Origin: an uncultured Bacteroidales bacterium | GTDB taxonomy: Bacteria > Bacteroidota > Bacteroidia > Bacteroidales > UBA932 | Length of the DNA stretch: 64,000 nucleotides | Reading direction: 5' to 3' | Assembly: GCA_900319485.1 (NCBI GenBank) | Contig: ONOQ01000015.1 | Span: 29,185-93,184 of the forward strand | In this document: piece by piece, positions 1-64,000 of the stretch | How positions within the stretch are numbered: the first letter of the stretch is position 1 | Layout of the letters: the number at the start of each line of letters is the position of its first letter | The notes under the pieces: model-generated | The model's input: the letters and a program-made list of their open reading frames with translations, nothing else | Told to the model about the DNA's origin: nothing | The model's database searches: none | Translations under genes and position numbers: made by a program

Positions 1-317
1 GTGACGTTGCCCAGTGGGCTCCGTATGAAAGGGAATACTCCTATTCGACGCAGGAGGCCCTTCAGGCAATTATCGACTGGCTGGACAAAACCGGCAGGAG
101 TGAGATCAGCGCCGGAACCCGCATCATAATAGTCCCCGGCTTCACCTTCCGCATCGTAGACCTTCTGGTTACAAATTTCCACCAGCCGGAGAGTACCCTC
201 ATCCTTCTGGTATCGGCCTTCGTAAACGGCAACTGGAGAGCCATTTACGATTATGCGCTGGAGAATGGTTTCCGTTTTCTGAGTTACGGAGACTCCTCTT
301 TGCTTGAAAGGTCATAG
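1..317 (+). CDS. queA: QueA C-terminus (5' partial), tRNA preQ1 ribosyltransferase-isomerase
   Basis: The open frame enters from the left edge (codons in phase with position 3) and stops at 315-317. The encoded 104 residues carry the C-terminal signature of S-adenosylmethionine:tRNA ribosyltransferase-isomerase, notably LLVTNFHQPESTLILLVSAF, the segment NWRAIYDYALENGFRFLSYG and the terminal DSSLL. By family knowledge this cytoplasmic enzyme moves the ribosyl part of SAM onto preQ1 in tRNA to make epoxyqueuosine. Only the last quarter is visible, so the start, promoter and upstream partners lie outside the window. The next gene has its own -7 box. Confidence 0.9.
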   Translation, partial: DVAQWAPYEREYSYSTQEALQAIIDWLDKTGRSEISAGTRIIIVPGFTFRIVDLLVTNFHQPESTLILLVSAFVNGNWRAIYDYALENGFRFLSYGDSSLLERS

Positions 318-337
318 GTAAATCCAAAAATTTGGCT

Positions 338-345
338 TATTTTTG
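338..345 (+). promoter_or_regulatory. Bacteroidetes-type -7 box (TATTTTTG)
   Basis: TATTTTTG matches the TAnnTTTG -7 consensus and lies 23 bases before the ATG at 369. No well-placed -33 TTTG is seen. It probably drives the acyltransferase gene. Confidence 0.5.
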
Positions 346-368
346 TAGGAGAATCAGAAGAATTGAGT

Positions 369-1520
369 ATGGACCTTACTGAATATATGGACATTGCTCC
401 TTTCAACGACGAAGAAGCATCGGCAGCGCTTACGCGCCTGTCCAATCATCCAAATACCAAATGGATTTCCAAGAGGATATTCCCGGACCAGCCGGACACC
501 CTCCTGGGGGAGATACTCCGTAACATCCACACCGTGGACGAATTCCAGTCCATAGTGATGACAAAGGCCATCCAGTGGGTGATTGACCACTCCGTGACGG
601 AGTTCACCTATGACGGCCTTGAGAATCTTACGTCCATTGAAGGCAAGTACCTTGCAATGTCCAATCACAGGGACATCATCCTGGATCCCGCCTTTCTCCA
701 ACTCATTCTCCTCAAAAACGGCCTTCCGGACACCCAGATCTGCGTAGGGGACAACCTCCTCAAGCAGAAGAGCGTGGAACTCCTCATCCGTTCCAACCGT
801 ATGATCAAGGTCATAAGGGGAATATCGGCCCGTGAACTGTACCTGTCCTCGCAACTCCTCTCAAAATACATCCGTGAGGTCATCACTTCCGGCACCAGTT
901 CCGTCTGGATTGCCCAGCGCCAGGGCCGCACAAAAGATGGCCTGGACACCACGGAGCAGGGTCTTCTGAAGATGTTCGACATGTCCGGCACCAAGGATTT
1001 CACCCAGAATTTCAAGGAACTGAACATCATCCCCATAAGCATCTCCTATGAGTATGAGCCCTGCGATATCCTGAAGGCCAGGGAAATCCTCATCTCCCGC
1101 ACCCAGAAGTACGTGAAATCGGAGACCGAGGACCTTGAGAGCATTATCCAGGGCATTATGCAGCCCAAGGGTAATGTCCATATCCAGTTTGGGAAACCCC
1201 TTACGGACCAGGAGATAGAGCAAGCCTCCCTCTGTGACAAGAATGACCGTTACCAGAGCATCCGCCACGCTATGGACGTGAGGATCATACAGGGATACAA
1301 ACTATGGAAGACCAATTATATGGCCTATGACATAGTGAGCGGTGAGCCCAAATACTCATCGGAGTACACTGAGGAAGAGTTAACAGCTTTCAAGGGTTAT
1401 ATTGAGGTTCTTCTTGGCAAGGTGGAACCCACCCTTGACAAGGATGAACTGAGGGATATCCTGCTGCATATCTACAGCAATCCCGTCCTTTCTAAGGAAA
1501 ACCTTACAGATTCACAATAA
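369..1520 (+). CDS. PlsC-like acyltransferase (HRDI type)
   Basis: A cytoplasmic or membrane-peripheral protein of 383 residues in the glycerolipid acyltransferase superfamily. The block SNHRDIILDPAF stands where PlsC has NHxxxxD, and WIAQRQGRTKDG resembles the glycine/arginine block that binds phosphate. Between them is RSNRMIKVIRG. No signal peptide or clear membrane helix is visible. I chose the ATG at 369 over an in-frame TTG at 363, because the paralogue at 55417-56517 also begins close to the same IAPFND/IRPYND block. The last 17 bases overlap the convergent antiporter gene. The family is common in Bacteroidetes and usually annotated as 1-acyl-glycerol-3-phosphate acyltransferase. Substrate unknown; it could acylate lysolipids, ornithine lipid or a polyene. 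Confidence 0.8.
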   Translation: MDLTEYMDIAPFNDEEASAALTRLSNHPNTKWISKRIFPDQPDTLLGEILRNIHTVDEFQSIVMTKAIQWVIDHSVTEFTYDGLENLTSIEGKYLAMSNHRDIILDPAFLQLILLKNGLPDTQICVGDNLLKQKSVELLIRSNRMIKVIRGISARELYLSSQLLSKYIREVITSGTSSVWIAQRQGRTKDGLDTTEQGLLKMFDMSGTKDFTQNFKELNIIPISISYEYEPCDILKAREILISRTQKYVKSETEDLESIIQGIMQPKGNVHIQFGKPLTDQEIEQASLCDKNDRYQSIRHAMDVRIIQGYKLWKTNYMAYDIVSGEPKYSSEYTEEELTAFKGYIEVLLGKVEPTLDKDELRDILLHIYSNPVLSKENLTDSQ

Positions 1521-2469
1521 GCCAGGCCATATAGCCGGCCCACAGAATAAGGAACAGCGCGCCGTCCAGACGGTCAAGGCTGTTCTTTTTTCCTATATGG
1601 CAACTGGTGAGAAGTGCCAGCGCGCTTGCAAGGAGGATTCCAAGGTCTATGTAGGAAATATCGGCAAAACTCAAGGGATTGATGAGGGCCGATCCTCCAA
1701 GGATAAGGAGCACGTTGAAGATATTGCTGCCGATTATGTTTCCAAGGGCAAGTTGGCCCTTTTTCTTCACTGCCGCTGCAACGCAGGTGGCAAGTTCAGG
1801 CATAGAGGTGCCTCCGGCGAGGATGGTGATGGCGATGAATTTGTCGCTTACTCCAAGGGTATGCGCAATTGAAACGGCGGAATTCACGAACATGCGACCG
1901 CCGAAGACAAGGGCAGATAGACCTCCGGCGATATAAAGGATTGCCAGCCAGATTTTAAGTTGTCTTGTCTCCGAGGGGGAATCGGAGTCAGGGGAGGAAT
2001 GCTTGAAACTATACCACATATACCCTATGAAAAGGGCCAGCAGAATGCCTCCGTCAAGGCGCGAAAGGCCGTCGGAGCCTATTCCGAAGATGGTGCGCTC
2101 CAGTCCCAGGAGGATGAGGACCGCCACTGTGACAATGTTCATGGGGATGTCCCTGCGCCTGTTTTCCCTGGTGATGGCCATCGGGAGGATGAGCGCGGTT
2201 ATGCCCAGGATGAGGAGGGTGTTGAAGATGTTTGAACCCACTACGTTGCCAAGGGCAATGTCGGCATTGCCCTGCGCCGCGCCGATAAAACTCACAACCA
2301 TCTCCGGGGCCGATGTCCCCATTCCCACAATGGTTAGGCCGATGACGAATTCGCTGAGGCCGAACCTCCTGGCGACTGCCGACGCCCCTTCCACAAGGTA
2401 ATCCGCTCCGAACACCACAAGGGCGAGGCCCGCAAGGAATAAGATAATCTGTAAATATATAGGATCCAT
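1504..2469 (-). CDS. Calcium/sodium antiporter, CaCA family (YrbG-like)
   Basis: An inner-membrane protein of 321 residues with about ten hydrophobic helices in two homologous halves. Each half carries the family's alpha repeat: GTSAPEM followed by ALGNVVGSNIFN near residues 52-85, and GGTSMPEL followed by ALGNIIGSNIFN near residues 215-250. These acidic/serine motifs form the ion site in K-independent Na+/Ca2+ exchangers such as E. coli YrbG. A charged loop rich in Ser, Asp and Glu separates the halves. Length matches the family. It has its own promoter divergent from the lipoprotein at 2536 and overlaps the upstream acyltransferase tail-to-tail. Confidence 0.92.
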   Translation of the reverse strand: MDPIYLQIILFLAGLALVVFGADYLVEGASAVARRFGLSEFVIGLTIVGMGTSAPEMVVSFIGAAQGNADIALGNVVGSNIFNTLLILGITALILPMAITRENRRRDIPMNIVTVAVLILLGLERTIFGIGSDGLSRLDGGILLALFIGYMWYSFKHSSPDSDSPSETRQLKIWLAILYIAGGLSALVFGGRMFVNSAVSIAHTLGVSDKFIAITILAGGTSMPELATCVAAAVKKKGQLALGNIIGSNIFNVLLILGGSALINPLSFADISYIDLGILLASALALLTSCHIGKKNSLDRLDGALFLILWAGYMAWLIVNL

Positions 2470-2488
2470 TATCTGTCAAATTTCAGCA

Positions 2489-2496
2489 CAAAATTA
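2489..2496 (-). promoter_or_regulatory. -7 box for the antiporter gene (TAATTTTG on the minus strand)
   Basis: CAAAATTA on the plus strand reads TAATTTTG on the minus strand, 20 bases upstream of the antiporter ATG at 2469. Confidence 0.5.
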
Positions 2497-2508
2497 GCAA
2501 TTATCTCC

Positions 2509-2525
2509 TATTTTTGCTATTTTTG
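2509..2525 (+). promoter_or_regulatory. Two tandem -7 boxes (TATTTTTG twice)
   Basis: TATTTTTG occurs at 2509-2516 and again at 2518-2525, ten and nineteen bases before the ATG at 2536. Either or both could start the lipoprotein/peptidase operon. A start from the second box would give an almost leaderless message. Confidence 0.5.
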
Positions 2526-2535
2526 TTAACTAAAT

Positions 2536-2991
2536 ATGACCGTAAAAAGGCTCATATCCGTGTCTGTGCTTGCCGCAGCGTTACTCTGCTCCTGCATCCC
2601 CAAGACGCCGGACAGGCCCACTCCGCCCGCTCCGGACCCTCCTGTTCCGGACGATCCAGACCCCATAACTATGGTAACCACACCCGGCGCATACGGTGTG
2701 GAGGGGGGAGATGTCATCTTTGACCTATCCGTAAACCAGTTCAGCGTCCTTGAATATACGGGCGGGTGCTCATACCGCATCATAAATCCCCAGACAGTCA
2801 CGGTGGTCAGTGTGTCGGGCCTTCCGAGGGTCCTTGCGGCCGGAAACAAGGTTTCTTTCCTCTACAGGGTTCTTGAGCAGGGCCACAGCACCGTGAGCGC
2901 CAGGTATGATATGACCGTCCTTCAGATAAAGGACGGCAAGGCCTGGCTCAAGAAGGATGACACTACATTCATTGTGATAGCCCTGTTATGA
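2536..2991 (+). CDS. Small lipoprotein of the lipoprotein-M6 peptidase module (copy 1)
   Basis: A lipoprotein of 151 residues. A short charged start and hydrophobic stretch end in LLCSC, a lipobox, followed by a proline/aspartate-rich linker of about 25 residues and a beta-rich domain of about 110 residues. The domain ends with VLQIKDGKAWLKKDD and a hydrophobic tail. It aligns along its length with the second lipoprotein at 5210-5704 (YGVEGG/YNIDGA, KAWLKK/TLWLKT, FIVI/YYVI), so the two are paralogues. Its stop overlaps the peptidase start by four bases (ATGA), which implies translational coupling. I recognise no named family; a peptidase partner, inhibitor or surface anchor is only a guess. 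Confidence 0.8.
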   Translation: MTVKRLISVSVLAAALLCSCIPKTPDRPTPPAPDPPVPDDPDPITMVTTPGAYGVEGGDVIFDLSVNQFSVLEYTGGCSYRIINPQTVTVVSVSGLPRVLAAGNKVSFLYRVLEQGHSTVSARYDMTVLQIKDGKAWLKKDDTTFIVIALL

Positions 2992-5213
2992 TATCGGCCC
3001 TCATACTGTCTGCCGTCCTGAGCGTATGGGCGGCCCTGGATACCCTGAAGGTGCCCTGCGTCCTTCTGGAATTCACGGACGTAAAGTTTGAGGGAGAAGC
3101 CCCGGAAGAGTATTTTGACGCCCTCCTCAATGAGGAAGGGTTCTCCGGGGAAGGCCTTGCCACCGGGTCCGTGAGGGATTATTTCAGAGACAATTCCCTT
3201 GGCGCCTTCATTCCGGTATTTGACGTTTACGGCCCCGTCACCCTTCCAAGGTACCGGGCGTTCTATGGCCGTGATGTGGTAACCGACGGCGTAAGGGCCG
3301 ATGCCGCCGCAGACCAGGCCCTGGCCGAAGCCTGCGCCGCCCTGGATGAGGACGTTGATTTCTCCGTATACGATGCCGACTCTGACGGCGTCCTGGATAT
3401 GATCCTTTTCATCTATGCCGGCCTTGACCAGTCGCAGGGAGGCCCCCAGGATGCAATCTGGGCCCATAACTGGTATCTCAGTAAATCGGCCAGCCAGGAC
3501 CTTCGGGAGGTGGTCCTTGACGGCGTAAGGCTGGACGGCTATTTCTGCGCCTCGGAACTGAGGGGCAAGGACGGTAAGAACCTTTCCGGAATAGGCCACA
3601 TCTCCCACGAATTCGGCCACGCCCTGGGGCTTCCGGATTTCTACGACCAGTCGGCATCCGGCTCCCAGGCTGCCGCAGATCCCGGAGAATTTGCCCTTAT
3701 GTGCTACGGAGCCACCAACAACTTCGGTTTCACTCCGCCGTATCTCACCGCGGAAGAAAGGATGATGCTGGGCTGGATGACAAGGGAAAGCCTTCAGGAA
3801 CTCCAGCCCGGAAAACAGATCTTATCGGCCATAGAGCATAATACGGCCTATGTCATCCACACGGAAACGGAAGGGGAGTACTTCCTTCTGGAATACAGGG
3901 ATTCCAAGATGTGGGACGCTCCGCTTCCCGAAGGCCTGGTGCTATACCACGTTGACAGGTCGGAGGCGTATGCCCCAAGGTGGGACAACTGGATTATTCC
4001 CGGCAGCGGCGTCAACGACGATTCCTCCCACCCCTGTTTCTACATAGTACCGTCATATAACGGTGTCAGGGAGGCCGGAAATATGGTTTTCCCCGGCATC
4101 TCGGAGGCAACTTCCATTGAACCCCAGGGCTGGAACGGAAGTTACGTTCCCTGCCAGATCACCAATATAGAACTTACCCCCGACGGCGTGAGCGTGTATG
4201 CGCAGTTTGACTGCGGCCCAAATATAAACGGTTATGTAAGAGACGTTTACGGATATCCTGTTGAAGGTGCCGATGTTTCAGTCGGCGAGGAAGTGACCCT
4301 GTCGGACGGAGACGGCCATTTCTTTGTCCCCGTGGAGGACGGTAAAAGAGGCTCCGTAGTACTGAATGTATCGGCCCCGGGATACAGGAATTACAGCACG
4401 CGGGTGTCTCTTGGCAGTTCAAGGGTCCTTTCCGTCCCCGTAACGCTCAGGCGCAATACGGAGGGGGACGACAATACGCTTTCCAAGTATGACTCCCGCC
4501 TGAAGCGCGGCTACTACAATAAATCCGGCATAGGCGCCGTCCGATTCACTCCCTCAGATCTTGCTCCTTATGCCGGAAGCCTCCTCAAGGAGATAGTGTT
4601 CTTCCCGTATCTCCTGAATTCATTCCAGGGAGAGATTTACGTGACCGTTGACATAGGCCGTGAAAGGGTGCTCACAAAACTTGTGGAAACGCCCGTATAT
4701 GGCCTCTATTTCAAGAATTCGGTAGATGTCACGGACGCAGGCATAGTGATTCCGGAAGGGGAGGACCTTTACATAGGTTATGGCAGTACCGGCGGCCCGG
4801 ACGGCAGTTTCTACCTTGGAACCGTATATCCCGGTGACAAGAAAAACAGTTACTGGGCGCCTTTCAGCACGGAAAGGTCGTCCTGGAGCCCGCTGTATGT
4901 AGAGAGGGCCGATATCACGATGAACCTTATGCTGGAAGCCCAGGTCCAGGAGCAGGTAGGGGCCCAGAACCTTTCCTCCCTGGGGTATTTCTATATTAAT
5001 CCCGGAAAGGGCAACTGGCAGGAAGGAGATACTTTCCCGCTTGAACTTGTGAGCCCTGAAAACGGTCCGGAGGTAGATGTAATGTGGTTCTACGACGGAG
5101 AAAAGGCTCGTGGAAGCGTGGTCCTGGAGAGTGGATACCACGTTCTTGAAGCAGTCCTGGAATACAATTCAGGCGCAACGGAGACAATAAGAAAAGAATT
5201 CAACATAAAATGA
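2988..5213 (+). CDS. Secreted M6-family metallopeptidase (short form, no propeptide)
   Basis: A protein of 741 residues with a short N-terminal signal-like helix (MISALILSAVLSVWA). The zinc motif HEFGHALGLPD begins near residue 207, matching the HExxHxxGxxD pattern of immune-inhibitor-A-like M6 peptidases; DADSDGVLDM earlier resembles a calcium-binding loop. After the catalytic domain comes a carboxypeptidase-regulatory-like fold (GYVRDVYGYPVEGADVSV) and a C-terminal region ending in an Ig/PKD-like domain. Unlike the downstream paralogue it goes almost straight from the signal to the catalytic domain, with no propeptide. No T9SS C-terminal domain was recognised. It is coupled by ATGA overlaps to lipoproteins on both sides. 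Likely role: extracellular or periplasmic proteolysis. Confidence 0.88.
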   Translation: MISALILSAVLSVWAALDTLKVPCVLLEFTDVKFEGEAPEEYFDALLNEEGFSGEGLATGSVRDYFRDNSLGAFIPVFDVYGPVTLPRYRAFYGRDVVTDGVRADAAADQALAEACAALDEDVDFSVYDADSDGVLDMILFIYAGLDQSQGGPQDAIWAHNWYLSKSASQDLREVVLDGVRLDGYFCASELRGKDGKNLSGIGHISHEFGHALGLPDFYDQSASGSQAAADPGEFALMCYGATNNFGFTPPYLTAEERMMLGWMTRESLQELQPGKQILSAIEHNTAYVIHTETEGEYFLLEYRDSKMWDAPLPEGLVLYHVDRSEAYAPRWDNWIIPGSGVNDDSSHPCFYIVPSYNGVREAGNMVFPGISEATSIEPQGWNGSYVPCQITNIELTPDGVSVYAQFDCGPNINGYVRDVYGYPVEGADVSVGEEVTLSDGDGHFFVPVEDGKRGSVVLNVSAPGYRNYSTRVSLGSSRVLSVPVTLRRNTEGDDNTLSKYDSRLKRGYYNKSGIGAVRFTPSDLAPYAGSLLKEIVFFPYLLNSFQGEIYVTVDIGRERVLTKLVETPVYGLYFKNSVDVTDAGIVIPEGEDLYIGYGSTGGPDGSFYLGTVYPGDKKNSYWAPFSTERSSWSPLYVERADITMNLMLEAQVQEQVGAQNLSSLGYFYINPGKGNWQEGDTFPLELVSPENGPEVDVMWFYDGEKARGSVVLESGYHVLEAVLEYNSGATETIRKEFNIK

Positions 5214-5704
5214 GAAAGATACGCTGTTTTCTGTCCGTCGTCCTTATGGGCCTGTTGCTCTGCGGATGCCAGATCATCCTGTTCCCGGAAACACGGGAAG
5301 ATGAGTCCGGGCAGCAGCAGAACCCTTCTTCCGGCCAGAATGGTTCCAGTGAGGAGCCTTCAACGGACCCCGTCCTAAAGGTCAGGACCCTTGGTATGTA
5401 CAACATTGACGGTGCGGATTATGCGTACAGAAGGGGAGAGTGGCAGGTTTCCAGGAACTATTCGGCCGATGGAAGGAGCGTCACGTTCAGCCTGGTGGAT
5501 CCTTCAAACCGCGTGGCCTATACCGTATCCGGAATCAAGCCTTCCGTTGCGCTTACCGGCCATAGCATATACGTCACTTTCACGGCACGCACGCCTGAAA
5601 AGGAGATAAAGAGTTTTTCTTCCACCGCGGTGGTTTTGAGGGTAAGCGGGGACACCCTCTGGCTCAAGACCAGCCAGGGGCCTTATTACGTAATTAAAAA
5701 GTAA
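5210..5704 (+). CDS. Small lipoprotein of the lipoprotein-M6 peptidase module (copy 2)
   Basis: A lipoprotein of 164 residues. The signal peptide ends in LLLCGC, a lipobox, and a Gln/Ser/Glu-rich linker of about 35 residues leads to a beta-rich domain ending in LRVSGDTLWLKTSQGPYYVI. This domain is a diverged copy of the one in the lipoprotein at 2536-2991. The start codon overlaps the stop of the upstream peptidase (ATGA) and the next peptidase starts six bases after its stop. The order lipoprotein-peptidase-lipoprotein-peptidase points to duplication of a two-gene unit. Function unknown. Confidence 0.8.
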   Translation: MRKIRCFLSVVLMGLLLCGCQIILFPETREDESGQQQNPSSGQNGSSEEPSTDPVLKVRTLGMYNIDGADYAYRRGEWQVSRNYSADGRSVTFSLVDPSNRVAYTVSGIKPSVALTGHSIYVTFTARTPEKEIKSFSSTAVVLRVSGDTLWLKTSQGPYYVIKK

Positions 5705-5709
5705 CGGCT

Positions 5710-8310
5710 ATGAAGAAAAGGATCCTCACTGCACTTGCGGCATTTGCCTTCATAGCCCTCAGCGCATACGCCATTCCGGCAAAGCCCGGATTCCGCACCT
5801 ATACCCAGCCAGACGGAAAGACTCTGACCCTTGAGCAGAAGGGCGACGAATACGGCAGTTGGTTCCGGGATAAATCCGGAAACAGGTTTGTGATGGATGA
5901 AAACGGTTATTTTCAGCCAATAACCCAGGCCGCTGCAAGACGCATATCCGGCAATGCCGCCATAAGGCGCGCGCGGGCAAACAACCTGAGGAGGACGGGC
6001 ACACCTGCACTAAGGGATATGACCCACGGCACCAGGCGCATCCCCGTAGTGCTTGTGGAGTTCAGTGACGTAAAGTTTAAGATAAACACTCCGGCAATCT
6101 GTTTTGACGCCCTTCTCAACCAGTCAGGCTACAACGGGTATCAGGGAGCGGGCGCTACGGGTTCAGTGAGGGATTTCTACCTTGACAACTCCCACGGAGC
6201 CTTCGAACCTGTTTTTGACGTGTTCGGCCCGGTAACGCTGGATAATCCCATCAAGTATTACGGAGAGCAGACAAAAAATTCTGACGGAACCGTGGACCAG
6301 GAGGACAAACAGCCGGAACTTGCCCTTTACGACGCCTGCCTGAAACTTGACGATGCAGTTGATTTCTCAGGCTATGACTACGACTCAGACGGCCTTGTGG
6401 ATATGGTCCTGTTCTATTACGCCGGCGGTTCCCAGGCGGAAGGGTGGCCTTCCCACCATATCTGGCCGCATTCCTGGAACCTCCAGTGGTCCCAGAATTC
6501 CGATGCCCGCACGCATAAGTTTGACGGCAAGAAACTTGGGAACTATTTCTGCACGGCGGAACTCAAGGGCACGACTACTTACAACACTATGTGTTCCATC
6601 GGCGTAACCTGCCACGAGTTCGGTCATTCGCTGGGACTTCCGGATTTCTATGACGTGGACTATGAGGATAATGGTCAGGTATATGGCCTTTATATGTTCT
6701 CCACTATGAGCGACGGCCCTTACAACGACGACTCCCGTACCCCGCCGTACTTCAATGCGGAGGAAAGGATAATGCTGGGATGGATGGACAGGGAAGACAT
6801 CAGGCCTGTGACGGCAGGGGAGAACACGCTTCCTTTCATAGACGGGAACGCAGCCTTGAAGACGGAAGCAACTGCAGACGGTGAGTATTTCCTCTATGAG
6901 AAAAGGGGAGGAGCAGGCAATAAATGGGATGCGCCCCTTCCTGCCGGAATGGTTGTGTATCACGTGGACAGGTCTCCAACCCATACCATAGTAGGCGGAA
7001 TAACGGCGGAGTCCATCTGGAACACAAATTCCATCAACAACTACGCCTCCCACCCCTGTTTTTATATCATCGCTCCGTCAAAACAGGAATCCACGGACTA
7101 CAGTTACACCAAACTCGATTACTCCGACCTTGTGTTTCCCGGATTCTACGGGGTTGATTCATACAGCGCCAAGGACTGGGACGGCAACGATTCCTCCTTT
7201 ATCCTCTCTGGAATACGTGTGGAGGGTAATGAGGTCCATTTCACGGCCACTCCTGACACCGATTCAAGGTACATAGAGGGAACTGTGTCAGACACATCGG
7301 GGAATCCGCTTGAGGGCGTGACAGTAGCCCTGAATCCGTTCCAGGAATCATCTCCTATGGGCAGCGGGATTATTCTGAGGAAACTTCTGTCGGCCGGCGG
7401 GAAGGAAACCCTGACGGATGAAAGCGGCAGGTTCAGCCTTGAGATCGGCAGTGACGCTCCTGACAAGTATACCCTCAGCGCAGCCCTGGAAGGCTATGTG
7501 GGGCAGTCCATAACAGTTCAGGTCACAAAGAAGTTCACAGCCGTTAGTTTCACCCTCAGAAAGACTGGAGAGTTTGGGATGACAGGGGAATTCACCTTCG
7601 GAGACCCTTCCAGCAAGGATTTATATGCAATAGGGGATTACAACAAAGAGACTTCCTTTATGGGCGCCGTGCAGTGCGCAAGGAACATTTGGGGCGCGTA
7701 TGAAGGCCTCCTTGTGAAGGACGTCACTTTCCTTACCTGTTTTGATGCCAGGGCATATTATTTCATCCTTGATGCCAAGGACGGTATTACGGCCGTAAAG
7801 GCGCCAGAGATAAAACCTGGCCTGCCTGTGTCGTTTGACATATCGGAAATGGGAATCCGTATCCCCGCAGGAGATTTCTACATAGGCTATGCAGTGGAGG
7901 AGGTGGTGAAAAATGACTATGACTGCCTTATGGCCTTCTGCGGCGGGGTGGGGAGTTACACTTCCTCGCTGCGTCTTTCAGGACACGGCTCCTGGTCTTA
8001 TCTGAAGGGCTACGACATCCCTATGATGATAACCCTCTTTGACCAGGATTATGCTCCGGGACTTCCGGATATCGGCCAGCCTTACATAGATATTGCCCCA
8101 GGGCCATTCAAGGCGGGGGACAAGGTCATCCTTGATATTGCATCTTCACCGGCCCTTCAGATCAAATCCATCGCCTGGACATTCGACGGCGTGAAGTTCT
8201 CCGACGGTTCCGAGATAGTCCTTGACGCCGGATGGCACACCATAGTTGCCACAATCAGTTATGCCGATGGCAGCAAGGGTGTGCTGGAAAGGGAGATTGA
8301 GGCTAAATAA
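5710..8310 (+). CDS. Secreted M6-family metallopeptidase with propeptide
   Basis: A protein of 866 residues with a signal peptide (MKKRILTALAAFAFIALSAYA) and a propeptide-like region to about residue 105 (GSWFRDKSGNRFVMDENGYF). The zinc motif HEFGHSLGLPD starts near residue 302, with the putative Ca2+ loop DYDSDGLVDM before it. A carboxypeptidase-regulatory-like domain (IEGTVSDTSGNPLEGVTVAL) and a C-terminal Ig-like domain (IAWTFDGVKF...LDAGWHTIVATI) follow. It is a paralogue of the 2988-5213 protein through the catalytic, regulatory-like and C-terminal domains, and closes this four-gene operon. The last eight bases overlap the convergent rlmD gene. Confidence 0.9.
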   Translation: MKKRILTALAAFAFIALSAYAIPAKPGFRTYTQPDGKTLTLEQKGDEYGSWFRDKSGNRFVMDENGYFQPITQAAARRISGNAAIRRARANNLRRTGTPALRDMTHGTRRIPVVLVEFSDVKFKINTPAICFDALLNQSGYNGYQGAGATGSVRDFYLDNSHGAFEPVFDVFGPVTLDNPIKYYGEQTKNSDGTVDQEDKQPELALYDACLKLDDAVDFSGYDYDSDGLVDMVLFYYAGGSQAEGWPSHHIWPHSWNLQWSQNSDARTHKFDGKKLGNYFCTAELKGTTTYNTMCSIGVTCHEFGHSLGLPDFYDVDYEDNGQVYGLYMFSTMSDGPYNDDSRTPPYFNAEERIMLGWMDREDIRPVTAGENTLPFIDGNAALKTEATADGEYFLYEKRGGAGNKWDAPLPAGMVVYHVDRSPTHTIVGGITAESIWNTNSINNYASHPCFYIIAPSKQESTDYSYTKLDYSDLVFPGFYGVDSYSAKDWDGNDSSFILSGIRVEGNEVHFTATPDTDSRYIEGTVSDTSGNPLEGVTVALNPFQESSPMGSGIILRKLLSAGGKETLTDESGRFSLEIGSDAPDKYTLSAALEGYVGQSITVQVTKKFTAVSFTLRKTGEFGMTGEFTFGDPSSKDLYAIGDYNKETSFMGAVQCARNIWGAYEGLLVKDVTFLTCFDARAYYFILDAKDGITAVKAPEIKPGLPVSFDISEMGIRIPAGDFYIGYAVEEVVKNDYDCLMAFCGGVGSYTSSLRLSGHGSWSYLKGYDIPMMITLFDQDYAPGLPDIGQPYIDIAPGPFKAGDKVILDIASSPALQIKSIAWTFDGVKFSDGSEIVLDAGWHTIVATISYADGSKGVLEREIEAK

Positions 8311-9709
8311 GTTCCAGTGCCACAACGTTTTCAACGTGCATGGTGTGGGGGAACATATCCACCGGCTGGACCGCGGTTATGCGGTATTTCTGAGACAGGA
8401 TTGCAAGGTCCCTCGCCTGTGATGCGGGGTTGCAACTGACGTACACCATACGGCCGGGAGCGGCGTTCAGGATTACCTTTGCAACATCAGGGTGGATACC
8501 CGCGCGGGGAGGGTCAAGGATTATCACGTCAGGCCTTCCGTGCTTAGCGATAAACGCCTCATTCAGAACGTCTTTCATGTCTCCTGCAAAGAAACTGCAA
8601 TTGGTGATTCCGTTACGCTTTGCGTTGTCCTTCGCGTCCTCGATGGCCTCCGGAACGTACTCTATTCCAACCACTTTCGCAGCCTTTCCGCTTACAAACT
8701 GGGCAATTGTGCCCGTGCCGGTGTAAAGGTCATAGACAACCTCATTTCCGGTGAGTGCGGCAAAGTCCCTTGCAACGCTGTAAAGCCTATAAGCTTGCTC
8801 AGAGTTTGTCTGATAGAAGGATTTGGGGCCGATTTTAAAACTCAGTCCTTCCATAGTCTCATAAATGGCGTCTTCTCCCTTGTAGAGGACAGGGGACTGG
8901 TCCGATATTGAGTCGTTGAGTTTCTCATTGACTACGTACCACAGGCTTGAAATCTCAGGAAAACGGGCGCTCACGGCATCCAGGAGGGCTTTTATCTCTT
9001 CCATAAGGGGCTTTGCGAAGCACAGGATGAGCATAACGTCTCCCTTGTCATTAGTCCTTACGAACATATTGCGGAAGAAGCCCCTGTTTTCACGGATGTT
9101 GTAGAATTCATAACCGTGCTCCAGGCAGAACCGCTTAACAAAAAGGCGGATGGCGTTTGAAGGCTCTTTCTGGAGGTGGCACTCCTTGATATCCAGCACT
9201 TTATCGAAGAATTTGCTCACGTGGAAGCCAAGGCCCACGCGTTCATCGGCCGAAAGGGTGTCAGGATTCTCTCCATTTAGGATCCAGCGAGATGCTGAAG
9301 CGCTGAATTCCAATTTGTTACGATAGTATTCAGTGTGCGGAGAGGGGAGTGTGGGCCGTATTTCAGGCACGTCAAGATGGCCGATACGTACAAGCTGGTC
9401 TTCCACTTGCTGCCTTTTTGCCTCAAGTTGCATACTGTAAGGAAGAGGCTGCCAGCGGCAGCCGCCGCAGACGCCAAAATGCGGGCAGAAAGGTTCCAGG
9501 CGGTGCTCCGACGGCTTTACAATCCGTTTTATCCAGCCTTCCATATAGTTTTTCTTCTTTTTGAAGACCTGGATGTCAACCACGTCACCGGGGACGGCGA
9601 AATCCACGAACACAACCATGCCGTCTACGTGCGCCAGGGCTTTGCCCTCGGCGGCAACGGCCTCAATTTTCACATTCTCCAGAAGGAGATCAACTCTTTT
9701 TCTTGACAT
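8303..9709 (-). CDS. rlmD: 23S rRNA (uracil-5-)-methyltransferase, RlmD type
   Basis: A cytoplasmic enzyme of 468 residues: an N-terminal TRAM domain (residues about 8-65), cysteines CPHFGVCGGC that would hold a 4Fe-4S cluster, a central domain, then a Rossmann methyltransferase domain with DLYTGTGTIAQF for SAM, the ILDPPRAG motif and the nucleophile in VSCNPAS. These features define the RumA/RlmD/TrmA class that makes m5U in rRNA or tRNA from SAM; whether the target is U1939-like, U747-like or tRNA cannot be told. The ATG at 9709 lies five bases from a -7 box, so the message is probably close to leaderless. The final EL residues overlap the upstream peptidase gene tail-to-tail. Confidence 0.9.
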   Translation of the reverse strand: MSRKRVDLLLENVKIEAVAAEGKALAHVDGMVVFVDFAVPGDVVDIQVFKKKKNYMEGWIKRIVKPSEHRLEPFCPHFGVCGGCRWQPLPYSMQLEAKRQQVEDQLVRIGHLDVPEIRPTLPSPHTEYYRNKLEFSASASRWILNGENPDTLSADERVGLGFHVSKFFDKVLDIKECHLQKEPSNAIRLFVKRFCLEHGYEFYNIRENRGFFRNMFVRTNDKGDVMLILCFAKPLMEEIKALLDAVSARFPEISSLWYVVNEKLNDSISDQSPVLYKGEDAIYETMEGLSFKIGPKSFYQTNSEQAYRLYSVARDFAALTGNEVVYDLYTGTGTIAQFVSGKAAKVVGIEYVPEAIEDAKDNAKRNGITNCSFFAGDMKDVLNEAFIAKHGRPDVIILDPPRAGIHPDVAKVILNAAPGRMVYVSCNPASQARDLAILSQKYRITAVQPVDMFPHTMHVENVVALELI

Positions 9710-9713
9710 GTTG

Positions 9714-9721
9714 CAAAATTA
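9714..9721 (-). promoter_or_regulatory. -7 box for rlmD (TAATTTTG on the minus strand)
   Basis: CAAAATTA on the plus strand, five bases before the rlmD ATG. Transcription would begin at or next to the start codon. Confidence 0.5.
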
Positions 9722-9750
9722 GTCAAAAATGAGAAGGGACACAAATTTAT

Positions 9751-9783
9751 TTGTATAACTTAACATAATATAAATTGTATAAC
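9751..9783. repeat. Direct repeat TTGTATAAC, 24-bp spacing, in a promoter region
   Basis: TTGTATAAC occurs at 9751-9759 and 9775-9783 in the AT-rich 175-base gap between the divergent rlmD and 9885 genes. The spacing is a little over two helical turns. It could be a pair of regulator half-sites; no matching regulator is recognised nearby. Confidence 0.35.
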
Positions 9784-9849
9784 ATAGTGCAAAATAATCA
9801 ATTTCTCGGAATTTTACGATTTGCAGCAACGTTTTAGGAAAAAATTGCA

Positions 9850-9857
9850 TATATTTG
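9850..9857 (+). promoter_or_regulatory. -7 box (TATATTTG) for the 9885 gene
   Basis: TATATTTG lies 27 bases before the ATG at 9885. A TTTG at 9820-9823 could be the -33 element, though its 26-base spacing is a little longer than usual. Confidence 0.55.
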
Positions 9858-9884
9858 TAGAGTAAGTATTAAAATGCAGCACCT

Positions 9885-10868
9885 ATGAAAAAGACTTTTG
9901 CCATTTTCCTTGCACTCACTGCTTTCGCATTCATCAGCGCCAGGGCTCAGGAAATAGACCCAGTAGAACCTGCACAGGACACTGTTGCAGTTGCAGAGCC
10001 CGCTCCTGCCCTGGAAGAACCGCTTCCTCTTTACACTGAGGCTCCTAAGGAAGACAAACAGATTTTCAATCACATCGCGGCGGGTATTCCCATCGACTTT
10101 CCCATTCTGCCGGACGGTATCGGCATAATTGAGATTGCAACCACCTGCACTCCTTATCTGCAGTTCCGCCTTGGATATTCCCTTTCCCTCCTTGATGTGA
10201 TGCCCGGCATTACCATCAATGAAATATCGGCACTGGCTTCACAGGTTGCCCCCGGGACAAATATCCCCACAACTATTGAATTCAACGACACCAAGATCAA
10301 TATCGGCGACAGCAAGTTTGAGTTCGGCACCAATATCGGCGGTCTCAAACTCCTGATGGACGTTTTCCCCGGCAAGAGGACTGGCTTCCACTTCACCTTC
10401 GGCGCATTCGTTAATCCCGGCAACGCAGACCACATCTTTGAAATCAACGGAAATCTGAGCGGCGCCCTCAAGGATGCCGGTTTCACTCCCGGAAAATTCA
10501 ACGAGGTTTACTTCGGCTTCAACGACGACGATCCCAAATTCCGCATCTCTCCTTCCAAGGACGGTATTATCAGCGCCGGCATCGTTGCCTGGCCGGTACG
10601 TCCTTACGTCGGAATCGGTTTCGGCCGTGCAGTCAGGCCCGATAAAAGGGTTTGCGTCACCTTCGATATGGGCGCTTTCTTCTGGGGCAAGCCCGTGCTT
10701 GTTGGCTACGATTATTCACTTGATCCCAACGGTACTGCAGTGGGTTTCTCCCCTGAAAGGGTATCCCAGTCCAATGACCTCAAGGGTCTGGCCACTCCTC
10801 TGGAAATCCTCGGAAAGGTTCCCGCCTATCCCGTTATGAAACTCAATATCTTTATCCGCATCATCTAG
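9885..10868 (+). CDS. Secreted/outer-membrane barrel-like protein, unknown function
   Basis: A protein of 327 residues with a clear signal peptide (MKKTFAIFLALTAFAFISARA) and a Pro/Glu/Ala-rich stretch to about residue 50. The remainder alternates hydrophobic and polar residues in glycine-rich strands (GIPIDFPILPDGIGIIEIA, YVGIGFGRAV) and ends in IFIRII, as expected of a membrane beta-barrel. I recognise no named family. It has its own promoter and is followed 26 bases later by a lipoprotein gene, probably in the same transcript that ends at the terminator at 11741. The ATCGGC core occurs several times in this gene but the full 7-mer ATCGGCC does not. Confidence 0.7.
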   Translation: MKKTFAIFLALTAFAFISARAQEIDPVEPAQDTVAVAEPAPALEEPLPLYTEAPKEDKQIFNHIAAGIPIDFPILPDGIGIIEIATTCTPYLQFRLGYSLSLLDVMPGITINEISALASQVAPGTNIPTTIEFNDTKINIGDSKFEFGTNIGGLKLLMDVFPGKRTGFHFTFGAFVNPGNADHIFEINGNLSGALKDAGFTPGKFNEVYFGFNDDDPKFRISPSKDGIISAGIVAWPVRPYVGIGFGRAVRPDKRVCVTFDMGAFFWGKPVLVGYDYSLDPNGTAVGFSPERVSQSNDLKGLATPLEILGKVPAYPVMKLNIFIRII

Positions 10869-10894
10869 GCTAAAATATTTAAAATCAAATAATT

Positions 10895-11714
10895 ATGAAA
10901 AAATTCTTCGTTTTTGCAGCAACTGCTGCTCTCCTACTCTCCTTCGTATCTTGCAACAACAAGATTGACTACGGCGGAAACACCGGCCCCCATTACGAGC
11001 GGTACAGCCGCCGATCAAGGTTACCAGCAGATTGAATTCACTGACGGCGGACGTTACATCATCACCCGCAGCACCCAGGAAACCAAGGCCGACGATAACA
11101 CTGAAATCTTAACCGGCACCTATACTGTCCAGAACAATGTCTATGTCCTTGACGGCTTCGGCTCCATCGAATTTGGTTCAAACGGCAGTTTCACCATTAA
11201 ACTTGAAGGCGGTGTCACCGTTACCGGTACCGGTGAGGAAGAGCCCAAACTCCCGGACAACGACTTCTCCCGCGATATCGCCCACACCTGGAAGATTGAC
11301 AAGGTAGACCTCAGCGTAAACGCAGACGGCAAGAACATTGGCTTCGTAAAGGATGGCTGCAACCTTGAGCAGATTGGAAAAGAACTCATTGAGCAGGCAA
11401 AGAAACTTGGTGCAAACGTTACCGTTGACGTTGCAAAACTTGCGGGTTACAATGTCAAGACCGTAAGCTTCACCACTTCCAACACCTTTATTGTGGAGTT
11501 CACCGGCGCAGATCCTTTCAAGGCAAATATCAGCGGCATTTCCGGCTATAACTTCACCTACAAGCTTGAGATTGGTACCAGCAATGAAATTCTCAACGCC
11601 GAGGCTCAGTGCGAATTCGCTCCCCAGACTGCAAATACTGCCTGGCTCACCGTCAAGGTCAATTCCGACGACTTCAACGGCAGGGTTATCTTTATGATGA
11701 CTGTAGCAGACTAA
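10895..11714 (+). pseudogene. Lipoprotein gene with an apparent one-base frameshift
   Basis: The frame starting at ATG 10895 encodes a lipoprotein signal (MKKFFVFAATAALLLSFVSC) and about 11 more residues, then runs into a stop. A different frame continues without interruption to 11714 and encodes a coherent acidic, threonine-rich protein of about 235 residues with signs of a lipocalin-like fold (YQQIEFTDGGRYIITRST near its start). The frames join cleanly if one C is removed from the run of five at 10987-10991. So this is one gene of about 272 residues broken by a single base, either a sequencing/assembly error or a true null or phase-variable allele. A strong terminator follows. Confidence 0.7.
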
Positions 11715-11740
11715 TTCTGAGGGCTTCTCCCCTATCCCTT

Positions 11741-11772
11741 AAAAACCGCGCTCTTTCGGGCGCGGTTTTTTT
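11741..11772 (+). terminator. Rho-independent terminator
   Basis: A GC-rich hairpin (AACCGCGC / GCGCGGTT around a TCTTTCGG loop) is followed by a run of seven T. It ends the 9885-11714 transcription unit. Confidence 0.9.
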
Positions 11773-11792
11773 ATGTTTCCGTAAAAAATTGC

Positions 11793-11800
11793 TATATTTG
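11793..11800 (+). promoter_or_regulatory. -7 box (TATATTTG) for the 11828 gene
   Basis: TATATTTG is 27 bases before the ATG at 11828 and just after the terminator, so it likely starts a new unit covering the acetyltransferase-like gene and rarA. Confidence 0.55.
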
Positions 11801-11827
11801 TAATTACGTTTATTAACACCTTAACCA

Positions 11828-12961
11828 ATGTCTGTAATTGTAAAGACAGTTAGCACAAAAAGGGAACTGAAAGCCTTTGTGAAGTTCCCGCTTGAACTAT
11901 ACAAAAACTGTCCCTACTATGTCCCGGGGCTGTTTCTGGATGAGATGGCAACCCTGGACCCCGCAAAGAACCCTATGTCAAAATACGCCAAATTCAGGCT
12001 GTTTCTGGCATATAGAGATGGAAAGATAGTAGGCCGTGTGGCTGCAATCATCAATGATATAGCAAACAAGAACTGGCAGCACCAGGAGGTCCGTTTTGGC
12101 TGGATTGACTTCATAGATGATATGGAGGTGTCAAAGGCTCTTATAGATGCCGTATCGGCCTATGGAAAGGAAATGGGTATGACCCAGGTCACCGGTCCCC
12201 TCGGCTTTACGGATTTTGACAATGAAGGATGCGTGGTGGAAGGGTTTGACCAGATTTCTACCTATGCCTTAAGGTTCAATTATGAGTACTACGGCCGTCA
12301 TTTCGAGGCTCTTTCAATGAGTAAGACCAACGACTGGCTGGAGTACAGGATTTACGTTCCTGATGCCCTTCCTGAGAAAGTCACCCGTATTGCAAACCTC
12401 ATAAGCCAGCGCTACAATCTGAGGGTCAAGAAACTCTCCAAGCGTGATGTGACCAAGGGCGGTTACGGCCAGAAACTCTTTGACCTTGTAAACCGTACGT
12501 ACAATCAACTGTATGACTTCACCGTCCTCCCGGAGGACGTTATGGACAAGTACGTGGACTCATACCTGGGCCTTCTGGATATGAATTATGTCACAGCTAT
12601 TGAGGATTCAGATGGCAAACTCATCGCCCTTGCGGTTGGAATGCCTTCAATAGCAAAAGCGGTTCACAAATGCCGCGGATACCTCTTCCCGTTTGGATGG
12701 TGGCATCTTATCAAGGCAATGTACCTGAAGCACGACAAAGCCATAGAACTGATGCTCATTGGTGTGGATCCCGAATACCGTAACAGGGGCGTTCACGCAA
12801 TGCTTTTCAACCAGTTCATAGGGAATCTCATAAAGGGCGGCTTCAAATACGGCGAATCCAACGCGGAGATGGAAACCAACACTTCCGTCCAGAATATCTG
12901 GAACGACTACGAGAAGGATTTCGTACGCCGTAGAAGAGTCTTCACTAAACCCGTAGAATAA
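11828..12961 (+). CDS. GNAT-like N-acetyltransferase-fold protein (paralogue of 51343-52470)
   Basis: A cytoplasmic protein of 377 residues without signal peptide. It begins with a block shared by a Bacteroidetes family loosely assigned to the N-acetyltransferase superfamily (FPLELYKNCPYYVPGLFLDE), has DGKIVGRVAAIIN and TGPLGFTDFDNEGCVVEGF in the middle, and near the C-terminus IGVDPEYRNRGVHAMLFNQF, which resembles the acetyl-CoA pyrophosphate loop (R/QxxGxG/A). The paralogue at 51343-52470 shows the same blocks in the same order. Substrate unknown. It is followed eight bases later by rarA, probably in one transcript. Confidence 0.72.
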   Translation: MSVIVKTVSTKRELKAFVKFPLELYKNCPYYVPGLFLDEMATLDPAKNPMSKYAKFRLFLAYRDGKIVGRVAAIINDIANKNWQHQEVRFGWIDFIDDMEVSKALIDAVSAYGKEMGMTQVTGPLGFTDFDNEGCVVEGFDQISTYALRFNYEYYGRHFEALSMSKTNDWLEYRIYVPDALPEKVTRIANLISQRYNLRVKKLSKRDVTKGGYGQKLFDLVNRTYNQLYDFTVLPEDVMDKYVDSYLGLLDMNYVTAIEDSDGKLIALAVGMPSIAKAVHKCRGYLFPFGWWHLIKAMYLKHDKAIELMLIGVDPEYRNRGVHAMLFNQFIGNLIKGGFKYGESNAEMETNTSVQNIWNDYEKDFVRRRRVFTKPVE

Positions 12962-12968
12962 TCGAGAG

Positions 12969-14270
12969 ATGAGCGCATCTTCCGTAATGCTCCCTCCCCT
13001 TCCGGAGAGAATGAGACCAAAGACGCTGGATCAGTATGTGGGCCAGCGTCATCTGGTTGGAGAGGGCTGCGTATTGAGGAAGATGATAGAAAGCGGAAAC
13101 CTTTCCTCTTTCATCCTCTGGGGCCCTCCAGGGGTTGGAAAGACCACCCTTGCGCATATCATAGCGGAAACCCTTGACAGGGATTTCTATACGCTAAGCG
13201 CGGTTACTGCGGGTGTCAAGGACGTGAGGGATATCTTTGAGAAGGCCAGCAAGGGCTCCCTCTTCAACCAGAAAGGCGCTCCAATCCTCTTTATCGATGA
13301 AATCCACCGCTTCAACAAGGCCCAGCAGGATGCCCTTCTGGGGGCCGTTGAGACGGGTACCATTGTACTTATCGGCGCAACCACGGAAAACCCCTCCTTC
13401 GAGGTTATCACTCCCCTTCTGTCCCGCTGCCAGGTCTTTGTGCTCAAATCCCTGGAACAGAAAGACCTGCAGGCGCTTCTTGACCGCGCTCTCAGGGAAG
13501 ATGTGCTCCTTAAGAACAAGAGCATAGATGTAAGGGAGACTCAGGCCCTTATGCGATACAGCGGCGGAGACGCCCGTAAACTGCTCAATGTGCTGGAACT
13601 GGTCATAGACGCCCAGCCGGGCACCTCCCCCATAGTCATAGACAACGCCACCGTAACCGCCTCCATCCAGGAGAATATGGCAATCTATGACAAGGACGGA
13701 GAGATGCACTACGATATAATATCGGCCTTCATAAAGAGCATCAGGGGCTCCGATCCAAACGCTGCCATATATTACCTCGCAAGGATGATTGACGGCGGAG
13801 AAGACCCCCTGTTCATCGCAAGGAGGCTGTGCCTCAGCGCATCGGAGGATGTTGGCCTTGCAAATCCAAACGCGCTCCTTCTTGCCAACGCCTGCTTTGA
13901 GGTGGTTTCAAAGATAGGTATGCCGGAAGGGCGGATTCCCCTTGCCGAAACAACCGTCTATCTGGCGTCCTCCCCCAAGAGCAACGCCTCGTATATGGCC
14001 ATAGAAAAGGCCCTGGCGGAGGTTAAGGAGAGCGGGAACCTTCCCGTTCCCCTCCCCATCAGGAACGCCCCTACAAAACTTATGGAGGAACTTGGCTACA
14101 GCGACGGCTACAAGTACGCCCACGACTACCCCGGGCATTTTGCCGATATGGAGTTTATGCCAGATGCCCTGAAGGGCAAGGTCTTCTATGAACCGGCAAG
14201 CAATAAGCATGAAAATGTACTTCGTGCATATCTTGAAGCTTGTTGGCCTAAGTACTATCAGAAAGGATAA
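12969..14270 (+). CDS. rarA: Replication-associated recombination protein A, AAA+ ATPase
   Basis: A cytoplasmic AAA+ protein of 433 residues. Walker A GPPGVGKTT is near residue 52, Walker B LFIDEIHRFNKAQQDALL near residue 100 and sensor 1 IGATTENPSFE near 135; an arginine-finger region (LLSRCQVF) and the MgsA C-terminal tetramerisation domain follow (DPNAAIYYLARMIDGGEDP). This is RarA/MgsA/WRNIP1, a clamp-loader-like ATPase acting at stalled forks. Length is typical. Its final 13 bases overlap the convergent tamL-like gene. Confidence 0.95.
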   Translation: MSASSVMLPPLPERMRPKTLDQYVGQRHLVGEGCVLRKMIESGNLSSFILWGPPGVGKTTLAHIIAETLDRDFYTLSAVTAGVKDVRDIFEKASKGSLFNQKGAPILFIDEIHRFNKAQQDALLGAVETGTIVLIGATTENPSFEVITPLLSRCQVFVLKSLEQKDLQALLDRALREDVLLKNKSIDVRETQALMRYSGGDARKLLNVLELVIDAQPGTSPIVIDNATVTASIQENMAIYDKDGEMHYDIISAFIKSIRGSDPNAAIYYLARMIDGGEDPLFIARRLCLSASEDVGLANPNALLLANACFEVVSKIGMPEGRIPLAETTVYLASSPKSNASYMAIEKALAEVKESGNLPVPLPIRNAPTKLMEELGYSDGYKYAHDYPGHFADMEFMPDALKGKVFYEPASNKHENVLRAYLEACWPKYYQKG

Positions 14271-16406
14271 CCTACTCCGAAATGTATGGCATAGGAACTG
14301 TTGAACCAGTCGGCAGGGCCTAGCCAGCGGTAGCCTTCGTCGCGTCCTGGATCGTGAATACGGAAGCCGCCGTCAAGGCGTACCAGGATGAGCCCGAAGT
14401 TAAGGCGGATGCCAAGGCCCCAGTCAAGGCCTATCCCTTCCAGCGTTTCCCTGTTGAATCCGAAATCTCCTCCCATATATTCTTCATCAGAGGAGATACC
14501 GGGCTTGGGAAGGTCCCAGATATTGCCTGCATCGGCAAAAAGGGCCCCTTCAAGTTTCCAGAATATGGGGAAACGGTATTCTACGTTGGCCTCCAGTTTC
14601 ATTTCTCCAACGGAACTGGGAATGGTGAATAATTCAGAGTAGATGGTGTTTGTGCCTGGGCCCAGGGTCCTTGCCTGCCAGCCGCGCATTGAATAGGCTC
14701 CACCTGCGTAGAAGAGTTTCTCCAGAGGGACCGAGGAGGTTACTGAATTGCCGTACGGGAAAGCGAGGCCTGCATTGAAGTGGAGAGCCAGGGCGTGTTT
14801 ATCCTCCTTTCCAAAGCGGAATGTCTTTCCAAGGTGGACATCAGCCCTAAGGTACTGCGCATATGGAATGGTCCAGATGGTTCTTTCGTCGAACTCGTTT
14901 TTGGGAAGGATGTTGTTGAACAGGCTGAGGGTGTTTCCGGAAAGGTCAAAGTTGAGCCTGGCATAGTGATATGGCCTGGTGGGTACCACGGAGTTGTCGG
15001 TGGTGTAATAAAGCATGGTGCTTATACCCATATCGAACTTGTCCATATAGGCACCAGACAGGATTATGTTATCGAATAACTTCTCCACAAATGCCTCAGA
15101 TGCGCCGAACAGCCTTGTGACATTCGCCGGCTATTGCCTGACGTTTGAATTCCGGGCGGTCCTGATAGTTGTACGCCAGGGAAACCTCTGTCTTAGGGAT
15201 GTATCTTCCCTTGAAGACCTTGGTGGGAAGGCCGATAAACTTGGGGAACAGGATGCTTCCCGTGGCGCTTACCTCAGTGGAATAGGCGTCGGACTTTGGG
15301 CGGAACTGGAAGTTTCCCTTTACGCCAAGGTTAAGCACTTCTCCCCCGTGGAAGATGTTCCTGTGGTAGTAAGTGAGTTGGGGCGATATGCCGAAGAGCG
15401 CCGTGGAGTTCACGGACGCTTCCAGATTCACCTTGAAGCCCTGAAGGCCCGAGTTCCGGAGCGCTATATTGCAGTCTACCTTTTCACCGGGGGCCTCTGA
15501 TGTGGTGATGTTCACGCCGGTGAGCATACCCACGTTGGAGAAACGGGAGTAGGTGGTGTTGATGACTTCCTCGTTGTAAAGGTCTCCGGGCCTGATGAGA
15601 TTCAGCGTCTCAATTACTCCGGGACGTATTTTCAGCCTCCTGGGCTTAGTGACGGTGAGTTCTCCGATGGAGTATTTCTTATGCTCCCTGGCCGATGCAG
15701 GGCTGTCTCCAAGGGCGAAGTCACGGATACTCATCTTCAGTTTGGCGTTGCCGTCACCTGAGAGGGTATCGGCCTCAAAGAGATAGTAACTCTTGCTGAA
15801 ACCGTAGTAGCCTTTGGTGCGGAAATACGCGGCGCTTCTGTCGGCCTCCTTTTCAATTACTTCCTCGGATAGGTACATCCCCTCCTTCAGGGAAACGTTC
15901 TCAAGGTCCTTGGTCCAGTCCTCCCTGAAAGTCCCGTAGGACGGGATGTCGTAGTCTATTGCGCTTATCTTGTAGCGCTTCCCAAGGGCCACGTAATAGG
16001 TTACGTAGACCATTCTCTTGCTTACGCGGACGTTGCTTTCAACCACGGAGCCGTAGTAGCCGGTGAAGCGGAGGTGGTTTGCTATGTTGTCTATTGTCTC
16101 GTCAACCTTGGAGGCGTCGTAGACCACGGGCGGGACGCCAAGTTTGCGGAAGAATCTCTGGAAACCGGTCTTCCCTTCCCCGCCCCAGTTGTATACCACA
16201 AGGGACGGACTGGTGCCAAGCATCCAGGCGTTGGGCTTCTGGAGAAGGTATGCGGAGAGGTCCCCGGCGTTGTAGTTTTTGTCGTTGACCCGGATTTTGT
16301 TGGAGCGCAGAAGGTACTCGCCGTCACGTAAAGTTCTGGTGGTACTGCAGGATGCTATGGCAAGCGCGGCTGCCAATGCAATAAATATGCGGCTCCTTGG
16401 TTTCAT
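14258..16406 (-). pseudogene. TamL/BamA-type outer-membrane assembly barrel, disrupted
   Basis: The 5' part (16406 down to about 15096) starts with a lipobox signal (MKPRSRIFIALAAALAIASC) and encodes POTRA-like repeats (YLLRSNKIRVND; IRPGDLYNEEVINTTYSRFS) and the first barrel strands, then fails after the block YNYQDRPEFKRQ. The 3' part (about 15124 to 14258), in another frame, encodes the rest of the Omp85 barrel, including GGAYSMRGWQARTLGPG and the terminal HFGVGYPF. Compared with relatives, about 20-30 residues are also missing at the junction. TamL-like lipoprotein barrels take part in outer-membrane protein assembly. The start at 16406 is supported by a -7 box six bases upstream. Real inactivation or an assembly error are both possible. 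Confidence 0.75.
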
Positions 16407-16411
16407 TCTTA

Positions 16412-16419
16412 CAAAATTA
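16412..16419 (-). promoter_or_regulatory. -7 box for the tamL-like gene (TAATTTTG on the minus strand)
   Basis: CAAAATTA on the plus strand, six bases upstream of the ATG at 16406. It favours this start over any farther upstream. Confidence 0.5.
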
Positions 16420-16433
16420 ATACTTTTTTTCCG

Positions 16434-16441
16434 TATATTTG
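16434..16441 (+). promoter_or_regulatory. -7 box (TATATTTG) for the decarboxylase gene
   Basis: TATATTTG is 35 bases before the ATG at 16477 and divergent from the tamL promoter only 14 bases away. Confidence 0.55.
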
Positions 16442-16476
16442 CACTCACTACTTACTAAAGGCAAAACCATACGCTG

Positions 16477-17874
16477 ATGAAAAACAAGTACATTGACCTT
16501 ATAGATCAAACCTTCGACTTCCCCCAGGACGAATTTATGGTGGTGGACGGAAATCTGATGTTCAATGACATTGACCTTATGGAAATCATTGAGAAGTACG
16601 GTACTCCCCTCAAACTCACCTACCTTCCCAAGATTTCCTCCCAGATCCAGAGGGCAAAGCGCCTTTTCAAGGTTGCCATGGCCAAGGCGGATTACCAGGG
16701 AAAGTACCATTACAGTTACTGCACCAAGAGTTCACAGTTTGCCTTTGTGGTGCACGAGGCCCTGAAAAACGACATCCATCTGGAAACTTCATCGGCCTAT
16801 GACCTGGACCTTATGCAAGCCCTGGAGAAGGACGGTTCCGTGGACAAGAGCAAGATCTATGTCATCTGCAACGGCTTCAAGCGCCCCCAGTACATAGAGA
16901 ACATCGCAAAACTCCGCAAGGACGGCTGGCTCAACATAATCCCCGTGCTTGACAACAAGAACGAGTTCGAGGATCTGGCCGATCTTATCGAGGAAGAGAC
17001 TATGATGGGAATCCGTATCGCCTCCGAGGAAGAGCCCAACTTTGATTTCTACACATCCCGCCTTGGAATCCGTTACTCCGATATAGTGAAGTTCTACAAG
17101 GACACGGTGGCAAAGTATCCCAACTTCCACCTCAAGATGCTGCACTTCTTCATAAACACCGGCATCCGTGACACCGCTTACTACTGGAACGAACTTTCAA
17201 AGTGCGTGAAGGTGTACTGCGAACTCAAGGCCATCTGCCCGGAACTTGACAGCCTTAACATCGGCGGCGGCCTTCCCAACAAGACTTCCCTGGCCCAGGA
17301 CTTTGACTACGAGTATATGGTTGAGGAAATCATCAACCAGATCAAGGTCACATGCAACTCTTACGGTGTTCCGGAGCCCGACATCTTCACGGAATTCGGC
17401 AGTTTCACCGTTGGAGAAAGCGGCGCCACCATCTTCAAGATCCTGGACATCAAGCAGCAGAACGACCGCGAGAAGTGGTACATGATAGACAACTCCTTCA
17501 TGACCTGCCTGCCTGACACCTGGGGCCTTAACCAGCGTTTCATCCTCCTTCCCGTGAACAAGTGGAACGACGAATACCAGAGGGTGTTCCTGGGCGGTCT
17601 CACCTGCGACAGCCAGGACTTCTATAATGCCGATTACCACGCAAACGCAATCTTCCTGCCCACCATCCGCAGCCGCAGGGAAAACCTGTACATCGGCTTT
17701 TTCCACACTGGAGCATACCAGGAGGCCATTTCCGGCTACGGCGGCATCAAACACTGCCTCATGCCTTCCCCCAAGCACATCCTCATAGACCGCGACAAAG
17801 AAGGCAACCTGGTCACTTCCGTCTTCGCAGAAGAACAGACCGCCGAATCAATGCTTAAAACTTTGGGATATTAG
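16477..17874 (+). CDS. speA: Arginine decarboxylase (fold-type III PLP enzyme, Bacteroidetes type)
   Basis: A cytoplasmic enzyme of 465 residues that fits the compact arginine decarboxylase of Bacteroidetes. YSYCTKSSQF carries the likely PLP lysine (K84), HLETSSAYDLDLM and FFINTGIRDTAYYW belong to the alanine-racemase-type barrel, LNIGGGLPNKTS is the phosphate-binding glycine loop, and the C-terminal domain has GGLTCDSQDFYNADY and GFFHTGAYQEAISGYGG. It would convert arginine to agmatine, the entry to polyamines. Diaminopimelate or ornithine decarboxylase activity is less likely but the fold alone does not exclude it. It has its own promoter. Two palindromic repeats start seven bases after the stop. 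Confidence 0.82.
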   Translation: MKNKYIDLIDQTFDFPQDEFMVVDGNLMFNDIDLMEIIEKYGTPLKLTYLPKISSQIQRAKRLFKVAMAKADYQGKYHYSYCTKSSQFAFVVHEALKNDIHLETSSAYDLDLMQALEKDGSVDKSKIYVICNGFKRPQYIENIAKLRKDGWLNIIPVLDNKNEFEDLADLIEEETMMGIRIASEEEPNFDFYTSRLGIRYSDIVKFYKDTVAKYPNFHLKMLHFFINTGIRDTAYYWNELSKCVKVYCELKAICPELDSLNIGGGLPNKTSLAQDFDYEYMVEEIINQIKVTCNSYGVPEPDIFTEFGSFTVGESGATIFKILDIKQQNDREKWYMIDNSFMTCLPDTWGLNQRFILLPVNKWNDEYQRVFLGGLTCDSQDFYNADYHANAIFLPTIRSRRENLYIGFFHTGAYQEAISGYGGIKHCLMPSPKHILIDRDKEGNLVTSVFAEEQTAESMLKTLGY

Positions 17875-17880
17875 CCTTCC

Positions 17881-17957
17881 CGTCATGCCCGACCTGATCG
17901 GGCATCTAAAACAACCCGTCATACCCTTTACGTCATGCCCGACCTGATCTGGCATCT
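17881..17957 (+). repeat. Palindromic repeat, two copies plus a fragment
   Basis: Two 27-base units, 17881-17907 and 17931-17957, read CGTCATGCCCG - ACCTGAT - CGGGCATCT, with one G to T change in the second. A fragment CGTCATACCC lies between them at 17917. The arms ATGCCCGA/TCGGGCAT pair perfectly in the first unit. They fill the gap between the decarboxylase and the SpoU methyltransferase. Confidence 0.9.
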
Positions 17958-17968
17958 AATAAAAAAGA

Positions 17969-18670
17969 ATGATCACTACCGCAGAAATAAAGTTCGTTAA
18001 GTCACTGTCACAGAAGAAATTCCGGGACAGTGAGGGACTCTTTGTCGTGGAAGGTGAGAAGATGGTCCAGGAAGCGCTGAAATCTGGTTTTGAGGTAGAG
18101 CGTGTTTACAGAAAAGAGGAGATTGGAGAGGCTGCAATGGCTAGGATATCGGCCCTTTCATCCCCTTCCCCGGTGCTGGCACTGGTGAAAAAGCCTGATG
18201 TGGCGTTCAAGGCTCCTTCGGAGGGTCTGTACCTGGCGCTGGACGGCATCAGGGACCCCGGTAATCTTGGTACTATCCTCAGGATTGCCGACTGGTTTGG
18301 CATTGATGCCGTATATGCCTCTGAAGATACCGTTGAACTGTATAATCCCAAGGTTGTTCAGGCCACTATGGGAGCAATTTTCCGTATACCGTTCTACACT
18401 ACCAATATTCCTTCGCTGTGTTCTTCTTATCCCGGCAAAGTGTACGGTACCTTCCTTGACGGGGAGAATATGTACAGGAAGGAACTGTCGGCCACCGGAA
18501 TCATTGTTATCGGCAACGAGGCCAACGGCATTTCAAAAGAGACGGCCGGCTGTGTGACCGACCGCCTCTTTATCCCTCCCTTCCCGGCCGATGACCCCGG
18601 CTCCGAATCCCTTAACGCCGCAGTTGCTACCGCCGTCACCGTTGCGGAGTTCCGCCGCCGTTCCCTTTAA
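17969..18670 (+). CDS. SpoU/TrmH-family RNA 2'-O-methyltransferase
   Basis: A cytoplasmic protein of 233 residues. An N-terminal substrate-binding domain (FVVEGEKMVQEAL) precedes the SPOUT knot with its three motifs: LALDGIRDPGNLGTILRIAD, IVIGNEANGIS and SESLNAAVATAV. These bind SAM in the deep trefoil knot and mark the enzymes that methylate the 2'-OH of rRNA or tRNA nucleotides. The size fits RlmB/TsnR-like proteins; the target nucleotide cannot be inferred. The gene lies between palindromic repeats on both sides. Confidence 0.88.
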   Translation: MITTAEIKFVKSLSQKKFRDSEGLFVVEGEKMVQEALKSGFEVERVYRKEEIGEAAMARISALSSPSPVLALVKKPDVAFKAPSEGLYLALDGIRDPGNLGTILRIADWFGIDAVYASEDTVELYNPKVVQATMGAIFRIPFYTTNIPSLCSSYPGKVYGTFLDGENMYRKELSATGIIVIGNEANGISKETAGCVTDRLFIPPFPADDPGSESLNAAVATAVTVAEFRRRSL

Positions 18671-18698
18671 CGTCACCACATACCGTCATGCCCTCCCC

Positions 18699-18725
18699 CG
18701 TCATGCCCGACCTGATCGGGCATCT
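18699..18725 (+). repeat. Palindromic repeat copy 3
   Basis: A full CGTCATGCCCG...CGGGCATCT unit, preceded by a truncated arm (CGTCATGCCCT) at 18684. It begins 28 bases after the SpoU gene's stop. Confidence 0.9.
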
Positions 18726-18770
18726 CCCGCCTCTCCGGGGGTGGACCTTAACCACTTCATATACAGTCAG

Positions 18771-18816
18771 TTATAGAATCTTCTCCCAAAAGTAGTTCCG
18801 GGAGAAGATTCTGTAA
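18771..18816. repeat. 17-bp imperfect inverted repeat (hairpin)
   Basis: AGAATCTTCTCCC at 18775-18787 pairs perfectly with GGGAGAAGATTCT at 18800-18812 around a 12-base loop. The stem extends four more positions with one wobble (18771-18774 with 18813-18816). It lacks a T-run, so it is not a classic terminator; it may be an RNA hairpin, a protein-binding palindrome or an end of a mobile segment. Confidence 0.6.
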
Positions 18817-18866
18817 TTTATTGATAACCACCTATTTAACCTCCACTCCTATTTGTCGATATTCCT

Positions 18867-18874
18867 TATCTTTG
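18867..18874 (+). promoter_or_regulatory. -7 box (TATCTTTG) upstream of the GIY-YIG gene
   Basis: Transcription from this box would start near 18881, placing three palindromic repeats in the leader of the GIY-YIG message. Confidence 0.45.
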
Positions 18875-18877
18875 TTA

Positions 18878-18978
18878 TGTCATGCCCGACTTGATCGGGC
18901 ATCTGAACCTCTAACGTCATACCCGACCTGATCGGGTATCTGAAACCTCCACGTCATGCCCGACTTGATCGGGCATCT
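18878..18978 (+). repeat. Three palindromic repeats in the GIY-YIG leader
   Basis: Units at 18878-18904, 18915-18941 and 18952-18978, 37 bases apart. The middle unit reads CATACCCG...CGGGTATC: both arms changed relative to the others so that base pairing is kept. The other two have ACTTGAT in the loop instead of ACCTGAT. Confidence 0.92.
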
Positions 18979-18992
18979 AAAACAACTAATAT

Positions 18993-19301
18993 ATGGAAAC
19001 AAAAGGCTACATCTACATTATGACCAACTCCTCAAACAAGGTGTTGTATGTCGGAGTAACAAACAGTCTGAAACGAAGAATAGCGGAACACACCGATGGC
19101 CGTGGCTCCGCGTTCACTAGTAAGTATGATTGTCATAAACTAGTCTACTACGAAGTCTTTCCTAATATCGAGCAGGCTATTGCACGTGAGAAGCAACTCA
19201 AGCACTTCAAAAGGGCCTGGAAAGAGGATTTGATCAATGGCTTTAACCCAGGATGGGAGGACCTTGGAGTATCGATTATAGCTAATCCGAATGTGGTATG
19301 A
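18993..19301 (+). CDS. Small GIY-YIG nuclease-family protein
   Basis: A single-domain protein of 102 residues of the UPF0213/YhbQ-like GIY-YIG group. GYIYIMTNSSNKVLYVGVTN contains the GIY and YIG motifs (YIY and YVG here), RRIAEH has the conserved arginine, and EQAIAREKQLK supplies the catalytic-type glutamate, so the active site looks intact. The family cuts DNA or branched DNA in some members, but most members of this subgroup have no proven role. Palindromic repeats fill the sequence just upstream and occur in opposite orientation about 1.6 kb downstream. Base composition is more AT-rich than in the core genes around it. Confidence 0.88.
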   Translation: METKGYIYIMTNSSNKVLYVGVTNSLKRRIAEHTDGRGSAFTSKYDCHKLVYYEVFPNIEQAIAREKQLKHFKRAWKEDLINGFNPGWEDLGVSIIANPNVV

Positions 19302-19442
19302 AATGATGTTGCACTGGACTGTCCAATGCGGATGACTGCTTACTATATCGTGGCTCGAATCGTGCTGTCGTTTGAATCCGTGCACCCTCGACCTCAATAG
19401 GTTACTGGCCTATATATCTGCAAATAATTCTAAATAAATGAT

Positions 19443-19450
19443 TACCTTTG
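19443..19450 (+). promoter_or_regulatory. -7 box (TACCTTTG) that fixes the start of the SusD-like gene
   Basis: TACCTTTG ends 23 bases before the ATG at 19474. A longer in-frame start at 19438 would lie upstream of this box and would spoil the signal peptide, so 19474 is preferred. The 141 bases between the GIY-YIG stop and this box show only short hairpins (19312-19331). Confidence 0.55.
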
Positions 19451-19473
19451 TAATTGTAAGTAAGATCGTTTTT

Positions 19474-20802
19474 ATGCGGAAATCATTATTCTTAGCATTT
19501 GTTTTCATTGGCATTTTGTGCATCGGTTGCCAGCCTCATAAACTGGATTTGAATCCGAAGATTGAAGAACCGGGTGTAACCCAAGTGGACCGCGCATTGC
19601 TCTATGGTGAATGGCATATATCCAAGGCAAAGTTCGCGGAAGATGCCACTATGACCGAATGGGCGCAGAAATACACGTGCCTTACTTTCAAAGAAAACGG
19701 CATCTATGAAGGCAAAGGCTATTACGGTGATGTTGAGGGCATCTATACCATTCAGGGAAGCGTCATAACTGTACTCATCAATAGTACTAATTACGTCAAG
19801 TACACAGTTCTTGCGCAAGCAGAAGATGCATTGACATTGAAAGCTTCATTCACCTCAACGCCTACACCTGTGTGGATTGAGTGCAATAAGGCTGAGTACC
19901 TAGAACCAGAACCCGGAGGAACCGTTACGGAGAATCAGTATTTCCAAACGGAATCATCAGTCCGGATGATGGTATCTTCCATATATGAGAAGGCAACCAA
20001 TTTCTTGAATACCCTGTCAGATGTGGAATTGTTTATTATTAACGGGCAACGGGACAAACTGCAGCCATCATCACAGCATGTATACAATCTTTGGTCAGTT
20101 GGATATGAGACTGTGAGAAATGCCAATACTATAATCAGTGGTCTGAATAAAGTCAACGATTCGAATATCGGTTTTAATAAGTATCAGTATATTATCCATG
20201 CAAAAACTCTTCGTGATTTTGTGCTGTATAATATGAATATTATTTGGGGCGGCATTCCACTTGTTACAGAGGATACTACAATCGAGCTGGCCTCATCCCT
20301 ATTCAGAACAGACGAAGTACTTGTCAATGATTTTCTAACCAATGATTTGCTCAACATCGGTTCCTTCCCCGAACGCCGCTGGGAACCAGGCAAGTATTGT
20401 GTTAATGAAAGAGTAATCAATACGTTGATGACAGAATGCCTCCTTGCTAAAGGAGACAAGTCAACGGCAAAACTATACGCAGAAAAAGCCGTAAATGGGG
20501 ATGAGGGCGAATACTTTGTCCTCTGGAAACAAAACAGCAATGGCGCTGAGGGAGCTATAGGTCTTATAGTGTATTCAAAGCCTAAAGCACAACTTTATCT
20601 GAACGAAGCAAAGGGACAAACAGAGTCTCTTGAAAAGGAATGGGATGAGTCTTTCTATCACGTATATGGATATTGGGCTGCTCTTAAACGATTGGGCGTT
20701 GCCAAGGACAAAGTAGGATGTGAAGATTATCAATTACTCCTTCCTATACCGCAACAAGAGATAATCTATAATCCAAACATTACCCAAAACCCGGGATATT
20801 AA
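19474..20802 (+). CDS. Lipoprotein with lipocalin-like N-domain and SusD/RagB-like C-domain
   Basis: A predicted surface lipoprotein of 442 residues. The signal MRKSLFLAFVFIGILCIGC ends in a lipobox cysteine. Residues about 40-130 look like the lipocalin-like domain of Bacteroidetes (LLYGEWHISKAKF, LTFKENGIYEGKGYYGDVEG). From about residue 150 it becomes SusD/RagB-like: AYYE-type helices in reduced form (VRMMVSSIYEKATNFLNTL, YETVRNANTIISGL) and the typical end LLLPIPQQEIIYNPNITQNPGY split across 22 residues. A normal SusD is over 500 residues, starts directly with the TPR fold and is coupled to a SusC transporter; here there is no SusC gene. The gene is AT-richer than its neighbours, suggesting acquisition. 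Confidence 0.75.
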   Translation: MRKSLFLAFVFIGILCIGCQPHKLDLNPKIEEPGVTQVDRALLYGEWHISKAKFAEDATMTEWAQKYTCLTFKENGIYEGKGYYGDVEGIYTIQGSVITVLINSTNYVKYTVLAQAEDALTLKASFTSTPTPVWIECNKAEYLEPEPGGTVTENQYFQTESSVRMMVSSIYEKATNFLNTLSDVELFIINGQRDKLQPSSQHVYNLWSVGYETVRNANTIISGLNKVNDSNIGFNKYQYIIHAKTLRDFVLYNMNIIWGGIPLVTEDTTIELASSLFRTDEVLVNDFLTNDLLNIGSFPERRWEPGKYCVNERVINTLMTECLLAKGDKSTAKLYAEKAVNGDEGEYFVLWKQNSNGAEGAIGLIVYSKPKAQLYLNEAKGQTESLEKEWDESFYHVYGYWAALKRLGVAKDKVGCEDYQLLLPIPQQEIIYNPNITQNPGY

Positions 20803-20908
20803 TTATTTGATAGCCATCACAATTTGTCTGCGTTCGCGAGTCGTGGAAATGTTTGTTTAGTGCGATCAGACTTAAATGCGGAGATGTCGCGGTCTTTCCG
20901 GAAGAAAG

Positions 20909-20935
20909 AGATGCCCGATCAGGTCGGGCATGACG
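20909..20935 (-). repeat. Palindromic repeat copy 7, opposite orientation
   Basis: AGATGCCCGATC...GGGCATGACG is the reverse complement of the upstream units and has perfect arms. The orientation switches across the GIY-YIG/SusD-like segment. Confidence 0.9.
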
Positions 20936-20960
20936 TGTTACACCGGGCATGACGGAAAAG

Positions 20961-20988
20961 AGACCCCCGGTCGGTGCCGGGGGTGACG
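20961..20988 (-). repeat. Palindromic repeat, CCCCCGG variant
   Basis: On the minus strand this reads CGTCACCCCCGG - CACCGA - CCGGGGGTCT. The CGTCA...TCT frame is the same as in the main family but the stem is CCCCCGG/CCGGGGG. It is followed by half-units. Confidence 0.85.
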
Positions 20989-21125
20989 TGAGGTGCCGGG
21001 GGTGACGTGAGGAGCTGGGCCTGACGTATGGCACCGGGCATATAATAAAAAACGCGTTTACACATTACGCAGATGGCATATTCTTTGATGAAAATGCCTT
21101 TTAAAAGTCATTCAATCTTCAAATT

Positions 21126-21881
21126 ATGAATTTCAAGAAAGCATTTCTGGTCCTTTGTCTTGTTGTGGCCGGTAGTTTTGGAAGCGTTTATGCACAGACA
21201 GTGCTGGAAAAGCATTATTCTGATGAGATATTTATAACGGCTGGATTAAATGCGCCGATGCATAAATATTTTGTGTCAGGTCCGGTTTACGGCATTCATT
21301 ACGGTCATAGTTACTTAAGTGGTATCGGTTTCAGGGCCGGAGTGCAGTATTCCCCTGATGTTGCCCAAATAGACGATGTATTGGGTTTTCCCATAGCTTT
21401 TACGTACAGAACACGCTCACTCAGTTGGGAGGAGCGATTTATCAACGGTATTAACGGTATCGACAATGCGGTTGAATCAGTGTCAACCAGTAGGTACATT
21501 GATTATAATCGTTTTGGGGACGGAATACTGGGTTTTCTTTCAGGGCTCTTTGACCGGGTGGAGTTTTTTGCAGGAGTGACTCCCGGATACAATTTTGGCG
21601 GAAGTTCTTCGCTTGGGATAGAGTATACCAGCGTAACGCAAACCACAAGATGGGTGGAAAAACCTACTTCTCTATACCTTTTGCTGGATGCCGGTTTCAA
21701 TCTGAATTTCAAAATCTGGCGCTTTGACCTGAAACTGATGCCGGCTTTCCACTTCAATGTTTTGAACAGTTACGTCTATCATTCTGAGACAAAAGACCTT
21801 CTTAATGGCAGCACAATGCGCCAGACCGGCACGTTAAGATGGTTCTTCACCTTAAGTGGCGGAATAGGATTACATTTTTAG
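21126..21881 (+). CDS. Outer-membrane beta-barrel-like protein, unknown
   Basis: A protein of 251 residues with a signal peptide (MNFKKAFLVLCLVVAGSFGSVYA). The mature part has alternating strands (FITAGLNAPMHKYF, GIHYGHSYLSGIGFRAGVQY, FDLKLMPAFHFNVL) and ends in GGIGLHF with a terminal phenylalanine, as expected for a barrel. No family is recognised. It sits in the AT-richer patch after the SusD-like lipoprotein and could be its partner, but it is far too small to be a SusC transporter. Its stop overlaps the amylase stop by three bases and a repeat begins seven bases downstream. Confidence 0.65.
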   Translation: MNFKKAFLVLCLVVAGSFGSVYAQTVLEKHYSDEIFITAGLNAPMHKYFVSGPVYGIHYGHSYLSGIGFRAGVQYSPDVAQIDDVLGFPIAFTYRTRSLSWEERFINGINGIDNAVESVSTSRYIDYNRFGDGILGFLSGLFDRVEFFAGVTPGYNFGGSSSLGIEYTSVTQTTRWVEKPTSLYLLLDAGFNLNFKIWRFDLKLMPAFHFNVLNSYVYHSETKDLLNGSTMRQTGTLRWFFTLSGGIGLHF

Positions 21882-23341
21882 AAAAAGAGACCCCCGGTCG
21901 GAGCCGGGGGTGACGTGAGGGGCCGGGGGTGACGAGTTATTGAACTGAAACAACGGCGTAGCCAAAGGCTTTCACCGAGACGCTGTAGACGGTGCACGAT
22001 GACGGCCTTGATGCCCAGATAGTCTAGCGCTTCCGGAGGGATGCGGAGGGTTATATCGGCCTCAGGGCCGAAGTTAGACACAAGAAGGTAGCACTCCTTG
22101 CCGTCGGAGCGGAGCCAGGCAAAGTGACGGTCCGGGTTGAAGGCACCGTCCTGACAGTAGCATAGGTCATAACTGAGGCCATTGGAAAATGCTGGTTTTC
22201 CAGCCAGCGAAAGCAGTTCCCTGTAAGCCTCCAGCACCTTTCCGGGGCCGAAATGCTTTGCGGCCCAGTCAAAGATTGAGGTGCGCCCGTCAAGACCGCT
22301 GAAGCCTTCCTTGTCCATACCTCTCTCCCCCGCTTCCTGCCCGAAATAGAGCATAAACGGGGCGGTGTTCCATAGGAGTGAAACCGCCAGAGCAGCGTAG
22401 CCTCTTTCCGGGCTGCCGCAGAAGAAATCTGACGCCAGGCGCTGCTCGTCGTGATTCTCCAGGAAGTTTAGCATATGCGGCTGGAGATCCCCCAGGAACT
22501 GCCAGTCACGGGTGATTCCCTTGGCAGATGCTCCGCTGCAGGAAACCGCCCTCAGGGTATCGTAGAGGCCGCATTTGTCATAGAGAAGGTCAAAGCCCAC
22601 CTCTTCCACGTACATGCGGTATTTGTCTTTCTGGTACACCTCTGCGATGAAGATGATCTGCGGGAATTCCTCCTTGATTTTGGCTATGAGCCACTGCATG
22701 AACTGCGGCGGAACCATCTCCACCATATCGCATCGGAAGCCGTCCACGCCTTTGAGGGCCCAGAAGCGCACAATTTCGTACATCTTGTCCCAGGTGCGGG
22801 TGTGGAAATCGCAGTAGTTTATGCGCACGGTTTCCCACCAGTCGTTGATGTCCGGGGCCGATGTGAAGGCGTTGCCGGAGGCCTTTGCGGGATACTCCTT
22901 AAAGTTGCATTTTACGGGCAGTTTAAGCTGCTGTCCGGGATAATAATAGAAGTCATTTTCAGGAGCCCAGTGAACGCTGGTATTGTCCTCTTTTCCAAGG
23001 TTAACGTTCTCCCTTGCAACGTGGTTTGGAACAAAGTCTATGACCACTTTGAGTCCAGCTTTGTGAGTCCTTTCAACAAGTTCAAGGAATTCTTGCATTC
23101 GGTTTGCCGAATTGTCTGCAAGATAAGGATTTACGTCGTAGTAATCTACAATGGCGTAAGGGCTTCCGGCATCTCCTTTCACCACCTTTTCAGTAGCCGA
23201 TGTAGCGTGGCGGATTATACCCGTGTACCAGATATAATGGGCACCGAGCCCCTTGACATATTCAAGGGACCCGGCGTCAATTGATGAGAATTTACCATTT
23301 CCCCAAAGCCTTGGGAGCATCTGGTAAATGACGGATTTCAT
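21878..23341 (-). CDS. Intracellular alpha-amylase family (GH13) glycosidase
   Basis: A protein of 487 residues without signal peptide. GH13 motifs are in order: VVIDFVPNHVA (region I), GVDGFRCDMVEMV with the nucleophile aspartate (region II), IIFIAEVYQ with the acid/base glutamate (III) and FLENHDEQR with the third acid (IV). It should hydrolyse or transfer alpha-1,4-glucans in the cytoplasm, for example storage glycogen or imported maltodextrin. The start is one base after the stop of the PPi-PFK gene, so the two are one operon. The last residues (about ITRHPRPLTSPPAPTGGLFF) are encoded by a palindromic repeat that also supplies the stop. Confidence 0.88.
   Translation of the reverse strand: MKSVIYQMLPRLWGNGKFSSIDAGSLEYVKGLGAHYIWYTGIIRHATSATEKVVKGDAGSPYAIVDYYDVNPYLADNSANRMQEFLELVERTHKAGLKVVIDFVPNHVARENVNLGKEDNTSVHWAPENDFYYYPGQQLKLPVKCNFKEYPAKASGNAFTSAPDINDWWETVRINYCDFHTRTWDKMYEIVRFWALKGVDGFRCDMVEMVPPQFMQWLIAKIKEEFPQIIFIAEVYQKDKYRMYVEEVGFDLLYDKCGLYDTLRAVSCSGASAKGITRDWQFLGDLQPHMLNFLENHDEQRLASDFFCGSPERGYAALAVSLLWNTAPFMLYFGQEAGERGMDKEGFSGLDGRTSIFDWAAKHFGPGKVLEAYRELLSLAGKPAFSNGLSYDLCYCQDGAFNPDRHFAWLRSDGKECYLLVSNFGPEADITLRIPPEALDYLGIKAVIVHRLQRLGESLWLRRCFSSITRHPRPLTSPPAPTGGLFF
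21888..21933 (-). repeat. Palindromic repeat (CCCCCGG variant) plus half-unit at the amylase 3' end
   Basis: The unit 21888-21915 and the half-unit after it closely copy the block at 20961-21010, including the GACGTGAGG spacer. It is translated as the C-terminal tail of the amylase. Confidence 0.88.
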
Positions 23342-23342
23342 A

Positions 23343-24572
23343 CTACCAGTTCAGGATCTTGCGGAAGTCGTACTCCTCAGGATTGGGAACGTACTTCTTT
23401 GCGGCCTCATAATCGGCCGGAGTGATGAAGTGGCAGAGGTGATTGAAGTAGTTCTGGGCGATGCCGCCGTCAATTGCAACCCTGCGCGGAGGAATCTTTC
23501 CGTCTGCGCCCTGGAGATCCTTCAGGTACAGGGGCTTGGCCTCTCCGAAGGCGTCCACGTATACCATACAGCCTGTTTCGCCTTTCTTGAAGAGTTCATA
23601 GGCGCCCATTGCAAGTTCACTGCAGTAAGTGAGGTCAAATGCAATTGGATCCTGGCAGCGGACGTCGTAGCCAATCTCAACGGGACGGGTCTTGACCTTA
23701 AGGCCGATAGCCTTGAACTTCTTCTCAAGGATGTCGTTGAAAAGGACAGCCTTGGAGATCTTTCCAAGTTCCGGGTGGCCGTGTTCGTCATAGGTCATTG
23801 AAACGCCGGCGTTCTTGATTTCCTGAGGGTCAAGGTCATGGAAAACGCCCTCTGCAACTACCACAGTGCCGTAAGGGATGCCAAGGATGTTGCGCTTGAG
23901 GATGGCGGAAAGGGCAAGGTTCACAATCTTGTCAAGGGTGATTTCCGTCTTGTTGAACATCTCGGGGATGATGGTCATAGGGCAGTGGGTTGCCTCGCCG
24001 ATACCAAGGGCAAGGTGACCTGCGCTGCGCCCCATTGCGCTGATGATGAGCCAGTTGCCGCTGGTGCGGGCATCCTCATACACGGTGCGTGCAAGGTGCG
24101 CGCCCTCGTCCTTTGCGCTGTTGAAGCCGAAGGTGGGGGTGTTATTGGGCAGAGGTAGGTCGTTGTCGATGGTCTTGGGAACGTGGATGTTGTGGATGGG
24201 ATACTGCTTTGCCTCAAGGAACTTTGCGATTCGGTTTGCGGTGGATGCGGTATCGTCACCGCCGACGGTCACAAGGAGTTTGATGTTGTTGTCCTGGAAA
24301 AGGCCCAGGTTGAAGTTCTCCTCAAAGTCTTTGTCCGTGGGTTTGAAACGGCTCATCTGGAGGTAGGAACCGCCGCGGTTGAAGTAGGCATCGGCCTTGA
24401 AGAAATCTATGTCCTCCGTGCGGGGGCTCTTGGAGAAAAGCCCGCTGTAACCGCCGTGAAGGCCGATTACACGGTAACCGTTTGAAAGGAAAGTCTTTGC
24501 GACAGACATTACGACGGTGTTCATACCCGGGGCCGGGCCGCCGCCACAGAGGATAATGATGGAATCTTTCAT
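23343..24572 (-). CDS. pfp: 6-phosphofructokinase, probably pyrophosphate-dependent
   Basis: A cytoplasmic enzyme of 409 residues. IILCGGGPAPGMN forms the phosphate loop, TVGGDDT holds the Asp that replaces the Gly of ATP-dependent enzymes (GGDGS), VPKTIDNDLP carries the lysine typical of PPi-PFK, and ISAMGRSAGHLAL follows. By family rules the GGDD/PKTIDND pair indicates PPi as phosphoryl donor (EC 2.7.1.90), reversible between fructose 6-phosphate and fructose 1,6-bisphosphate. It leads a two-gene operon with the amylase, linking glucan breakdown to glycolysis. Its promoter shares 18 identical bases with that of rsfS-ftsH. Confidence 0.88.
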   Translation of the reverse strand: MKDSIIILCGGGPAPGMNTVVMSVAKTFLSNGYRVIGLHGGYSGLFSKSPRTEDIDFFKADAYFNRGGSYLQMSRFKPTDKDFEENFNLGLFQDNNIKLLVTVGGDDTASTANRIAKFLEAKQYPIHNIHVPKTIDNDLPLPNNTPTFGFNSAKDEGAHLARTVYEDARTSGNWLIISAMGRSAGHLALGIGEATHCPMTIIPEMFNKTEITLDKIVNLALSAILKRNILGIPYGTVVVAEGVFHDLDPQEIKNAGVSMTYDEHGHPELGKISKAVLFNDILEKKFKAIGLKVKTRPVEIGYDVRCQDPIAFDLTYCSELAMGAYELFKKGETGCMVYVDAFGEAKPLYLKDLQGADGKIPPRRVAIDGGIAQNYFNHLCHFITPADYEAAKKYVPNPEEYDFRKILNW

Positions 24573-24604
24573 AAGTGCAATTTATGTTTTGTAAAATACT
24601 TTCT

Positions 24605-24622
24605 TTAAATCATACAAAGATA
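24605..24622 (-). promoter_or_regulatory. PFK promoter with 18-bp element shared with rsfS
   Basis: TTAAATCATACAAAGATA is identical to 37851-37868. On the minus strand it holds the -7 box TATCTTTG (24615-24622) followed by TATGATTTAA around the start of transcription, 33 bases before the PFK ATG. Confidence 0.6.
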
Positions 24623-24643
24623 GTAAGAATTAACGTGATTTGA

Positions 24644-26842
<2,199 letters not shown>

Positions 26843-26844
26843 TG

Positions 26845-27879
26845 ATGTTTAAGAAACTGTGGCATAAGATTCAGGTGATTATCCGGTGGGCATCCATCTG
26901 GATATACCGGATCACGCGGTTTCTGACTCACGACATATTCTATCTGAGGGAACAGGATTTCTCACGGTGGAAAGGACGCCTAGTGAAGGATGCAAAGACC
27001 GTGATCCTGATGCTCACAACGTTCAGTTCCCAGAAAATCGGCTACCAGGTGACGGCCCTTGCATACAGAAGTATGATGAGCGTGGTGCCGGCCATAGCAA
27101 TCGCGTTCTACCTCACTTCCGGCGTGGGGATGAAGGATATGTTCAAGGATATCCTCCTTGACAACCTTGGCGACATTAATTTCACCCAGGTGCTTATGGG
27201 CGCCGCCGACAACATTGTGGACGTGGCCCAAAGCGGCCTCTTCGGTTTCATCTCCATGGCATCCTTCCTGTGGATAGTGCTGTCCCTGATGATAACCGTG
27301 AGGAGCGTTTTCAATAACGTCTGGAAGGTGGACAAGGAGAGGAACTTCCTAAAGATGATAGGCGTCATTATCGGCATAACCATAATGGCCCCGTTTGTGG
27401 TGATTATCTTCTTCTCCGGGTCTGTGGTGTATTCCCATATTCTGGACGTGCTGTTCCCCGGAACGGAGTTCATCTACTCCACAATCAAGAGTTTTATGTC
27501 CTGGCTGCTGTTTGCCGGCGCCAGTGTGCTTATTATGTCGGCAATGTACAAGTTCATCCCCGGAACAAAGGTGAGGTTCAGGTACGCCATCAAGGCGGCC
27601 CTCATTTCCGGTCTGGTGTTCACCGGCGTGCAGTACCTGTACCTGGAAACCCAGATGATGGTGGCAAAGGTAAGCGCCGTGTACGGTGTCCTGGCGGCCC
27701 TCCCCCTGTTTATGGTGTGGCTGAATCTTGGATGGACCATAATCCTGTACGGGGCGGAACTCTCCTTCGCCTTCCAGAACGTTGACAGGATGGGTATCAC
27801 CAACGAGCAACTTGACAAGATGTATGCAGAAGCCGTCCGTGAGAGGAAGGAGAGGCATCATAAAGGTTTAGAACTATGA
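26845..27879 (+). CDS. YihY/BrkB-family inner-membrane protein
   Basis: A protein of 344 residues with about six membrane helices between residues 60 and 310. Characteristic segments are ALAYRSMMSVVPAIAIAFYL, WIVLSLMITVRSVFNNVWKV, YKFIPGTKVRFRYAIKAALI and LPLFMVWLNLGWTIILYGAE, as in the YihY/BrkB (formerly 'ribonuclease BN') family. Function is not established; it is not an RNase. A GTG at 26842 is in frame, but the ATG at 26845 is the simpler choice. The stop overlaps the relA/spoT start (ATGA), so ligA, yihY and the following genes are one coupled chain. Confidence 0.88.
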   Translation: MFKKLWHKIQVIIRWASIWIYRITRFLTHDIFYLREQDFSRWKGRLVKDAKTVILMLTTFSSQKIGYQVTALAYRSMMSVVPAIAIAFYLTSGVGMKDMFKDILLDNLGDINFTQVLMGAADNIVDVAQSGLFGFISMASFLWIVLSLMITVRSVFNNVWKVDKERNFLKMIGVIIGITIMAPFVVIIFFSGSVVYSHILDVLFPGTEFIYSTIKSFMSWLLFAGASVLIMSAMYKFIPGTKVRFRYAIKAALISGLVFTGVQYLYLETQMMVAKVSAVYGVLAALPLFMVWLNLGWTIILYGAELSFAFQNVDRMGITNEQLDKMYAEAVRERKERHHKGLEL

Positions 27880-30122
27880 GTTTTTCAGAGTTTACACAGA
27901 AAGATTACGACTGGATAAGGCGTGACTACGAGGTCCTGAGGGCATCGGCCGAAAAACGATGCGCCAACGAGCGGGAACTCGCGGTGGTGGAAAAGGCCTT
28001 TGAGTTTGCCAACAACGCCCATCGTAATGTGAGAAGGCGCAGCGGCGAGCCTTATATGCTCCACCCTATCGCCGTGGCGCAGATAGTGGTAGACAATATC
28101 GGCCTTGGATACAAGTCAATATCGGCCGCCCTGCTGCACGACGTAGTGGAGGACACGGATTATACCGTGGAGGACATAAGGGCCGAATTCGGGGACAAGA
28201 TAGCAACCCTGGTGGACGGCCTCACCAAGATCAAGAACGTCCTTGACACTGAGCAGAAGACCCACGGCACGGACATCTCCCAGCAAAGCCTCCAGGCCGA
28301 AAACTTCAAGCGTATCCTCCTCACGCTCAACGACGACGTCCGCGTGGTGCTCATAAAACTGGCCGACCGCCTCCACAACTGCCGCACCATCGAGCATATG
28401 CCGGAGCACAAGAGGGACAAGATCCTCTCAGAGACTATGTTCATCTTCATCCCCCTTGCCCACAGGCTTGGCCTTTATGGGATAAAGAGCGAACTTGAGA
28501 ACATCTGGCTGCGCTACAAGGAGCCCGACGCCTATGAGGAAATCAAGGAAAGGATTGACAAGAGGGTTCAGGAGAAGGGGTCGGAGATGAACGAATTCGT
28601 GGAGCCCATTGAGAAGGCTCTCTCCGATGCCGGCTTTAAATTCACCATCAAAAAACGCATCAAAACCCCTTATTCCGTGTGGCGGAAGATGGAGGAGAAG
28701 CAGATTCCCTTCGAGGAAGTGTATGACCTCTATGCCATCAGGATAATCTTTGAGCCCACGGAGAATTCCCGTGAGACGGAGCGTGACCAGTGCTATCACA
28801 TATTCTCCACCATTACAGGCATTTACCGCTATATGCCGGAAAGACTCCGTGACTGGGTGAGACATCCAAAGAGCAACGGCTACGAGGCCCTTCACTGCAC
28901 GCTCCTGAGTAACAGCGGCGTGTGGGTTGAGGTCCAGATCCGCACCCACAGGATGGACGACATAGCGGAAAAGGGTATAGCCGCACACTGGATGTACAAG
29001 CGTAACGGCTTTGTGGGCGAGGGTGACAACGAGATGGACCTCTGGCTCACCCGGATCAAGGAAATCCTGGTGAACCCTGACGTGAATGCCCTGGAACTTC
29101 TGGATATCATCCACAACGACCTAACATCGGCCGAGATTTACGTGTTCACGCCCCGCGGGGAGCAGCGCACCATCCAGAAGGGTGCCACGGTGCTTGACTT
29201 TGCATACCTTATCCATACGGAAATAGGCAACAAGGCCATTGCGGCAAAGGTGAACCAGAAACTGGTGAGCCTGAACCACGTGATAAAGACCGGGGACAAG
29301 ATTGAGATAATCACCGCCGAGGAAGCGAAGCCTCAGCCTGAATGGCTCCAGTTCCTTGTCACGCATCGCGCGCGCACGCTTGTGCAGGACTACTTCAAGA
29401 CGCAGAGGCGTCAGGTCCTGGATTCCGGCCGGAGCATCCTCGAAGACCGCGTCCAGCAACTTGGTTTCACGCTTGACGAAACAACGCTGCAGCGCATCGA
29501 GGTTGCGTATCACTCTGAATCAAGGGACGAACTCTTCTATAATATCGGCCTTGGAAACCAGAGCCTTGAAAACCTTGAGGAGGTGCTTAAGAAGTCTTCC
29601 GGCACAAGGATTTCCTGGCTGAGGAGAGTCCTTCACCTTGAGGACAAGCCGGAGGCGGAGAAAGCGGAAACCTTTATCATCGGCTCTTCAGACCCGGATT
29701 CCCCGCGCTTTTCCATCGCCACCTGCTGCAACCCCATCCCCGGAGACCCCGTGATTGGTTTCAAGGCCCCGGACGGCGTAGTCACCGTGCACAAGAAGAG
29801 TTGCCGCGTTGCAGAGCGCATCGCCGCGTCCCACGGAGACTGGGTGGTTGTTCCAAAGTGGCTGGACCAGGCCGAAGACCGCTCCTTCCTTGTGAGGATC
29901 TCCCTCAAGGGAATAGACCGTATGGGCCTTCTCAACGAGATTTCCCGCTACGTGTCCCTGGTTATGGGCGTGAATATGAGAAAGTTGTCGCTTCAGGCCG
30001 AAGGCGGTATCTTTGACGGCTTCATAGACCTTTACGTGCCTTCCAGGGAAACCCTGGAGGAGATGATGAAGAACCTCCAGGCCATTGACGGCATAGAAAA
30101 TGTGACCAGAACGGAAATATGA
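27876..30122 (+). CDS. Bifunctional (p)ppGpp synthetase/hydrolase (RelA/SpoT)
   Basis: A long RSH protein of 748 residues. The N-terminal hydrolase domain has the metal-binding HD pair in LLHDVVEDTDYT (residue about 88) and a second block around ADRLHNCRT. The synthetase domain carries HPKSNGYEALHC and VEVQIRTHRMDDIAEKGIAA. A TGS domain (IYVFTPRGEQRTIQKGATVL), a helical/CC region with CCNPIPGDPVIGF, and an ACT domain (LVRISLKGIDRMGLLNEISR) follow. The intact HD site suggests it can both make and degrade (p)ppGpp. It is coupled by ATGA overlaps to genes on both sides. Confidence 0.95.
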   Translation: MSFSEFTQKDYDWIRRDYEVLRASAEKRCANERELAVVEKAFEFANNAHRNVRRRSGEPYMLHPIAVAQIVVDNIGLGYKSISAALLHDVVEDTDYTVEDIRAEFGDKIATLVDGLTKIKNVLDTEQKTHGTDISQQSLQAENFKRILLTLNDDVRVVLIKLADRLHNCRTIEHMPEHKRDKILSETMFIFIPLAHRLGLYGIKSELENIWLRYKEPDAYEEIKERIDKRVQEKGSEMNEFVEPIEKALSDAGFKFTIKKRIKTPYSVWRKMEEKQIPFEEVYDLYAIRIIFEPTENSRETERDQCYHIFSTITGIYRYMPERLRDWVRHPKSNGYEALHCTLLSNSGVWVEVQIRTHRMDDIAEKGIAAHWMYKRNGFVGEGDNEMDLWLTRIKEILVNPDVNALELLDIIHNDLTSAEIYVFTPRGEQRTIQKGATVLDFAYLIHTEIGNKAIAAKVNQKLVSLNHVIKTGDKIEIITAEEAKPQPEWLQFLVTHRARTLVQDYFKTQRRQVLDSGRSILEDRVQQLGFTLDETTLQRIEVAYHSESRDELFYNIGLGNQSLENLEEVLKKSSGTRISWLRRVLHLEDKPEAEKAETFIIGSSDPDSPRFSIATCCNPIPGDPVIGFKAPDGVVTVHKKSCRVAERIAASHGDWVVVPKWLDQAEDRSFLVRISLKGIDRMGLLNEISRYVSLVMGVNMRKLSLQAEGGIFDGFIDLYVPSRETLEEMMKNLQAIDGIENVTRTEI

Positions 30123-31918
30123 ATCTAAGAAAGTTCATACCCCTCATACCCGTGGCACTCATCCTTGGGAGCCTGATGTTCCCGTGGGGCTGCGCAAACA
30201 CCACTACGCCCCCTTCAGGCGGAGACAAGGACACCATTCCCCCGGAGATGACCAAGATCTCCCCTATGCCCGGAACGGTGAACGTGAATCCCCACAGGAC
30301 CAAACTGGTTTTCACATTCAACGAATATGTGAAGATCAAGGACGCCAACGGAATCTTCCTTTCCCCTCCCCTTGAGAAAAAGCCCAAGGCCGTGATAAAG
30401 GGAAAGTCGGTTGTGGTGAGTTTTGAAAGCGACCTTGATACCAACACCACTTATACCCTGGACCTTACCGGCGCCATCGCCGACAACAACGAGGGCAATA
30501 TGTTCCCGGGCTTTACGCTGGTGTTCTCCACCGGTCCACAGATTGATTCCATGTGCCTGACGGGCCTTGTGCAGGATTTCCAGACGCTCAAGCCCCTCAA
30601 GGCGGTCACCGTTATGCTGTATAAGGACCATACCGATTCCGCAGTGTTCCTGAGGCGTCCGTATGCCGCAGCCAAAACCGACGACTGGGGCTTTTTCAGC
30701 ATCCGAAACATCAAGGACACGCTCTACCGCGTATATGCCGTAAAGGACGAGAACAACAACAATATGTACGATCCCGAAACGGAGCGGATAGCCTTCCTGG
30801 ATACCCTGTTCAGGCCAAAGACCGTATACAACGACTCAATCTACGAACTCAAGAAGTTCGAGATGAAGGATACTGCCCTGTGCCTTGCCAGAAAGACGGA
30901 CTTCGAACTCAATATGTTCCGTGAAAAGCCTTCCAAGCAACTGATAGTGAAGAAGGAAAGGGTTGGTGTGCGTACGGCTTACCTTACCTTTATGGCTCCG
31001 GATGCAAAGATCCACGATATGAGGATAAAGGGCCTGCCCCGTGAGAAACTCATCTCCCAGTTCAACCCTCAGAAAGACTCCCTGGAACTTTGGGTGAACG
31101 ACCAGCGTAAGATGCCCGACACCCTACAACTGGTGATAAAATACGACAAAACGGACACCACTGGAACGCTTGTGCCAACGGAAGAGACCGTAAGGCTGGC
31201 CCTTGACAAGAAAGTGAGGGCGGAAATGATGAAAAAGGCCAACGACATCCGCAGCCGCAAGCACGAGGATACCATTGCCGTTATGAAAACCACGGCCGAT
31301 GCTACCACCGTGGAGCAGTACGGCTACCAGATAGAGTTCCAGTACCCTCTCATTATGGAGTCCTGGGATTCCCTCACTATGAGGAGCGTGAACCCGCGCC
31401 AGCAGGAAGCGAAGATGGAATATGTCCTGGAGAAGGATTCAACCAACCTCAGGAAGTTCTCCATAAAGCCCACAACGCCTTTCCAGCAGGGTTTTGACTA
31501 TTATCTGAAGATTCCTCACCGTAAGTTCAGGGACGTCAACGGCTATTACAACGACAGTACGGAACTGAAGGTCACCCTCCCCAAGGACGACAAACTGAGC
31601 AGCATCACCCTGGAACTTTCCGGCGTGCGCAACAAGTACATCGTGGACCTCCTTGGAGAGAAACGCGACAAAGTTATCCGCAGTTTCATAGTTGAGGCCG
31701 ACGGTCCCCTGCTGTTCCCCTATCTGAAAGCCGGAAAATACTGCATAAGGATAACGGAAGACCTTAACCGCAACAATATTGTGGACACCGGAAACCTTCT
31801 GGAGCACCGCCAGCCGGAGAAAGTGCGCTTCTTCAAAGTGGACGACCAATTCCTTATCCAGGTGCTGGAAAGAAGCGAGATGGTGTGGACCCTTGACCTT
31901 GAGGAGATGTTCAGATGA
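30119..31918 (+). CDS. Lipoprotein with SbsA-type Ig-like domain
   Basis: A lipoprotein of 599 residues. The signal ends in LMFPWGC, the likely lipidated cysteine, followed by TTTPPSGGDKDTIPPE, a start common to a widespread Bacteroidetes family annotated as Ig-like domain-containing protein. Residues about 40-145 form the SbsA Ig-like domain (KISPMPGTVNVNP, NEYVKIKDANGIFLSPP); a carboxypeptidase-regulatory-like section (LTGLVQDFQTLKPLKAVTV) and a long C-terminal region follow. Function unknown, probably structural at the outer membrane. Its start overlaps relA/spoT and its stop overlaps the barrel gene (ATGA both times). Confidence 0.82.
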   Translation: MNLRKFIPLIPVALILGSLMFPWGCANTTTPPSGGDKDTIPPEMTKISPMPGTVNVNPHRTKLVFTFNEYVKIKDANGIFLSPPLEKKPKAVIKGKSVVVSFESDLDTNTTYTLDLTGAIADNNEGNMFPGFTLVFSTGPQIDSMCLTGLVQDFQTLKPLKAVTVMLYKDHTDSAVFLRRPYAAAKTDDWGFFSIRNIKDTLYRVYAVKDENNNNMYDPETERIAFLDTLFRPKTVYNDSIYELKKFEMKDTALCLARKTDFELNMFREKPSKQLIVKKERVGVRTAYLTFMAPDAKIHDMRIKGLPREKLISQFNPQKDSLELWVNDQRKMPDTLQLVIKYDKTDTTGTLVPTEETVRLALDKKVRAEMMKKANDIRSRKHEDTIAVMKTTADATTVEQYGYQIEFQYPLIMESWDSLTMRSVNPRQQEAKMEYVLEKDSTNLRKFSIKPTTPFQQGFDYYLKIPHRKFRDVNGYYNDSTELKVTLPKDDKLSSITLELSGVRNKYIVDLLGEKRDKVIRSFIVEADGPLLFPYLKAGKYCIRITEDLNRNNIVDTGNLLEHRQPEKVRFFKVDDQFLIQVLERSEMVWTLDLEEMFR

Positions 31919-32799
31919 CGGGTAAAAGACTCATACTGACAGGCCTTCTCCTTCTTGCAGGCCTTGCCGCCAGGGCCCAGGTGGACCTTGATGCGGAGTT
32001 CTTCTCCCTGCCCTCCGAAATAACCGGGGAGTATCTTGACAGCGTCACCGTCCAGAAGATGTCCCCCAACAATTACTGGGCTGCAGGCGTGTTCGGAGGC
32101 GTAACGCTTAACTACGGTTACTTCAACCCCACCAGGTACACCCGCTGGATGGCGCAGTACCCGGCATACGGATTCTCCGTCATCCGCCACTACACCATGT
32201 TCAATATGTTCCCCAATATGGCGCTGGAGTTCGGCGCCCAGATGGGGCACGAGGGCTACGAGTTCAAGATCAACAAGGAAACCGGTCTCAGGACCAATGT
32301 GGAGCCCGGTACGGGCGCTTACAAGATATATATGAAGGTGCCGGAGGTATTCTTCCTCACCCATTTCCACGGAGACCTCTCCGACCACTTCAAACTGATG
32401 CTGAAGATCGGCATCTACGGAGGATACAGGCTGGACATAAAGCGTGACATAGATGAGAGATATGCCCCGTATGACCAGTATATGTCCACCCAGTACAAGT
32501 TTATGGACTATGACCGCAGGCCTTCATACGGCGTAAGGGGCGGAGTCGGCTTCGGCCTTATGTTCGACCCTATAGAGATTCACGTTATGGTCCAGGGCAA
32601 GTGGGGATGGAATTCTTTCTGGAATCCGGACTATACAAACAAGTTCTACTACCGCTTCGGATATCCCCTTGATTCCGGCCTTACCATCGGCGTATATTAT
32701 CAACTTACTCCAAGGTTCGGCCATACGGGGTCTCAACTGAGAAAACTTGCAAAGAAGATAGTGGAAGAAGAAAACACGTTAAGAGATGCTAGAGACTAA
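31915..32799 (+). CDS. Secreted/outer-membrane beta-barrel-like protein
   Basis: A protein of 294 residues with a signal peptide (MTGKRLILTGLLLLAGLAARA). The mature sequence is aromatic and glycine-rich with alternating strands (VFGGVTLNYGYFN, LMLKIGIYGGYRLDIK, VRGGVGFGLMF, TIGVYYQLTPRFG), and it resembles PorT-like outer-membrane proteins in layout. A charged helix closes the C-terminus, so it does not end on an aromatic residue. It is coupled by ATGA to the lipoprotein and overlaps the ispG start by 14 bases. No specific family is claimed. Confidence 0.72.
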   Translation: MTGKRLILTGLLLLAGLAARAQVDLDAEFFSLPSEITGEYLDSVTVQKMSPNNYWAAGVFGGVTLNYGYFNPTRYTRWMAQYPAYGFSVIRHYTMFNMFPNMALEFGAQMGHEGYEFKINKETGLRTNVEPGTGAYKIYMKVPEVFFLTHFHGDLSDHFKLMLKIGIYGGYRLDIKRDIDERYAPYDQYMSTQYKFMDYDRRPSYGVRGGVGFGLMFDPIEIHVMVQGKWGWNSFWNPDYTNKFYYRFGYPLDSGLTIGVYYQLTPRFGHTGSQLRKLAKKIVEEENTLRDARD

Positions 32800-33983
32800 G
32801 ACTGTCACCGTTGGTTCCAACGTACTTATAGGAAGCGGCCACCCCATTGTGGTCCAGACAATGTGCAACACGCATACCTCGGACGTTGACGCAACGGTGG
32901 CCCAGTGCCGCCGCCTTGCCGCCGCGGGCTCTGAACTTATCCGCATCACCGTGCCCTCGATGAAGGACGTCCCCTGCCTTGAGGAAATAAGCCGGAGGCT
33001 TCGCGCGGAGGGTATCGGCACTCCCCTTGTGGCCGATATCCACTTTTCCCCCGAGATTGCCATGGCCGTGGTCCCCATCGTGGAGAAGATCTTCGGATTA
33101 CGGAAGAGCCATTCGTATCGGCCTTAATCACGGATCCCTTGGAAAGTACATCATAGACAAGTACGGGAACACGCCGGAGGCAATGGCCCTTGCCGCCTTC
33201 GAGTGGGTACAGATGTGCCGGGAGGCCGATTTCCACAACGTTGTGGTGTCCCTGAAGGCCTCCAACACCGTGGTGATGGTCCAGGCGTACCGCCGCCTTG
33301 CCGCCATGATGCAGGAATCAGGCGTGGTGTATCCACTTCATGTGGGCGTAACAGAGGCCGGAAACGGAGACAGCGGCCGCATAAAGTCCTGCGTCGCCAT
33401 TTCAACCCTTCTTTCCGAGGGTATCGGCAATACTATCCGCGTGTCCCTCACCGAAGACCCCGCCAATGAGATTCCCGTTGCGCAGTACCTTGCGCACAGG
33501 TACTCATCGGCCCCGGCCCCTGCCGGAATGAGTGAACGGGAGGAAACCATCCTAAAGGCGGCCTGCGACTGGGGCGCTCCCCTTCTGAATCATCAGATTG
33601 ACGACATTCCCATTGAGGACGAATACCTCAAGGATGAGATCCTGCAGGCCTGCAGGCGCCGTTTCTATAAACCGGAGTACATTGCCTGCCCCGGCTGCGG
33701 AAGGACGCTCTACGACCTTGAAAACACATTCAATAAGGTAAAGGAGCGCACCTCCCATTTCAAGGATGTGGTGATTGCCGTCATGGGCTGCATAGTGAAC
33801 GGCCCCGGAGAGATGGCCGATGCCGATTACGGCTATGTGGGAGAAGGTTTCGGGAAGGTTACCCTGTACCGTAAAAAAGACCCCGTCCTTAGGCATATAC
33901 CTGAAGACGAGGCTGTAGATAAACTTGTCGAGCTAATTCGAAGGGATTCGGAGCAAAGCGACGCAGGGGGTCTGGGGGATTAG
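32786..33983 (+). pseudogene. ispG: 4-hydroxy-3-methylbut-2-enyl diphosphate synthase, frame-broken
   Basis: The first frame (ATG 32786 to about 33088) encodes the start of IspG/GcpE (VTVGSNVLIGSGHPIVVQTM, SELIRITVPS, PLVADIHFSPEIA) and breaks after VEKI. A second frame carries on from about 33093 (DYGRAIRIGLNHGSLG, HLGVTEAGNGDSGRIKS, NTIRVSLTEDP) to the iron-sulfur domain (CPGCGRTLYDLENT; MGCIVNGPGE), with all three cluster cysteines. The conserved RINPG block is missing at the junction, consistent with loss of about 11 bases. IspG reduces MEcPP in the MEP isoprenoid pathway and is normally essential, so an error or a rare allele is plausible. The Bacteroidetes A* insert between the two domains is also much shorter than usual. 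Confidence 0.85.
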
Positions 33984-33991
33984 TCCCCCAG
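33972..33991. terminator. Hairpin at the ispG stop (possible bidirectional terminator)
   Basis: CTGGGGGA and TCCCCCAG form an 8-bp stem around TTAG, and the stop codon lies in the loop. It separates ispG from the convergent psd gene. There is no T-run, so termination is inferred. Confidence 0.5.
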
Positions 33992-34008
33992 TCAGTGAAA
34001 CTGATATT

Positions 34009-34683
34009 CTAGCTATCCGGCAGGATAGCAAGGATAGATTCAACTGCCCTTACCTTATCTCCAACCTTCACTTTAACATCGGCTTCAAGAGGGACAAAAA
34101 GGTCTATCCTGGAGCCGAATTTTATTACTCCGCACTGGTCTCCGCGGTACTCTATCTTTCCGGGCTCTGAGTAGCACACTATACGGCGGGCGAAAGTACC
34201 TGCAATCTGTTTGAAGAATACGGAGCCGTATTCGTTTTCCATACAGGAGGACGAGTGCTCATTGAGTTCCGACGCTTTTTCGTGGAAGGCCAGGATGTAT
34301 TTTCCGGGGTGGTACTGGTAATAGGTTACCCTGCCGGTTATGGGCCAGAAGTTGCAGTGTACGTCGAAGAAATCCATATATACGGATATCTGGATGCACT
34401 CCTTCTTGAGGAACTCTTTCTCAAAGACCTTGTCCACAATAACCACCTTTCCGTCGGCTACGGAGGTTACCAGCCTGTGATTCCCTTCATCCGGGGCGTT
34501 CCTGTTGGGAACCCTGAAGAACCAGGTGATGAATATCATAAACACCACCATAACGGCGCACAGGGGGATGCTGATCCACAGGATGGGGATGAAACGCGCT
34601 GCAAGGAAAATGAGTACCGCGCAGATGCACCAGGAGGTCAGGATTGTTCCGTAGGAATCTTCATCAATTTTGATCCACTTCAT
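34009..34683 (-). CDS. psd: Phosphatidylserine decarboxylase proenzyme (short form)
   Basis: A protein of 224 residues with one or two N-terminal membrane helices (residues about 14-55) and the short-type Psd catalytic domain. ISVYMDFFDVHCNFWPI and GTFARRIVCYSEPG are family blocks, and VIKFGSRIDLFVP holds the Gly-Ser bond at which the proenzyme cuts itself to make the pyruvoyl group. It converts phosphatidylserine to phosphatidylethanolamine at the inner membrane. It is the last gene of rsfS-ftsH-cdsA-psd, four bases after cdsA, which makes its CDP-DAG-derived substrate possible. Confidence 0.93.
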   Translation of the reverse strand: MKWIKIDEDSYGTILTSWCICAVLIFLAARFIPILWISIPLCAVMVVFMIFITWFFRVPNRNAPDEGNHRLVTSVADGKVVIVDKVFEKEFLKKECIQISVYMDFFDVHCNFWPITGRVTYYQYHPGKYILAFHEKASELNEHSSSCMENEYGSVFFKQIAGTFARRIVCYSEPGKIEYRGDQCGVIKFGSRIDLFVPLEADVKVKVGDKVRAVESILAILPDS

Positions 34684-34687
34684 AGCC

Positions 34688-35524
34688 TTAGACTAATTCA
34701 AATAAAAGAAGGTAAATATAACCGGCGGGAATGGCGAACAGGGCGCTGTCAAAACGGTCCATGAGGCCGCCGTGGCCGGGAATGAGGTTTCCGGAGTCCT
34801 TGATGCCTGCGGCGCGTTTCCACAGGGATTCAAAGAGGTCTCCGAAAACTCCCGCAACGCTCATAATGGCGGCCATGATGAGGCAGTGCCAAATGGGGAA
34901 GGTAAAAAGCCCGGTCCAGTAAAGGATAGCCCCTGCAAGGACAGATGTGAGAAGGCCGCCTATAAAGCCCGCCCAGGATTTCTTGGGGGAAATGGAGGGA
35001 CAGAGTTTTGCGGGCCATATTTTCTGGCCAAGGAGCATCCCGAAGCAGTATGCGCCTGTGTCGGAGGCCCAGATGATGATAAAGAACGCAACCATCAGAA
35101 GGCCGCTGAAAGTGCCGTTGCTGTAAACTACGACGTTTGACAGGGCAATTGGAATGCCGATATAGAGAAGACCCGCGTACAGATAGCCCGTTTTGAGGAA
35201 GTCCTTGTGATCCTTCTGGAAAATGGACCATATCATTATGGCTCCGGTGAGGATGAAAAGGCTGGGAAAAAACGTTTCTGATAAGGATTCACCCCTGTAA
35301 AGGCAACTTCCCGCTATCCACACAAGGGCGGCGCCCATACAGGCTGCAAAATCCTGCAGCACCCTGTAAGAGTTTCCCATTGTCATCCGGTAAAACTCGC
35401 TTAGCATTATGTAGGAGATAAGCGAGAACAGGATTATGAACACTATCCTGTTAATAAGGAGCCCTCCCAGCATTACTGCAAGGAAGAGGACTCCGAATAT
35501 GGTGCGTTTTACTGTAGGGTTCAT
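34688..35524 (-). CDS. cdsA: Phosphatidate cytidylyltransferase
   Basis: An inner-membrane enzyme of 278 residues with about seven or eight hydrophobic helices. Near the C-terminus it has the CdsA signature, here KDSGNLIPGHGGLMDRFDSA, and earlier DTGAYCFGMLLG and SPKKSWAGFIGG. It makes CDP-diacylglycerol from phosphatidic acid and CTP, the branch point to all phospholipids. The ATG overlaps the ftsH stop by four bases, and psd follows directly. Confidence 0.95.
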   Translation of the reverse strand: MNPTVKRTIFGVLFLAVMLGGLLINRIVFIILFSLISYIMLSEFYRMTMGNSYRVLQDFAACMGAALVWIAGSCLYRGESLSETFFPSLFILTGAIMIWSIFQKDHKDFLKTGYLYAGLLYIGIPIALSNVVVYSNGTFSGLLMVAFFIIIWASDTGAYCFGMLLGQKIWPAKLCPSISPKKSWAGFIGGLLTSVLAGAILYWTGLFTFPIWHCLIMAAIMSVAGVFGDLFESLWKRAAGIKDSGNLIPGHGGLMDRFDSALFAIPAGYIYLLLFELV

Positions 35525-37458
35525 TCCGCGGGTGATGTTTGGAACTGGTCATCGGCCTTGGGTTTTACCTTGGGCCCCAGGATTTTCTCAATATCCTCTG
35601 CAAAGATAACTTCTTTTTCCAGAAGGAGAGCGCCAAGGCTCATAAACTCTTCCTTGTGCTCATCTATGAGTTTACGGGTTCTGTCGTGAACTTCCTTGAC
35701 AATGGATTTCACCTCCTTGTCCATAAGCTCCGCCGTTTTCTCAGAGTAGGGCTTCACCAGGTTGTAGCCGCGGGCGCCGCTGGAATCGTAGAAAGAGAGG
35801 GCTCCCACGTTATCCGACATACCGTAGTACTGGACCATTGCGTAGGCCATTCCGGTCATACGCTCAAGGTCATTGAGGGCGCCCGTGGAAGGCTCTCCGT
35901 TGAGGATTTCCTCCGCTACGCGGCCGCCGATGAGGACGCTCATCTGGTCCATCATAATTGAACGGGACCAGTTTTTCCTTTCCTCCGGGAGGCTCCAGGT
36001 AAGGCCCAGTGCGTTTCCGCGGGGGATGATGCTTACCTTGAACACGGGATCTGCGTAAGGAAGGAGCCAGCCAACAAGGGCGTGACCGGCTTCGTGATAG
36101 GCCGTGGTGCGTTTTTCCGCGGGAGTCATAATGGTGTTGGACTTTCTCTCAAGACCGCCGATAATGCGGTCTACGGCATCCAGGAAGTCCTGCTGGAGCA
36201 CGGCGGTGTGGCCGCGTCGGGCAGCCGTGAGGGCTGCTTCGTTGCAGACGTTGGCTATATCGGCCCCGGAGAAACCCGGAGTGTGCTTTGCCATAAACTC
36301 CACGTTGAAGTCTTCTCCCAGTTTGATGCCCTTGAGGTGCACCTGGAATATTTCCTCGCGTTCCTTCAGTTCAGGGAGTTCCACGTGAATCTGGCGGTCA
36401 AAGCGGCCGGCGCGCATAAGGGCCTGGTCAAGGATGTCGGAGCGGTTGGTGGCGGCGAGAACGATTACGCCGCTGTTGGTGCCGAATCCGTCCATTTCCG
36501 TGAGGAGTTGGTTGAGGGTGTTCTCACGTTCGTCGTTGGATGAGAAGCCTCCGTTTTTGGCCCTTGCGCGGCCTACGGCGTCAATTTCATCAATGAATAC
36601 GATGCACGGAGCCTTCTCCTTTGCCTGGCGGAAGAGATCCCTCACGCGTGATGCGCCTACGCCCACGAACATTTCCACGAAGTCTGAACCGGAAATGGAG
36701 AAGAAAGGAACGTTGGCCTCCCCTGCCACAGCCTTTGCAAGCAGGGTTTTACCGGTACCGGGAGGGCCCACCAGGAGGGCTCCCTTGGGGATTTTGCCGC
36801 CAAGGGCGGTGTACTTGGAAGGGTTCTTGAGGAAGTCCACTATTTCCATAACTTCCTCCTTGGCGCCGTAAAGGCCCGCCACGTCCTTGAATGTGACGTT
36901 CACCTGGCCTTTATCGGCCTCCTTTGCGGTGGACTTACCAGTGTTGAAGGGGTTGAAACCGCCTCCTCCAGGGCCTCCGGGGCCGCCTGCGCCACGGTTT
37001 ACGCCGCGGAACATAAGCACCCAGAACAATATGAGGATAAGGAGCGGGAGTATCATCTGGAGGATATCCATCCAGACGCGCTCCTGGTTTTTCATTATGA
37101 CCTTGAACTGGTCCTGGGGTATGAGTTTGGAGTTTAGTTCCTGGAACTGGGTTTCAGGGTCAAACTTGGTTGAGACCAGGAAATAGAAGTGAGGGGCGCG
37201 CCTCGGGGGCTGCCCGCCGTGGAATTTGTCGGCGTACTTTGCAAGGCGTTCCGGACGAACCTTTACCTCTCCCTTGAAGTCGTTGCGGATAAAGGTTATT
37301 TCCGCAACGTCTCCGCTTTCAATCATATTCTGGACATCCGTCCATTCAATCTTTTCCGGCGCTGCGGTGCGCTGGTTGGAAAACAGCATATAGCCTATTC
37401 CAATGAGCAGCAGGACGTAGAACCAGGAAAAGTTGAAACTTATAGTTTTCTTTGCCAT
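35521..37458 (-). CDS. ftsH: ATP-dependent zinc metalloprotease FtsH
   Basis: A membrane protease of 645 residues. Membrane helices at about 10-26 and 128-150 flank a periplasmic domain; a Gly/Pro-rich linker follows, then the AAA+ domain (Walker A GPPGTGKT at about 231, Walker B IVFIDEID, arginine-finger region MRAGRFDRQ) and the M41 protease with HEAGH at about 455. It degrades membrane and regulatory proteins. The start lies immediately after the rsfS stop with no gap, and its stop overlaps cdsA. The window's order rsfS-ftsH-cdsA-psd is typical of Bacteroidetes. Confidence 0.97.
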
Positions 37459-37836
37459 TTAGTCCTCTTTTTTTGCCGATTTTGTGCTTTTGCGAAGTTG
37501 GTACTCCTTGCGGGGGACATCGGCCCAAAGGTCCTCCAGGCGGTAGAAATCCCTGTATTCCTTAAGGAAGACGTGCACCACTATGTTGCCGTAGTCCTGA
37601 ATTATCCAGAAGTTGTTGCCTTCCCCCTGGGAGCGGAGAAGCCTGTGGCCTTCCTCCCGCATCTTTTCCTCTATGTTGTCTGATATGGCGCCAACCTGGG
37701 TAGTGTTTGAGCCGCTGCACACCACAAAGTAATCCGTGATGGCACCGTCAATTGCCCTTAGGTCAAGGGATACAACGTCCTCTCCTTTCTTGTCCAGGAT
37801 AGCGTCTGCGATAAGCCTAAGATCGTGGGTAATCAT
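37459..37836 (-). CDS. rsfS: Ribosomal silencing factor RsfS
   Basis: A protein of 125 residues with the RsfS/Iojap fold: VSLDLRAIDGAITDYFVVCSG, QVGAISDNIEEKM, and the signature WIIQDYGNIVVHVFL followed by YRDFYRLEDLW. It binds uL14 on the large subunit and blocks subunit joining when nutrients are short. An upstream in-frame start at 37863 would lie inside the -7 box, so the ATG at 37836 is preferred. First gene of the ftsH-cdsA-psd operon. Confidence 0.93.
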   Translation of the reverse strand: MITHDLRLIADAILDKKGEDVVSLDLRAIDGAITDYFVVCSGSNTTQVGAISDNIEEKMREEGHRLLRSQGEGNNFWIIQDYGNIVVHVFLKEYRDFYRLEDLWADVPRKEYQLRKSTKSAKKED

Positions 37837-37850
37837 ATTTGTGTTTTTCC

Positions 37851-37868
37851 TTAAATCATACAAAGATA
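37851..37868 (-). promoter_or_regulatory. rsfS operon promoter, identical to the PFK promoter over 18 bp
   Basis: TTAAATCATACAAAGATA; on the minus strand TATCTTTG (37861-37868) is the -7 box. It decides the rsfS start. Confidence 0.6.
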
Positions 37869-37933
37869 ATCAAAAAACCCGCCATATCAAACCCTCTGCC
37901 AAATTGACAGATTGGACATAGGCCGATTTTGCT

Positions 37934-37941
37934 TATATTTG
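37934..37941 (+). promoter_or_regulatory. -7 box (TATATTTG) for the priA-like gene
   Basis: The box lies 84 bases before the ATG at 38026, giving one of the longer leaders in the window (see the inverted repeat in it). Confidence 0.5.
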
Positions 37942-37978
37942 TACCTGAAAGCGGTTAAAAGTGCCGGTTTAGGGGTTG

Positions 37979-38013
37979 TAACAAAAATGTTACCATTTAT
38001 AACTCTTTTGTTA
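37979..38013 (+). repeat. 8-bp inverted repeat in the priA leader
   Basis: TAACAAAA (37979-37986) and TTTTGTTA (38006-38013) are perfect reverse complements with a 19-base spacer, 12 bases before the start codon. It may be a leader hairpin or operator. Confidence 0.35.
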
Positions 38014-38025
38014 TATTGATTGAAA

Positions 38026-39657
38026 ATGAGTGCTAAAAAGTATATTCAGGTGATAGTCCCGCTAAAACTGGACTGGGAGCCTGTATACTCCGTCCCGGAT
38101 GGCCTGCAGGTGTCAGAAGGAGACCGGGTAAGCGTCATTTTCTCCGGAAAAGAGTACATTTCCGTTGTCAGCAAGACGGATGTTACGCCCCTTGACGGAA
38201 TCCGTGAGAGCGATATCCAGGAAGTTCTTGACAAGGTGGATTACCTCCCCCGCATAACGGAGCGGGAACTGCGTTTTTGGAAGATGACAGCCTCCTATTA
38301 CTTGTGCACTCTTGGTGAGGTTTACAAAAGCGTCTATTTCCAGGACCAGAGACCGCCCCGCAAATGGGTCCCGAAAGACAGGAGCGCCATTGCCTCGGAA
38401 CCGGTTCTGTCACGGGAATTGGAATCGGCCTTTGAAGGCACGCTTGACGCCTTCACCAAAGGCCGCACCGTGCTTTTTCAAGGAGCCGGTCATGAGGACC
38501 GCACTGAACTTTATCTGAAACTTGCGGTAAACGCTGTAAATAAAGGCAAATCAGTGCTTTATCTTGTTCCTGGAATTGCAGTATCGGCCCTTTTGGAAAA
38601 GCGCGTCCGGGAGGTTTTTCCTGAGGTCTCAATTTACCACAGCGGGCAAACCGCCGCAAAGAAAAGGGACATTGTGCTGGAAGCCCGGCAGGGGCGTCCC
38701 ATGCTGGTGCTTGGCACAAGGAGTTCCCTATTTATCCCTTTCAGCAACCTTGGTCTTGTGATAGTTGATGAGGAGCAGGACGTCTTCTACAAGCAGGACT
38801 CCCCCGCTCCCCGTTATCACGCCCGTGAATGCGCCATAATGCTTGCCTCGGTATGCGGCGCAAACGTGATCCTTGGAAGTTCCACTCCATCCCTGGAGGC
38901 CCTTCACAATGCCCGAACGGGGCTTTTTGCCGATATACGGCCATCCGGAGAGGCGGATAGCAGCCGCCACGCCGTAATTGTTATCGATACCTCTGCCGAG
39001 CGCCGTAAGCGCGGTATGGTTGGAGAAGTGTCGCTGAAACTGCTTGCAGAGGTGAAGAAAGTAGCGGATTCCGGCGGTAAAATCCTTGTTGTAAGTTGGA
39101 CGGAAGAACCTGATCTTCAGGGAGTAAGTTATACAACGCCTGTTGCAGTAAAGAGCATTCCTACGGATGGATATGACCTCATTGCGCTTCTTCAGGCCGA
39201 TACCCTCCTCGGCCGTCAGGATTTCCGTTCAGATGAACGCGCCCTGCAACTTCTCAGGCGCCTCAATGCCTCCTGCCCCCTTGTCGTCCAGACAAAGGAA
39301 TCCGGCCACCCCGTATTCCAGGCCATTTCCAAGGCTCCAACTGGCCTTTATGACAATATGATGGCGGAAAGGCAGGCCTTCGGCTATCCCCCGTTCACCC
39401 GTATGGTCAAACTTGAACTTAAGGATTCAGATGAAAATCGGCAAAAACTCCGCGCCCGTTTCCTTGGAAACAGGATCAGGGAGGTTCTGAGGCCATTTTC
39501 GGATCCCCTTATCCTGGGACCTGAAAAGGGTGAAATCCGCATTTTCTTCAAACGTGATAAAAATCTCACGGCCGGTAAGCAGGCACTGTATAAAGAAGTC
39601 ACTTCTTTTGAGCAGCAGTACTCCTGTCACGTCACCATAGACGTGGACCCCGTATAA
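38026..39657 (+). CDS. priA: Degenerate PriA-like primosomal protein (helicase motifs lost)
   Basis: A cytoplasmic protein of 543 residues that follows PriA along its length: an N-terminal 3'-DNA-binding domain (PLKLDWEPVYSVPDGLQVSEGDRVSVIF), LGLVIVDEEQDVFYKQDSPAPRYHARECA in two stretches as motif II, GSSTPSLEAL as motif III, and the C-terminal AERQAFGYPPFTRMVKLEL block. But Walker A, normally GxTGSGKTE, reads GAGHEDRTE (about residues 153-161) without the lysine. The cysteine-rich zinc domain is absent, and the QVAGRAGR motif VI is replaced by QLLRRLNASCP. PriA is usually 730-820 residues. It can hardly be an ATP-driven helicase; it may still load the primosome as a scaffold. Start chosen at ATG 38026 rather than TTG 38020. 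Confidence 0.8.
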   Translation: MSAKKYIQVIVPLKLDWEPVYSVPDGLQVSEGDRVSVIFSGKEYISVVSKTDVTPLDGIRESDIQEVLDKVDYLPRITERELRFWKMTASYYLCTLGEVYKSVYFQDQRPPRKWVPKDRSAIASEPVLSRELESAFEGTLDAFTKGRTVLFQGAGHEDRTELYLKLAVNAVNKGKSVLYLVPGIAVSALLEKRVREVFPEVSIYHSGQTAAKKRDIVLEARQGRPMLVLGTRSSLFIPFSNLGLVIVDEEQDVFYKQDSPAPRYHARECAIMLASVCGANVILGSSTPSLEALHNARTGLFADIRPSGEADSSRHAVIVIDTSAERRKRGMVGEVSLKLLAEVKKVADSGGKILVVSWTEEPDLQGVSYTTPVAVKSIPTDGYDLIALLQADTLLGRQDFRSDERALQLLRRLNASCPLVVQTKESGHPVFQAISKAPTGLYDNMMAERQAFGYPPFTRMVKLELKDSDENRQKLRARFLGNRIREVLRPFSDPLILGPEKGEIRIFFKRDKNLTAGKQALYKEVTSFEQQYSCHVTIDVDPV

Positions 39658-39707
39658 TTCTGTGGAACTTTGTGGAACAATTGCAAGGAAATCTAAAGAT
39701 TTCTTTG

Positions 39708-39715
39708 TATTTTTG
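39708..39715 (+). promoter_or_regulatory. -7 box (TATTTTTG) for parAB
   Basis: The box ends six bases before the parA ATG at 39722, so a leaderless message is expected. It also excludes longer parA starts upstream. Confidence 0.55.
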
Positions 39716-39721
39716 CAGTCT

Positions 39722-40492
39722 ATGGGAAAAATTATTGCAATAGCCAACCAGAAAGGCGGCGTGGGAAAAACCACTACCGCCATCAACCTTGCCGCATCTC
39801 TTGCGGTCCTGGAGAAAAGAGTACTCATCATTGACGCAGATCCTCAGGCCAACACCACCTCAGGCCTCAACTTTGACCCGGAGAACAGTGATCACCGTAC
39901 CCTGTATGAGATACTTATAGGGAAATTATCGGCCAGTGACGCCCTCATCCAGACGGAACTTCCTAAACTCCATATGATCCCCTCCCACATCAACCTTGTG
40001 GGCGCGGAGATTGAACTCCTGAACGTTCCGGACCGTGAATCCGTGCTAAAAAAGGCCCTTCAGCCCATCAGGGACAACTATGATTTCATCATCATAGACT
40101 GCTCCCCTTCCCTGGGCCTCATCACAGTGAACTGCCTCACGGCCGCTGATTCCGTAATGATTCCCGTCCAGCCGGAGTTCTTTGCCCTGGAAGGCCTTGC
40201 AAAACTTATCCAGACCATCCGCCTGGTCCAGAACGGAATCAATCCCGCCCTTACCATAGAAGGCTTTGTGGTCACTATGTTCGACGGCCGTACAAAGGTG
40301 CACAACCAGGTTGTGGCCCAACTCCGTGACCATTTCCAGGATATGGTATTCAATACCGTGATCCAGAGGAGCATACGTCTCAGCGAGGCTCCTTCCTACG
40401 GTAAGCCCATCATCCTCTACGACGTAATGAATAACGGTACGTCCAACTATATGAACCTTGCAAAGGAAGTCCTGGACAAGAACAATAACTAA
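39722..40492 (+). CDS. parA: Chromosome partitioning ATPase ParA (Soj)
   Basis: A cytoplasmic ATPase of 256 residues. The deviant Walker A KGGVGKTTTAINLA is near residue 11, VLIIDADPQANTT follows, and the Walker B-type IIIDCSPSLGLITVN is near 115. It is a chromosomal Soj-type ParA without an N-terminal regulatory domain and moves ParB-parS complexes. A longer frame upstream would run through the -7 box, so the ATG at 39722 is used. parB starts one base after its stop. Confidence 0.95.
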   Translation: MGKIIAIANQKGGVGKTTTAINLAASLAVLEKRVLIIDADPQANTTSGLNFDPENSDHRTLYEILIGKLSASDALIQTELPKLHMIPSHINLVGAEIELLNVPDRESVLKKALQPIRDNYDFIIIDCSPSLGLITVNCLTAADSVMIPVQPEFFALEGLAKLIQTIRLVQNGINPALTIEGFVVTMFDGRTKVHNQVVAQLRDHFQDMVFNTVIQRSIRLSEAPSYGKPIILYDVMNNGTSNYMNLAKEVLDKNNN

Positions 40493-40493
40493 T

Positions 40494-41417
40494 ATGGCAG
40501 CAAAGAATCAGTATGGCCTTGGAAAGGGCCTTGGAGCCCTTCTGGGCGGTGAAGACCTATCCGAATTAAGGAAACCCGTAGGTTACATCAACAAGGAAGT
40601 GGTATCAACCGAGGGCAAGCCTCAGGACACCTCCGACGTCCTCCGCATCCCCATAGACCTCATTGAGCCCAACCCCTACCAGCCCCGTATGACATTCGCC
40701 TCGGAGGCTATGCAGGAACTGGCCGATTCAATCCGTACCTTCGGCCTTATCCAGCCCATCACCGTACGCCGCAAAGGAGACAAATACCAGATAATCAGCG
40801 GTGAACGCCGTTACCGCGCCTCCATTATGGCAGGAATGGATATGATTCCCGCATATATCCGTGACGCCTCGGAGCAGGGTATGCTGGAGATGGCAATAGT
40901 GGAGAATATCCAGAGGGAGAACCTTGACCCCATTGAGGTTGCAATGAGTTACCAGCGCCTCATAGACGAGTGCTCCCTCACCCAGGAGCAGATGGCAGAC
41001 CGCGTTGGCAAGAAGCGCGCTTCCGTTGCCAACCAACTGAGGCTCCTCAAACTCCCCGCAAAGGTCCAGCACGACCTTAAGGTGGGCCTTGTGAGCGTAG
41101 GTCACGCAAAGGTCCTTCTTGGCGTGGAAGATGCCGCCACGCAGGAAATGCTCTGCGATATGATAGTGAAAAACGGCCTGTCCGTGCGCCAACTTGAGGA
41201 AAAGATAAAGGCCATGGGCAAGAAGAAGGAACCCGTTCAGGAAGACGGCGCCCAGGAACTCCCAGAGATGTATTACAGGCTCCTTGAGAATGTGGGCAAG
41301 TACTTCGGTGAGAATATCTCCCTGAAGCGCACCCGTGACGGAAAGGGCACTATGACCATAAAGTTCGACTCTGACTCCCAGATGGAGCAGTTCCTCAAAG
41401 CCCTGGACGCCAGATGA
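40494..41417 (+). CDS. parB: Chromosome partitioning protein ParB
   Basis: A protein of 307 residues. It starts with the ParA-activating GLGKGLGALLGG peptide, continues with PNPYQPR and the GERRYRAS CTPase box, then ENIQRENLDPIEVAMSYQRL and the helix-turn-helix (LTQEQMADRVGKKRASVANQ), and ends in the dimer domain. It binds parS, loads as a CTP-dependent clamp and recruits SMC. A possible degenerate parS is at 45201. Its stop overlaps the DUF5683 start (ATGA). Confidence 0.95.
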   Translation: MAAKNQYGLGKGLGALLGGEDLSELRKPVGYINKEVVSTEGKPQDTSDVLRIPIDLIEPNPYQPRMTFASEAMQELADSIRTFGLIQPITVRRKGDKYQIISGERRYRASIMAGMDMIPAYIRDASEQGMLEMAIVENIQRENLDPIEVAMSYQRLIDECSLTQEQMADRVGKKRASVANQLRLLKLPAKVQHDLKVGLVSVGHAKVLLGVEDAATQEMLCDMIVKNGLSVRQLEEKIKAMGKKKEPVQEDGAQELPEMYYRLLENVGKYFGENISLKRTRDGKGTMTIKFDSDSQMEQFLKALDAR

Positions 41418-42334
41418 GGGGTTCCCGCCTCATAGCCATCCTTACAGCGCTGACGTTGTGTTTCCCCCTGGCCGCGCAGTACCGCGACGACCAATTCAAA
41501 CGCGACGCTTTTACCCAGACGTATGCCGATACAACGGAGAAGTCCAAGACCGACACAACCAAACTCTTCAATTTCAAGGAGTTCTTCGGCGGCCTGGCCC
41601 ACAAGCGTACGGCATCCCTGAAAACCCTCACGATGGGATCCACCATATTCATCGGCGGCAACCAGATCTACCATAAACAGTACTGGAAACTGCCCATAAT
41701 ATATGGCGGAATAGGCGCGGGCGTCTACGGCGGAATCCACTTCGGCAATATGTACAAAAGCACCGGAGACACCCGTTTCCAGACATACAGCACCCTGTCA
41801 TACGTTGGCGCGGGGCTTGTCTGGTGGGGTTCCCTTATGGACGGGGCTGTGTGCTTCAAGAGCGACAAACATCCGGAGCCCGCGCGCTCCACGGTGTATT
41901 CACTCCTCCTTCCGGGCCTTGGCCAGATCTATAACGGGGAATTCTGGAAAGTGCCGCTATACCTTGGCATAATGGCCGGTTCCCTCAACTTTGTGGTGGA
42001 CAACAACCAGCAGTATAACCGCTGGAGGACGGTATATGATATGGCTACGTCGGAGGATCCTGAAGTTGAGAAACCTCCCTACAGCGCAGAGAACGCCAAG
42101 TATTTCAGGGACCTTTACAGAAGGTACAGGGATTACTCCATACTTGCCGTGGCGCTCACCTACCTAATCCAGGTGATTGACGCCAACGTGTTTGCCTATA
42201 TGCAGGATTTTGAAGTGAACGACGACATTTCCATGCGCATAGAACCAGCCGTGGCGCCCGTCCAGTTCGCTACTTCGGGAGGCGTCCCCCAGGCCGGTAT
42301 GTCCGTTGGAATGTCAGTAGGGTTAAGATTTTGA
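41414..42334 (+). CDS. DUF5683-family protein
   Basis: A protein of 306 residues with a signal peptide (MRGSRLIAILTALTLCFPLAA) and several glycine-rich hydrophobic segments (LPIIYGGIGAGVYGGIHFG, VYSLLLPGLGQIYNGEFWK, VPLYLGIMAGSLNFVV). The PGLGQIYNGEFWK block is the mark of DUF5683, which in Bacteroidetes regularly follows parB, as here. It is an envelope protein of unknown role. Both ends overlap neighbours: ATGA with parB, and mltD begins two bases after the stop. Confidence 0.85.
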   Translation: MRGSRLIAILTALTLCFPLAAQYRDDQFKRDAFTQTYADTTEKSKTDTTKLFNFKEFFGGLAHKRTASLKTLTMGSTIFIGGNQIYHKQYWKLPIIYGGIGAGVYGGIHFGNMYKSTGDTRFQTYSTLSYVGAGLVWWGSLMDGAVCFKSDKHPEPARSTVYSLLLPGLGQIYNGEFWKVPLYLGIMAGSLNFVVDNNQQYNRWRTVYDMATSEDPEVEKPPYSAENAKYFRDLYRRYRDYSILAVALTYLIQVIDANVFAYMQDFEVNDDISMRIEPAVAPVQFATSGGVPQAGMSVGMSVGLRF

Positions 42335-42336
42335 TT

Positions 42337-43554
42337 ATGAGAAGATTGTTATTGGCCGTCCTGGGTCTTGCCCTATGTGCCGGCTCACTATATTCACAGG
42401 AAAAGGATACCCTCCTCCAGAGGTGGTATCTTCACCGCCAATCAAAGCAGCAGTCCCCGGATGCCGGGTACAATATGGATTCCGTGAAGTTCACCACCAA
42501 CGTCCCGGATTCCGTCCTTATGGCCCGCCTTGAAAGGATGCACAGTTTCATCACGCTCCCCTATAACGAGACTGTGAAGAACTATATGGTCCTGTACAGT
42601 GAGAAGATGCCAGGAAGGATGTCGGAAATCCTCTCGCTCAGTGAATATTACTTCCCCATATTTGAAGAAACGCTTGACCGTTACGGGCTGCCTCTGGAAC
42701 TGAAGTATATGGCCGTCATAGAGAGCCACCTCAACCCCAGGGCGGAGTCTGTCTACGGGGCCAAGGGCCTGTGGCAGTTTATGTATCGCACCGGCCTCAG
42801 TTACGGCCTCAGGGTGAATTCCTACATAGACGAGCGTATGGATCCCGTCCTCTCTACGGATGCCGCCTGCAGGTACCTCAAGGACGCCTACGCCATCTTC
42901 GGCAGTTGGCCGCTTGCGATATCGGCCTACAACTGCGGCAGCGGAAACGTGAACAAGGCCATCAAAAGGGCCGGAGGAAGCACGGACTACTGGAAAGTGT
43001 ACGATTACCTCCCCCGCGAGACCAGAGGCTACGTGCCGGCTCTTGTGGGCGCCATGTACGCCATCAACTACGCCCGGGAATATGGTATAAGGCCTGCTCC
43101 CGCCGCCGTTCCGGAATATGTGGACACCTTCCACGTGCACAGGAATATCCATCTGAGGCAGATATCGGAGGTTATGGGCATCCCTATGGACGACATCCGC
43201 GACCTTAACCCCCAGTATTTCAAGGACTACGTTCCCGGAGCCGGGGCCGATGAAGTGATCCGTCTCCCCTTCGCCTACAGCGGCTCCTTTATGGACCTCC
43301 AGGATTCAATAGTAAGGTATAAGGCCGATGTCCTCCTGGGCGGAAAGATAACCGACGGCCGGGAGGTTGTGAACGGCCGTCCGGTCCAGACCAGCGCCGG
43401 CACTTCCTGGGTGTACTACAAGGTTAAATCCGGGGATACACTGAGCCACATCGCAAAGAAGTATCACTGCTCCGTAAAGCAACTCAAATCCTGGAACAAC
43501 CTTAAGAGCGACCGGATTTCCATCGGCCAGCGCCTTAAGGTTGGGAAGCGCTAG
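42337..43554 (+). CDS. mltD: Membrane-bound lytic murein transglycosylase D with LysM
   Basis: A secreted protein of 405 residues with a signal peptide (MRRLLLAVLGLALCAGSLYS). The GH23 lysozyme-like domain includes LPLELKYMAVIESHLNPRA with the catalytic glutamate (about E128), GAKGLWQFMYRTG and ISAYNCGSGNVNKAI. A linker and one LysM domain (YYKVKSGDTLSHIAKKYH) close the protein. It cuts peptidoglycan to 1,6-anhydro ends. The ATG at 42337 is preferred to a TTG at 42331. Fourth gene after parA-parB-DUF5683; the stop overlaps the convergent gene by four bases. Confidence 0.92.
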   Translation: MRRLLLAVLGLALCAGSLYSQEKDTLLQRWYLHRQSKQQSPDAGYNMDSVKFTTNVPDSVLMARLERMHSFITLPYNETVKNYMVLYSEKMPGRMSEILSLSEYYFPIFEETLDRYGLPLELKYMAVIESHLNPRAESVYGAKGLWQFMYRTGLSYGLRVNSYIDERMDPVLSTDAACRYLKDAYAIFGSWPLAISAYNCGSGNVNKAIKRAGGSTDYWKVYDYLPRETRGYVPALVGAMYAINYAREYGIRPAPAAVPEYVDTFHVHRNIHLRQISEVMGIPMDDIRDLNPQYFKDYVPGAGADEVIRLPFAYSGSFMDLQDSIVRYKADVLLGGKITDGREVVNGRPVQTSAGTSWVYYKVKSGDTLSHIAKKYHCSVKQLKSWNNLKSDRISIGQRLKVGKR

Positions 43555-45143
43555 ATTCCGGCTACAAGCTGAAGATTCAGGACGGGGGCAGGTCTGCTCC
43601 CGTTTTTAAATGTGCAACCTCCTCTAAGATAAAACTTTAAGGTAAGGCGCCTGAACCGGTGCTGAATGCTTCCCGTTGCCGATACTGAAACTCCCCTGCC
43701 ATTATAAGCCAGAACGGAAAAACTGCCGGGGGCGTCCCTCTCGTAGACATAGACGCGGCTTGCCCATTTGTCAATCCTGAAGCCCGTTACGCGGAGATAG
43801 GCCGATACGGAATCACTCTTATATCCGCCCTCGAGATAACTGAGCAGGCCCCAGGATGAATCGCAATTTACGGCCTCAAGCCGAAGCGCGGAAAGAAAGG
43901 GGCCGGGCGCAAATTTAAGATCGGCCCTGAGGTCTGTCCTCGGGGGCTCATAGTTCCGGTAACGCTCCGTGACGCGGCTTTCCAGGGACCAGATATCCGT
44001 TATGTTCCAGAGTACCCGCCCATAGGCGCGGAGTTGGAAGCGTCCGGGATCCGTGTACGGGATGGGGAGCATTGCTGCATCGGCGGTAAGGGATGCCAGC
44101 ACCTTGCGGTTATTGAACTCAAGGCCCGCCGCGGCGGCGTACTCCCCGTTCTTTTTCCCGGAGTATCTTACGGGAATCACCCTCCCCTGCAAGGCCAGGC
44201 GGAAATACTCCCCGAGGGATGCCCTGATGGCCGATATTCCGGCAAAGGAGCCGTTTTTGAAAGCCACTTCCCCGCTCACTATGACGCCCCTCAGGTTGAC
44301 CTTTGCATCGGCCGACAGCATAAGCCCGGAAGTTGCCGTAAACCCCGCCTGGAAATGCCTGCCAAGGTACTCACCGCGCGCACCGAAGGTCCTGTCAAAG
44401 GATCCGAAAGCCTGTGCCCTCCAGTGATTTGAGGAGTACTCGTAGGCAAGGCCCCTCTGCACTCCGGAACTTGTGAATGACCACACCGGAGATATGCCCT
44501 GGGCGCGTTTCAGGAAGGCGTCTACGGTGGAGAGGTTGTCCATTGAGAATCCGGTCCAGAGGCCAAGACCTTCGGCGAAACGGACCTTGTAATCCCCCGC
44601 CACCACCCGGTGGTTCCGGAAGGAGGCCTCCCCGTAGAAAGTACCGTCCCATTTTTTGAAACCTTCACCGCATCTTACGGCCCCGCCGGCCCTCCAGGAG
44701 CGCCCCGTCACCTTCACTTTGCCGCCGGCGGAACTGAGGGTTCCCCGAAGGAGCGCCTGCGCCTTTGTCTTTGTGGTGTCCGACGCCCCGGGAAGACGAG
44801 AGGATTCAAGGGAGAGGAAGGGCTGGAGGATATCTACATCGGCCTCCGTAAATCCTTCAAGAAGAGACAGTTCCGTCCAGGAAAGGATATCCCCGGAGGA
44901 AGCCCTGTAATCCCGTATCACCGCCACCTGATAGTCGCTGAGGACGGCCGATGCCCGGAGGCTCCCGGAATTCACCCTTACTGGCCTTCCGCGGAGGGCC
45001 TCCAACTGGTCCACCAGGGCCTCGTCCACTTCTTCTTCAGTGCTGGCCCCGCCAAGCAGCATCGCTGCCCTCAGAACCTCCTGGTCCTGAGCCGCTGCGG
45101 GTATGGTGAGAGCCCATAGCAATATGCCCACAAACTTTCTCAT
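43551..45143 (-). CDS. Helix-hairpin-helix domain outer-membrane barrel protein
   Basis: A protein of 530 residues with a signal peptide (MRKFVGILLWALTIPAAA). Residues about 55-115 show two ComEA-like helix-hairpin-helix units (LSDYQVAVIRDYRASSGDIL, LSLLEGFTEADVDILQPFLS). The rest is a glycine/aromatic alternating pattern of a large beta-barrel (VKVTGRSWRAGGAVRCG, GSIQHRFRRLTLKFYLRGG). A family of this build is common in Bacteroidetes and unstudied. Coupling of a DNA-binding-type HhH to a barrel makes a role in DNA uptake or surface binding thinkable, but HhH can also bind protein. ATG 45143 is preferred because it begins the signal peptide. Confidence 0.75.
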   Translation of the reverse strand: MRKFVGILLWALTIPAAAQDQEVLRAAMLLGGASTEEEVDEALVDQLEALRGRPVRVNSGSLRASAVLSDYQVAVIRDYRASSGDILSWTELSLLEGFTEADVDILQPFLSLESSRLPGASDTTKTKAQALLRGTLSSAGGKVKVTGRSWRAGGAVRCGEGFKKWDGTFYGEASFRNHRVVAGDYKVRFAEGLGLWTGFSMDNLSTVDAFLKRAQGISPVWSFTSSGVQRGLAYEYSSNHWRAQAFGSFDRTFGARGEYLGRHFQAGFTATSGLMLSADAKVNLRGVIVSGEVAFKNGSFAGISAIRASLGEYFRLALQGRVIPVRYSGKKNGEYAAAAGLEFNNRKVLASLTADAAMLPIPYTDPGRFQLRAYGRVLWNITDIWSLESRVTERYRNYEPPRTDLRADLKFAPGPFLSALRLEAVNCDSSWGLLSYLEGGYKSDSVSAYLRVTGFRIDKWASRVYVYERDAPGSFSVLAYNGRGVSVSATGSIQHRFRRLTLKFYLRGGCTFKNGSRPAPVLNLQLVAGI

Positions 45144-45200
45144 ATCTGCCAAATTACCAAAGAAATGGCGTATTTTAAAGGGGGTGTTGATAACTTGTGT

Positions 45201-45216
45201 TGTTTCACGTGTTTTT
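45201..45216. promoter_or_regulatory. Possible degenerate parS / ParB half-site
   Basis: TGTTTCACGTG matches eleven bases of the bacterial parS consensus TGTTTCACGTGAAACA, but the last five read TTTTT instead of AAACA. It is 3.8 kb from parB and 20 bp upstream of the hpt -7 box. The left half is perfect; the right half is lost. Confidence 0.35.
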
Positions 45217-45231
45217 TTTGATGTTTTTTGT

Positions 45232-45239
45232 TAAATTTG
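45232..45239 (+). promoter_or_regulatory. -7 box (TAAATTTG) for the hpt-acpP operon
   Basis: The box lies 21 bases before the hpt ATG at 45261. It is the only promoter candidate for the eight coupled genes up to 53715. Confidence 0.55.
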
Positions 45240-45260
45240 CAAAACGTACTGATTTTTCCT

Positions 45261-45815
45261 ATGGAAAAAAAGATCACTTTACAGGACAAAACCTTCAAAA
45301 TCTTTATTCCCAACTCGGAAATAGAGAAGGCCATTGACCTGGTGGCCGCCCGTATGAACAAGGATTTCTCATCCTACACAGACTCCAATCCTCCCGTTAT
45401 GCTGTGCACGCTCAACGGAGCAGTGATGTATGCGGCGGAACTTCTCAAACGTCTCACCTTCCCCCTGGAATTCAAGGCCCTCAAACTCACTTCCTATCAG
45501 GGCACCAAGTCCACCGGAGAAGTAAAGGCGGAACTCCCTCCCAGCATAGCCAATTTCAAGGGCAGGGATGTAATTGTGGTGGAAGACATCGTGGACACCG
45601 GCAACACCATCGTCACCCTCAAGAACCTGCTGGAGGATCTTGGCGCGGCAAAAATCTTTGTCACGGCCCTTCTCCTGAAGCCGGATGTCTACAAGAAGGA
45701 CGTCAAACTGGATTATGTGGCTATGAGCATCCCCAACCGTTTCATCGTGGGATTCGGCCTGGATTACAATGAACTGGGAAGAAACACTGAAGACATTTAC
45801 GTACTGGACCAATAA
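45261..45815 (+). CDS. hpt: Hypoxanthine phosphoribosyltransferase
   Basis: A cytoplasmic enzyme of 184 residues. It has the type I PRTase fold: VMLCTLNGAVMYAAELLKR near the N-terminus, the flexible loop around LTSYQGTKSTG, and the PRPP-binding VIVVEDIVDTGNTI. It salvages hypoxanthine or guanine to IMP/GMP. The ATG at 45261 directly after the -7 box is used. adk begins two bases downstream of its stop. Confidence 0.93.
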   Translation: MEKKITLQDKTFKIFIPNSEIEKAIDLVAARMNKDFSSYTDSNPPVMLCTLNGAVMYAAELLKRLTFPLEFKALKLTSYQGTKSTGEVKAELPPSIANFKGRDVIVVEDIVDTGNTIVTLKNLLEDLGAAKIFVTALLLKPDVYKKDVKLDYVAMSIPNRFIVGFGLDYNELGRNTEDIYVLDQ

Positions 45816-45817
45816 CT

Positions 45818-46375
45818 ATGAAATATTACGTTCTTTTCGGCCCTCCCGGAGCAGGTAAGGGCACGCAGGCAGGCGCAATGGTAGAGCGCTACAATCTCTG
45901 TCATCTTTCAACCGGAGAACTTCTCCGCGCGGAAATTGCCGCAGGAACTCCCCTGGGCCTTCAGGCAAAGAGCCTCATCGAGGCCGGAAACCTTGTCCCG
46001 GATTCCGTGGTGGAAGGTATGATTGAGTCAAAGTTCCGTGACACTCAGGGCGTGGACGGCTTCCTTCTGGACGGATTCCCCCGCACAATAGCGCAGGCCA
46101 GGGCTCTTGACAATATGGTGGAAGTCACCGGATGCGTCTCAATTATGATTCCGGATTCCCTTATCCAGGAACGTATCGCCCACAGGGCCCACATAGAAGG
46201 CCGCGCCGACGACGCCCGTCCTGAAGTAGTTCAGAACCGTATCGCCACATATCACGCAAAGACGGAGCCCCTCATAGATTTCTACCGCAGCGCGGGAAAA
46301 TACTATGAGATAGACGGCACCGGTTCCATAGAGGAAGTCCGGCAAAGGATTTTCTCCGCTATGGATAAACTCTGA
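45818..46375 (+). CDS. adk: Adenylate kinase (short LID)
   Basis: A cytoplasmic enzyme of 185 residues. P-loop GPPGAGKGTQAG is at residue 8; LSTGELLRAEIAAG and LLDGFPRTIAQA are the AMP-binding blocks; RIAHRAHIEGRADDARPE covers a short LID without zinc cysteines. It interconverts AMP, ADP and ATP. With hpt it forms a purine pair at the head of the lipid operon. Confidence 0.95.
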   Translation: MKYYVLFGPPGAGKGTQAGAMVERYNLCHLSTGELLRAEIAAGTPLGLQAKSLIEAGNLVPDSVVEGMIESKFRDTQGVDGFLLDGFPRTIAQARALDNMVEVTGCVSIMIPDSLIQERIAHRAHIEGRADDARPEVVQNRIATYHAKTEPLIDFYRSAGKYYEIDGTGSIEEVRQRIFSAMDKL

Positions 46376-46387
46376 TTCCCCAACCAG

Positions 46388-48877
46388 ATGCACAGGATAT
46401 TTCTCCCATTATACCATTTCTTCAAGGCTCACAAGGCCCTGATGTATGTTCTGATGATAGCCTCGGCGGTTGTTTTCGCCATCTTCGGCTTCAAACTCCG
46501 CTTTGAGGAAGACATCATCAAACTCCTCCCCCACAGCGCCACTTCCAACGAGATGGCCTTCACCGATATGAGCCTCAAGGACAAGGTGTTCCTCCAACTC
46601 ACATCGGCAAATCCTGAAGACCCAGTGGAACCCATCCGCCTTGGAGAATGTATGGAGGAATATTGCAGCCTCATCCTGGAGAGGGACAGTTCCACCCATT
46701 TCATAAACAACCTCCTGTGCACCCTTGAGGCCGATATGGCATTATCGGCCATGGATTACGCCCTCACCTACCTTCCCACCTTCGTGGATCCGGAGTGGTA
46801 CCCCTACATTGAGGAGGCTCTGTCCCGGGAAAGGATAGACTCCGTGATGGCCGTGAACTATGAGATGGTGATGGAGGATGAAACCGGAGAACTTTCCCAG
46901 ATGGTGGCTATGGACCCCCTCAGCCTCAGGGACATCCTTCTTCCCGGCATTATGGGCGAAGATTCCGCTATGGGCGGCTTCGCCATAGAGGACGGCCATC
47001 TTTTCTGCCCCGACAAAACCGTGGCCCTGGCCTTCCTATCCCCTTCATTCGGCTATACAAACTCAGGCGTCGCCACAAAGTTCAATAACCTTCTCAGAAA
47101 GGCGGCAAAGGATTACTGCCAGGAAAATCCCGACGTAAGGATCCTTATCCACGGCAACCCCCAGGCCAGTTTTTCAAATGCCAACACCATCAAGCACGAC
47201 TTAGTGTGGACGGTGGGCCTGTCCCTCCTGGTGATCCTTGTAATGATGATCCTGAGTTTCCACTCGTTCAGGTTTGTGTGGCAGCAGGTGGTGCCGGTTG
47301 TGTACGGAGCCCTGTTCTCCCTTGCTTGCATCTACTGGATCAAGGGTTATGTGTCCCTTATGGCCCTCGGATTCGGCGCCATCATCCTTGGCGTAGCCAT
47401 AAGTTACTGCCTGCATATACTCATACATTTCTATTATGTAGGCAGCGTGGAAACTATGCTCCGCGAAGAAAGCACGCCCGTTTTCCTTGGGATGCTTACT
47501 ACCATCGGCGCATTTATGGGCCTTCTCTTTACGGAGAGTGACCTCCTGAGGGACTTCGGCCTGTTTGCAACCTTCTCCCTTGTTGGAAGCACCCTCTATG
47601 CCCTCATCTTCCTGCCTCACTTTATGAGTGCAGACCAGATCCACTTCAAGAAGGTGAAGGGCTTCCCGCTGGTTGATAAGATCAACAACCTGCCCTGGGA
47701 CAGCAACAAATGGATTATCGGCACGCTTATCCTTGTCATAATCGTCGGCGTCGCCCTCAGCCCCCGCGTGAAGTTCGACTCCGATCTCCGCAACCTGGAC
47801 TATGACGATCCCGCCCTCAGTGAAAGCGAGTCCCTCTATAATGAAAAGAACGCCGACGGCTACTCCCACCAATATTTTGCGGCTTATGCCGATAACCTTG
47901 ACGACGCCCTGGAATACAACAAGGGAATGTTCAGGACCCTGGATTCCCTGAAGGAAGCGGGCGTTGCAAAGTCCTGGTCCACGGTAACGGGCCTTCTCTT
48001 CCGCTCCACAAAGGATCAGGAGGAAAGGATTGCCGCCTGGAACGCCTTCTGGACAAAGGGCAAGGTTGCAAAATTGAAGAGAGACCTGAGGGAATCCGGT
48101 GTGCAGCACGGCCTTCCCGCCGATATGTTTGACACCTTCACTTCCCTTCTGGAAGCGGATTATGAGCCCGGAAACCTCTTCGAGTCCGGAATCATCCCTC
48201 CGGGGCTTATGTCAAATTACATTGAGAGGCAGGCCAGCGGAAGGTATATGGTGTTCACGGACGTCGCTTACCCGGAACCGGTTCGTGACGTAGTATGGGG
48301 CACGCTTGCCAAATGTCCCAACGTGATAGTCCTGGAGCCTTTCTTCTATTGCCGTGATATGGTTGAGATAGTCCACGATGACTTCAACACCACGGTCTGG
48401 ATTTCATCGCTGTTTGTGCTCATAGTGCTCCTTATCAGTTTCAGGAACCTATGGATTGCGCTCATAGCCTTCTTCCCTATGTTCATCAGCTGGTTCGTGA
48501 TGCAGGGCTTTATGTCCATCTTCGGCCTGGAATTCAACCTCATAAACATAGTTATCGCAACGTTCATCTACGGTATCGGCGTAGACTACAGCATATTCGT
48601 GATGGAGGGCCTCCTCAAAGAAGCCAGGACAGGCCAGCGGGATATGCTGGAATTCCATAAGGTGGCCATCTTCTACAGCGCCGCCGTCCTGGTGATAGTG
48701 GTGACATCGCTCATTTTCGCCACCCACCCTTCCATCCATTCAATTGGAGTGATTACACTGATAGGTATGGCTTCCACCATACTCATAACCTATTCACTGC
48801 AGCCCTGGGCGTTCCGCCTCCTTTGCAAGGTACCCGCCCTCAGGCGCAGGTTCAAAATCCCTGACAAGGAACAATGA
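46388..48877 (+). CDS. MMPL/RND-superfamily permease (full-length)
   Basis: An inner-membrane protein of 829 residues. Helix 1 (about 17-37) is followed by a periplasmic domain of about 220 residues, five helices (about 270-430 with GFGAIILGVAISYCLHIL), a second periplasmic domain of about 200 residues, and a last helix bundle (IVIATFIYGIGVDYSIFVME carries the buried acidic motif). It belongs to the MMPL family that exports lipids and polyketides using the proton gradient. It is a paralogue of the 58696-61275 fusion, which lacks most of the second periplasmic domain. Its stop overlaps fakA (ATGA). The substrate may be a lipid, given the fakAB-plsX-acpP context. Confidence 0.88.
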   Translation: MHRIFLPLYHFFKAHKALMYVLMIASAVVFAIFGFKLRFEEDIIKLLPHSATSNEMAFTDMSLKDKVFLQLTSANPEDPVEPIRLGECMEEYCSLILERDSSTHFINNLLCTLEADMALSAMDYALTYLPTFVDPEWYPYIEEALSRERIDSVMAVNYEMVMEDETGELSQMVAMDPLSLRDILLPGIMGEDSAMGGFAIEDGHLFCPDKTVALAFLSPSFGYTNSGVATKFNNLLRKAAKDYCQENPDVRILIHGNPQASFSNANTIKHDLVWTVGLSLLVILVMMILSFHSFRFVWQQVVPVVYGALFSLACIYWIKGYVSLMALGFGAIILGVAISYCLHILIHFYYVGSVETMLREESTPVFLGMLTTIGAFMGLLFTESDLLRDFGLFATFSLVGSTLYALIFLPHFMSADQIHFKKVKGFPLVDKINNLPWDSNKWIIGTLILVIIVGVALSPRVKFDSDLRNLDYDDPALSESESLYNEKNADGYSHQYFAAYADNLDDALEYNKGMFRTLDSLKEAGVAKSWSTVTGLLFRSTKDQEERIAAWNAFWTKGKVAKLKRDLRESGVQHGLPADMFDTFTSLLEADYEPGNLFESGIIPPGLMSNYIERQASGRYMVFTDVAYPEPVRDVVWGTLAKCPNVIVLEPFFYCRDMVEIVHDDFNTTVWISSLFVLIVLLISFRNLWIALIAFFPMFISWFVMQGFMSIFGLEFNLINIVIATFIYGIGVDYSIFVMEGLLKEARTGQRDMLEFHKVAIFYSAAVLVIVVTSLIFATHPSIHSIGVITLIGMASTILITYSLQPWAFRLLCKVPALRRRFKIPDKEQ

Positions 48878-50478
48878 CAGAGCAGATTGACGCGGAACTT
48901 TACCTGAACCTTGTCCGTGGCGGCGCCGCACGTCTTGCGCAGAACCGCCAGACAATAAACGACCTTAACGTCTTCCCTATCCCGGACGGAGATACCGGAG
49001 ACAATATGTATATGACAATAGAGGCGGGCTCTTCCGCCTCCGGGGAAACGCTTTCCCAGATGGCATCGGCCGTCTCTTCCGGAATGCTCCTTGGCGCCCG
49101 CGGCAATTCCGGCGTCATCCTTTCCCGCATCTTCGCAGGCATCGCAAAGGGCTTCGAAGGCCTTAAGAAGGCCGATATAAAGGCATTCACGCAGGCAATG
49201 AAATTCGGCGTCAAGGAAGCCTATACGGCCGTTTCTCAGCCCGTGGAGGGCACAATCCTCACCGTTATGAGGGAAGGCGTGGATGCCGCCGAGGGCTCTT
49301 CCTCCATAGACGAATTCCTGGACCTCTGGATTGCCGGGATGGACCTCAGCCTCCAGCACACCCCGGAACTTCTGGACGTACTTAAGAAAGCCGGAGTTGT
49401 GGATAGCGGCGGCGCAGGCCTTCTCTGCATAGGAGAAGGTATGAGGGCCGCCCTGAAAGGTGAGATAGTGCTTGAAGACCTCCCCTCATCACAGGCGGGC
49501 CCTGCCCCCAAAGTGGATTTCAATGCCTTCACGGAAGACAGCGTCCTGGAATTCGGCTACTGCACGGAGTTTCTCCTGAGGCTCCAGCGCTCAAAAGTGG
49601 ACCTTGACTCATTTGACGAGTCCGTAATCCATGACTGGCTGGCCTCCCAGGGAGATTCCCTGGTGTTTTTCCGTGACGGCAGCATAGTGAAGGTGCACGT
49701 CCATACCAAGGATCCCGGGGCCATTCTATCAAAGTGCCGGCAGTGGGGTGAATTCCTTACCATAAAGGTGGAGAATATGACCCTCCAGCACCACGAGAAC
49801 CATATGGACGAGCGTTTCAAACGCGCGCGCAAACCACTCGGAATTGTCACCGTAGCCGCCGGAAAGGGCCTCACTGACAGTTTCAGGGAGATGGGGGCCG
49901 ATGCAGTTATAGAGGGCGGCCAGACTATGAACCCTTCCGTGGAGCGCTTCCTGGAGGCGTTTGACAGCGTGGATGCAGACACCATCCTTGTCTTCCCCAA
50001 CAACTCCAACATAATCCTCACGGCAAACCAGGCAAGTTCCATCTATGAGAAGGCCAAGATTGTGGTAATCCCCACCAAAACCATCTCTGAAGGTTATTAC
50101 GCCCTTGCAAACCTGGATCCGGAACTTCCCCTTGATGACCTTAAGGCCGCCCTTGAAGGGGCTGCCGCGTCGGTTACCACCGGTATGATATCAAGGGCCA
50201 TCCGTGACACGGAAATAGCCGCAACCGGAGACTTCGTGGGCTTCAGCGGCAAGGAACTCCTATCCGGCTCCCCTTCCCGCCCGGAAGCCCTGAAGGCGCT
50301 TGCTGAAAAACTTGATGCCGGACAGGCCGATATCTTCATCATCTTCAGGGGCGCAGACGTCCCGGAGGAAGAAGCTGAGGCTCTTAAATCGGCCTTTGAA
50401 AAAGAATATCCCGCCACGGAAGTGATACTTCTGGAAGGCGGCCAACCCGTATACGATTATATTTTACTGCTATGCTAA
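48874..50478 (+). CDS. fakA: Fatty acid kinase subunit FakA (DAK2/YloV family)
   Basis: A cytoplasmic protein of 534 residues. The N-terminal DhaL/DAK2 ATP-binding domain contains FPIPDGDTGDNMYMTI with the Mg-binding aspartates, and GARGNSGVILSRIFAG. A middle domain (EFGYCTEFLLR, VKVHVHTKDPG) and a C-terminal domain (TILVFPNNSNIILTANQA) complete the FakA layout. With FakB it phosphorylates fatty acids to acyl-phosphate. The system is best known in Firmicutes; its occurrence in a Bacteroidetes lipid operon is notable. The start overlaps the MMPL stop and the stop overlaps the fakB start by seven bases. Confidence 0.88.
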   Translation: MTEQIDAELYLNLVRGGAARLAQNRQTINDLNVFPIPDGDTGDNMYMTIEAGSSASGETLSQMASAVSSGMLLGARGNSGVILSRIFAGIAKGFEGLKKADIKAFTQAMKFGVKEAYTAVSQPVEGTILTVMREGVDAAEGSSSIDEFLDLWIAGMDLSLQHTPELLDVLKKAGVVDSGGAGLLCIGEGMRAALKGEIVLEDLPSSQAGPAPKVDFNAFTEDSVLEFGYCTEFLLRLQRSKVDLDSFDESVIHDWLASQGDSLVFFRDGSIVKVHVHTKDPGAILSKCRQWGEFLTIKVENMTLQHHENHMDERFKRARKPLGIVTVAAGKGLTDSFREMGADAVIEGGQTMNPSVERFLEAFDSVDADTILVFPNNSNIILTANQASSIYEKAKIVVIPTKTISEGYYALANLDPELPLDDLKAALEGAAASVTTGMISRAIRDTEIAATGDFVGFSGKELLSGSPSRPEALKALAEKLDAGQADIFIIFRGADVPEEEAEALKSAFEKEYPATEVILLEGGQPVYDYILLLC

Positions 50479-51338
50479 AACTTTACACCGACACCGATAC
50501 CGATTTCTATCCGTCGCTTGCGGAGGAATACGGCTACTCTCTTATCTCAATGCCCTACAGCATTGAGGCAAAGACCACTTACCCTTACAAGGATTTTGAC
50601 TCTTTTGACGCCCACGCCTTCTATGACAGGCTTCGCGGAGGAGTCCTTCCCACCACCAGCGCCATCTCCAAGGAGCAGTATATGAACTACTTCATAAAGG
50701 ATTTCATTGAAGGCAACGAAATCCTCTATGTGCACTTCTCCAGGGCTATGACCAATACCTTCGACGCTATGGACCAGGCCGTTGCGGAACTCAAGGAGAA
50801 GTATCCCAAGGCCCGTTTTGAGGAGATTGACACAAAGGGAATCACCACCATCTCCTATGCGATTGTCCGTGAGGTCGGAGACCTTGTGAAGGCCGGAAAA
50901 TCCCTTGACGAGGTCCTTGACTGGGCAAAGACGGAGGTTGACAAGTTTGCCATGTATTTCTTTGCCGATGACCTCAAGTTCTTCCGCCGCAGCGGCCGCG
51001 TGAGCGGGCTTGCCGCCACAATGGGAACCCTCATCGGCGTCCGTCCCCTCATCCATATGAGCCAGGAAGGCAAGATGGTGTCCGTAGGCACCGCCAAGGG
51101 CCGAAACAATGCTATGACATACCTTGTGAACAAGGTTGGAGAACTTGGAGACGATATAGCAAATCACCGCATCTGCATCGGCCATACTGACGCCCCTGAG
51201 ATTGCAAGGCAGATTGGCGCGATGATTACGGAGAAGTACGGTCCCCAGAACATAGTTTACGTGGACGTTAACCCCACCGCCGGCAGCCACTGCGGCCCTA
51301 ACGGCGTAGGCGTATGCTTCCACGCTTTACATAGATAA
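50472..51338 (+). CDS. fakB: DegV-family fatty-acid-binding protein FakB
   Basis: A cytoplasmic protein of 288 residues with the DegV fold: MLKLYTDTDTDF at the start, VLPTTSAISKEQY (the TS loop that holds the fatty-acid carboxylate in FakB), and FFRRSGRVSGLAATMGTLIG with VRPLI matching the GRxxx..G motif. It would hold a fatty acid inside the protein and present it to FakA for phosphorylation, then hand acyl-phosphate to PlsX or an acyltransferase. Only one FakB is in the window. It overlaps fakA by seven bases and precedes the acetyltransferase-like gene by four. Confidence 0.88.
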   Translation: MLKLYTDTDTDFYPSLAEEYGYSLISMPYSIEAKTTYPYKDFDSFDAHAFYDRLRGGVLPTTSAISKEQYMNYFIKDFIEGNEILYVHFSRAMTNTFDAMDQAVAELKEKYPKARFEEIDTKGITTISYAIVREVGDLVKAGKSLDEVLDWAKTEVDKFAMYFFADDLKFFRRSGRVSGLAATMGTLIGVRPLIHMSQEGKMVSVGTAKGRNNAMTYLVNKVGELGDDIANHRICIGHTDAPEIARQIGAMITEKYGPQNIVYVDVNPTAGSHCGPNGVGVCFHALHR

Positions 51339-51342
51339 GACT

Positions 51343-52470
51343 ATGATAACAGTAGAAGAAGTAATGACCGGGAAGCAGCGGAAGGAGTTCCTGAACTTCC
51401 CTCTTGACCTTTACAAGGGAAATCCCTATTACATTCCGCCCATGTATATGGACGAGAAAAAGATCTTCCGGAAGGATTACGTCTATAACGGCAGTTGCGA
51501 CTCCGTGTTTTTCAACGCCTACAAGGACGGAAAGATCGCAGGCCGCATTCAGGGCATAATCCAGAGGGACGCCAATGCCAAGAACGGAGAGAAGCGCGCT
51601 CGTTTCACCCGCATTGAGGCAATAGATGATGCCGATGTCTTCAAGGCCCTCTTTGAAAAGGCCGAAGCCTGGGCAAGGGATAAGGGTATGGACACTATCC
51701 AGGGGCCCATCGGCTACTCCGACCTTGAGAAGGAAGGTCTCCTTATAGAAGGCTTCGATGTCCCCGGAACGTTTGTGACCACATACAACCTCCCCTACTA
51801 CCAGAAGCACATTGAGGCGCTTGGTTACAAGAAGGAGGTAGATTACACTGGTTCATTCCTTTACGGCCCGGAATCTGAAGAAACGCTTGAGGAAATGGAG
51901 AAACTTGTCCAGTTCATTTTCAAGCGCTACAAACTCCATTTCGGGGAATCCAGGAACGGGGCCGATTTCATGAAAAAGTACGCAGGCGGCATCTTTGACC
52001 TTATGGACAAGTCCTACGAGGGCCTCTACGGCACCGTGCCCTTCACTGAAGGAATGAGGCAACTGATGCTGGACAACTTCGGCCTTGTGATAGACCCCAA
52101 GTATTCCGCCATCATACTTGATGAGAATGACAAACCCGTTTGCTTCGGCCTTGCCATTCCTTCCCTTAACAGGGCATTCCAGGGCACCAGGGGCCATATT
52201 ACCCCAGGTGTGGCCGTCCGTTTCCTGAAGTGCAAACTCCACCCGGACTGCCTGAACCTGTGCATCATAGGCGCAGACCCTGAATATCTGAACCGCGGAG
52301 TATCGGCCGCCCTCTCCCTTGCCATCATGAAGATGCTGAAGGAGGATCCTAATTTGAAGTATGCCGATACCTGCATCAACCTCGAGGACAACTACGCCAT
52401 CCAGAACCAGTGGAAGCGCTTCAAAAGGGATACCCCCAAGCGCTACAGGGCTTATGTGAAATCATTATGA
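51343..52470 (+). CDS. GNAT-like acyl/acetyltransferase-fold protein in the fakAB-plsX operon
   Basis: A cytoplasmic protein of 375 residues, paralogue of the 11828-12961 protein. Shared blocks are FPLDLYKGNPYYIPPMYMDE at the start, IQGPIGYSDLEKEGLLIEGF in the middle and IGADPEYLNRGVSAALSLAI near the C-terminus, which occupies the acyl-CoA pyrophosphate-loop position of GNAT folds. No signal peptide. It lies between fakB and plsX with start/stop overlaps (ATGA into plsX), so its substrate may be an acyl-ACP or acyl-phosphate product, for example an N-acyl amino acid. This is inference from context only. Confidence 0.72.
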   Translation: MITVEEVMTGKQRKEFLNFPLDLYKGNPYYIPPMYMDEKKIFRKDYVYNGSCDSVFFNAYKDGKIAGRIQGIIQRDANAKNGEKRARFTRIEAIDDADVFKALFEKAEAWARDKGMDTIQGPIGYSDLEKEGLLIEGFDVPGTFVTTYNLPYYQKHIEALGYKKEVDYTGSFLYGPESEETLEEMEKLVQFIFKRYKLHFGESRNGADFMKKYAGGIFDLMDKSYEGLYGTVPFTEGMRQLMLDNFGLVIDPKYSAIILDENDKPVCFGLAIPSLNRAFQGTRGHITPGVAVRFLKCKLHPDCLNLCIIGADPEYLNRGVSAALSLAIMKMLKEDPNLKYADTCINLEDNYAIQNQWKRFKRDTPKRYRAYVKSL

Positions 52471-53486
52471 TAAAGATACTTATAGACTGCTTCGGCGGTG
52501 ATCATTGTCCGGAAGCGCCCGTTGAAGGCGCCCTTGCGGCCCTTTCAAAGAATCCGGAACTCTATGTGATGCTCTGCGGAGATGAGGCCATCCTTCAGAA
52601 GGAACTTGAGGGAAAGACCTATGACTCTTCCCGCGTAGAGATAGTCCACGCCCCGGAAGTGATTGGCTGTGACGAAAAACCCACGGATGTGGTGCGTCTC
52701 AAGCGCAACTCCTCCATGATGAAGGCCATCATCCTCCTGAGGGACCGCGACGACATATCGGCAATGGTGTCCACAGGCTCCACGGGAGCCCTTGTGACAG
52801 GCGCCCTTGTGCGTCTTGGCCGCATCCCGGGCGTTATCCGCCCCGCCTTCTGCCCCATCCTTCCCACTATGGACGGCGGCATCGTGGGCATCTGCGACAG
52901 CGGCGCCAACGTGGAGGTGACTCCCGCCCACCTCAGGCAGTTCGCAATAATGGCTTCCCTCTATATGGAGAACGTGTACGGCGTGGAAAAACCCCGCGTA
53001 GCGCTCCTTAACGTTGGTAAGGAGGCCGAAAAAGGCGACGAAACCCGCCAGGAAGCCTATAAACTCCTTGAAGAGACGGAAGGTCTCAACTTTGTGGGCA
53101 ATATGGAAAGCCGTGACCTCCTTTCTGGAAACTACAATGTTGTAGTGGCCGACGGCTTCTCCGGAAACGTCCTTGTGAAAACAACGGAAGGAACGGCCCT
53201 TGAACTTCTGAAAAAACTGAAAAAGGAGATTTTCAGCCGCACCATCTATAAGATCGGCGCCCTCCTTATGAAGAAGATGTTCACGGATATGAAGGAGTTT
53301 ATGAACTATCAGAACTACGGCGGAAGCGTTCTCCTGGGCACTTCCAAGGTGGTTGTGAAAGGTCACGGCTCCTCAAAGGCCGTTGCAGTTGAGAAATGCA
53401 TAGAGCAGGCCTACAGGATGGAGGTAAGCAAACTCTCCGATAAAATAGAAAAAGAAATATTAAAGTACGACCACTATGATGTTTGA
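52467..53486 (+). CDS. plsX: Phosphate acyltransferase PlsX
   Basis: A cytoplasmic/peripheral enzyme of 339 residues: KILIDCFGGDHCPEAPVEGA near the start, DISAMVSTGSTGALVTGALV with the acyl-phosphate loop, ICDSGANVEVTPAHLRQFA, and VVADGFSGNVLVKTTEG near the C-terminus. It interconverts acyl-ACP and acyl-phosphate, feeding PlsY. In company with FakA/FakB it could also charge ACP from exogenous fatty acid. The start (ATGA) overlaps the upstream gene; a longer frame upstream lies in that gene. acpP starts inside its last codons. Confidence 0.95.
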   Translation: MIKILIDCFGGDHCPEAPVEGALAALSKNPELYVMLCGDEAILQKELEGKTYDSSRVEIVHAPEVIGCDEKPTDVVRLKRNSSMMKAIILLRDRDDISAMVSTGSTGALVTGALVRLGRIPGVIRPAFCPILPTMDGGIVGICDSGANVEVTPAHLRQFAIMASLYMENVYGVEKPRVALLNVGKEAEKGDETRQEAYKLLEETEGLNFVGNMESRDLLSGNYNVVVADGFSGNVLVKTTEGTALELLKKLKKEIFSRTIYKIGALLMKKMFTDMKEFMNYQNYGGSVLLGTSKVVVKGHGSSKAVAVEKCIEQAYRMEVSKLSDKIEKEILKYDHYDV

Positions 53487-53715
53487 TAAAGTACAGGCAA
53501 TCCTTGCAAAGCAGTTAAGGCTTGATCCCTCAAAGATCACTCCCCAGTCTCTTATCAAAAAGGACCTTGGGGCCGATTCCCTTGACATCCTCCAACTCCT
53601 TATGAGAATCGAGGACCAGTACGGAATTGTGATTCCGGACCAGGCCCTCGCCAAATTCGAGACCGTAGCCGATGTAGTTGACTACCTTGAAAAGCAGGAA
53701 GTGAAAATTGATTAA
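53476..53715 (+). CDS. acpP: Acyl carrier protein
   Basis: An acidic protein of 79 residues with the phosphopantetheine site LGADSLDILQLL (Ser35) and four predicted helices. It overlaps plsX by eleven bases; ATG 53479 is an alternative start. The sequence (IVIPDQALAKFETVADVVDY) resembles housekeeping AcpP but there is no fab gene next to it; it may be the carrier for the fakAB-plsX route. It is followed by a hairpin. Confidence 0.92.
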   Translation: MMFDKVQAILAKQLRLDPSKITPQSLIKKDLGADSLDILQLLMRIEDQYGIVIPDQALAKFETVADVVDYLEKQEVKID

Positions 53716-55367
53716 CCTCCGATGAATTCCCGCAGCAACGAAGTTGCGGGGATTTCTTTATCAGGGACGGGGGTGAAATAATGGATGAACTTGAGGAGAC
53801 GGTGGCTCTCGCTGTACTCCGGACAGTTTTGAGGAACACTGCGCAGAATAGGTTCTGCGTGGTTTTTCATTACTGCAAACTCAATGAGATAGGCGCTGTT
53901 GAACATAACATCGGCCATCTCCTGATAGGGATAGATCCACTTTTCCTCCGCGTCAAGCACGTTCTGCCAGTTGGAGATTGACTCCCTGGCGGTGAAGGCT
54001 CCCTTGTTGTAGTCACGGACAATGCGCCTAAGGAGGCGGTTGTCGCTGGTGGGGATGGCGTTGTGGTCGTCAAGGTTGGTGCCGGTGAGGGTGTTGATGA
54101 AAATCCTGAACTTGGATTCTTCCGGAATGTCCGACGTAAGGGCCGGATTGAGGGCGTGGATGCCTTCAATGAGGAGGATGCTCCCCTGCTCCAGTTTCAG
54201 GATCTTGCCGTTGTATTCCCTGAGTCCCGTCACAAAGTTGTATTCCGGGACATTTACCTCTTCACCACTTATGAGCGCCATAATGTCACGCTCCATAAGG
54301 GCGTGGTCTACGGTTTCAAAATTGTCGAAGTCGTAGGAGCCGTCAGGGAACTTGGGGGTGTCCACGCGGTTCACGAAGTAGTCGTCCGTGGACATTGAGA
54401 TGGGCTTGAGGCCGCAGGCCTTGAGTTGGATTGAGAGCCTCTTGCAGAAAGTGGTTTTACCGGAAGAAGAAGGGCCTGTGATGAGGACCACCTTGAGAGG
54501 ATTCTCGCAGCGGTTACGGCGCTCGATTTCCTCTGCAATCTTGACTATTTTCTTTTCCTGGAGGGCTTCCGCTATCTGGATAAGTTCGCTGGCGTGGCCG
54601 TTTAGAAAAGCCTGATTAACGTCTCCTACAGTATTGAGGCCCATAATTATGTTCCAGCGGAGAGCCTCCTTGAACATCTCGTAGGTTTTGGGCTGGTCAA
54701 TGAAATCCGCCACCTTCGTGGGGTCCTCCTTTGAAGGGCCAAGGAGCACAAGGCCGTCCTTGTAGGGCTTTATGTCCCATACGGTAAGGTATCCTGTGCT
54801 GGGGACCAGTTTGCCGTAGTAATAGTCCGAGGTTTCCCCAAGGGTATAATAGTCCGTATAAGCCTCTCCGCTTGTCTCAAGGAGTTTCACCTTGTCCATA
54901 TAGCCGCTCTTGCGGAATTCCTTGATGGCTTTGTCAGTCTGGACGTCGTAGCGGTGGTAGGGCATGTCCTTTTCCACGTATTCCTGCATCTTTTCCTTTA
55001 TGGCCGATATCTCCTGAGGGGTGATGTCGGTGTTATCGGCCTTCCTCAGATGGAAAAAGATTCCGTGGCCGATGGGGTGCTCCATATAGAGCTTGATCTC
55101 CGGGAGTACGTCCAGGGATGCCTTATACAGTAAAAAGCAAAGAGAGCGGCAGTACACTCTTCTTCCGCTCTCTTCACGGACGTCAATGAATTCTACGTCC
55201 TTATTTTGGTAAACCTTGAATTTCAGGCCCTGTGATACGTTGTTTACCTTTGCCGATATTGCCGGATAAGGCAGGCTGGGGTTGAATTCCTGGAGCATCT
55301 GCACAAGGGAGGTGCCCTCCGGGAAACGCTTGGACTCTTTGGTGTTTTTGCAATAAACCTGTACCAT
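53712..55367 (-). CDS. TGS-domain/uridine-kinase-like nucleoside kinase
   Basis: A protein of 551 residues. The N-terminal TGS domain (VYCKNTKESKRFPEGTSLVQ) and a threonyl-tRNA-synthetase editing-like domain (MEHPIGHGIFFHLRKADNTD) are followed by a uridine-kinase-type P-loop domain with LITGPSSSGKTTFCKRLS, the DDYF motif (SMSTDDYFVNRVDTP) and LLIEGIHALNP. This fusion is known in Bacteroidetes, Thermotogae and Firmicutes and annotated as nucleoside kinase; the physiological substrate is not established. It has its own promoter (55392). Its last four bases overlap acpP. Confidence 0.85.
   Translation of the reverse strand: MVQVYCKNTKESKRFPEGTSLVQMLQEFNPSLPYPAISAKVNNVSQGLKFKVYQNKDVEFIDVREESGRRVYCRSLCFLLYKASLDVLPEIKLYMEHPIGHGIFFHLRKADNTDITPQEISAIKEKMQEYVEKDMPYHRYDVQTDKAIKEFRKSGYMDKVKLLETSGEAYTDYYTLGETSDYYYGKLVPSTGYLTVWDIKPYKDGLVLLGPSKEDPTKVADFIDQPKTYEMFKEALRWNIIMGLNTVGDVNQAFLNGHASELIQIAEALQEKKIVKIAEEIERRNRCENPLKVVLITGPSSSGKTTFCKRLSIQLKACGLKPISMSTDDYFVNRVDTPKFPDGSYDFDNFETVDHALMERDIMALISGEEVNVPEYNFVTGLREYNGKILKLEQGSILLIEGIHALNPALTSDIPEESKFRIFINTLTGTNLDDHNAIPTSDNRLLRRIVRDYNKGAFTARESISNWQNVLDAEEKWIYPYQEMADVMFNSAYLIEFAVMKNHAEPILRSVPQNCPEYSESHRLLKFIHYFTPVPDKEIPATSLLREFIGG
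53729..53750 (+). terminator. Weak hairpin after acpP
   Basis: CCCGCA (53729-53734) pairs with TGCGGG (53745-53750), with a further two pairs in the loop, followed by GGATTTCTTT. It lies within the last codons of the convergent nucleoside-kinase gene and could end the hpt-acpP operon. Confidence 0.45.
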
Positions 55368-55391
55368 ATCTTCGGGCTGAAATTAATGTGG

Positions 55392-55399
55392 CAAAGGTA
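55392..55399 (-). promoter_or_regulatory. -7 box (TACCTTTG on the minus strand) for the nucleoside kinase
   Basis: CAAAGGTA on the plus strand, 25 bases before the ATG at 55367. It separates this gene from the lipid cluster. Confidence 0.5.
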
Positions 55400-55416
55400 C
55401 TAAAACTGAGCCTAAA

Positions 55417-56517
55417 TTACAATAGCGGACCGGCGTAAATTTTTAGCAGGATGTCCTTTAATTCCGGAGGATAATCCTTGGAAATATCGGCAATGTAATT
55501 CTTGAAGGCCTTTGCTTCCGCGTCTGTGTAGGAATGGGAGCGCCTGCCGTCCAGAATGTCCTTGGCTATGTAATTTGTGGGCCACAGGCGGTAAGCGTCC
55601 TTGATGCGGCGGTCTATGAGGGCAGCCACCTCCCTGTTGAAGGCCGATGAACTGAGCCCCCGTAAGGCCTCCAGTTCTTCCCTCCTTATGGGCTCCGTCA
55701 CCGCAAGGTGCACTCTTCCCTTTTTCTGTGTAATGCCGGTGAGGATGGAATTGAGGTCCTCTCCGGGCTTTTTTACATACGGCTGTCCGGAGGATTTGGC
55801 GTAGAGTTCCAGGGCCTTCAGGAGGTCACAGGGCTCCCATTCATAGGATATGGCAAGGGGGCAGATATGAAGGCTCTCCAGGGCCTCCACCTTGTCCTGA
55901 CTGCCTCCAAGGCCAAACATCTTGATTATTCCCTGGTCCGTGGAATCACGGCCGTCCTTGGTGCGGCCGTTTCTCTGGGCAATCCAAACGCTCTCTCGCT
56001 TCTCAGATATTGCATAGTGCATATACTCGGAGACATAGCGGGATTTAAGAAGGAAATCACGCGGAGAAGTGACCGTGGTGGGCCTTTCAATGCGGAACAT
56101 CTTGTTGCTCCTGCCGGTGTCTATGACAAGTTGGCCCTGCATGAGGTTTGCCCCGAAAGTAATCTCAGAGGTGCGCCTGCCGGCGTCCAGAAGCAGCACC
56201 TGAAGGAATGCTGCATCCAGCATTATGTCCCTGTGGTTGGATACAAAGAGGTAGTCTGTATCCGGATCCAGCCTTTCCATTCCCTCCACGGAAAGACCAT
56301 CAGTGGTCTTGTCCACAACGGAATAGATGGCTTTGTACATGAACCTTCTCTGGAACTCTTCCGTTGTGCGGCAGCTTCCTATAATACCGGCAATCTCATG
56401 GACCGGTTTTTCCGGGAAAAGGAAGTCGCAGACAAGCGGGAAATACTTGTCGGAGACTATCCTCTGCATCGCTGCAGGGATTTCAGAGTCATTGTATGGC
56501 CTGATATCGTCAAACAT
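55417..56517 (-). CDS. PlsC-like acyltransferase (HRDI type), second copy
   Basis: A protein of 366 residues, paralogue of the 369-1520 gene: VSNHRDIMLDAAF, GRSNKMFRIER, VWIAQRNGRTKDG and YEWEPCDLLKAL occupy the same positions. Like the other copy it has an aspartate two and six residues after the histidine (H-R-D-I-x-L-D), not the normal HxxxxD. No membrane helix is obvious. I use the ATG at 56517 (MFDDIRPYND), which matches the paralogue's start and overlaps the upstream ligase gene by eight bases. It ends the esterase-ligase-acyltransferase series of the right-hand cluster; a role in acylating the polyene product is plausible. Confidence 0.82.
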   Translation of the reverse strand: MFDDIRPYNDSEIPAAMQRIVSDKYFPLVCDFLFPEKPVHEIAGIIGSCRTTEEFQRRFMYKAIYSVVDKTTDGLSVEGMERLDPDTDYLFVSNHRDIMLDAAFLQVLLLDAGRRTSEITFGANLMQGQLVIDTGRSNKMFRIERPTTVTSPRDFLLKSRYVSEYMHYAISEKRESVWIAQRNGRTKDGRDSTDQGIIKMFGLGGSQDKVEALESLHICPLAISYEWEPCDLLKALELYAKSSGQPYVKKPGEDLNSILTGITQKKGRVHLAVTEPIRREELEALRGLSSSAFNREVAALIDRRIKDAYRLWPTNYIAKDILDGRRSHSYTDAEAKAFKNYIADISKDYPPELKDILLKIYAGPLL

Positions 56518-57811
56518 GCTTGGCTCTCTTATCAATGAATTTAACCGGTTTACGGGACTTCGCGGGATAATTGATGGCGTGAATCTCAGGGACGGGAAGG
56601 ACCTCTATGCGCGGAGCAACCCTTACCCTGGAGCGGAAACGGTCCTTGAGATCTTTCACGCAGTCAAATTCCGGCTCATATTTAAGGCCGACCTTAACAA
56701 GGACATCATCCGTTCCGGCGTCTGAATCCAGGACCTCTATCACGTAATTCTCCACATAGGGAGTGTTGTCCAGAACATCGTTCAGAGCCGGCGGGTAAAG
56801 GGTTGTGCCCTTGAGTTTTATCATATTGTTCTTGCGGCCCACGATAGGAGTGAGGCGGAAACTGTTGCGGCCGCACTTGCAGGGCTCCGTAATCTTTGCG
56901 GCTATATCTCCGGTGCGGAACCTAAGGAGCGGCATCCCTTCCACTCCAAGGGTGGTAATCACAATTTCACCCACTTCTCCGTCAGGTACGGGCATATTGT
57001 CCGGGCCGATAATCTCCACAATCACAAGTTCCGGATGCACGTGCCCGCCGCAGGAGTAAGGGCATTCTGAGAACGTGGCCCCCATCTCCGTAGATGAATA
57101 TGTTGCGTAGAGTTCCACATCCCATTTTTCCTTGATTCTGCGTCCAAGGAGATTGAGGGAGAAATCCTGTTCCCTCAGGCCCTCGCCTATGCCTATGATG
57201 CGTTTGATGGAAGAATTACGGTAGTCTATGCCGTGGTCTTCGGCCCACTGGACAAGGCGCAGGATGAAGGAGGGAACGCACATTATTGTATCAGGCTTCA
57301 GGCGCTGAATGGTGTCCCACTGGAGTTCCGGAATGCCGTTACCAACGCGGATGACGCCGGCACCCAGTTCCCTGATGCCAAGGAAGTAGGCCAGGCCGGC
57401 CATAAAGCGCTTGTCCAGCGTTACCATAAGTTGGACGATGCTTCCGGGACCTACGCCCGCGCACTCAAAACTCTTCTTCTCATTGTAGGCAAGCCTCTGG
57501 AGATCCTTTTCCGTGCATCCGAAGGTAACGGGGTCTCCCATAGTGCCGGATGTGGTGATATAGTCAATCACCTTCTCCCTGGGCACGCAGAGGAATTCCT
57601 CGTTGAACAGTTGAAGGTCCTTTTTCTCCGTGAAAGGTATCTTCTGGAGATCCTCTATGGTCTTTATCCTTTCAACGTCTATATGGCACTTCTCAAACAT
57701 CCTGCGGTAATACTTGGAATTTGCCTGCAGGTATCTGAGAGCGTCTTTTAGAAGCCCTTCCTGGAAGGATTTTATCTCTTCCGCACTTCTGAATTCTATG
57801 TCGGGGTTCAT
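56510..57811 (-). CDS. PaaK-type phenylacetate-CoA ligase family (AMP-forming)
   Basis: A cytoplasmic adenylate-forming enzyme of 433 residues. DYITTSGTMGDPVTFG is the phosphate-binding loop, LYATYSSTEMGATFSEC the A5-like motif with the catalytic glutamate, GEIVITTLGVEGMPLLRFRT with GD the A7/A8 region, and cysteines CKCG follow. The family activates aryl or fatty acids as CoA or ACP thioesters (also annotated coenzyme F390 synthetase). In an aryl-polyene/flexirubin-like setting a cinnamate- or hydroxybenzoate-type starter would suit, but the substrate cannot be read here. It lies three bases after the esterase stop. Confidence 0.87.
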   Translation of the reverse strand: MNPDIEFRSAEEIKSFQEGLLKDALRYLQANSKYYRRMFEKCHIDVERIKTIEDLQKIPFTEKKDLQLFNEEFLCVPREKVIDYITTSGTMGDPVTFGCTEKDLQRLAYNEKKSFECAGVGPGSIVQLMVTLDKRFMAGLAYFLGIRELGAGVIRVGNGIPELQWDTIQRLKPDTIMCVPSFILRLVQWAEDHGIDYRNSSIKRIIGIGEGLREQDFSLNLLGRRIKEKWDVELYATYSSTEMGATFSECPYSCGGHVHPELVIVEIIGPDNMPVPDGEVGEIVITTLGVEGMPLLRFRTGDIAAKITEPCKCGRNSFRLTPIVGRKNNMIKLKGTTLYPPALNDVLDNTPYVENYVIEVLDSDAGTDDVLVKVGLKYEPEFDCVKDLKDRFRSRVRVAPRIEVLPVPEIHAINYPAKSRKPVKFIDKRAKHV

Positions 57812-57814
57812 CTT

Positions 57815-58681
57815 TTAGAATGACATATTGTGGAGCCAGGAGAGGAACTCCTGGAACCAGTTCTGAGTTTCTTCAGTGTATTTTTCCGGGTTCACGCCGA
57901 ATCCGTGTCCGCCTTCCGCGTACTGGATGTAGTGGTGAGGCACGTGGGCGGCGCTGAGGGCGGAATCAAGGAGCACGGAGTTCTGACAGTCCACTACGTC
58001 GTCGTCCTGGCAGTTAAGGATAAACACCGGGGGCATATCGGCCCTTACGTGCTTTTCCACGGAAAGGGAGTCACGGAGTTCCTTCTTTCCGGTGTTGCGC
58101 TCGCCAAGGAGGCCCAGGCGGGAACGCTTGTGCACGTAGCGGTCGTCGCTCATAGTGACAACCGGGTAGATTGCCGCGGCAAAGTCCGGACGCAGCGACA
58201 CGGCGGGTTTGAGTTTATACTTTTCCAGGAAATTGGTGCTGAAAAACTCTGCTCCCATCATTGCAAGGTGGCCGCCGGCGCTGAATCCAATCAGGCCGAG
58301 GGGGCAACTGTAACGCGTCCTGACAATCTGGATTGCCCTCTGGAGGTCACAGATCATATCAGGATGGCGGTGGCCCCTGAGGACGCTGCGGTACTTGGAC
58401 ACGAACTCCAGTTTACCGGCAACGCGGTAACGCAGGACGTATGCCACATAGCCTTCATCGGCAAGAGCCTGGGCCACCATCGAGCCCTCGCCCTTCTGGT
58501 CCAGCCAGTGGTAACTGCCGCCGGGGCAGATGATGATGGCCGCGCGGGGCTCCCCTTCCGGAAGATACTCCGTAAGGGTAACCTGCTTTGCATTGCAGGA
58601 CGTACCGTCCCAAATTTTGATCTGCGCTTCTGCAATCAGGGGGAGAAGCGCTGCTGCAAGAATCAGTATATATCTTTTCAT
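57815..58681 (-). CDS. Secreted alpha/beta-hydrolase (esterase/acetylesterase type)
   Basis: A protein of 288 residues with a signal peptide (MKRYILILAAALLPLIAEA). The alpha/beta-hydrolase fold has the oxyanion block IIICPGGSYHWLD, the nucleophile in GLIGFSAGGHLAMM, LNCQDDDVVDCQNS with the likely acid and GGHGFGVNPE with the catalytic histidine. It resembles acetyl-xylan esterase/Bd-FAE-like enzymes and probably works in the periplasm or outside. Starts further upstream (58711, 58699) would spoil the signal peptide. In this cluster it might trim an acylated product; a carbohydrate esterase role is equally possible. Confidence 0.8.
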   Translation of the reverse strand: MKRYILILAAALLPLIAEAQIKIWDGTSCNAKQVTLTEYLPEGEPRAAIIICPGGSYHWLDQKGEGSMVAQALADEGYVAYVLRYRVAGKLEFVSKYRSVLRGHRHPDMICDLQRAIQIVRTRYSCPLGLIGFSAGGHLAMMGAEFFSTNFLEKYKLKPAVSLRPDFAAAIYPVVTMSDDRYVHKRSRLGLLGERNTGKKELRDSLSVEKHVRADMPPVFILNCQDDDVVDCQNSVLLDSALSAAHVPHHYIQYAEGGHGFGVNPEKYTEETQNWFQEFLSWLHNMSF

Positions 58682-58695
58682 ACCCGAATATATTA

Positions 58696-61275
58696 TCATT
58701 TTTTGTACCAATCCTGGTAAAAATGTCTCATTTGCCGTGTAAACGCCCGGATTTCAGCATCTTCAGGCACTCTGATGCGCTGCCCAACCTCAAGGGTAAG
58801 ACGGCCTTTCCGGAGGAAGAAATCGTGCTTTGGAAGGACGTCCGTAAAGCCTTTGATGCAAAGGGGCAGAACGTCTATTCCAAGTTCCTGAGCCGTTAGG
58901 AACGCGCCGCGGTGGAAGCGGAGGATCTCTCCGTCCAGGCTGCGGGTGCCTTCAGGGAAAATCACAATGGAGTATCCCCTGTCCACAAGGTTCCTTACGT
59001 GCTCCGCATTACCGAAGTGTCCGTTTGACGCGGGGTAGAATTCGGCCTTTCTGAGGATATACCTGTAGAGCGGGAAGTTCCATACCCATTCGTTTGTGGT
59101 GAACGCCAGTTTGGGATTAAGGGCCATAATGGCAAGGACATCCAGATGGCTCTGATGGTTGCATACATACACCGCGGGCTTTGAGAAGTCCTCTCCGTGA
59201 GGGTTCAGGAGGGTGAATCTTGCCCCGGGTACGGTGTAGATGGCAATCTTGGATATGGCCTGGATCACTTTATGGAAGCGGAGTCTCTTTTTCTCGGTGT
59301 CCGGGCCGATAAGGAAGAAAAGGTTTGCCCATACAATGAGCCCTCCCATCACGATGCCGTAAAGGAGGCATATCCAGATGGTCTTGAGGATGGAGCCTAT
59401 GGTAACGGGGCTTCGGCGCGGCTGTCCTTTCTTCATTGTTGCCCAGCGGTAAAGGACGGGCGGAATGTAGCAGGCCATAACCACCACGGTAATCATTCCA
59501 ATCACCGTTACAAGGCCAAGGGAACGCATTGCAGGGTGCTTTGCAAACGCAAGGACTCCAATGCCGATAAACATTATGAGGGCGCTGAGGACCACCGCAT
59601 TCTTGAAGGAATGGAGGATCTTCTTCTCGGTCTTGCGCTCATACACCAGGCCTTCCGTGATGAAGATGGTGTAGTCGTCGCCCATGCCAAAGATGAACGT
59701 TGCCAGGATAATGTTCACTATGTTGAAACTGAGGCCGGTGAGCCCCATAATGCCTTCTATCCATATCCAGCTGACGGCAAGCGGCAGGAACGCCACCACG
59801 GCAAGGGAGAATCTCCTGAAACTGAGGATAAGGAACAGGAAAACTATTATAGAGTGCCTGAGGCCGGCGGCTATAAGGGAGTCTGAAAGCGCGGGATAAT
59901 TATCGGTAAGGTACTTCCACCCGTCCTGCCCGGCTTCATTTCCGTCATGCCCGGCCTGACCGGGCATCTCGCTGAGCCCTTCCAGCACCGCAAATCCCTT
60001 CTCCTGCTCCTCCGTCATATAATTGATGTTGTGGAGATTGGTGTCAAATCCAACCTTCCGGGACTGGAAAGCAAAGAAAACGGTTAAGGCGATGAACACG
60101 CAGAAGACAATCCTCCTGGTTTTCTTTGAAGGGTTGAAATGCCTGTCAAAATCCAGTTTGAGGGTGTTCCTGGGGCCTTTTGCCTCCGGGATGAATACCG
60201 GGAGGAAAAGGAGCACAAAGACTATTGTCCCAAGGAGCATCATGGCCCCTATGAAACCAAAGTCCCTTAGGGCCGGAGCCTTCAGAAGAAGAAGGCCCAG
60301 GAATGCGCCAACGGTGGTGATATTTCCGGTAAGGAGGGGCTCCACCTGCTGCGCAAGCGCTTCCCTCTTATTGGGCTCATACTTCAGGTGATCCACATAA
60401 TGCAGCGGATAATTCACCGCAATGCCTATGACGGTGCATCCTATCCCAAGGATTATGATGGATATACTGGGCCGGAAAAGGGCAATTATTCCAAGGGCGA
60501 AGACGGCTCCGAAGGCTATGCAAATAAGTATCCACAGCACATCCTGGAAGCGCTTGTAACTCAGCCAGAGCACTATGCAGATAAGGAGCGCGGCAATTGC
60601 AAGGGCCAGGAAGGAGTCCCTCTTTATGGTGTTTGAGTTCTCTACGGCAACCTCAGGGCCGCCGGTAGAGTAGATGTGTACGGAAGGATACTCTGCCTGA
60701 ACGGCTGCCTTCACTGCGTTCAGGCTGTCAAGGAGAGCCGCATTGCGGGAACTCTCGCTGCCGCCGTAAGGAGAATCAAAGAAGATTATTCCGGTTTCAC
60801 CGTCCTGCGTGAAGAGATATCCGTCCTCTATACGCACTTTGGGAGCGGATGCGTTGAGCCTCAGGGGGTCCTGCCTTACGTAGTTTGAAAGGACGGGATT
60901 TGGAGACATAAGAAGGACTTTGTCCTCTTCCAGCACTTTGTCTATGTAGCCTGGAACGGAGAGAAGGGAATCGATCCTTGCGGGTGAAGGGTTGACAGAG
61001 AACATATCGGCATCGGCCCCAGGCATATCCCAGGCAAGGTCAAAGGCGTACATTGCGTCCAGTTTCTCCTCAAGGGTGCCGCCTTCAAAGAGCACCGCCA
61101 TCTTCTCCTGTCCCTTAACCTCCTCACGCTGAGGAAGGAAGTCCGTTATATCCTCGTTGAAAGTGAGCCTGGAGGCGCTCAGGCCGCAAAAGCCCACCAC
61201 AATGCCCAATATCAGTGCCGCCAGCCCTTTGTGAGAGGACAGGAAGTCATAGATATTGAGGATAAAGCCTTTCAT
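58696..61275 (-). CDS. MMPL permease fused to a PlsC-type acyltransferase; second porter domain truncated
   Basis: A protein of 859 residues. The first two thirds form an MMPL permease: helix 1, a periplasmic domain, an inner helix bundle (GIGCTVIGIAVNYPLHYVD), and a second bundle with IILATFIFGMGDDYTIF. The second periplasmic domain should be about 200 residues but has only about 55, and at that point a palindromic repeat is translated (EMPGQAGHDGNEAGQDG). From about residue 690 a lysophosphatidate-type acyltransferase follows, with intact CNHQSHLDVLA (HxxxxD) and VIFPEGTRSLDG. Likely role: acylation and movement of a lipid or polyene product across the inner membrane. It has its own promoter (61288). 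Confidence 0.88.
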   Translation of the reverse strand: MKGFILNIYDFLSSHKGLAALILGIVVGFCGLSASRLTFNEDITDFLPQREEVKGQEKMAVLFEGGTLEEKLDAMYAFDLAWDMPGADADMFSVNPSPARIDSLLSVPGYIDKVLEEDKVLLMSPNPVLSNYVRQDPLRLNASAPKVRIEDGYLFTQDGETGIIFFDSPYGGSESSRNAALLDSLNAVKAAVQAEYPSVHIYSTGGPEVAVENSNTIKRDSFLALAIAALLICIVLWLSYKRFQDVLWILICIAFGAVFALGIIALFRPSISIIILGIGCTVIGIAVNYPLHYVDHLKYEPNKREALAQQVEPLLTGNITTVGAFLGLLLLKAPALRDFGFIGAMMLLGTIVFVLLFLPVFIPEAKGPRNTLKLDFDRHFNPSKKTRRIVFCVFIALTVFFAFQSRKVGFDTNLHNINYMTEEQEKGFAVLEGLSEMPGQAGHDGNEAGQDGWKYLTDNYPALSDSLIAAGLRHSIIVFLFLILSFRRFSLAVVAFLPLAVSWIWIEGIMGLTGLSFNIVNIILATFIFGMGDDYTIFITEGLVYERKTEKKILHSFKNAVVLSALIMFIGIGVLAFAKHPAMRSLGLVTVIGMITVVVMACYIPPVLYRWATMKKGQPRRSPVTIGSILKTIWICLLYGIVMGGLIVWANLFFLIGPDTEKKRLRFHKVIQAISKIAIYTVPGARFTLLNPHGEDFSKPAVYVCNHQSHLDVLAIMALNPKLAFTTNEWVWNFPLYRYILRKAEFYPASNGHFGNAEHVRNLVDRGYSIVIFPEGTRSLDGEILRFHRGAFLTAQELGIDVLPLCIKGFTDVLPKHDFFLRKGRLTLEVGQRIRVPEDAEIRAFTRQMRHFYQDWYKK
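59943..59969 (+). repeat. Palindromic repeat inside the MMPL-acyltransferase coding sequence
   Basis: CGTCATGCCCGG - CCTGA - CCGGGCATCT, a full unit with perfect arms, translated in frame on the minus strand. A degraded arm CGTCCTGCCCGGC precedes it at 59923. It lies where most of the second periplasmic domain is missing. Confidence 0.9.
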
Positions 61276-61287
61276 CTCCTTATCCTA

Positions 61288-61295
61288 CAAAGATA
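61288..61295 (-). promoter_or_regulatory. -7 box (TATCTTTG on the minus strand) for the MMPL-acyltransferase unit
   Basis: CAAAGATA on the plus strand, 13 bases before the ATG at 61275, inside the 31-base gap after the glycosyltransferase gene. It suggests a second transcription start within the cluster. Confidence 0.5.
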
Positions 61296-61306
61296 ATAAA
61301 AAGCGA

Positions 61307-62014
61307 TTACTTACGCAACTTATGCAATAGTATGCGGGGCCAGCCGTAAAGGAGGGCAAGAGGAAGGCCGATGATATTCACAAGGGTGATGCGCATAAAG
61401 TCCTGGAAGGGACGGAAGTGGGTTACGCGGTCACGGGGATAATTCACACGGACCTGGACGGGAACCAGCCTGAGGCCCTTCCAGGCGCTGAATAAAAGGA
61501 GTGAAAGTTCTGCTTCATAGCGGTTTCCCACAACCTTCATGGAGGGTAAATCACGCAGTGGATACAGCCTGAAACCGGTCTGGGTGTCCGTTAGGCGGAT
61601 GCCCGTGTATGCGGTGAACCAGAAATTGGAAAAGCGGTTGGCAAAGGAGCCGCCGGCATTGGCACCGCGGGTGGTCCTGGAGCCAACTACAAGCGTTCTC
61701 TCCCCTTTTTCCTTAATAAGAAGCGGAATGTCTTCAGGGTAATGCTGGCCGTCCGAGTCAATGGTTACGGCATAGGAGTAACCATTCTCCAGGGCCCATC
61801 TGAAGGCGGTTTTAAGGGCTGCGCCCTTGCCAAGGTTTTTGGGATGGGCAATGACGTTGACATCCTTGAAACCTGCTAATATTTCCCTGGTGTTATCCGT
61901 GCAGCCGTCATCTGCCACAACAACGGGAAGGCCCTGGGCCAGGGTGCGCTCCAGCACGTCCTGAAGGGTGCCGGCATTGTTGTAGGTGGGGATGATGACT
62001 ATGGTATCTGTCAT
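61307..62014 (-). CDS. Family 2 glycosyltransferase
   Basis: A protein of 235 residues of the dolichol-phosphate-mannose-synthase-like GT2 group. VIIPTYNNAGTLQDVL starts the Rossmann fold, VVVADDGCTDNT and YAVTIDSDGQHYPEDIPLLI supply the nucleotide-sugar and DxD metal sites, and DTQTGFRLYPL is the acceptor-side block. A C-terminal hydrophobic stretch (LVNIIGLPLALLYG) may dock to the membrane. GT2 genes are regular members of aryl-polyene and flexirubin-type clusters. The start overlaps the dehydratase stop by four bases. Confidence 0.88.
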   Translation of the reverse strand: MTDTIVIIPTYNNAGTLQDVLERTLAQGLPVVVADDGCTDNTREILAGFKDVNVIAHPKNLGKGAALKTAFRWALENGYSYAVTIDSDGQHYPEDIPLLIKEKGERTLVVGSRTTRGANAGGSFANRFSNFWFTAYTGIRLTDTQTGFRLYPLRDLPSMKVVGNRYEAELSLLLFSAWKGLRLVPVQVRVNYPRDRVTHFRPFQDFMRITLVNIIGLPLALLYGWPRILLHKLRK

Positions 62015-62331
62015 ACGGAAAGGGACATTCTGGCGTACTGTGTGCCGTCCGTTGAAAGAATGCTCACGTTAACGGAAGAAGCGTCCCTGAACTCCCATTC
62101 AAAACGGACCTCTGTGCCGTCTCCGGGAAGAACGGGAGCAACAAACTTGATCTCCTTGGCGCCACGGAGTTTTTTCCCCGTCAGTTCCAGGGCAATCTGG
62201 AGCAGAGTTACCCCGGGGGTTATTGGATACTCCGGAAAATGGGCCTTGTAGATGGGACTATCCGGGAGAAGACGCACCGTGGCACAGCCATCTTCCCGTG
62301 AAACAACCGTATATAGAACTCCTTCAAGCAT
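62011..62331 (-). CDS. Hotdog-fold 3-hydroxyacyl-ACP dehydratase (FabZ/ApeP-like)
   Basis: A small protein of 106 residues with a single hotdog fold. YKAHFPEYPITPGVTLLQIA carries the FabZ-type HFP..P.G.....E region (histidine present; Gln replaces the usual catalytic Glu/Asp near the helix start), and EIKFVAPVLPGDGTEVRFEW covers the later strands. It would dehydrate a beta-hydroxyacyl-ACP in polyene elongation. Both ends overlap neighbours by one and four bases, so it is translated with the LolA-like and GT2 genes. Confidence 0.8.
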   Translation of the reverse strand: MLEGVLYTVVSREDGCATVRLLPDSPIYKAHFPEYPITPGVTLLQIALELTGKKLRGAKEIKFVAPVLPGDGTEVRFEWEFRDASSVNVSILSTDGTQYARMSLSV

Positions 62332-62756
62332 TACTTTACATCTTTGAAATCTATCCTTGTCCAGCCGTCGTCCGTGCCCTCAAGGAATACGCTCCGGACC
62401 TTACCGGACACTGGATCAACGGTAACCGTTATGCGGCGGAACATCTGCCTTAAATCCCTCCTGATGGGCTCCAGAAGAATTGTTCCCTCCCCTTCTTCCG
62501 TCACCTTGAAATCCTTTTCCGTGGGCATACGGAAGCGGGAGCGGGTGGAATCATCGGCCCCGAATTCCGTGACGGACTGGACCGGCTCCTTTACCTCCCA
62601 GCGAAGGTACGACGGCTCCCTAAGCACAATGGTGCCGCTGCTCTGAAGGTCTTCAGTCAGAAGCGGACTGTGCCTTAATTGAGTCCAGGACGCCTCAAAT
62701 GAAGAGGGCGGGACAAGGCTCAGAAAGAGACTCAGTATGAAGGCAGATAAGGTCAT
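62331..62756 (-). CDS. LolA-like outer-membrane lipoprotein carrier family protein
   Basis: A periplasmic protein of 141 residues with a signal peptide (MTLSAFILSLFLSLVPPSSFEA). Blocks SSGTIVLREPSYLRWEVKEP and EGEGTILLEPIRRDLRQMFR, followed by ITVTVDPVSGKVRSVFLEG, match the half-barrel of LolA-like proteins found in aryl-polyene/flexirubin clusters, where they may carry the lipid product across the periplasm. Longer upstream starts lie within the next gene; the ATG at 62756 overlaps its stop (ATGA). Confidence 0.8.
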   Translation of the reverse strand: MTLSAFILSLFLSLVPPSSFEASWTQLRHSPLLTEDLQSSGTIVLREPSYLRWEVKEPVQSVTEFGADDSTRSRFRMPTEKDFKVTEEGEGTILLEPIRRDLRQMFRRITVTVDPVSGKVRSVFLEGTDDGWTRIDFKDVK

Positions 62757-63109
62757 TTGGCAATGAGGAAACAGCCGCCCAGGATGAGGAAAACGCCCAC
62801 CCACTGCTGCCATTCAACGGTTTCCTTGAAAAAGATTATGGAAACGAACATTGCAAACAGGAAACTCAGGGACGTTAGCGGATATACCTGGTGGAAGGGA
62901 TAATTCCGGACCATATATACCCATTCAACCATCATCACGATGGCGCAGATGCCTGAAAGGGCAAGGGTCCAGTTAAGGAATATGCCGTCGCGGAAAAAGG
63001 CCCAACTCCAACTGAAGGAGGGCATTTTCTCGCTGGCTACCTTGAACAGCGACTGGCAGGTGCACATAAGAAGCGCCTGGGTGACGGCAAGAAAGATCAG
63101 TCTGAACAT
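62753..63109 (-). CDS. Small EamA/DMT-like membrane protein
   Basis: A protein of 118 residues with four predicted helices (about 1-20, 42-68, 72-93, 98-117). The final helices, YPLTSLSFLFAMFVSIIFF then KETVEWQQWVGVFLILGG, resemble the end of an EamA/DMT half-unit and the ArnE/EmrE type. Such half-size transporters would act as dimers. Its start overlaps the preceding ketosynthase-like gene by 13 bases. Possible role: moving an intermediate across the inner membrane. Confidence 0.75.
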   Translation of the reverse strand: MFRLIFLAVTQALLMCTCQSLFKVASEKMPSFSWSWAFFRDGIFLNWTLALSGICAIVMMVEWVYMVRNYPFHQVYPLTSLSFLFAMFVSIIFFKETVEWQQWVGVFLILGGCFLIAK

Positions 63110-63615
63110 AAAACTACTGCTATGGCCCTCTCTGAGCCTGGTAATCCGGAAGCGTCCATTTTCTCCGTACGTTCGTCGTACCAGCCTACAAGGGCGGTGT
63201 CAATATCTCCCAGGCCAATCTGCACCGCAGCGTCCTCAATGGCGCTGAGAAGAGACCTTCCGGGGTGTGAATAAGTTGCATTGTAGCCGTGGCAGCCAAG
63301 TTTTATGGCAATCACGGAGCCAATGGTATTATGAGTGGAATTCATAAAATGGACGGGCCTCATAGCGGCATCTTCAATGCCAAGCATCCCGTTCAGGAAG
63401 AATTCCGAGTTTTCCATACATCCGTAGTCCGTAGCCGTGATAATGGCATCAGGAACCTTTACGTTGGCCTTCTCTAGCGCCTTTACGGAGCACCAGAGAG
63501 CCCTTTTGAGGAGCCTTCCCATACGGCGTGCCTCCATAGGAGGGATCACCTCCCTGAAGTCAGGGTCTTCCTTCCCGAGGGAAACTATGGAGAGTATTTT
63601 CACGTTACGCATCAT
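63097..63615 (-). CDS. Beta-ketoacyl-synthase N-terminal-like protein (ApeC/chain-length-factor-like)
   Basis: A protein of 172 residues with a half-size thiolase-like fold: EARRMGRLLKRALWCSVKAL, IITATDYGCMENSEFFLNGM, HFMNSTHNTIGSVIAIKLGC, and SLLSAIEDAAVQIGLGDIDT. The nucleophile-elbow region reads STHNTIGS with no cysteine, so it is not itself a ketosynthase. In aryl-polyene clusters a short protein like this (ApeC) pairs with the full ketosynthase ApeO as chain-length factor. The ATG at 63615 or 63612 overlaps the ketosynthase stop by up to eleven bases, fitting a 1:1 partner. Confidence 0.75.
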   Translation of the reverse strand: MMRNVKILSIVSLGKEDPDFREVIPPMEARRMGRLLKRALWCSVKALEKANVKVPDAIITATDYGCMENSEFFLNGMLGIEDAAMRPVHFMNSTHNTIGSVIAIKLGCHGYNATYSHPGRSLLSAIEDAAVQIGLGDIDTALVGWYDERTEKMDASGLPGSERAIAVVLCSD

Positions 63616-64000
63616 AGGCCGACAGGATAATTGAAGAATCGTTGCCGCCAAACCCGAAGGCATTGGAAAGGATGTGCCTCAGGTCCTTCTCAAGGGGCTC
63701 CGTTAGGGGAACGATGCAGGAAGGATCCGGCGCGCTCCAGTTAAGTTGCCGGGGCACGAAGCCATGCTCAAGGGCCAGGAGGCAGAACACAGCCTTAATG
63801 GAGCCTGAAGCGCTTGTAGTATGCCCTGTAAAGGATTTTGTGGAGGAAACAGGCGGAAGATTGTCACCAAAGATACGCCTTATAGCAGCGCTCTCGGAGG
63901 CATCGTTATTGGGCGTCCCGGTGCCGTGGGCATTGATATAATCTATGGCCGATACATCCAGCCTCGCCATCTGAAGGGCCTTTTTCATTGCAAGGAAAGC
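63605..64000 (-). CDS. Beta-ketoacyl-ACP synthase C-terminus (5' part off the window)
   Basis: The open frame enters from the right edge (no start in view) and encodes 131 residues of a KAS II-like C-terminal domain: DYINAHGTGTPNNDASE has the first catalytic histidine, TKSFTGHTTSASGSIK the lysine and second histidine, and LSNAFGFGGNDSSIILS the terminal glycine block. The cysteine is outside the window. It elongates acyl-ACP with malonyl units and here probably heads the polyene cluster together with the chain-length-factor-like gene. Confidence 0.9.
   Translation of the reverse strand, partial: AFLAMKKALQMARLDVSAIDYINAHGTGTPNNDASESAAIRRIFGDNLPPVSSTKSFTGHTTSASGSIKAVFCLLALEHGFVPRQLNWSAPDPSCIVPLTEPLEKDLRHILSNAFGFGGNDSSIILSAYDA

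Follow-up and report, generated by a model that had tools for sequence, protein, structure and literature searches.

The window, the stretch of 64,000 nucleotides analysed here, carries an open frame for a PriA-derived protein, followed by genes for ParA and ParB and preceded by the divergent ftsH and rsfS (Table 1). The protein is a PriA orthologue and occupies the same genomic place as the intact PriA of its relatives. The order PriA-ParA-ParB is found in the window, at loci with intact PriA (L011, L055, L056 and L063) and at loci with degenerate PriA (L045-L053), and ParA-ParB neighbours also occur at the degenerate L066 and L068. At many other loci, intact and degenerate, we found no ParA within the fetched stretch.

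Table 1. Features of the priA region of the window (residue numbers refer to the PriA-derived protein).
Feature	Position	Strand	Remark
ftsH and rsfS, divergent neighbours	35521..37863	-	common to close relatives L040-L044
PriA-derived protein, putative pseudohelicase	38026..39657	+	543 aa from ATG, plus stop
3'-DNA-binding domain, residues 8-103, kept	38047..38334	+	Pfam PriA_3primeBD, 2.5e-15
Allelic island	38100..39300	+	56-68% nucleotide identity to L110, flanks ~95.5%
Walker A relic GAGHEDRT, residues 153-160	38482..38505	+	replaces GxTGSGKT
Motif II relic DEEQ, residues 248-251	38767..38778	+	replaces DEEH
YKQDSPAPRYHAR, helicase domain 1 loop after motif II, residues 255-267, kept	38788..38826	+	
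Motif III GSSTPS, residues 284-289, kept in part	38875..38892	+	
Zinc (cysteine-rich) domain, missing at this site	39094..39138	+	
Motif V relic TTPVAVKSIPT, residues 370-380	39133..39165	+	
DFRSDER, residues 399-405, kept	39220..39240	+	R401 and E404 invariant in 77 PriAs
Motif VI relic, residues 412-418	39259..39279	+	
C-terminal domain with DVDPV end, kept	39391..39654	+	
ParA	39722..40492	+	at some loci next to PriA, whether intact or degenerate
ParB	40458..41417	+	at some loci next to PriA, whether intact or degenerate

Kept and lost parts of the protein

The 3'-DNA-binding domain passes the PF17764 model with 56.5 bits against a cut-off of 22.7, and its residues P12, G32, Y91, Y92 and C94 are invariant in 77 aligned PriAs. 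A sequence-only reading of this DNA had described GAGHEDRT in place of GxTGSGKT and DEEQ in place of DEEH, and both are indeed read in the open frame. In the alignment the Walker A lysine column falls on R159, and E250 of motif II is invariant in the 77 PriAs. Relatives with 65% identity (L041-L044) have GSGKK at Walker A, which is absent from the window PriA and from its homologue G149. The loop after motif II keeps K256, P262, R263 and R267, again invariant in the 77 PriAs, and we take it to be the fork-junction loop of helicase domain 1 (HD1) of E. coli PriA. In the complex described for E. coli, an HD1 loop occupies the fork junction (PMC10175261).

As the same reading had claimed, the zinc region is gone: the motif IV and motif V columns are separated by 8 residues without a cysteine, against about 102-113 residues with 8-9 cysteines in full PriAs of the genus, and each of the 47 degenerate rows has gaps at all eight cysteine columns of the zinc domain. 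The window PriA also lacks the arginines of motifs V and VI. The reported loss of motif VI was thus correct but not its register, since the 77-row alignment puts the motif VI glutamine on R412 and not on Q408. In the C-terminal domain, P455, P456, R459, D541 and P542 are invariant (77 PriAs), and the whole PF18074 model aligns over residues 456-542, but with 16.6 bits, below the cut-off of 26.9. The PriA helicase model TIGR00595 reaches 196.4 bits, under its curated cut-off of 230.35. A structural model of the window PriA shows a PriA fold over the whole chain, although its input alignment includes 30 intact PriAs and is biased towards that fold; no helix or strand is modelled between residues 107 and 129. 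Since the same state is found in the 82%-identical homologue G149 and in many remoter ones, the loss of motifs is not due to chance.

Judged by spacer length and by the model, the winged helix is absent as well. The spacer from the 3'-DNA-binding domain to motif Ib measures 130 aa in the window PriA, 236-291 aa in five of six outgroup PriAs (142 in the sixth, L039) and, in intact genus mates, 128-178 aa in 49 of 56 and 185-261 aa in the other seven. The winged helix is described as a duplex-binding part of E. coli PriA (PMC10175261), and the earlier claim that every lost part serves ATP hydrolysis or primosome contact was therefore too narrow. The intact PriAs most closely related to that of the window have a spacer of 128-133 aa, which implies that the shortening preceded the loss of the motor in the window's clade. 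Three PriAs, those of L118 (identical to that of L051), L050 and L048, keep a Walker A ending in GKT, with the zinc domain and motifs V and VI gone. Together with the GSGKK of L041-L044, their sequences suggest that Walker A decays last, after these parts, although L118, as a possible chimaera, should be read with care.

The window's own genome (2.5 Mb, 91 contigs, 93.5% complete) yielded no second PriA in a protein and family search, a check that the sequence-only reading had proposed. Other frames answering the PriA model were Mfd, UvrB and RecG, and the zinc-to-VI segment profile found helicase background only (best 3.7e-10), so that neither a paralogue nor a split-off zinc domain was retained as a candidate. 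A second copy may lie in the missing 6.5%. Several genomes that are at least 96% complete (G023, G030, G165, G277, G289, G078, G384 and G280) likewise encode a zinc-less PriA and no zinc-to-VI segment. The window's genome encodes DnaB, RecA, RecG and a DciA-type loader.

Distribution and number of losses

A PriA match was present in 356 of 400 genomes (one per species) of the genus, which may be GTDB Cryptobacteroides. The named relatives are recorded as uncultured Bacteroidales or Bacteroidia, with rumen or gut sampling names common. When the zinc-to-VI profile was applied to these 356 and binned by E value, 187 genomes reached 1e-90 or better, five fell at 1e-60 to 1e-90, 16 at 1e-15 to 1e-60 and 148 short of 1e-15. 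The full zinc-to-VI part is therefore found in 192, and judging from the sequences most of the others seem to have a motor-less PriA. The 16 represent relics or truncated genes. Zinc-less PriA accounts for at most 148 genomes, a figure that includes genes cut at contig ends (G022, for example, has only a 207-aa frame). Scored coarsely for five marks, 142 distinct PriAs, seven of them from the outgroup, comprised 56 with all marks, 62 with none and 24 of mixed pattern. The loss, which the sequence-only reading had proposed to look for in relatives, is thus widespread in the genus, and it is scattered over the tree.

No PriA match was obtained in 44 of the 400 genomes; most of these are incomplete, and six belong to the 150 genomes of good quality. 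Searching the 44 again with a PriA profile (e.g. G335, G032 and G259) gave matches to lobe 1 alone (positions ~120-250), and most of the frames concerned are as long as Mfd or RecG; the one exception is a 73-aa frame in G104 that fits the C-terminal part of PriA. A clean deletion of the gene in G335, next to G307, was considered and dropped: only 60 bases of the 2.8-kb G307 locus match in G335, where the flanks are missing too. The 44 are either true absences or incomplete bins; incompleteness may explain them, and PriA may be dispensable in some species of the genus.

Some records were unusual in themselves. Two full-type PriAs (L144 and L151) lie in very long frames of 1133 and 1145 aa and represent extensions or fusions, and G312, with two zinc-bearing PriA segments, is likely a mixed bin. 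At L101 (G366:C13), a full-type PriA with intact Walker A is spread over two frames (bases 619-2299, switch near base 1562), owing to a frameshift or a sequencing error.

To count the losses we used an RpoB tree, for which 80 genomes were searched, 54 gave a match and 49 rows were kept. Left out were G300, which has two rpoB genes and is likely a mixed bin, G227, where rpoB lies in two pieces in different open frames (G227:C1:69234-72994; likely an assembly frameshift), and the fragments of G247, G303 and G108; six PriA-less genomes in the tree were excluded from the tests. On the rooted tree of 49 genomes, the well-supported branches alone call for at least seven label changes to account for degenerate PriA. 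Placing all degenerate PriA in one clade is rejected (p-AU 1e-34, 27 rows against 16). If loss is irreversible, about six losses are needed on the best tree and about four once weak branches are collapsed. One clade on the window's own side is rejected less firmly (p 0.006, in a test chosen after inspection of the tree).

The PriA trees gave other counts: four changes without the trait columns and, in quick trees of the two halves, eight for the N-half (three forced) and two for the C-half (one forced). L118 joins intact kin in the N-half tree and degenerate kin in the C-half tree, and long branches may pull the degenerate C-halves together. Given that the halves disagree, repeated loss and fewer losses followed by spread through recombination are both possible.

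Two correlates of the loss were considered and rejected. Among 80 genomes of all classes, RecA exceeded the cut-off in 75 and RecG in 70 (plus six fragments), both being present in the window's genome; since even RpoB was recovered from just 54 of the 80, these gaps largely reflect incomplete bins and do not point to lost recombination. Genome reduction is also a poor explanation, with completeness-corrected sizes of 2.44 Mb for 47 degenerate and 2.59 Mb for 22 intact genomes (p 0.036, weak, and ignoring kinship).

Segment exchange and selection

Between the window and L110, 15.7 kb of flank show 95.5% identity but PriA only 67.2%, and the island of low identity ends within priA. Identity at four-fold sites runs 82, 54, 34, 31 and 85% along PriA, compared with 89% for ParA and 81% for ParB; this drop within the gene indicates replacement by recombination and not merely rapid change of the protein. 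L118, without zinc domain and motifs V and VI, and the intact L140 form a before/after pair with flanks at 91.7%. Their N-halves share 95% protein identity (dS 0.30-0.50) and their C-halves 50-65% (dS ~1.06). In a quick tree the C-half of L118 falls among degenerate rows (SH-aLRT 90); BLAST returned no donor for it, the best match still being its intact relative L140 (62%).

We tabulated the 53 locus pairs whose flanks align over 1500 bases or more with an identity of at least 82%. Of the 30 degenerate pairs, 22 (from four of five synteny groups) had PriA at least 10 points under the flanks, as did the single mixed pair but none of the 22 intact pairs, the pairs being non-independent. At four-fold sites, PriA is less conserved than ParA in several intact pairs too (63 against 90% for L149/L159, 68 against 83% for L162/L172).

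The alignments showed further irregularities in the window. Positions 43500-44700, in a frame for a variable protein (43551-45152, minus strand), have 65-84% identity to L111, L112 and L115 beside stretches of 84-93%. Alignment gaps totalling 74 bases against all four aligned relatives occur at about 33000-33300, near the gap between the frames 31915-32799 and 33027-33983. At the priA-parA junction (39600-39900), gaps of 74-243 bases were seen against L109, L110, L111 and L115, and none is marked against L112.

Degenerate PriA is under purifying selection, with its DNA-contacting parts kept. Median dN/dS in close pairs is 0.127 (11 disjoint degenerate pairs) compared with 0.087 (9 disjoint intact pairs), and over all pairs it is 0.118 for both degenerate (20) and intact (48) PriA. 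The proteins of the neighbourhood, ParA, RsfS, FtsH and ParB, give 0.00-0.05 where computable, and the window PriA changes faster than these. The 30 intact rows have 131 columns conserved to at least 95%, and 65 of these persist in 80% or more of the 47 degenerate rows; the 65 lie in the 3'-DNA-binding domain, the GTRS stretch, the motif II glutamate and the loop after it, the R401/E404 stretch and the C-terminal domain. The kept part is largely the fork-reading part, and the lost part comprises the motor, the pore and the docking site. Among the matches listed, no PriA contains a premature stop.

A putative pseudohelicase and its known counterparts

Considering these results, we think it likely that a PriA orthologue has turned into a pseudohelicase that is retained for fork recognition and restart. 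The winged helix would have been lost first, with the motor still whole in the window's clade, the zinc domain and motifs V and VI next, and the Walker A lysine would tend to go last. The 3'-end-binding domain, the helicase domain 1 loop and the C-terminal domain would recognise abandoned forks and D-loops, and the protein might mark or block the fork and help to bring DnaB to it with the DciA-type loader, leaving the unwinding of the nascent lagging strand to other helicases, or skipping it. From the sequence, we infer that the window PriA lacks ATPase activity, binds forks and takes part in restart; it is probably kept under selection as a passive marker of broken forks. Speaking against this reading are the loss of the zinc domain, the 44 PriA-less genomes of 400, the failed TIGR00595 and PF18074 cut-offs and the faster change compared with the neighbouring proteins.

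Zinc loss weighs on the mechanism. The zinc domain of E. coli PriA is described as an ssDNA pore and the docking site of PriB, and changes in it stop PriB-dependent loading of DnaB (PMC10175261), so that this way of loading DnaB may not be available to a PriA without the domain. That the domain can be absent from a PriA under selection implies either that DnaB reaches the fork by another route, for which DciA is a candidate, or that PriA serves a different purpose. We identified no PriA partner in this order.

The exchange data could also mean that the motor-less, zinc-less PriA is a transferable module, arising or spreading by recombination of segments between species, with alleles swapped within near-identical chromosomes under diversifying selection, for example by phages or plasmids recruiting the host primosome. 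We consider this doubtful; if true, PriA would be a conflict locus at which helicase and zinc docking site are given up. Also doubtful is a job other than restart, such as that of a DNA-junction protein tied to parA-parB segregation or of a fork blocker that stops the polymerase. The adjoining ParA-ParB, the loss of the partner-docking domain and the swapping of segments between alleles would fit it, but intact PriA has the same neighbours, which makes the neighbourhood uninformative, no ParA lies within the fetched stretch at the degenerate L013 and L015-L018, and the kept residues sit in the fork-binding parts of E. coli PriA.

Phages or plasmids that recruit the primosome might have favoured PriA forms that lack the motor and the zinc docking site, along with a rapid exchange of alleles at the locus. 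The scatter of the loss over the tree and the islands in four of five degenerate synteny groups, against none of 22 intact pairs, are what such a conflict would produce; on the other hand, dN/dS within an allele is well under 1, and several intact pairs (L149/L159 among them) show more synonymous divergence in PriA than in ParA, so that exchange may characterise the gene itself and not its degenerate form; we regard this explanation as improbable. Far harder to sustain is the view that the gene is decaying, as a pseudogene or as a redundant paralogue about to be lost. Many catalytic residues are gone, the protein outpaces ParA, RsfS, FtsH and ParB, PriA is undetected in some members of the genus and even the full-type gene of G366 (L101) is broken across two frames; yet the selection test contradicts decay, with dN/dS at about 0.12, near that of intact PriA, no internal stop occurs among the matches listed, no second PriA was found in the window's genome, and 65 anciently conserved columns are still conserved in degenerate copies. 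Finally, an artefact of assembly, binning or frameshift has a negligible chance, for although nearly all records are MAGs and some bins look mixed (G300), the same state recurs in open frames and with the same synteny in close relatives, in many MAGs across projects and hosts, and the assembly error considered by the sequence-only reading is ruled out by a loss so widespread and scattered in the genus.

Returning to the proposed fork-binding pseudohelicase, we found no publication that describes a zinc-less PriA or the loss of PriA in Bacteroidales among the matches listed in openly licensed PubMed Central. Since the window protein fails features of the PriA helicase family, we file it as a PriA-derived, putative pseudohelicase of a new form. 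PDB 6dcr is unlike it, being an E. coli PriA engineered to lack just the winged helix, in which motor and zinc domain are presumably present. The E. coli K230R protein, whose allele we take to be priA300, also differs, as a laboratory point mutant with an unchanged zinc domain. It nevertheless resembles the window PriA as proposed from its sequence in being a PriA without ATPase and unwinding, neither of which, by the published account, is strictly required for survival (PMC4504706). E. coli being viable without the helicase activity, the genus offers a natural experiment on the purpose of that activity, with near before/after pairs such as L140/L118.

The NCBIfam PRK14873 models, presumably those of actinobacterial PriA, give at most 77.5 bits on the window PriA, whose best PriA model gives 213.8; from annotation records, we assume that actinobacterial PriA lacks the helicase motifs. 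Actinobacteria are described as having a smaller, very divergent putative PriA orthologue (PMC1193525), and by that description the two are alike, each a shortened, divergent PriA in a large clade. A further counterpart is D. radiodurans PriA, a proven pseudohelicase and an orthologue in which the Walker A lysine is likewise gone and motif II altered (PMC4504706). The reported change in Deinococcus-Thermus concerns motifs I and II, with zinc unmentioned in the paper (PMC4504706), whereas the window PriA is also without zinc domain, motifs V and VI and winged helix, and its state, unlike that published description, is scattered within one genus. For the D. radiodurans protein no ATPase or unwinding was measured, binding of forks and ssDNA is kept, and there is evidence for contact with DnaB (PMC4504706). 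By analogy, the window PriA would work like this pseudohelicase.
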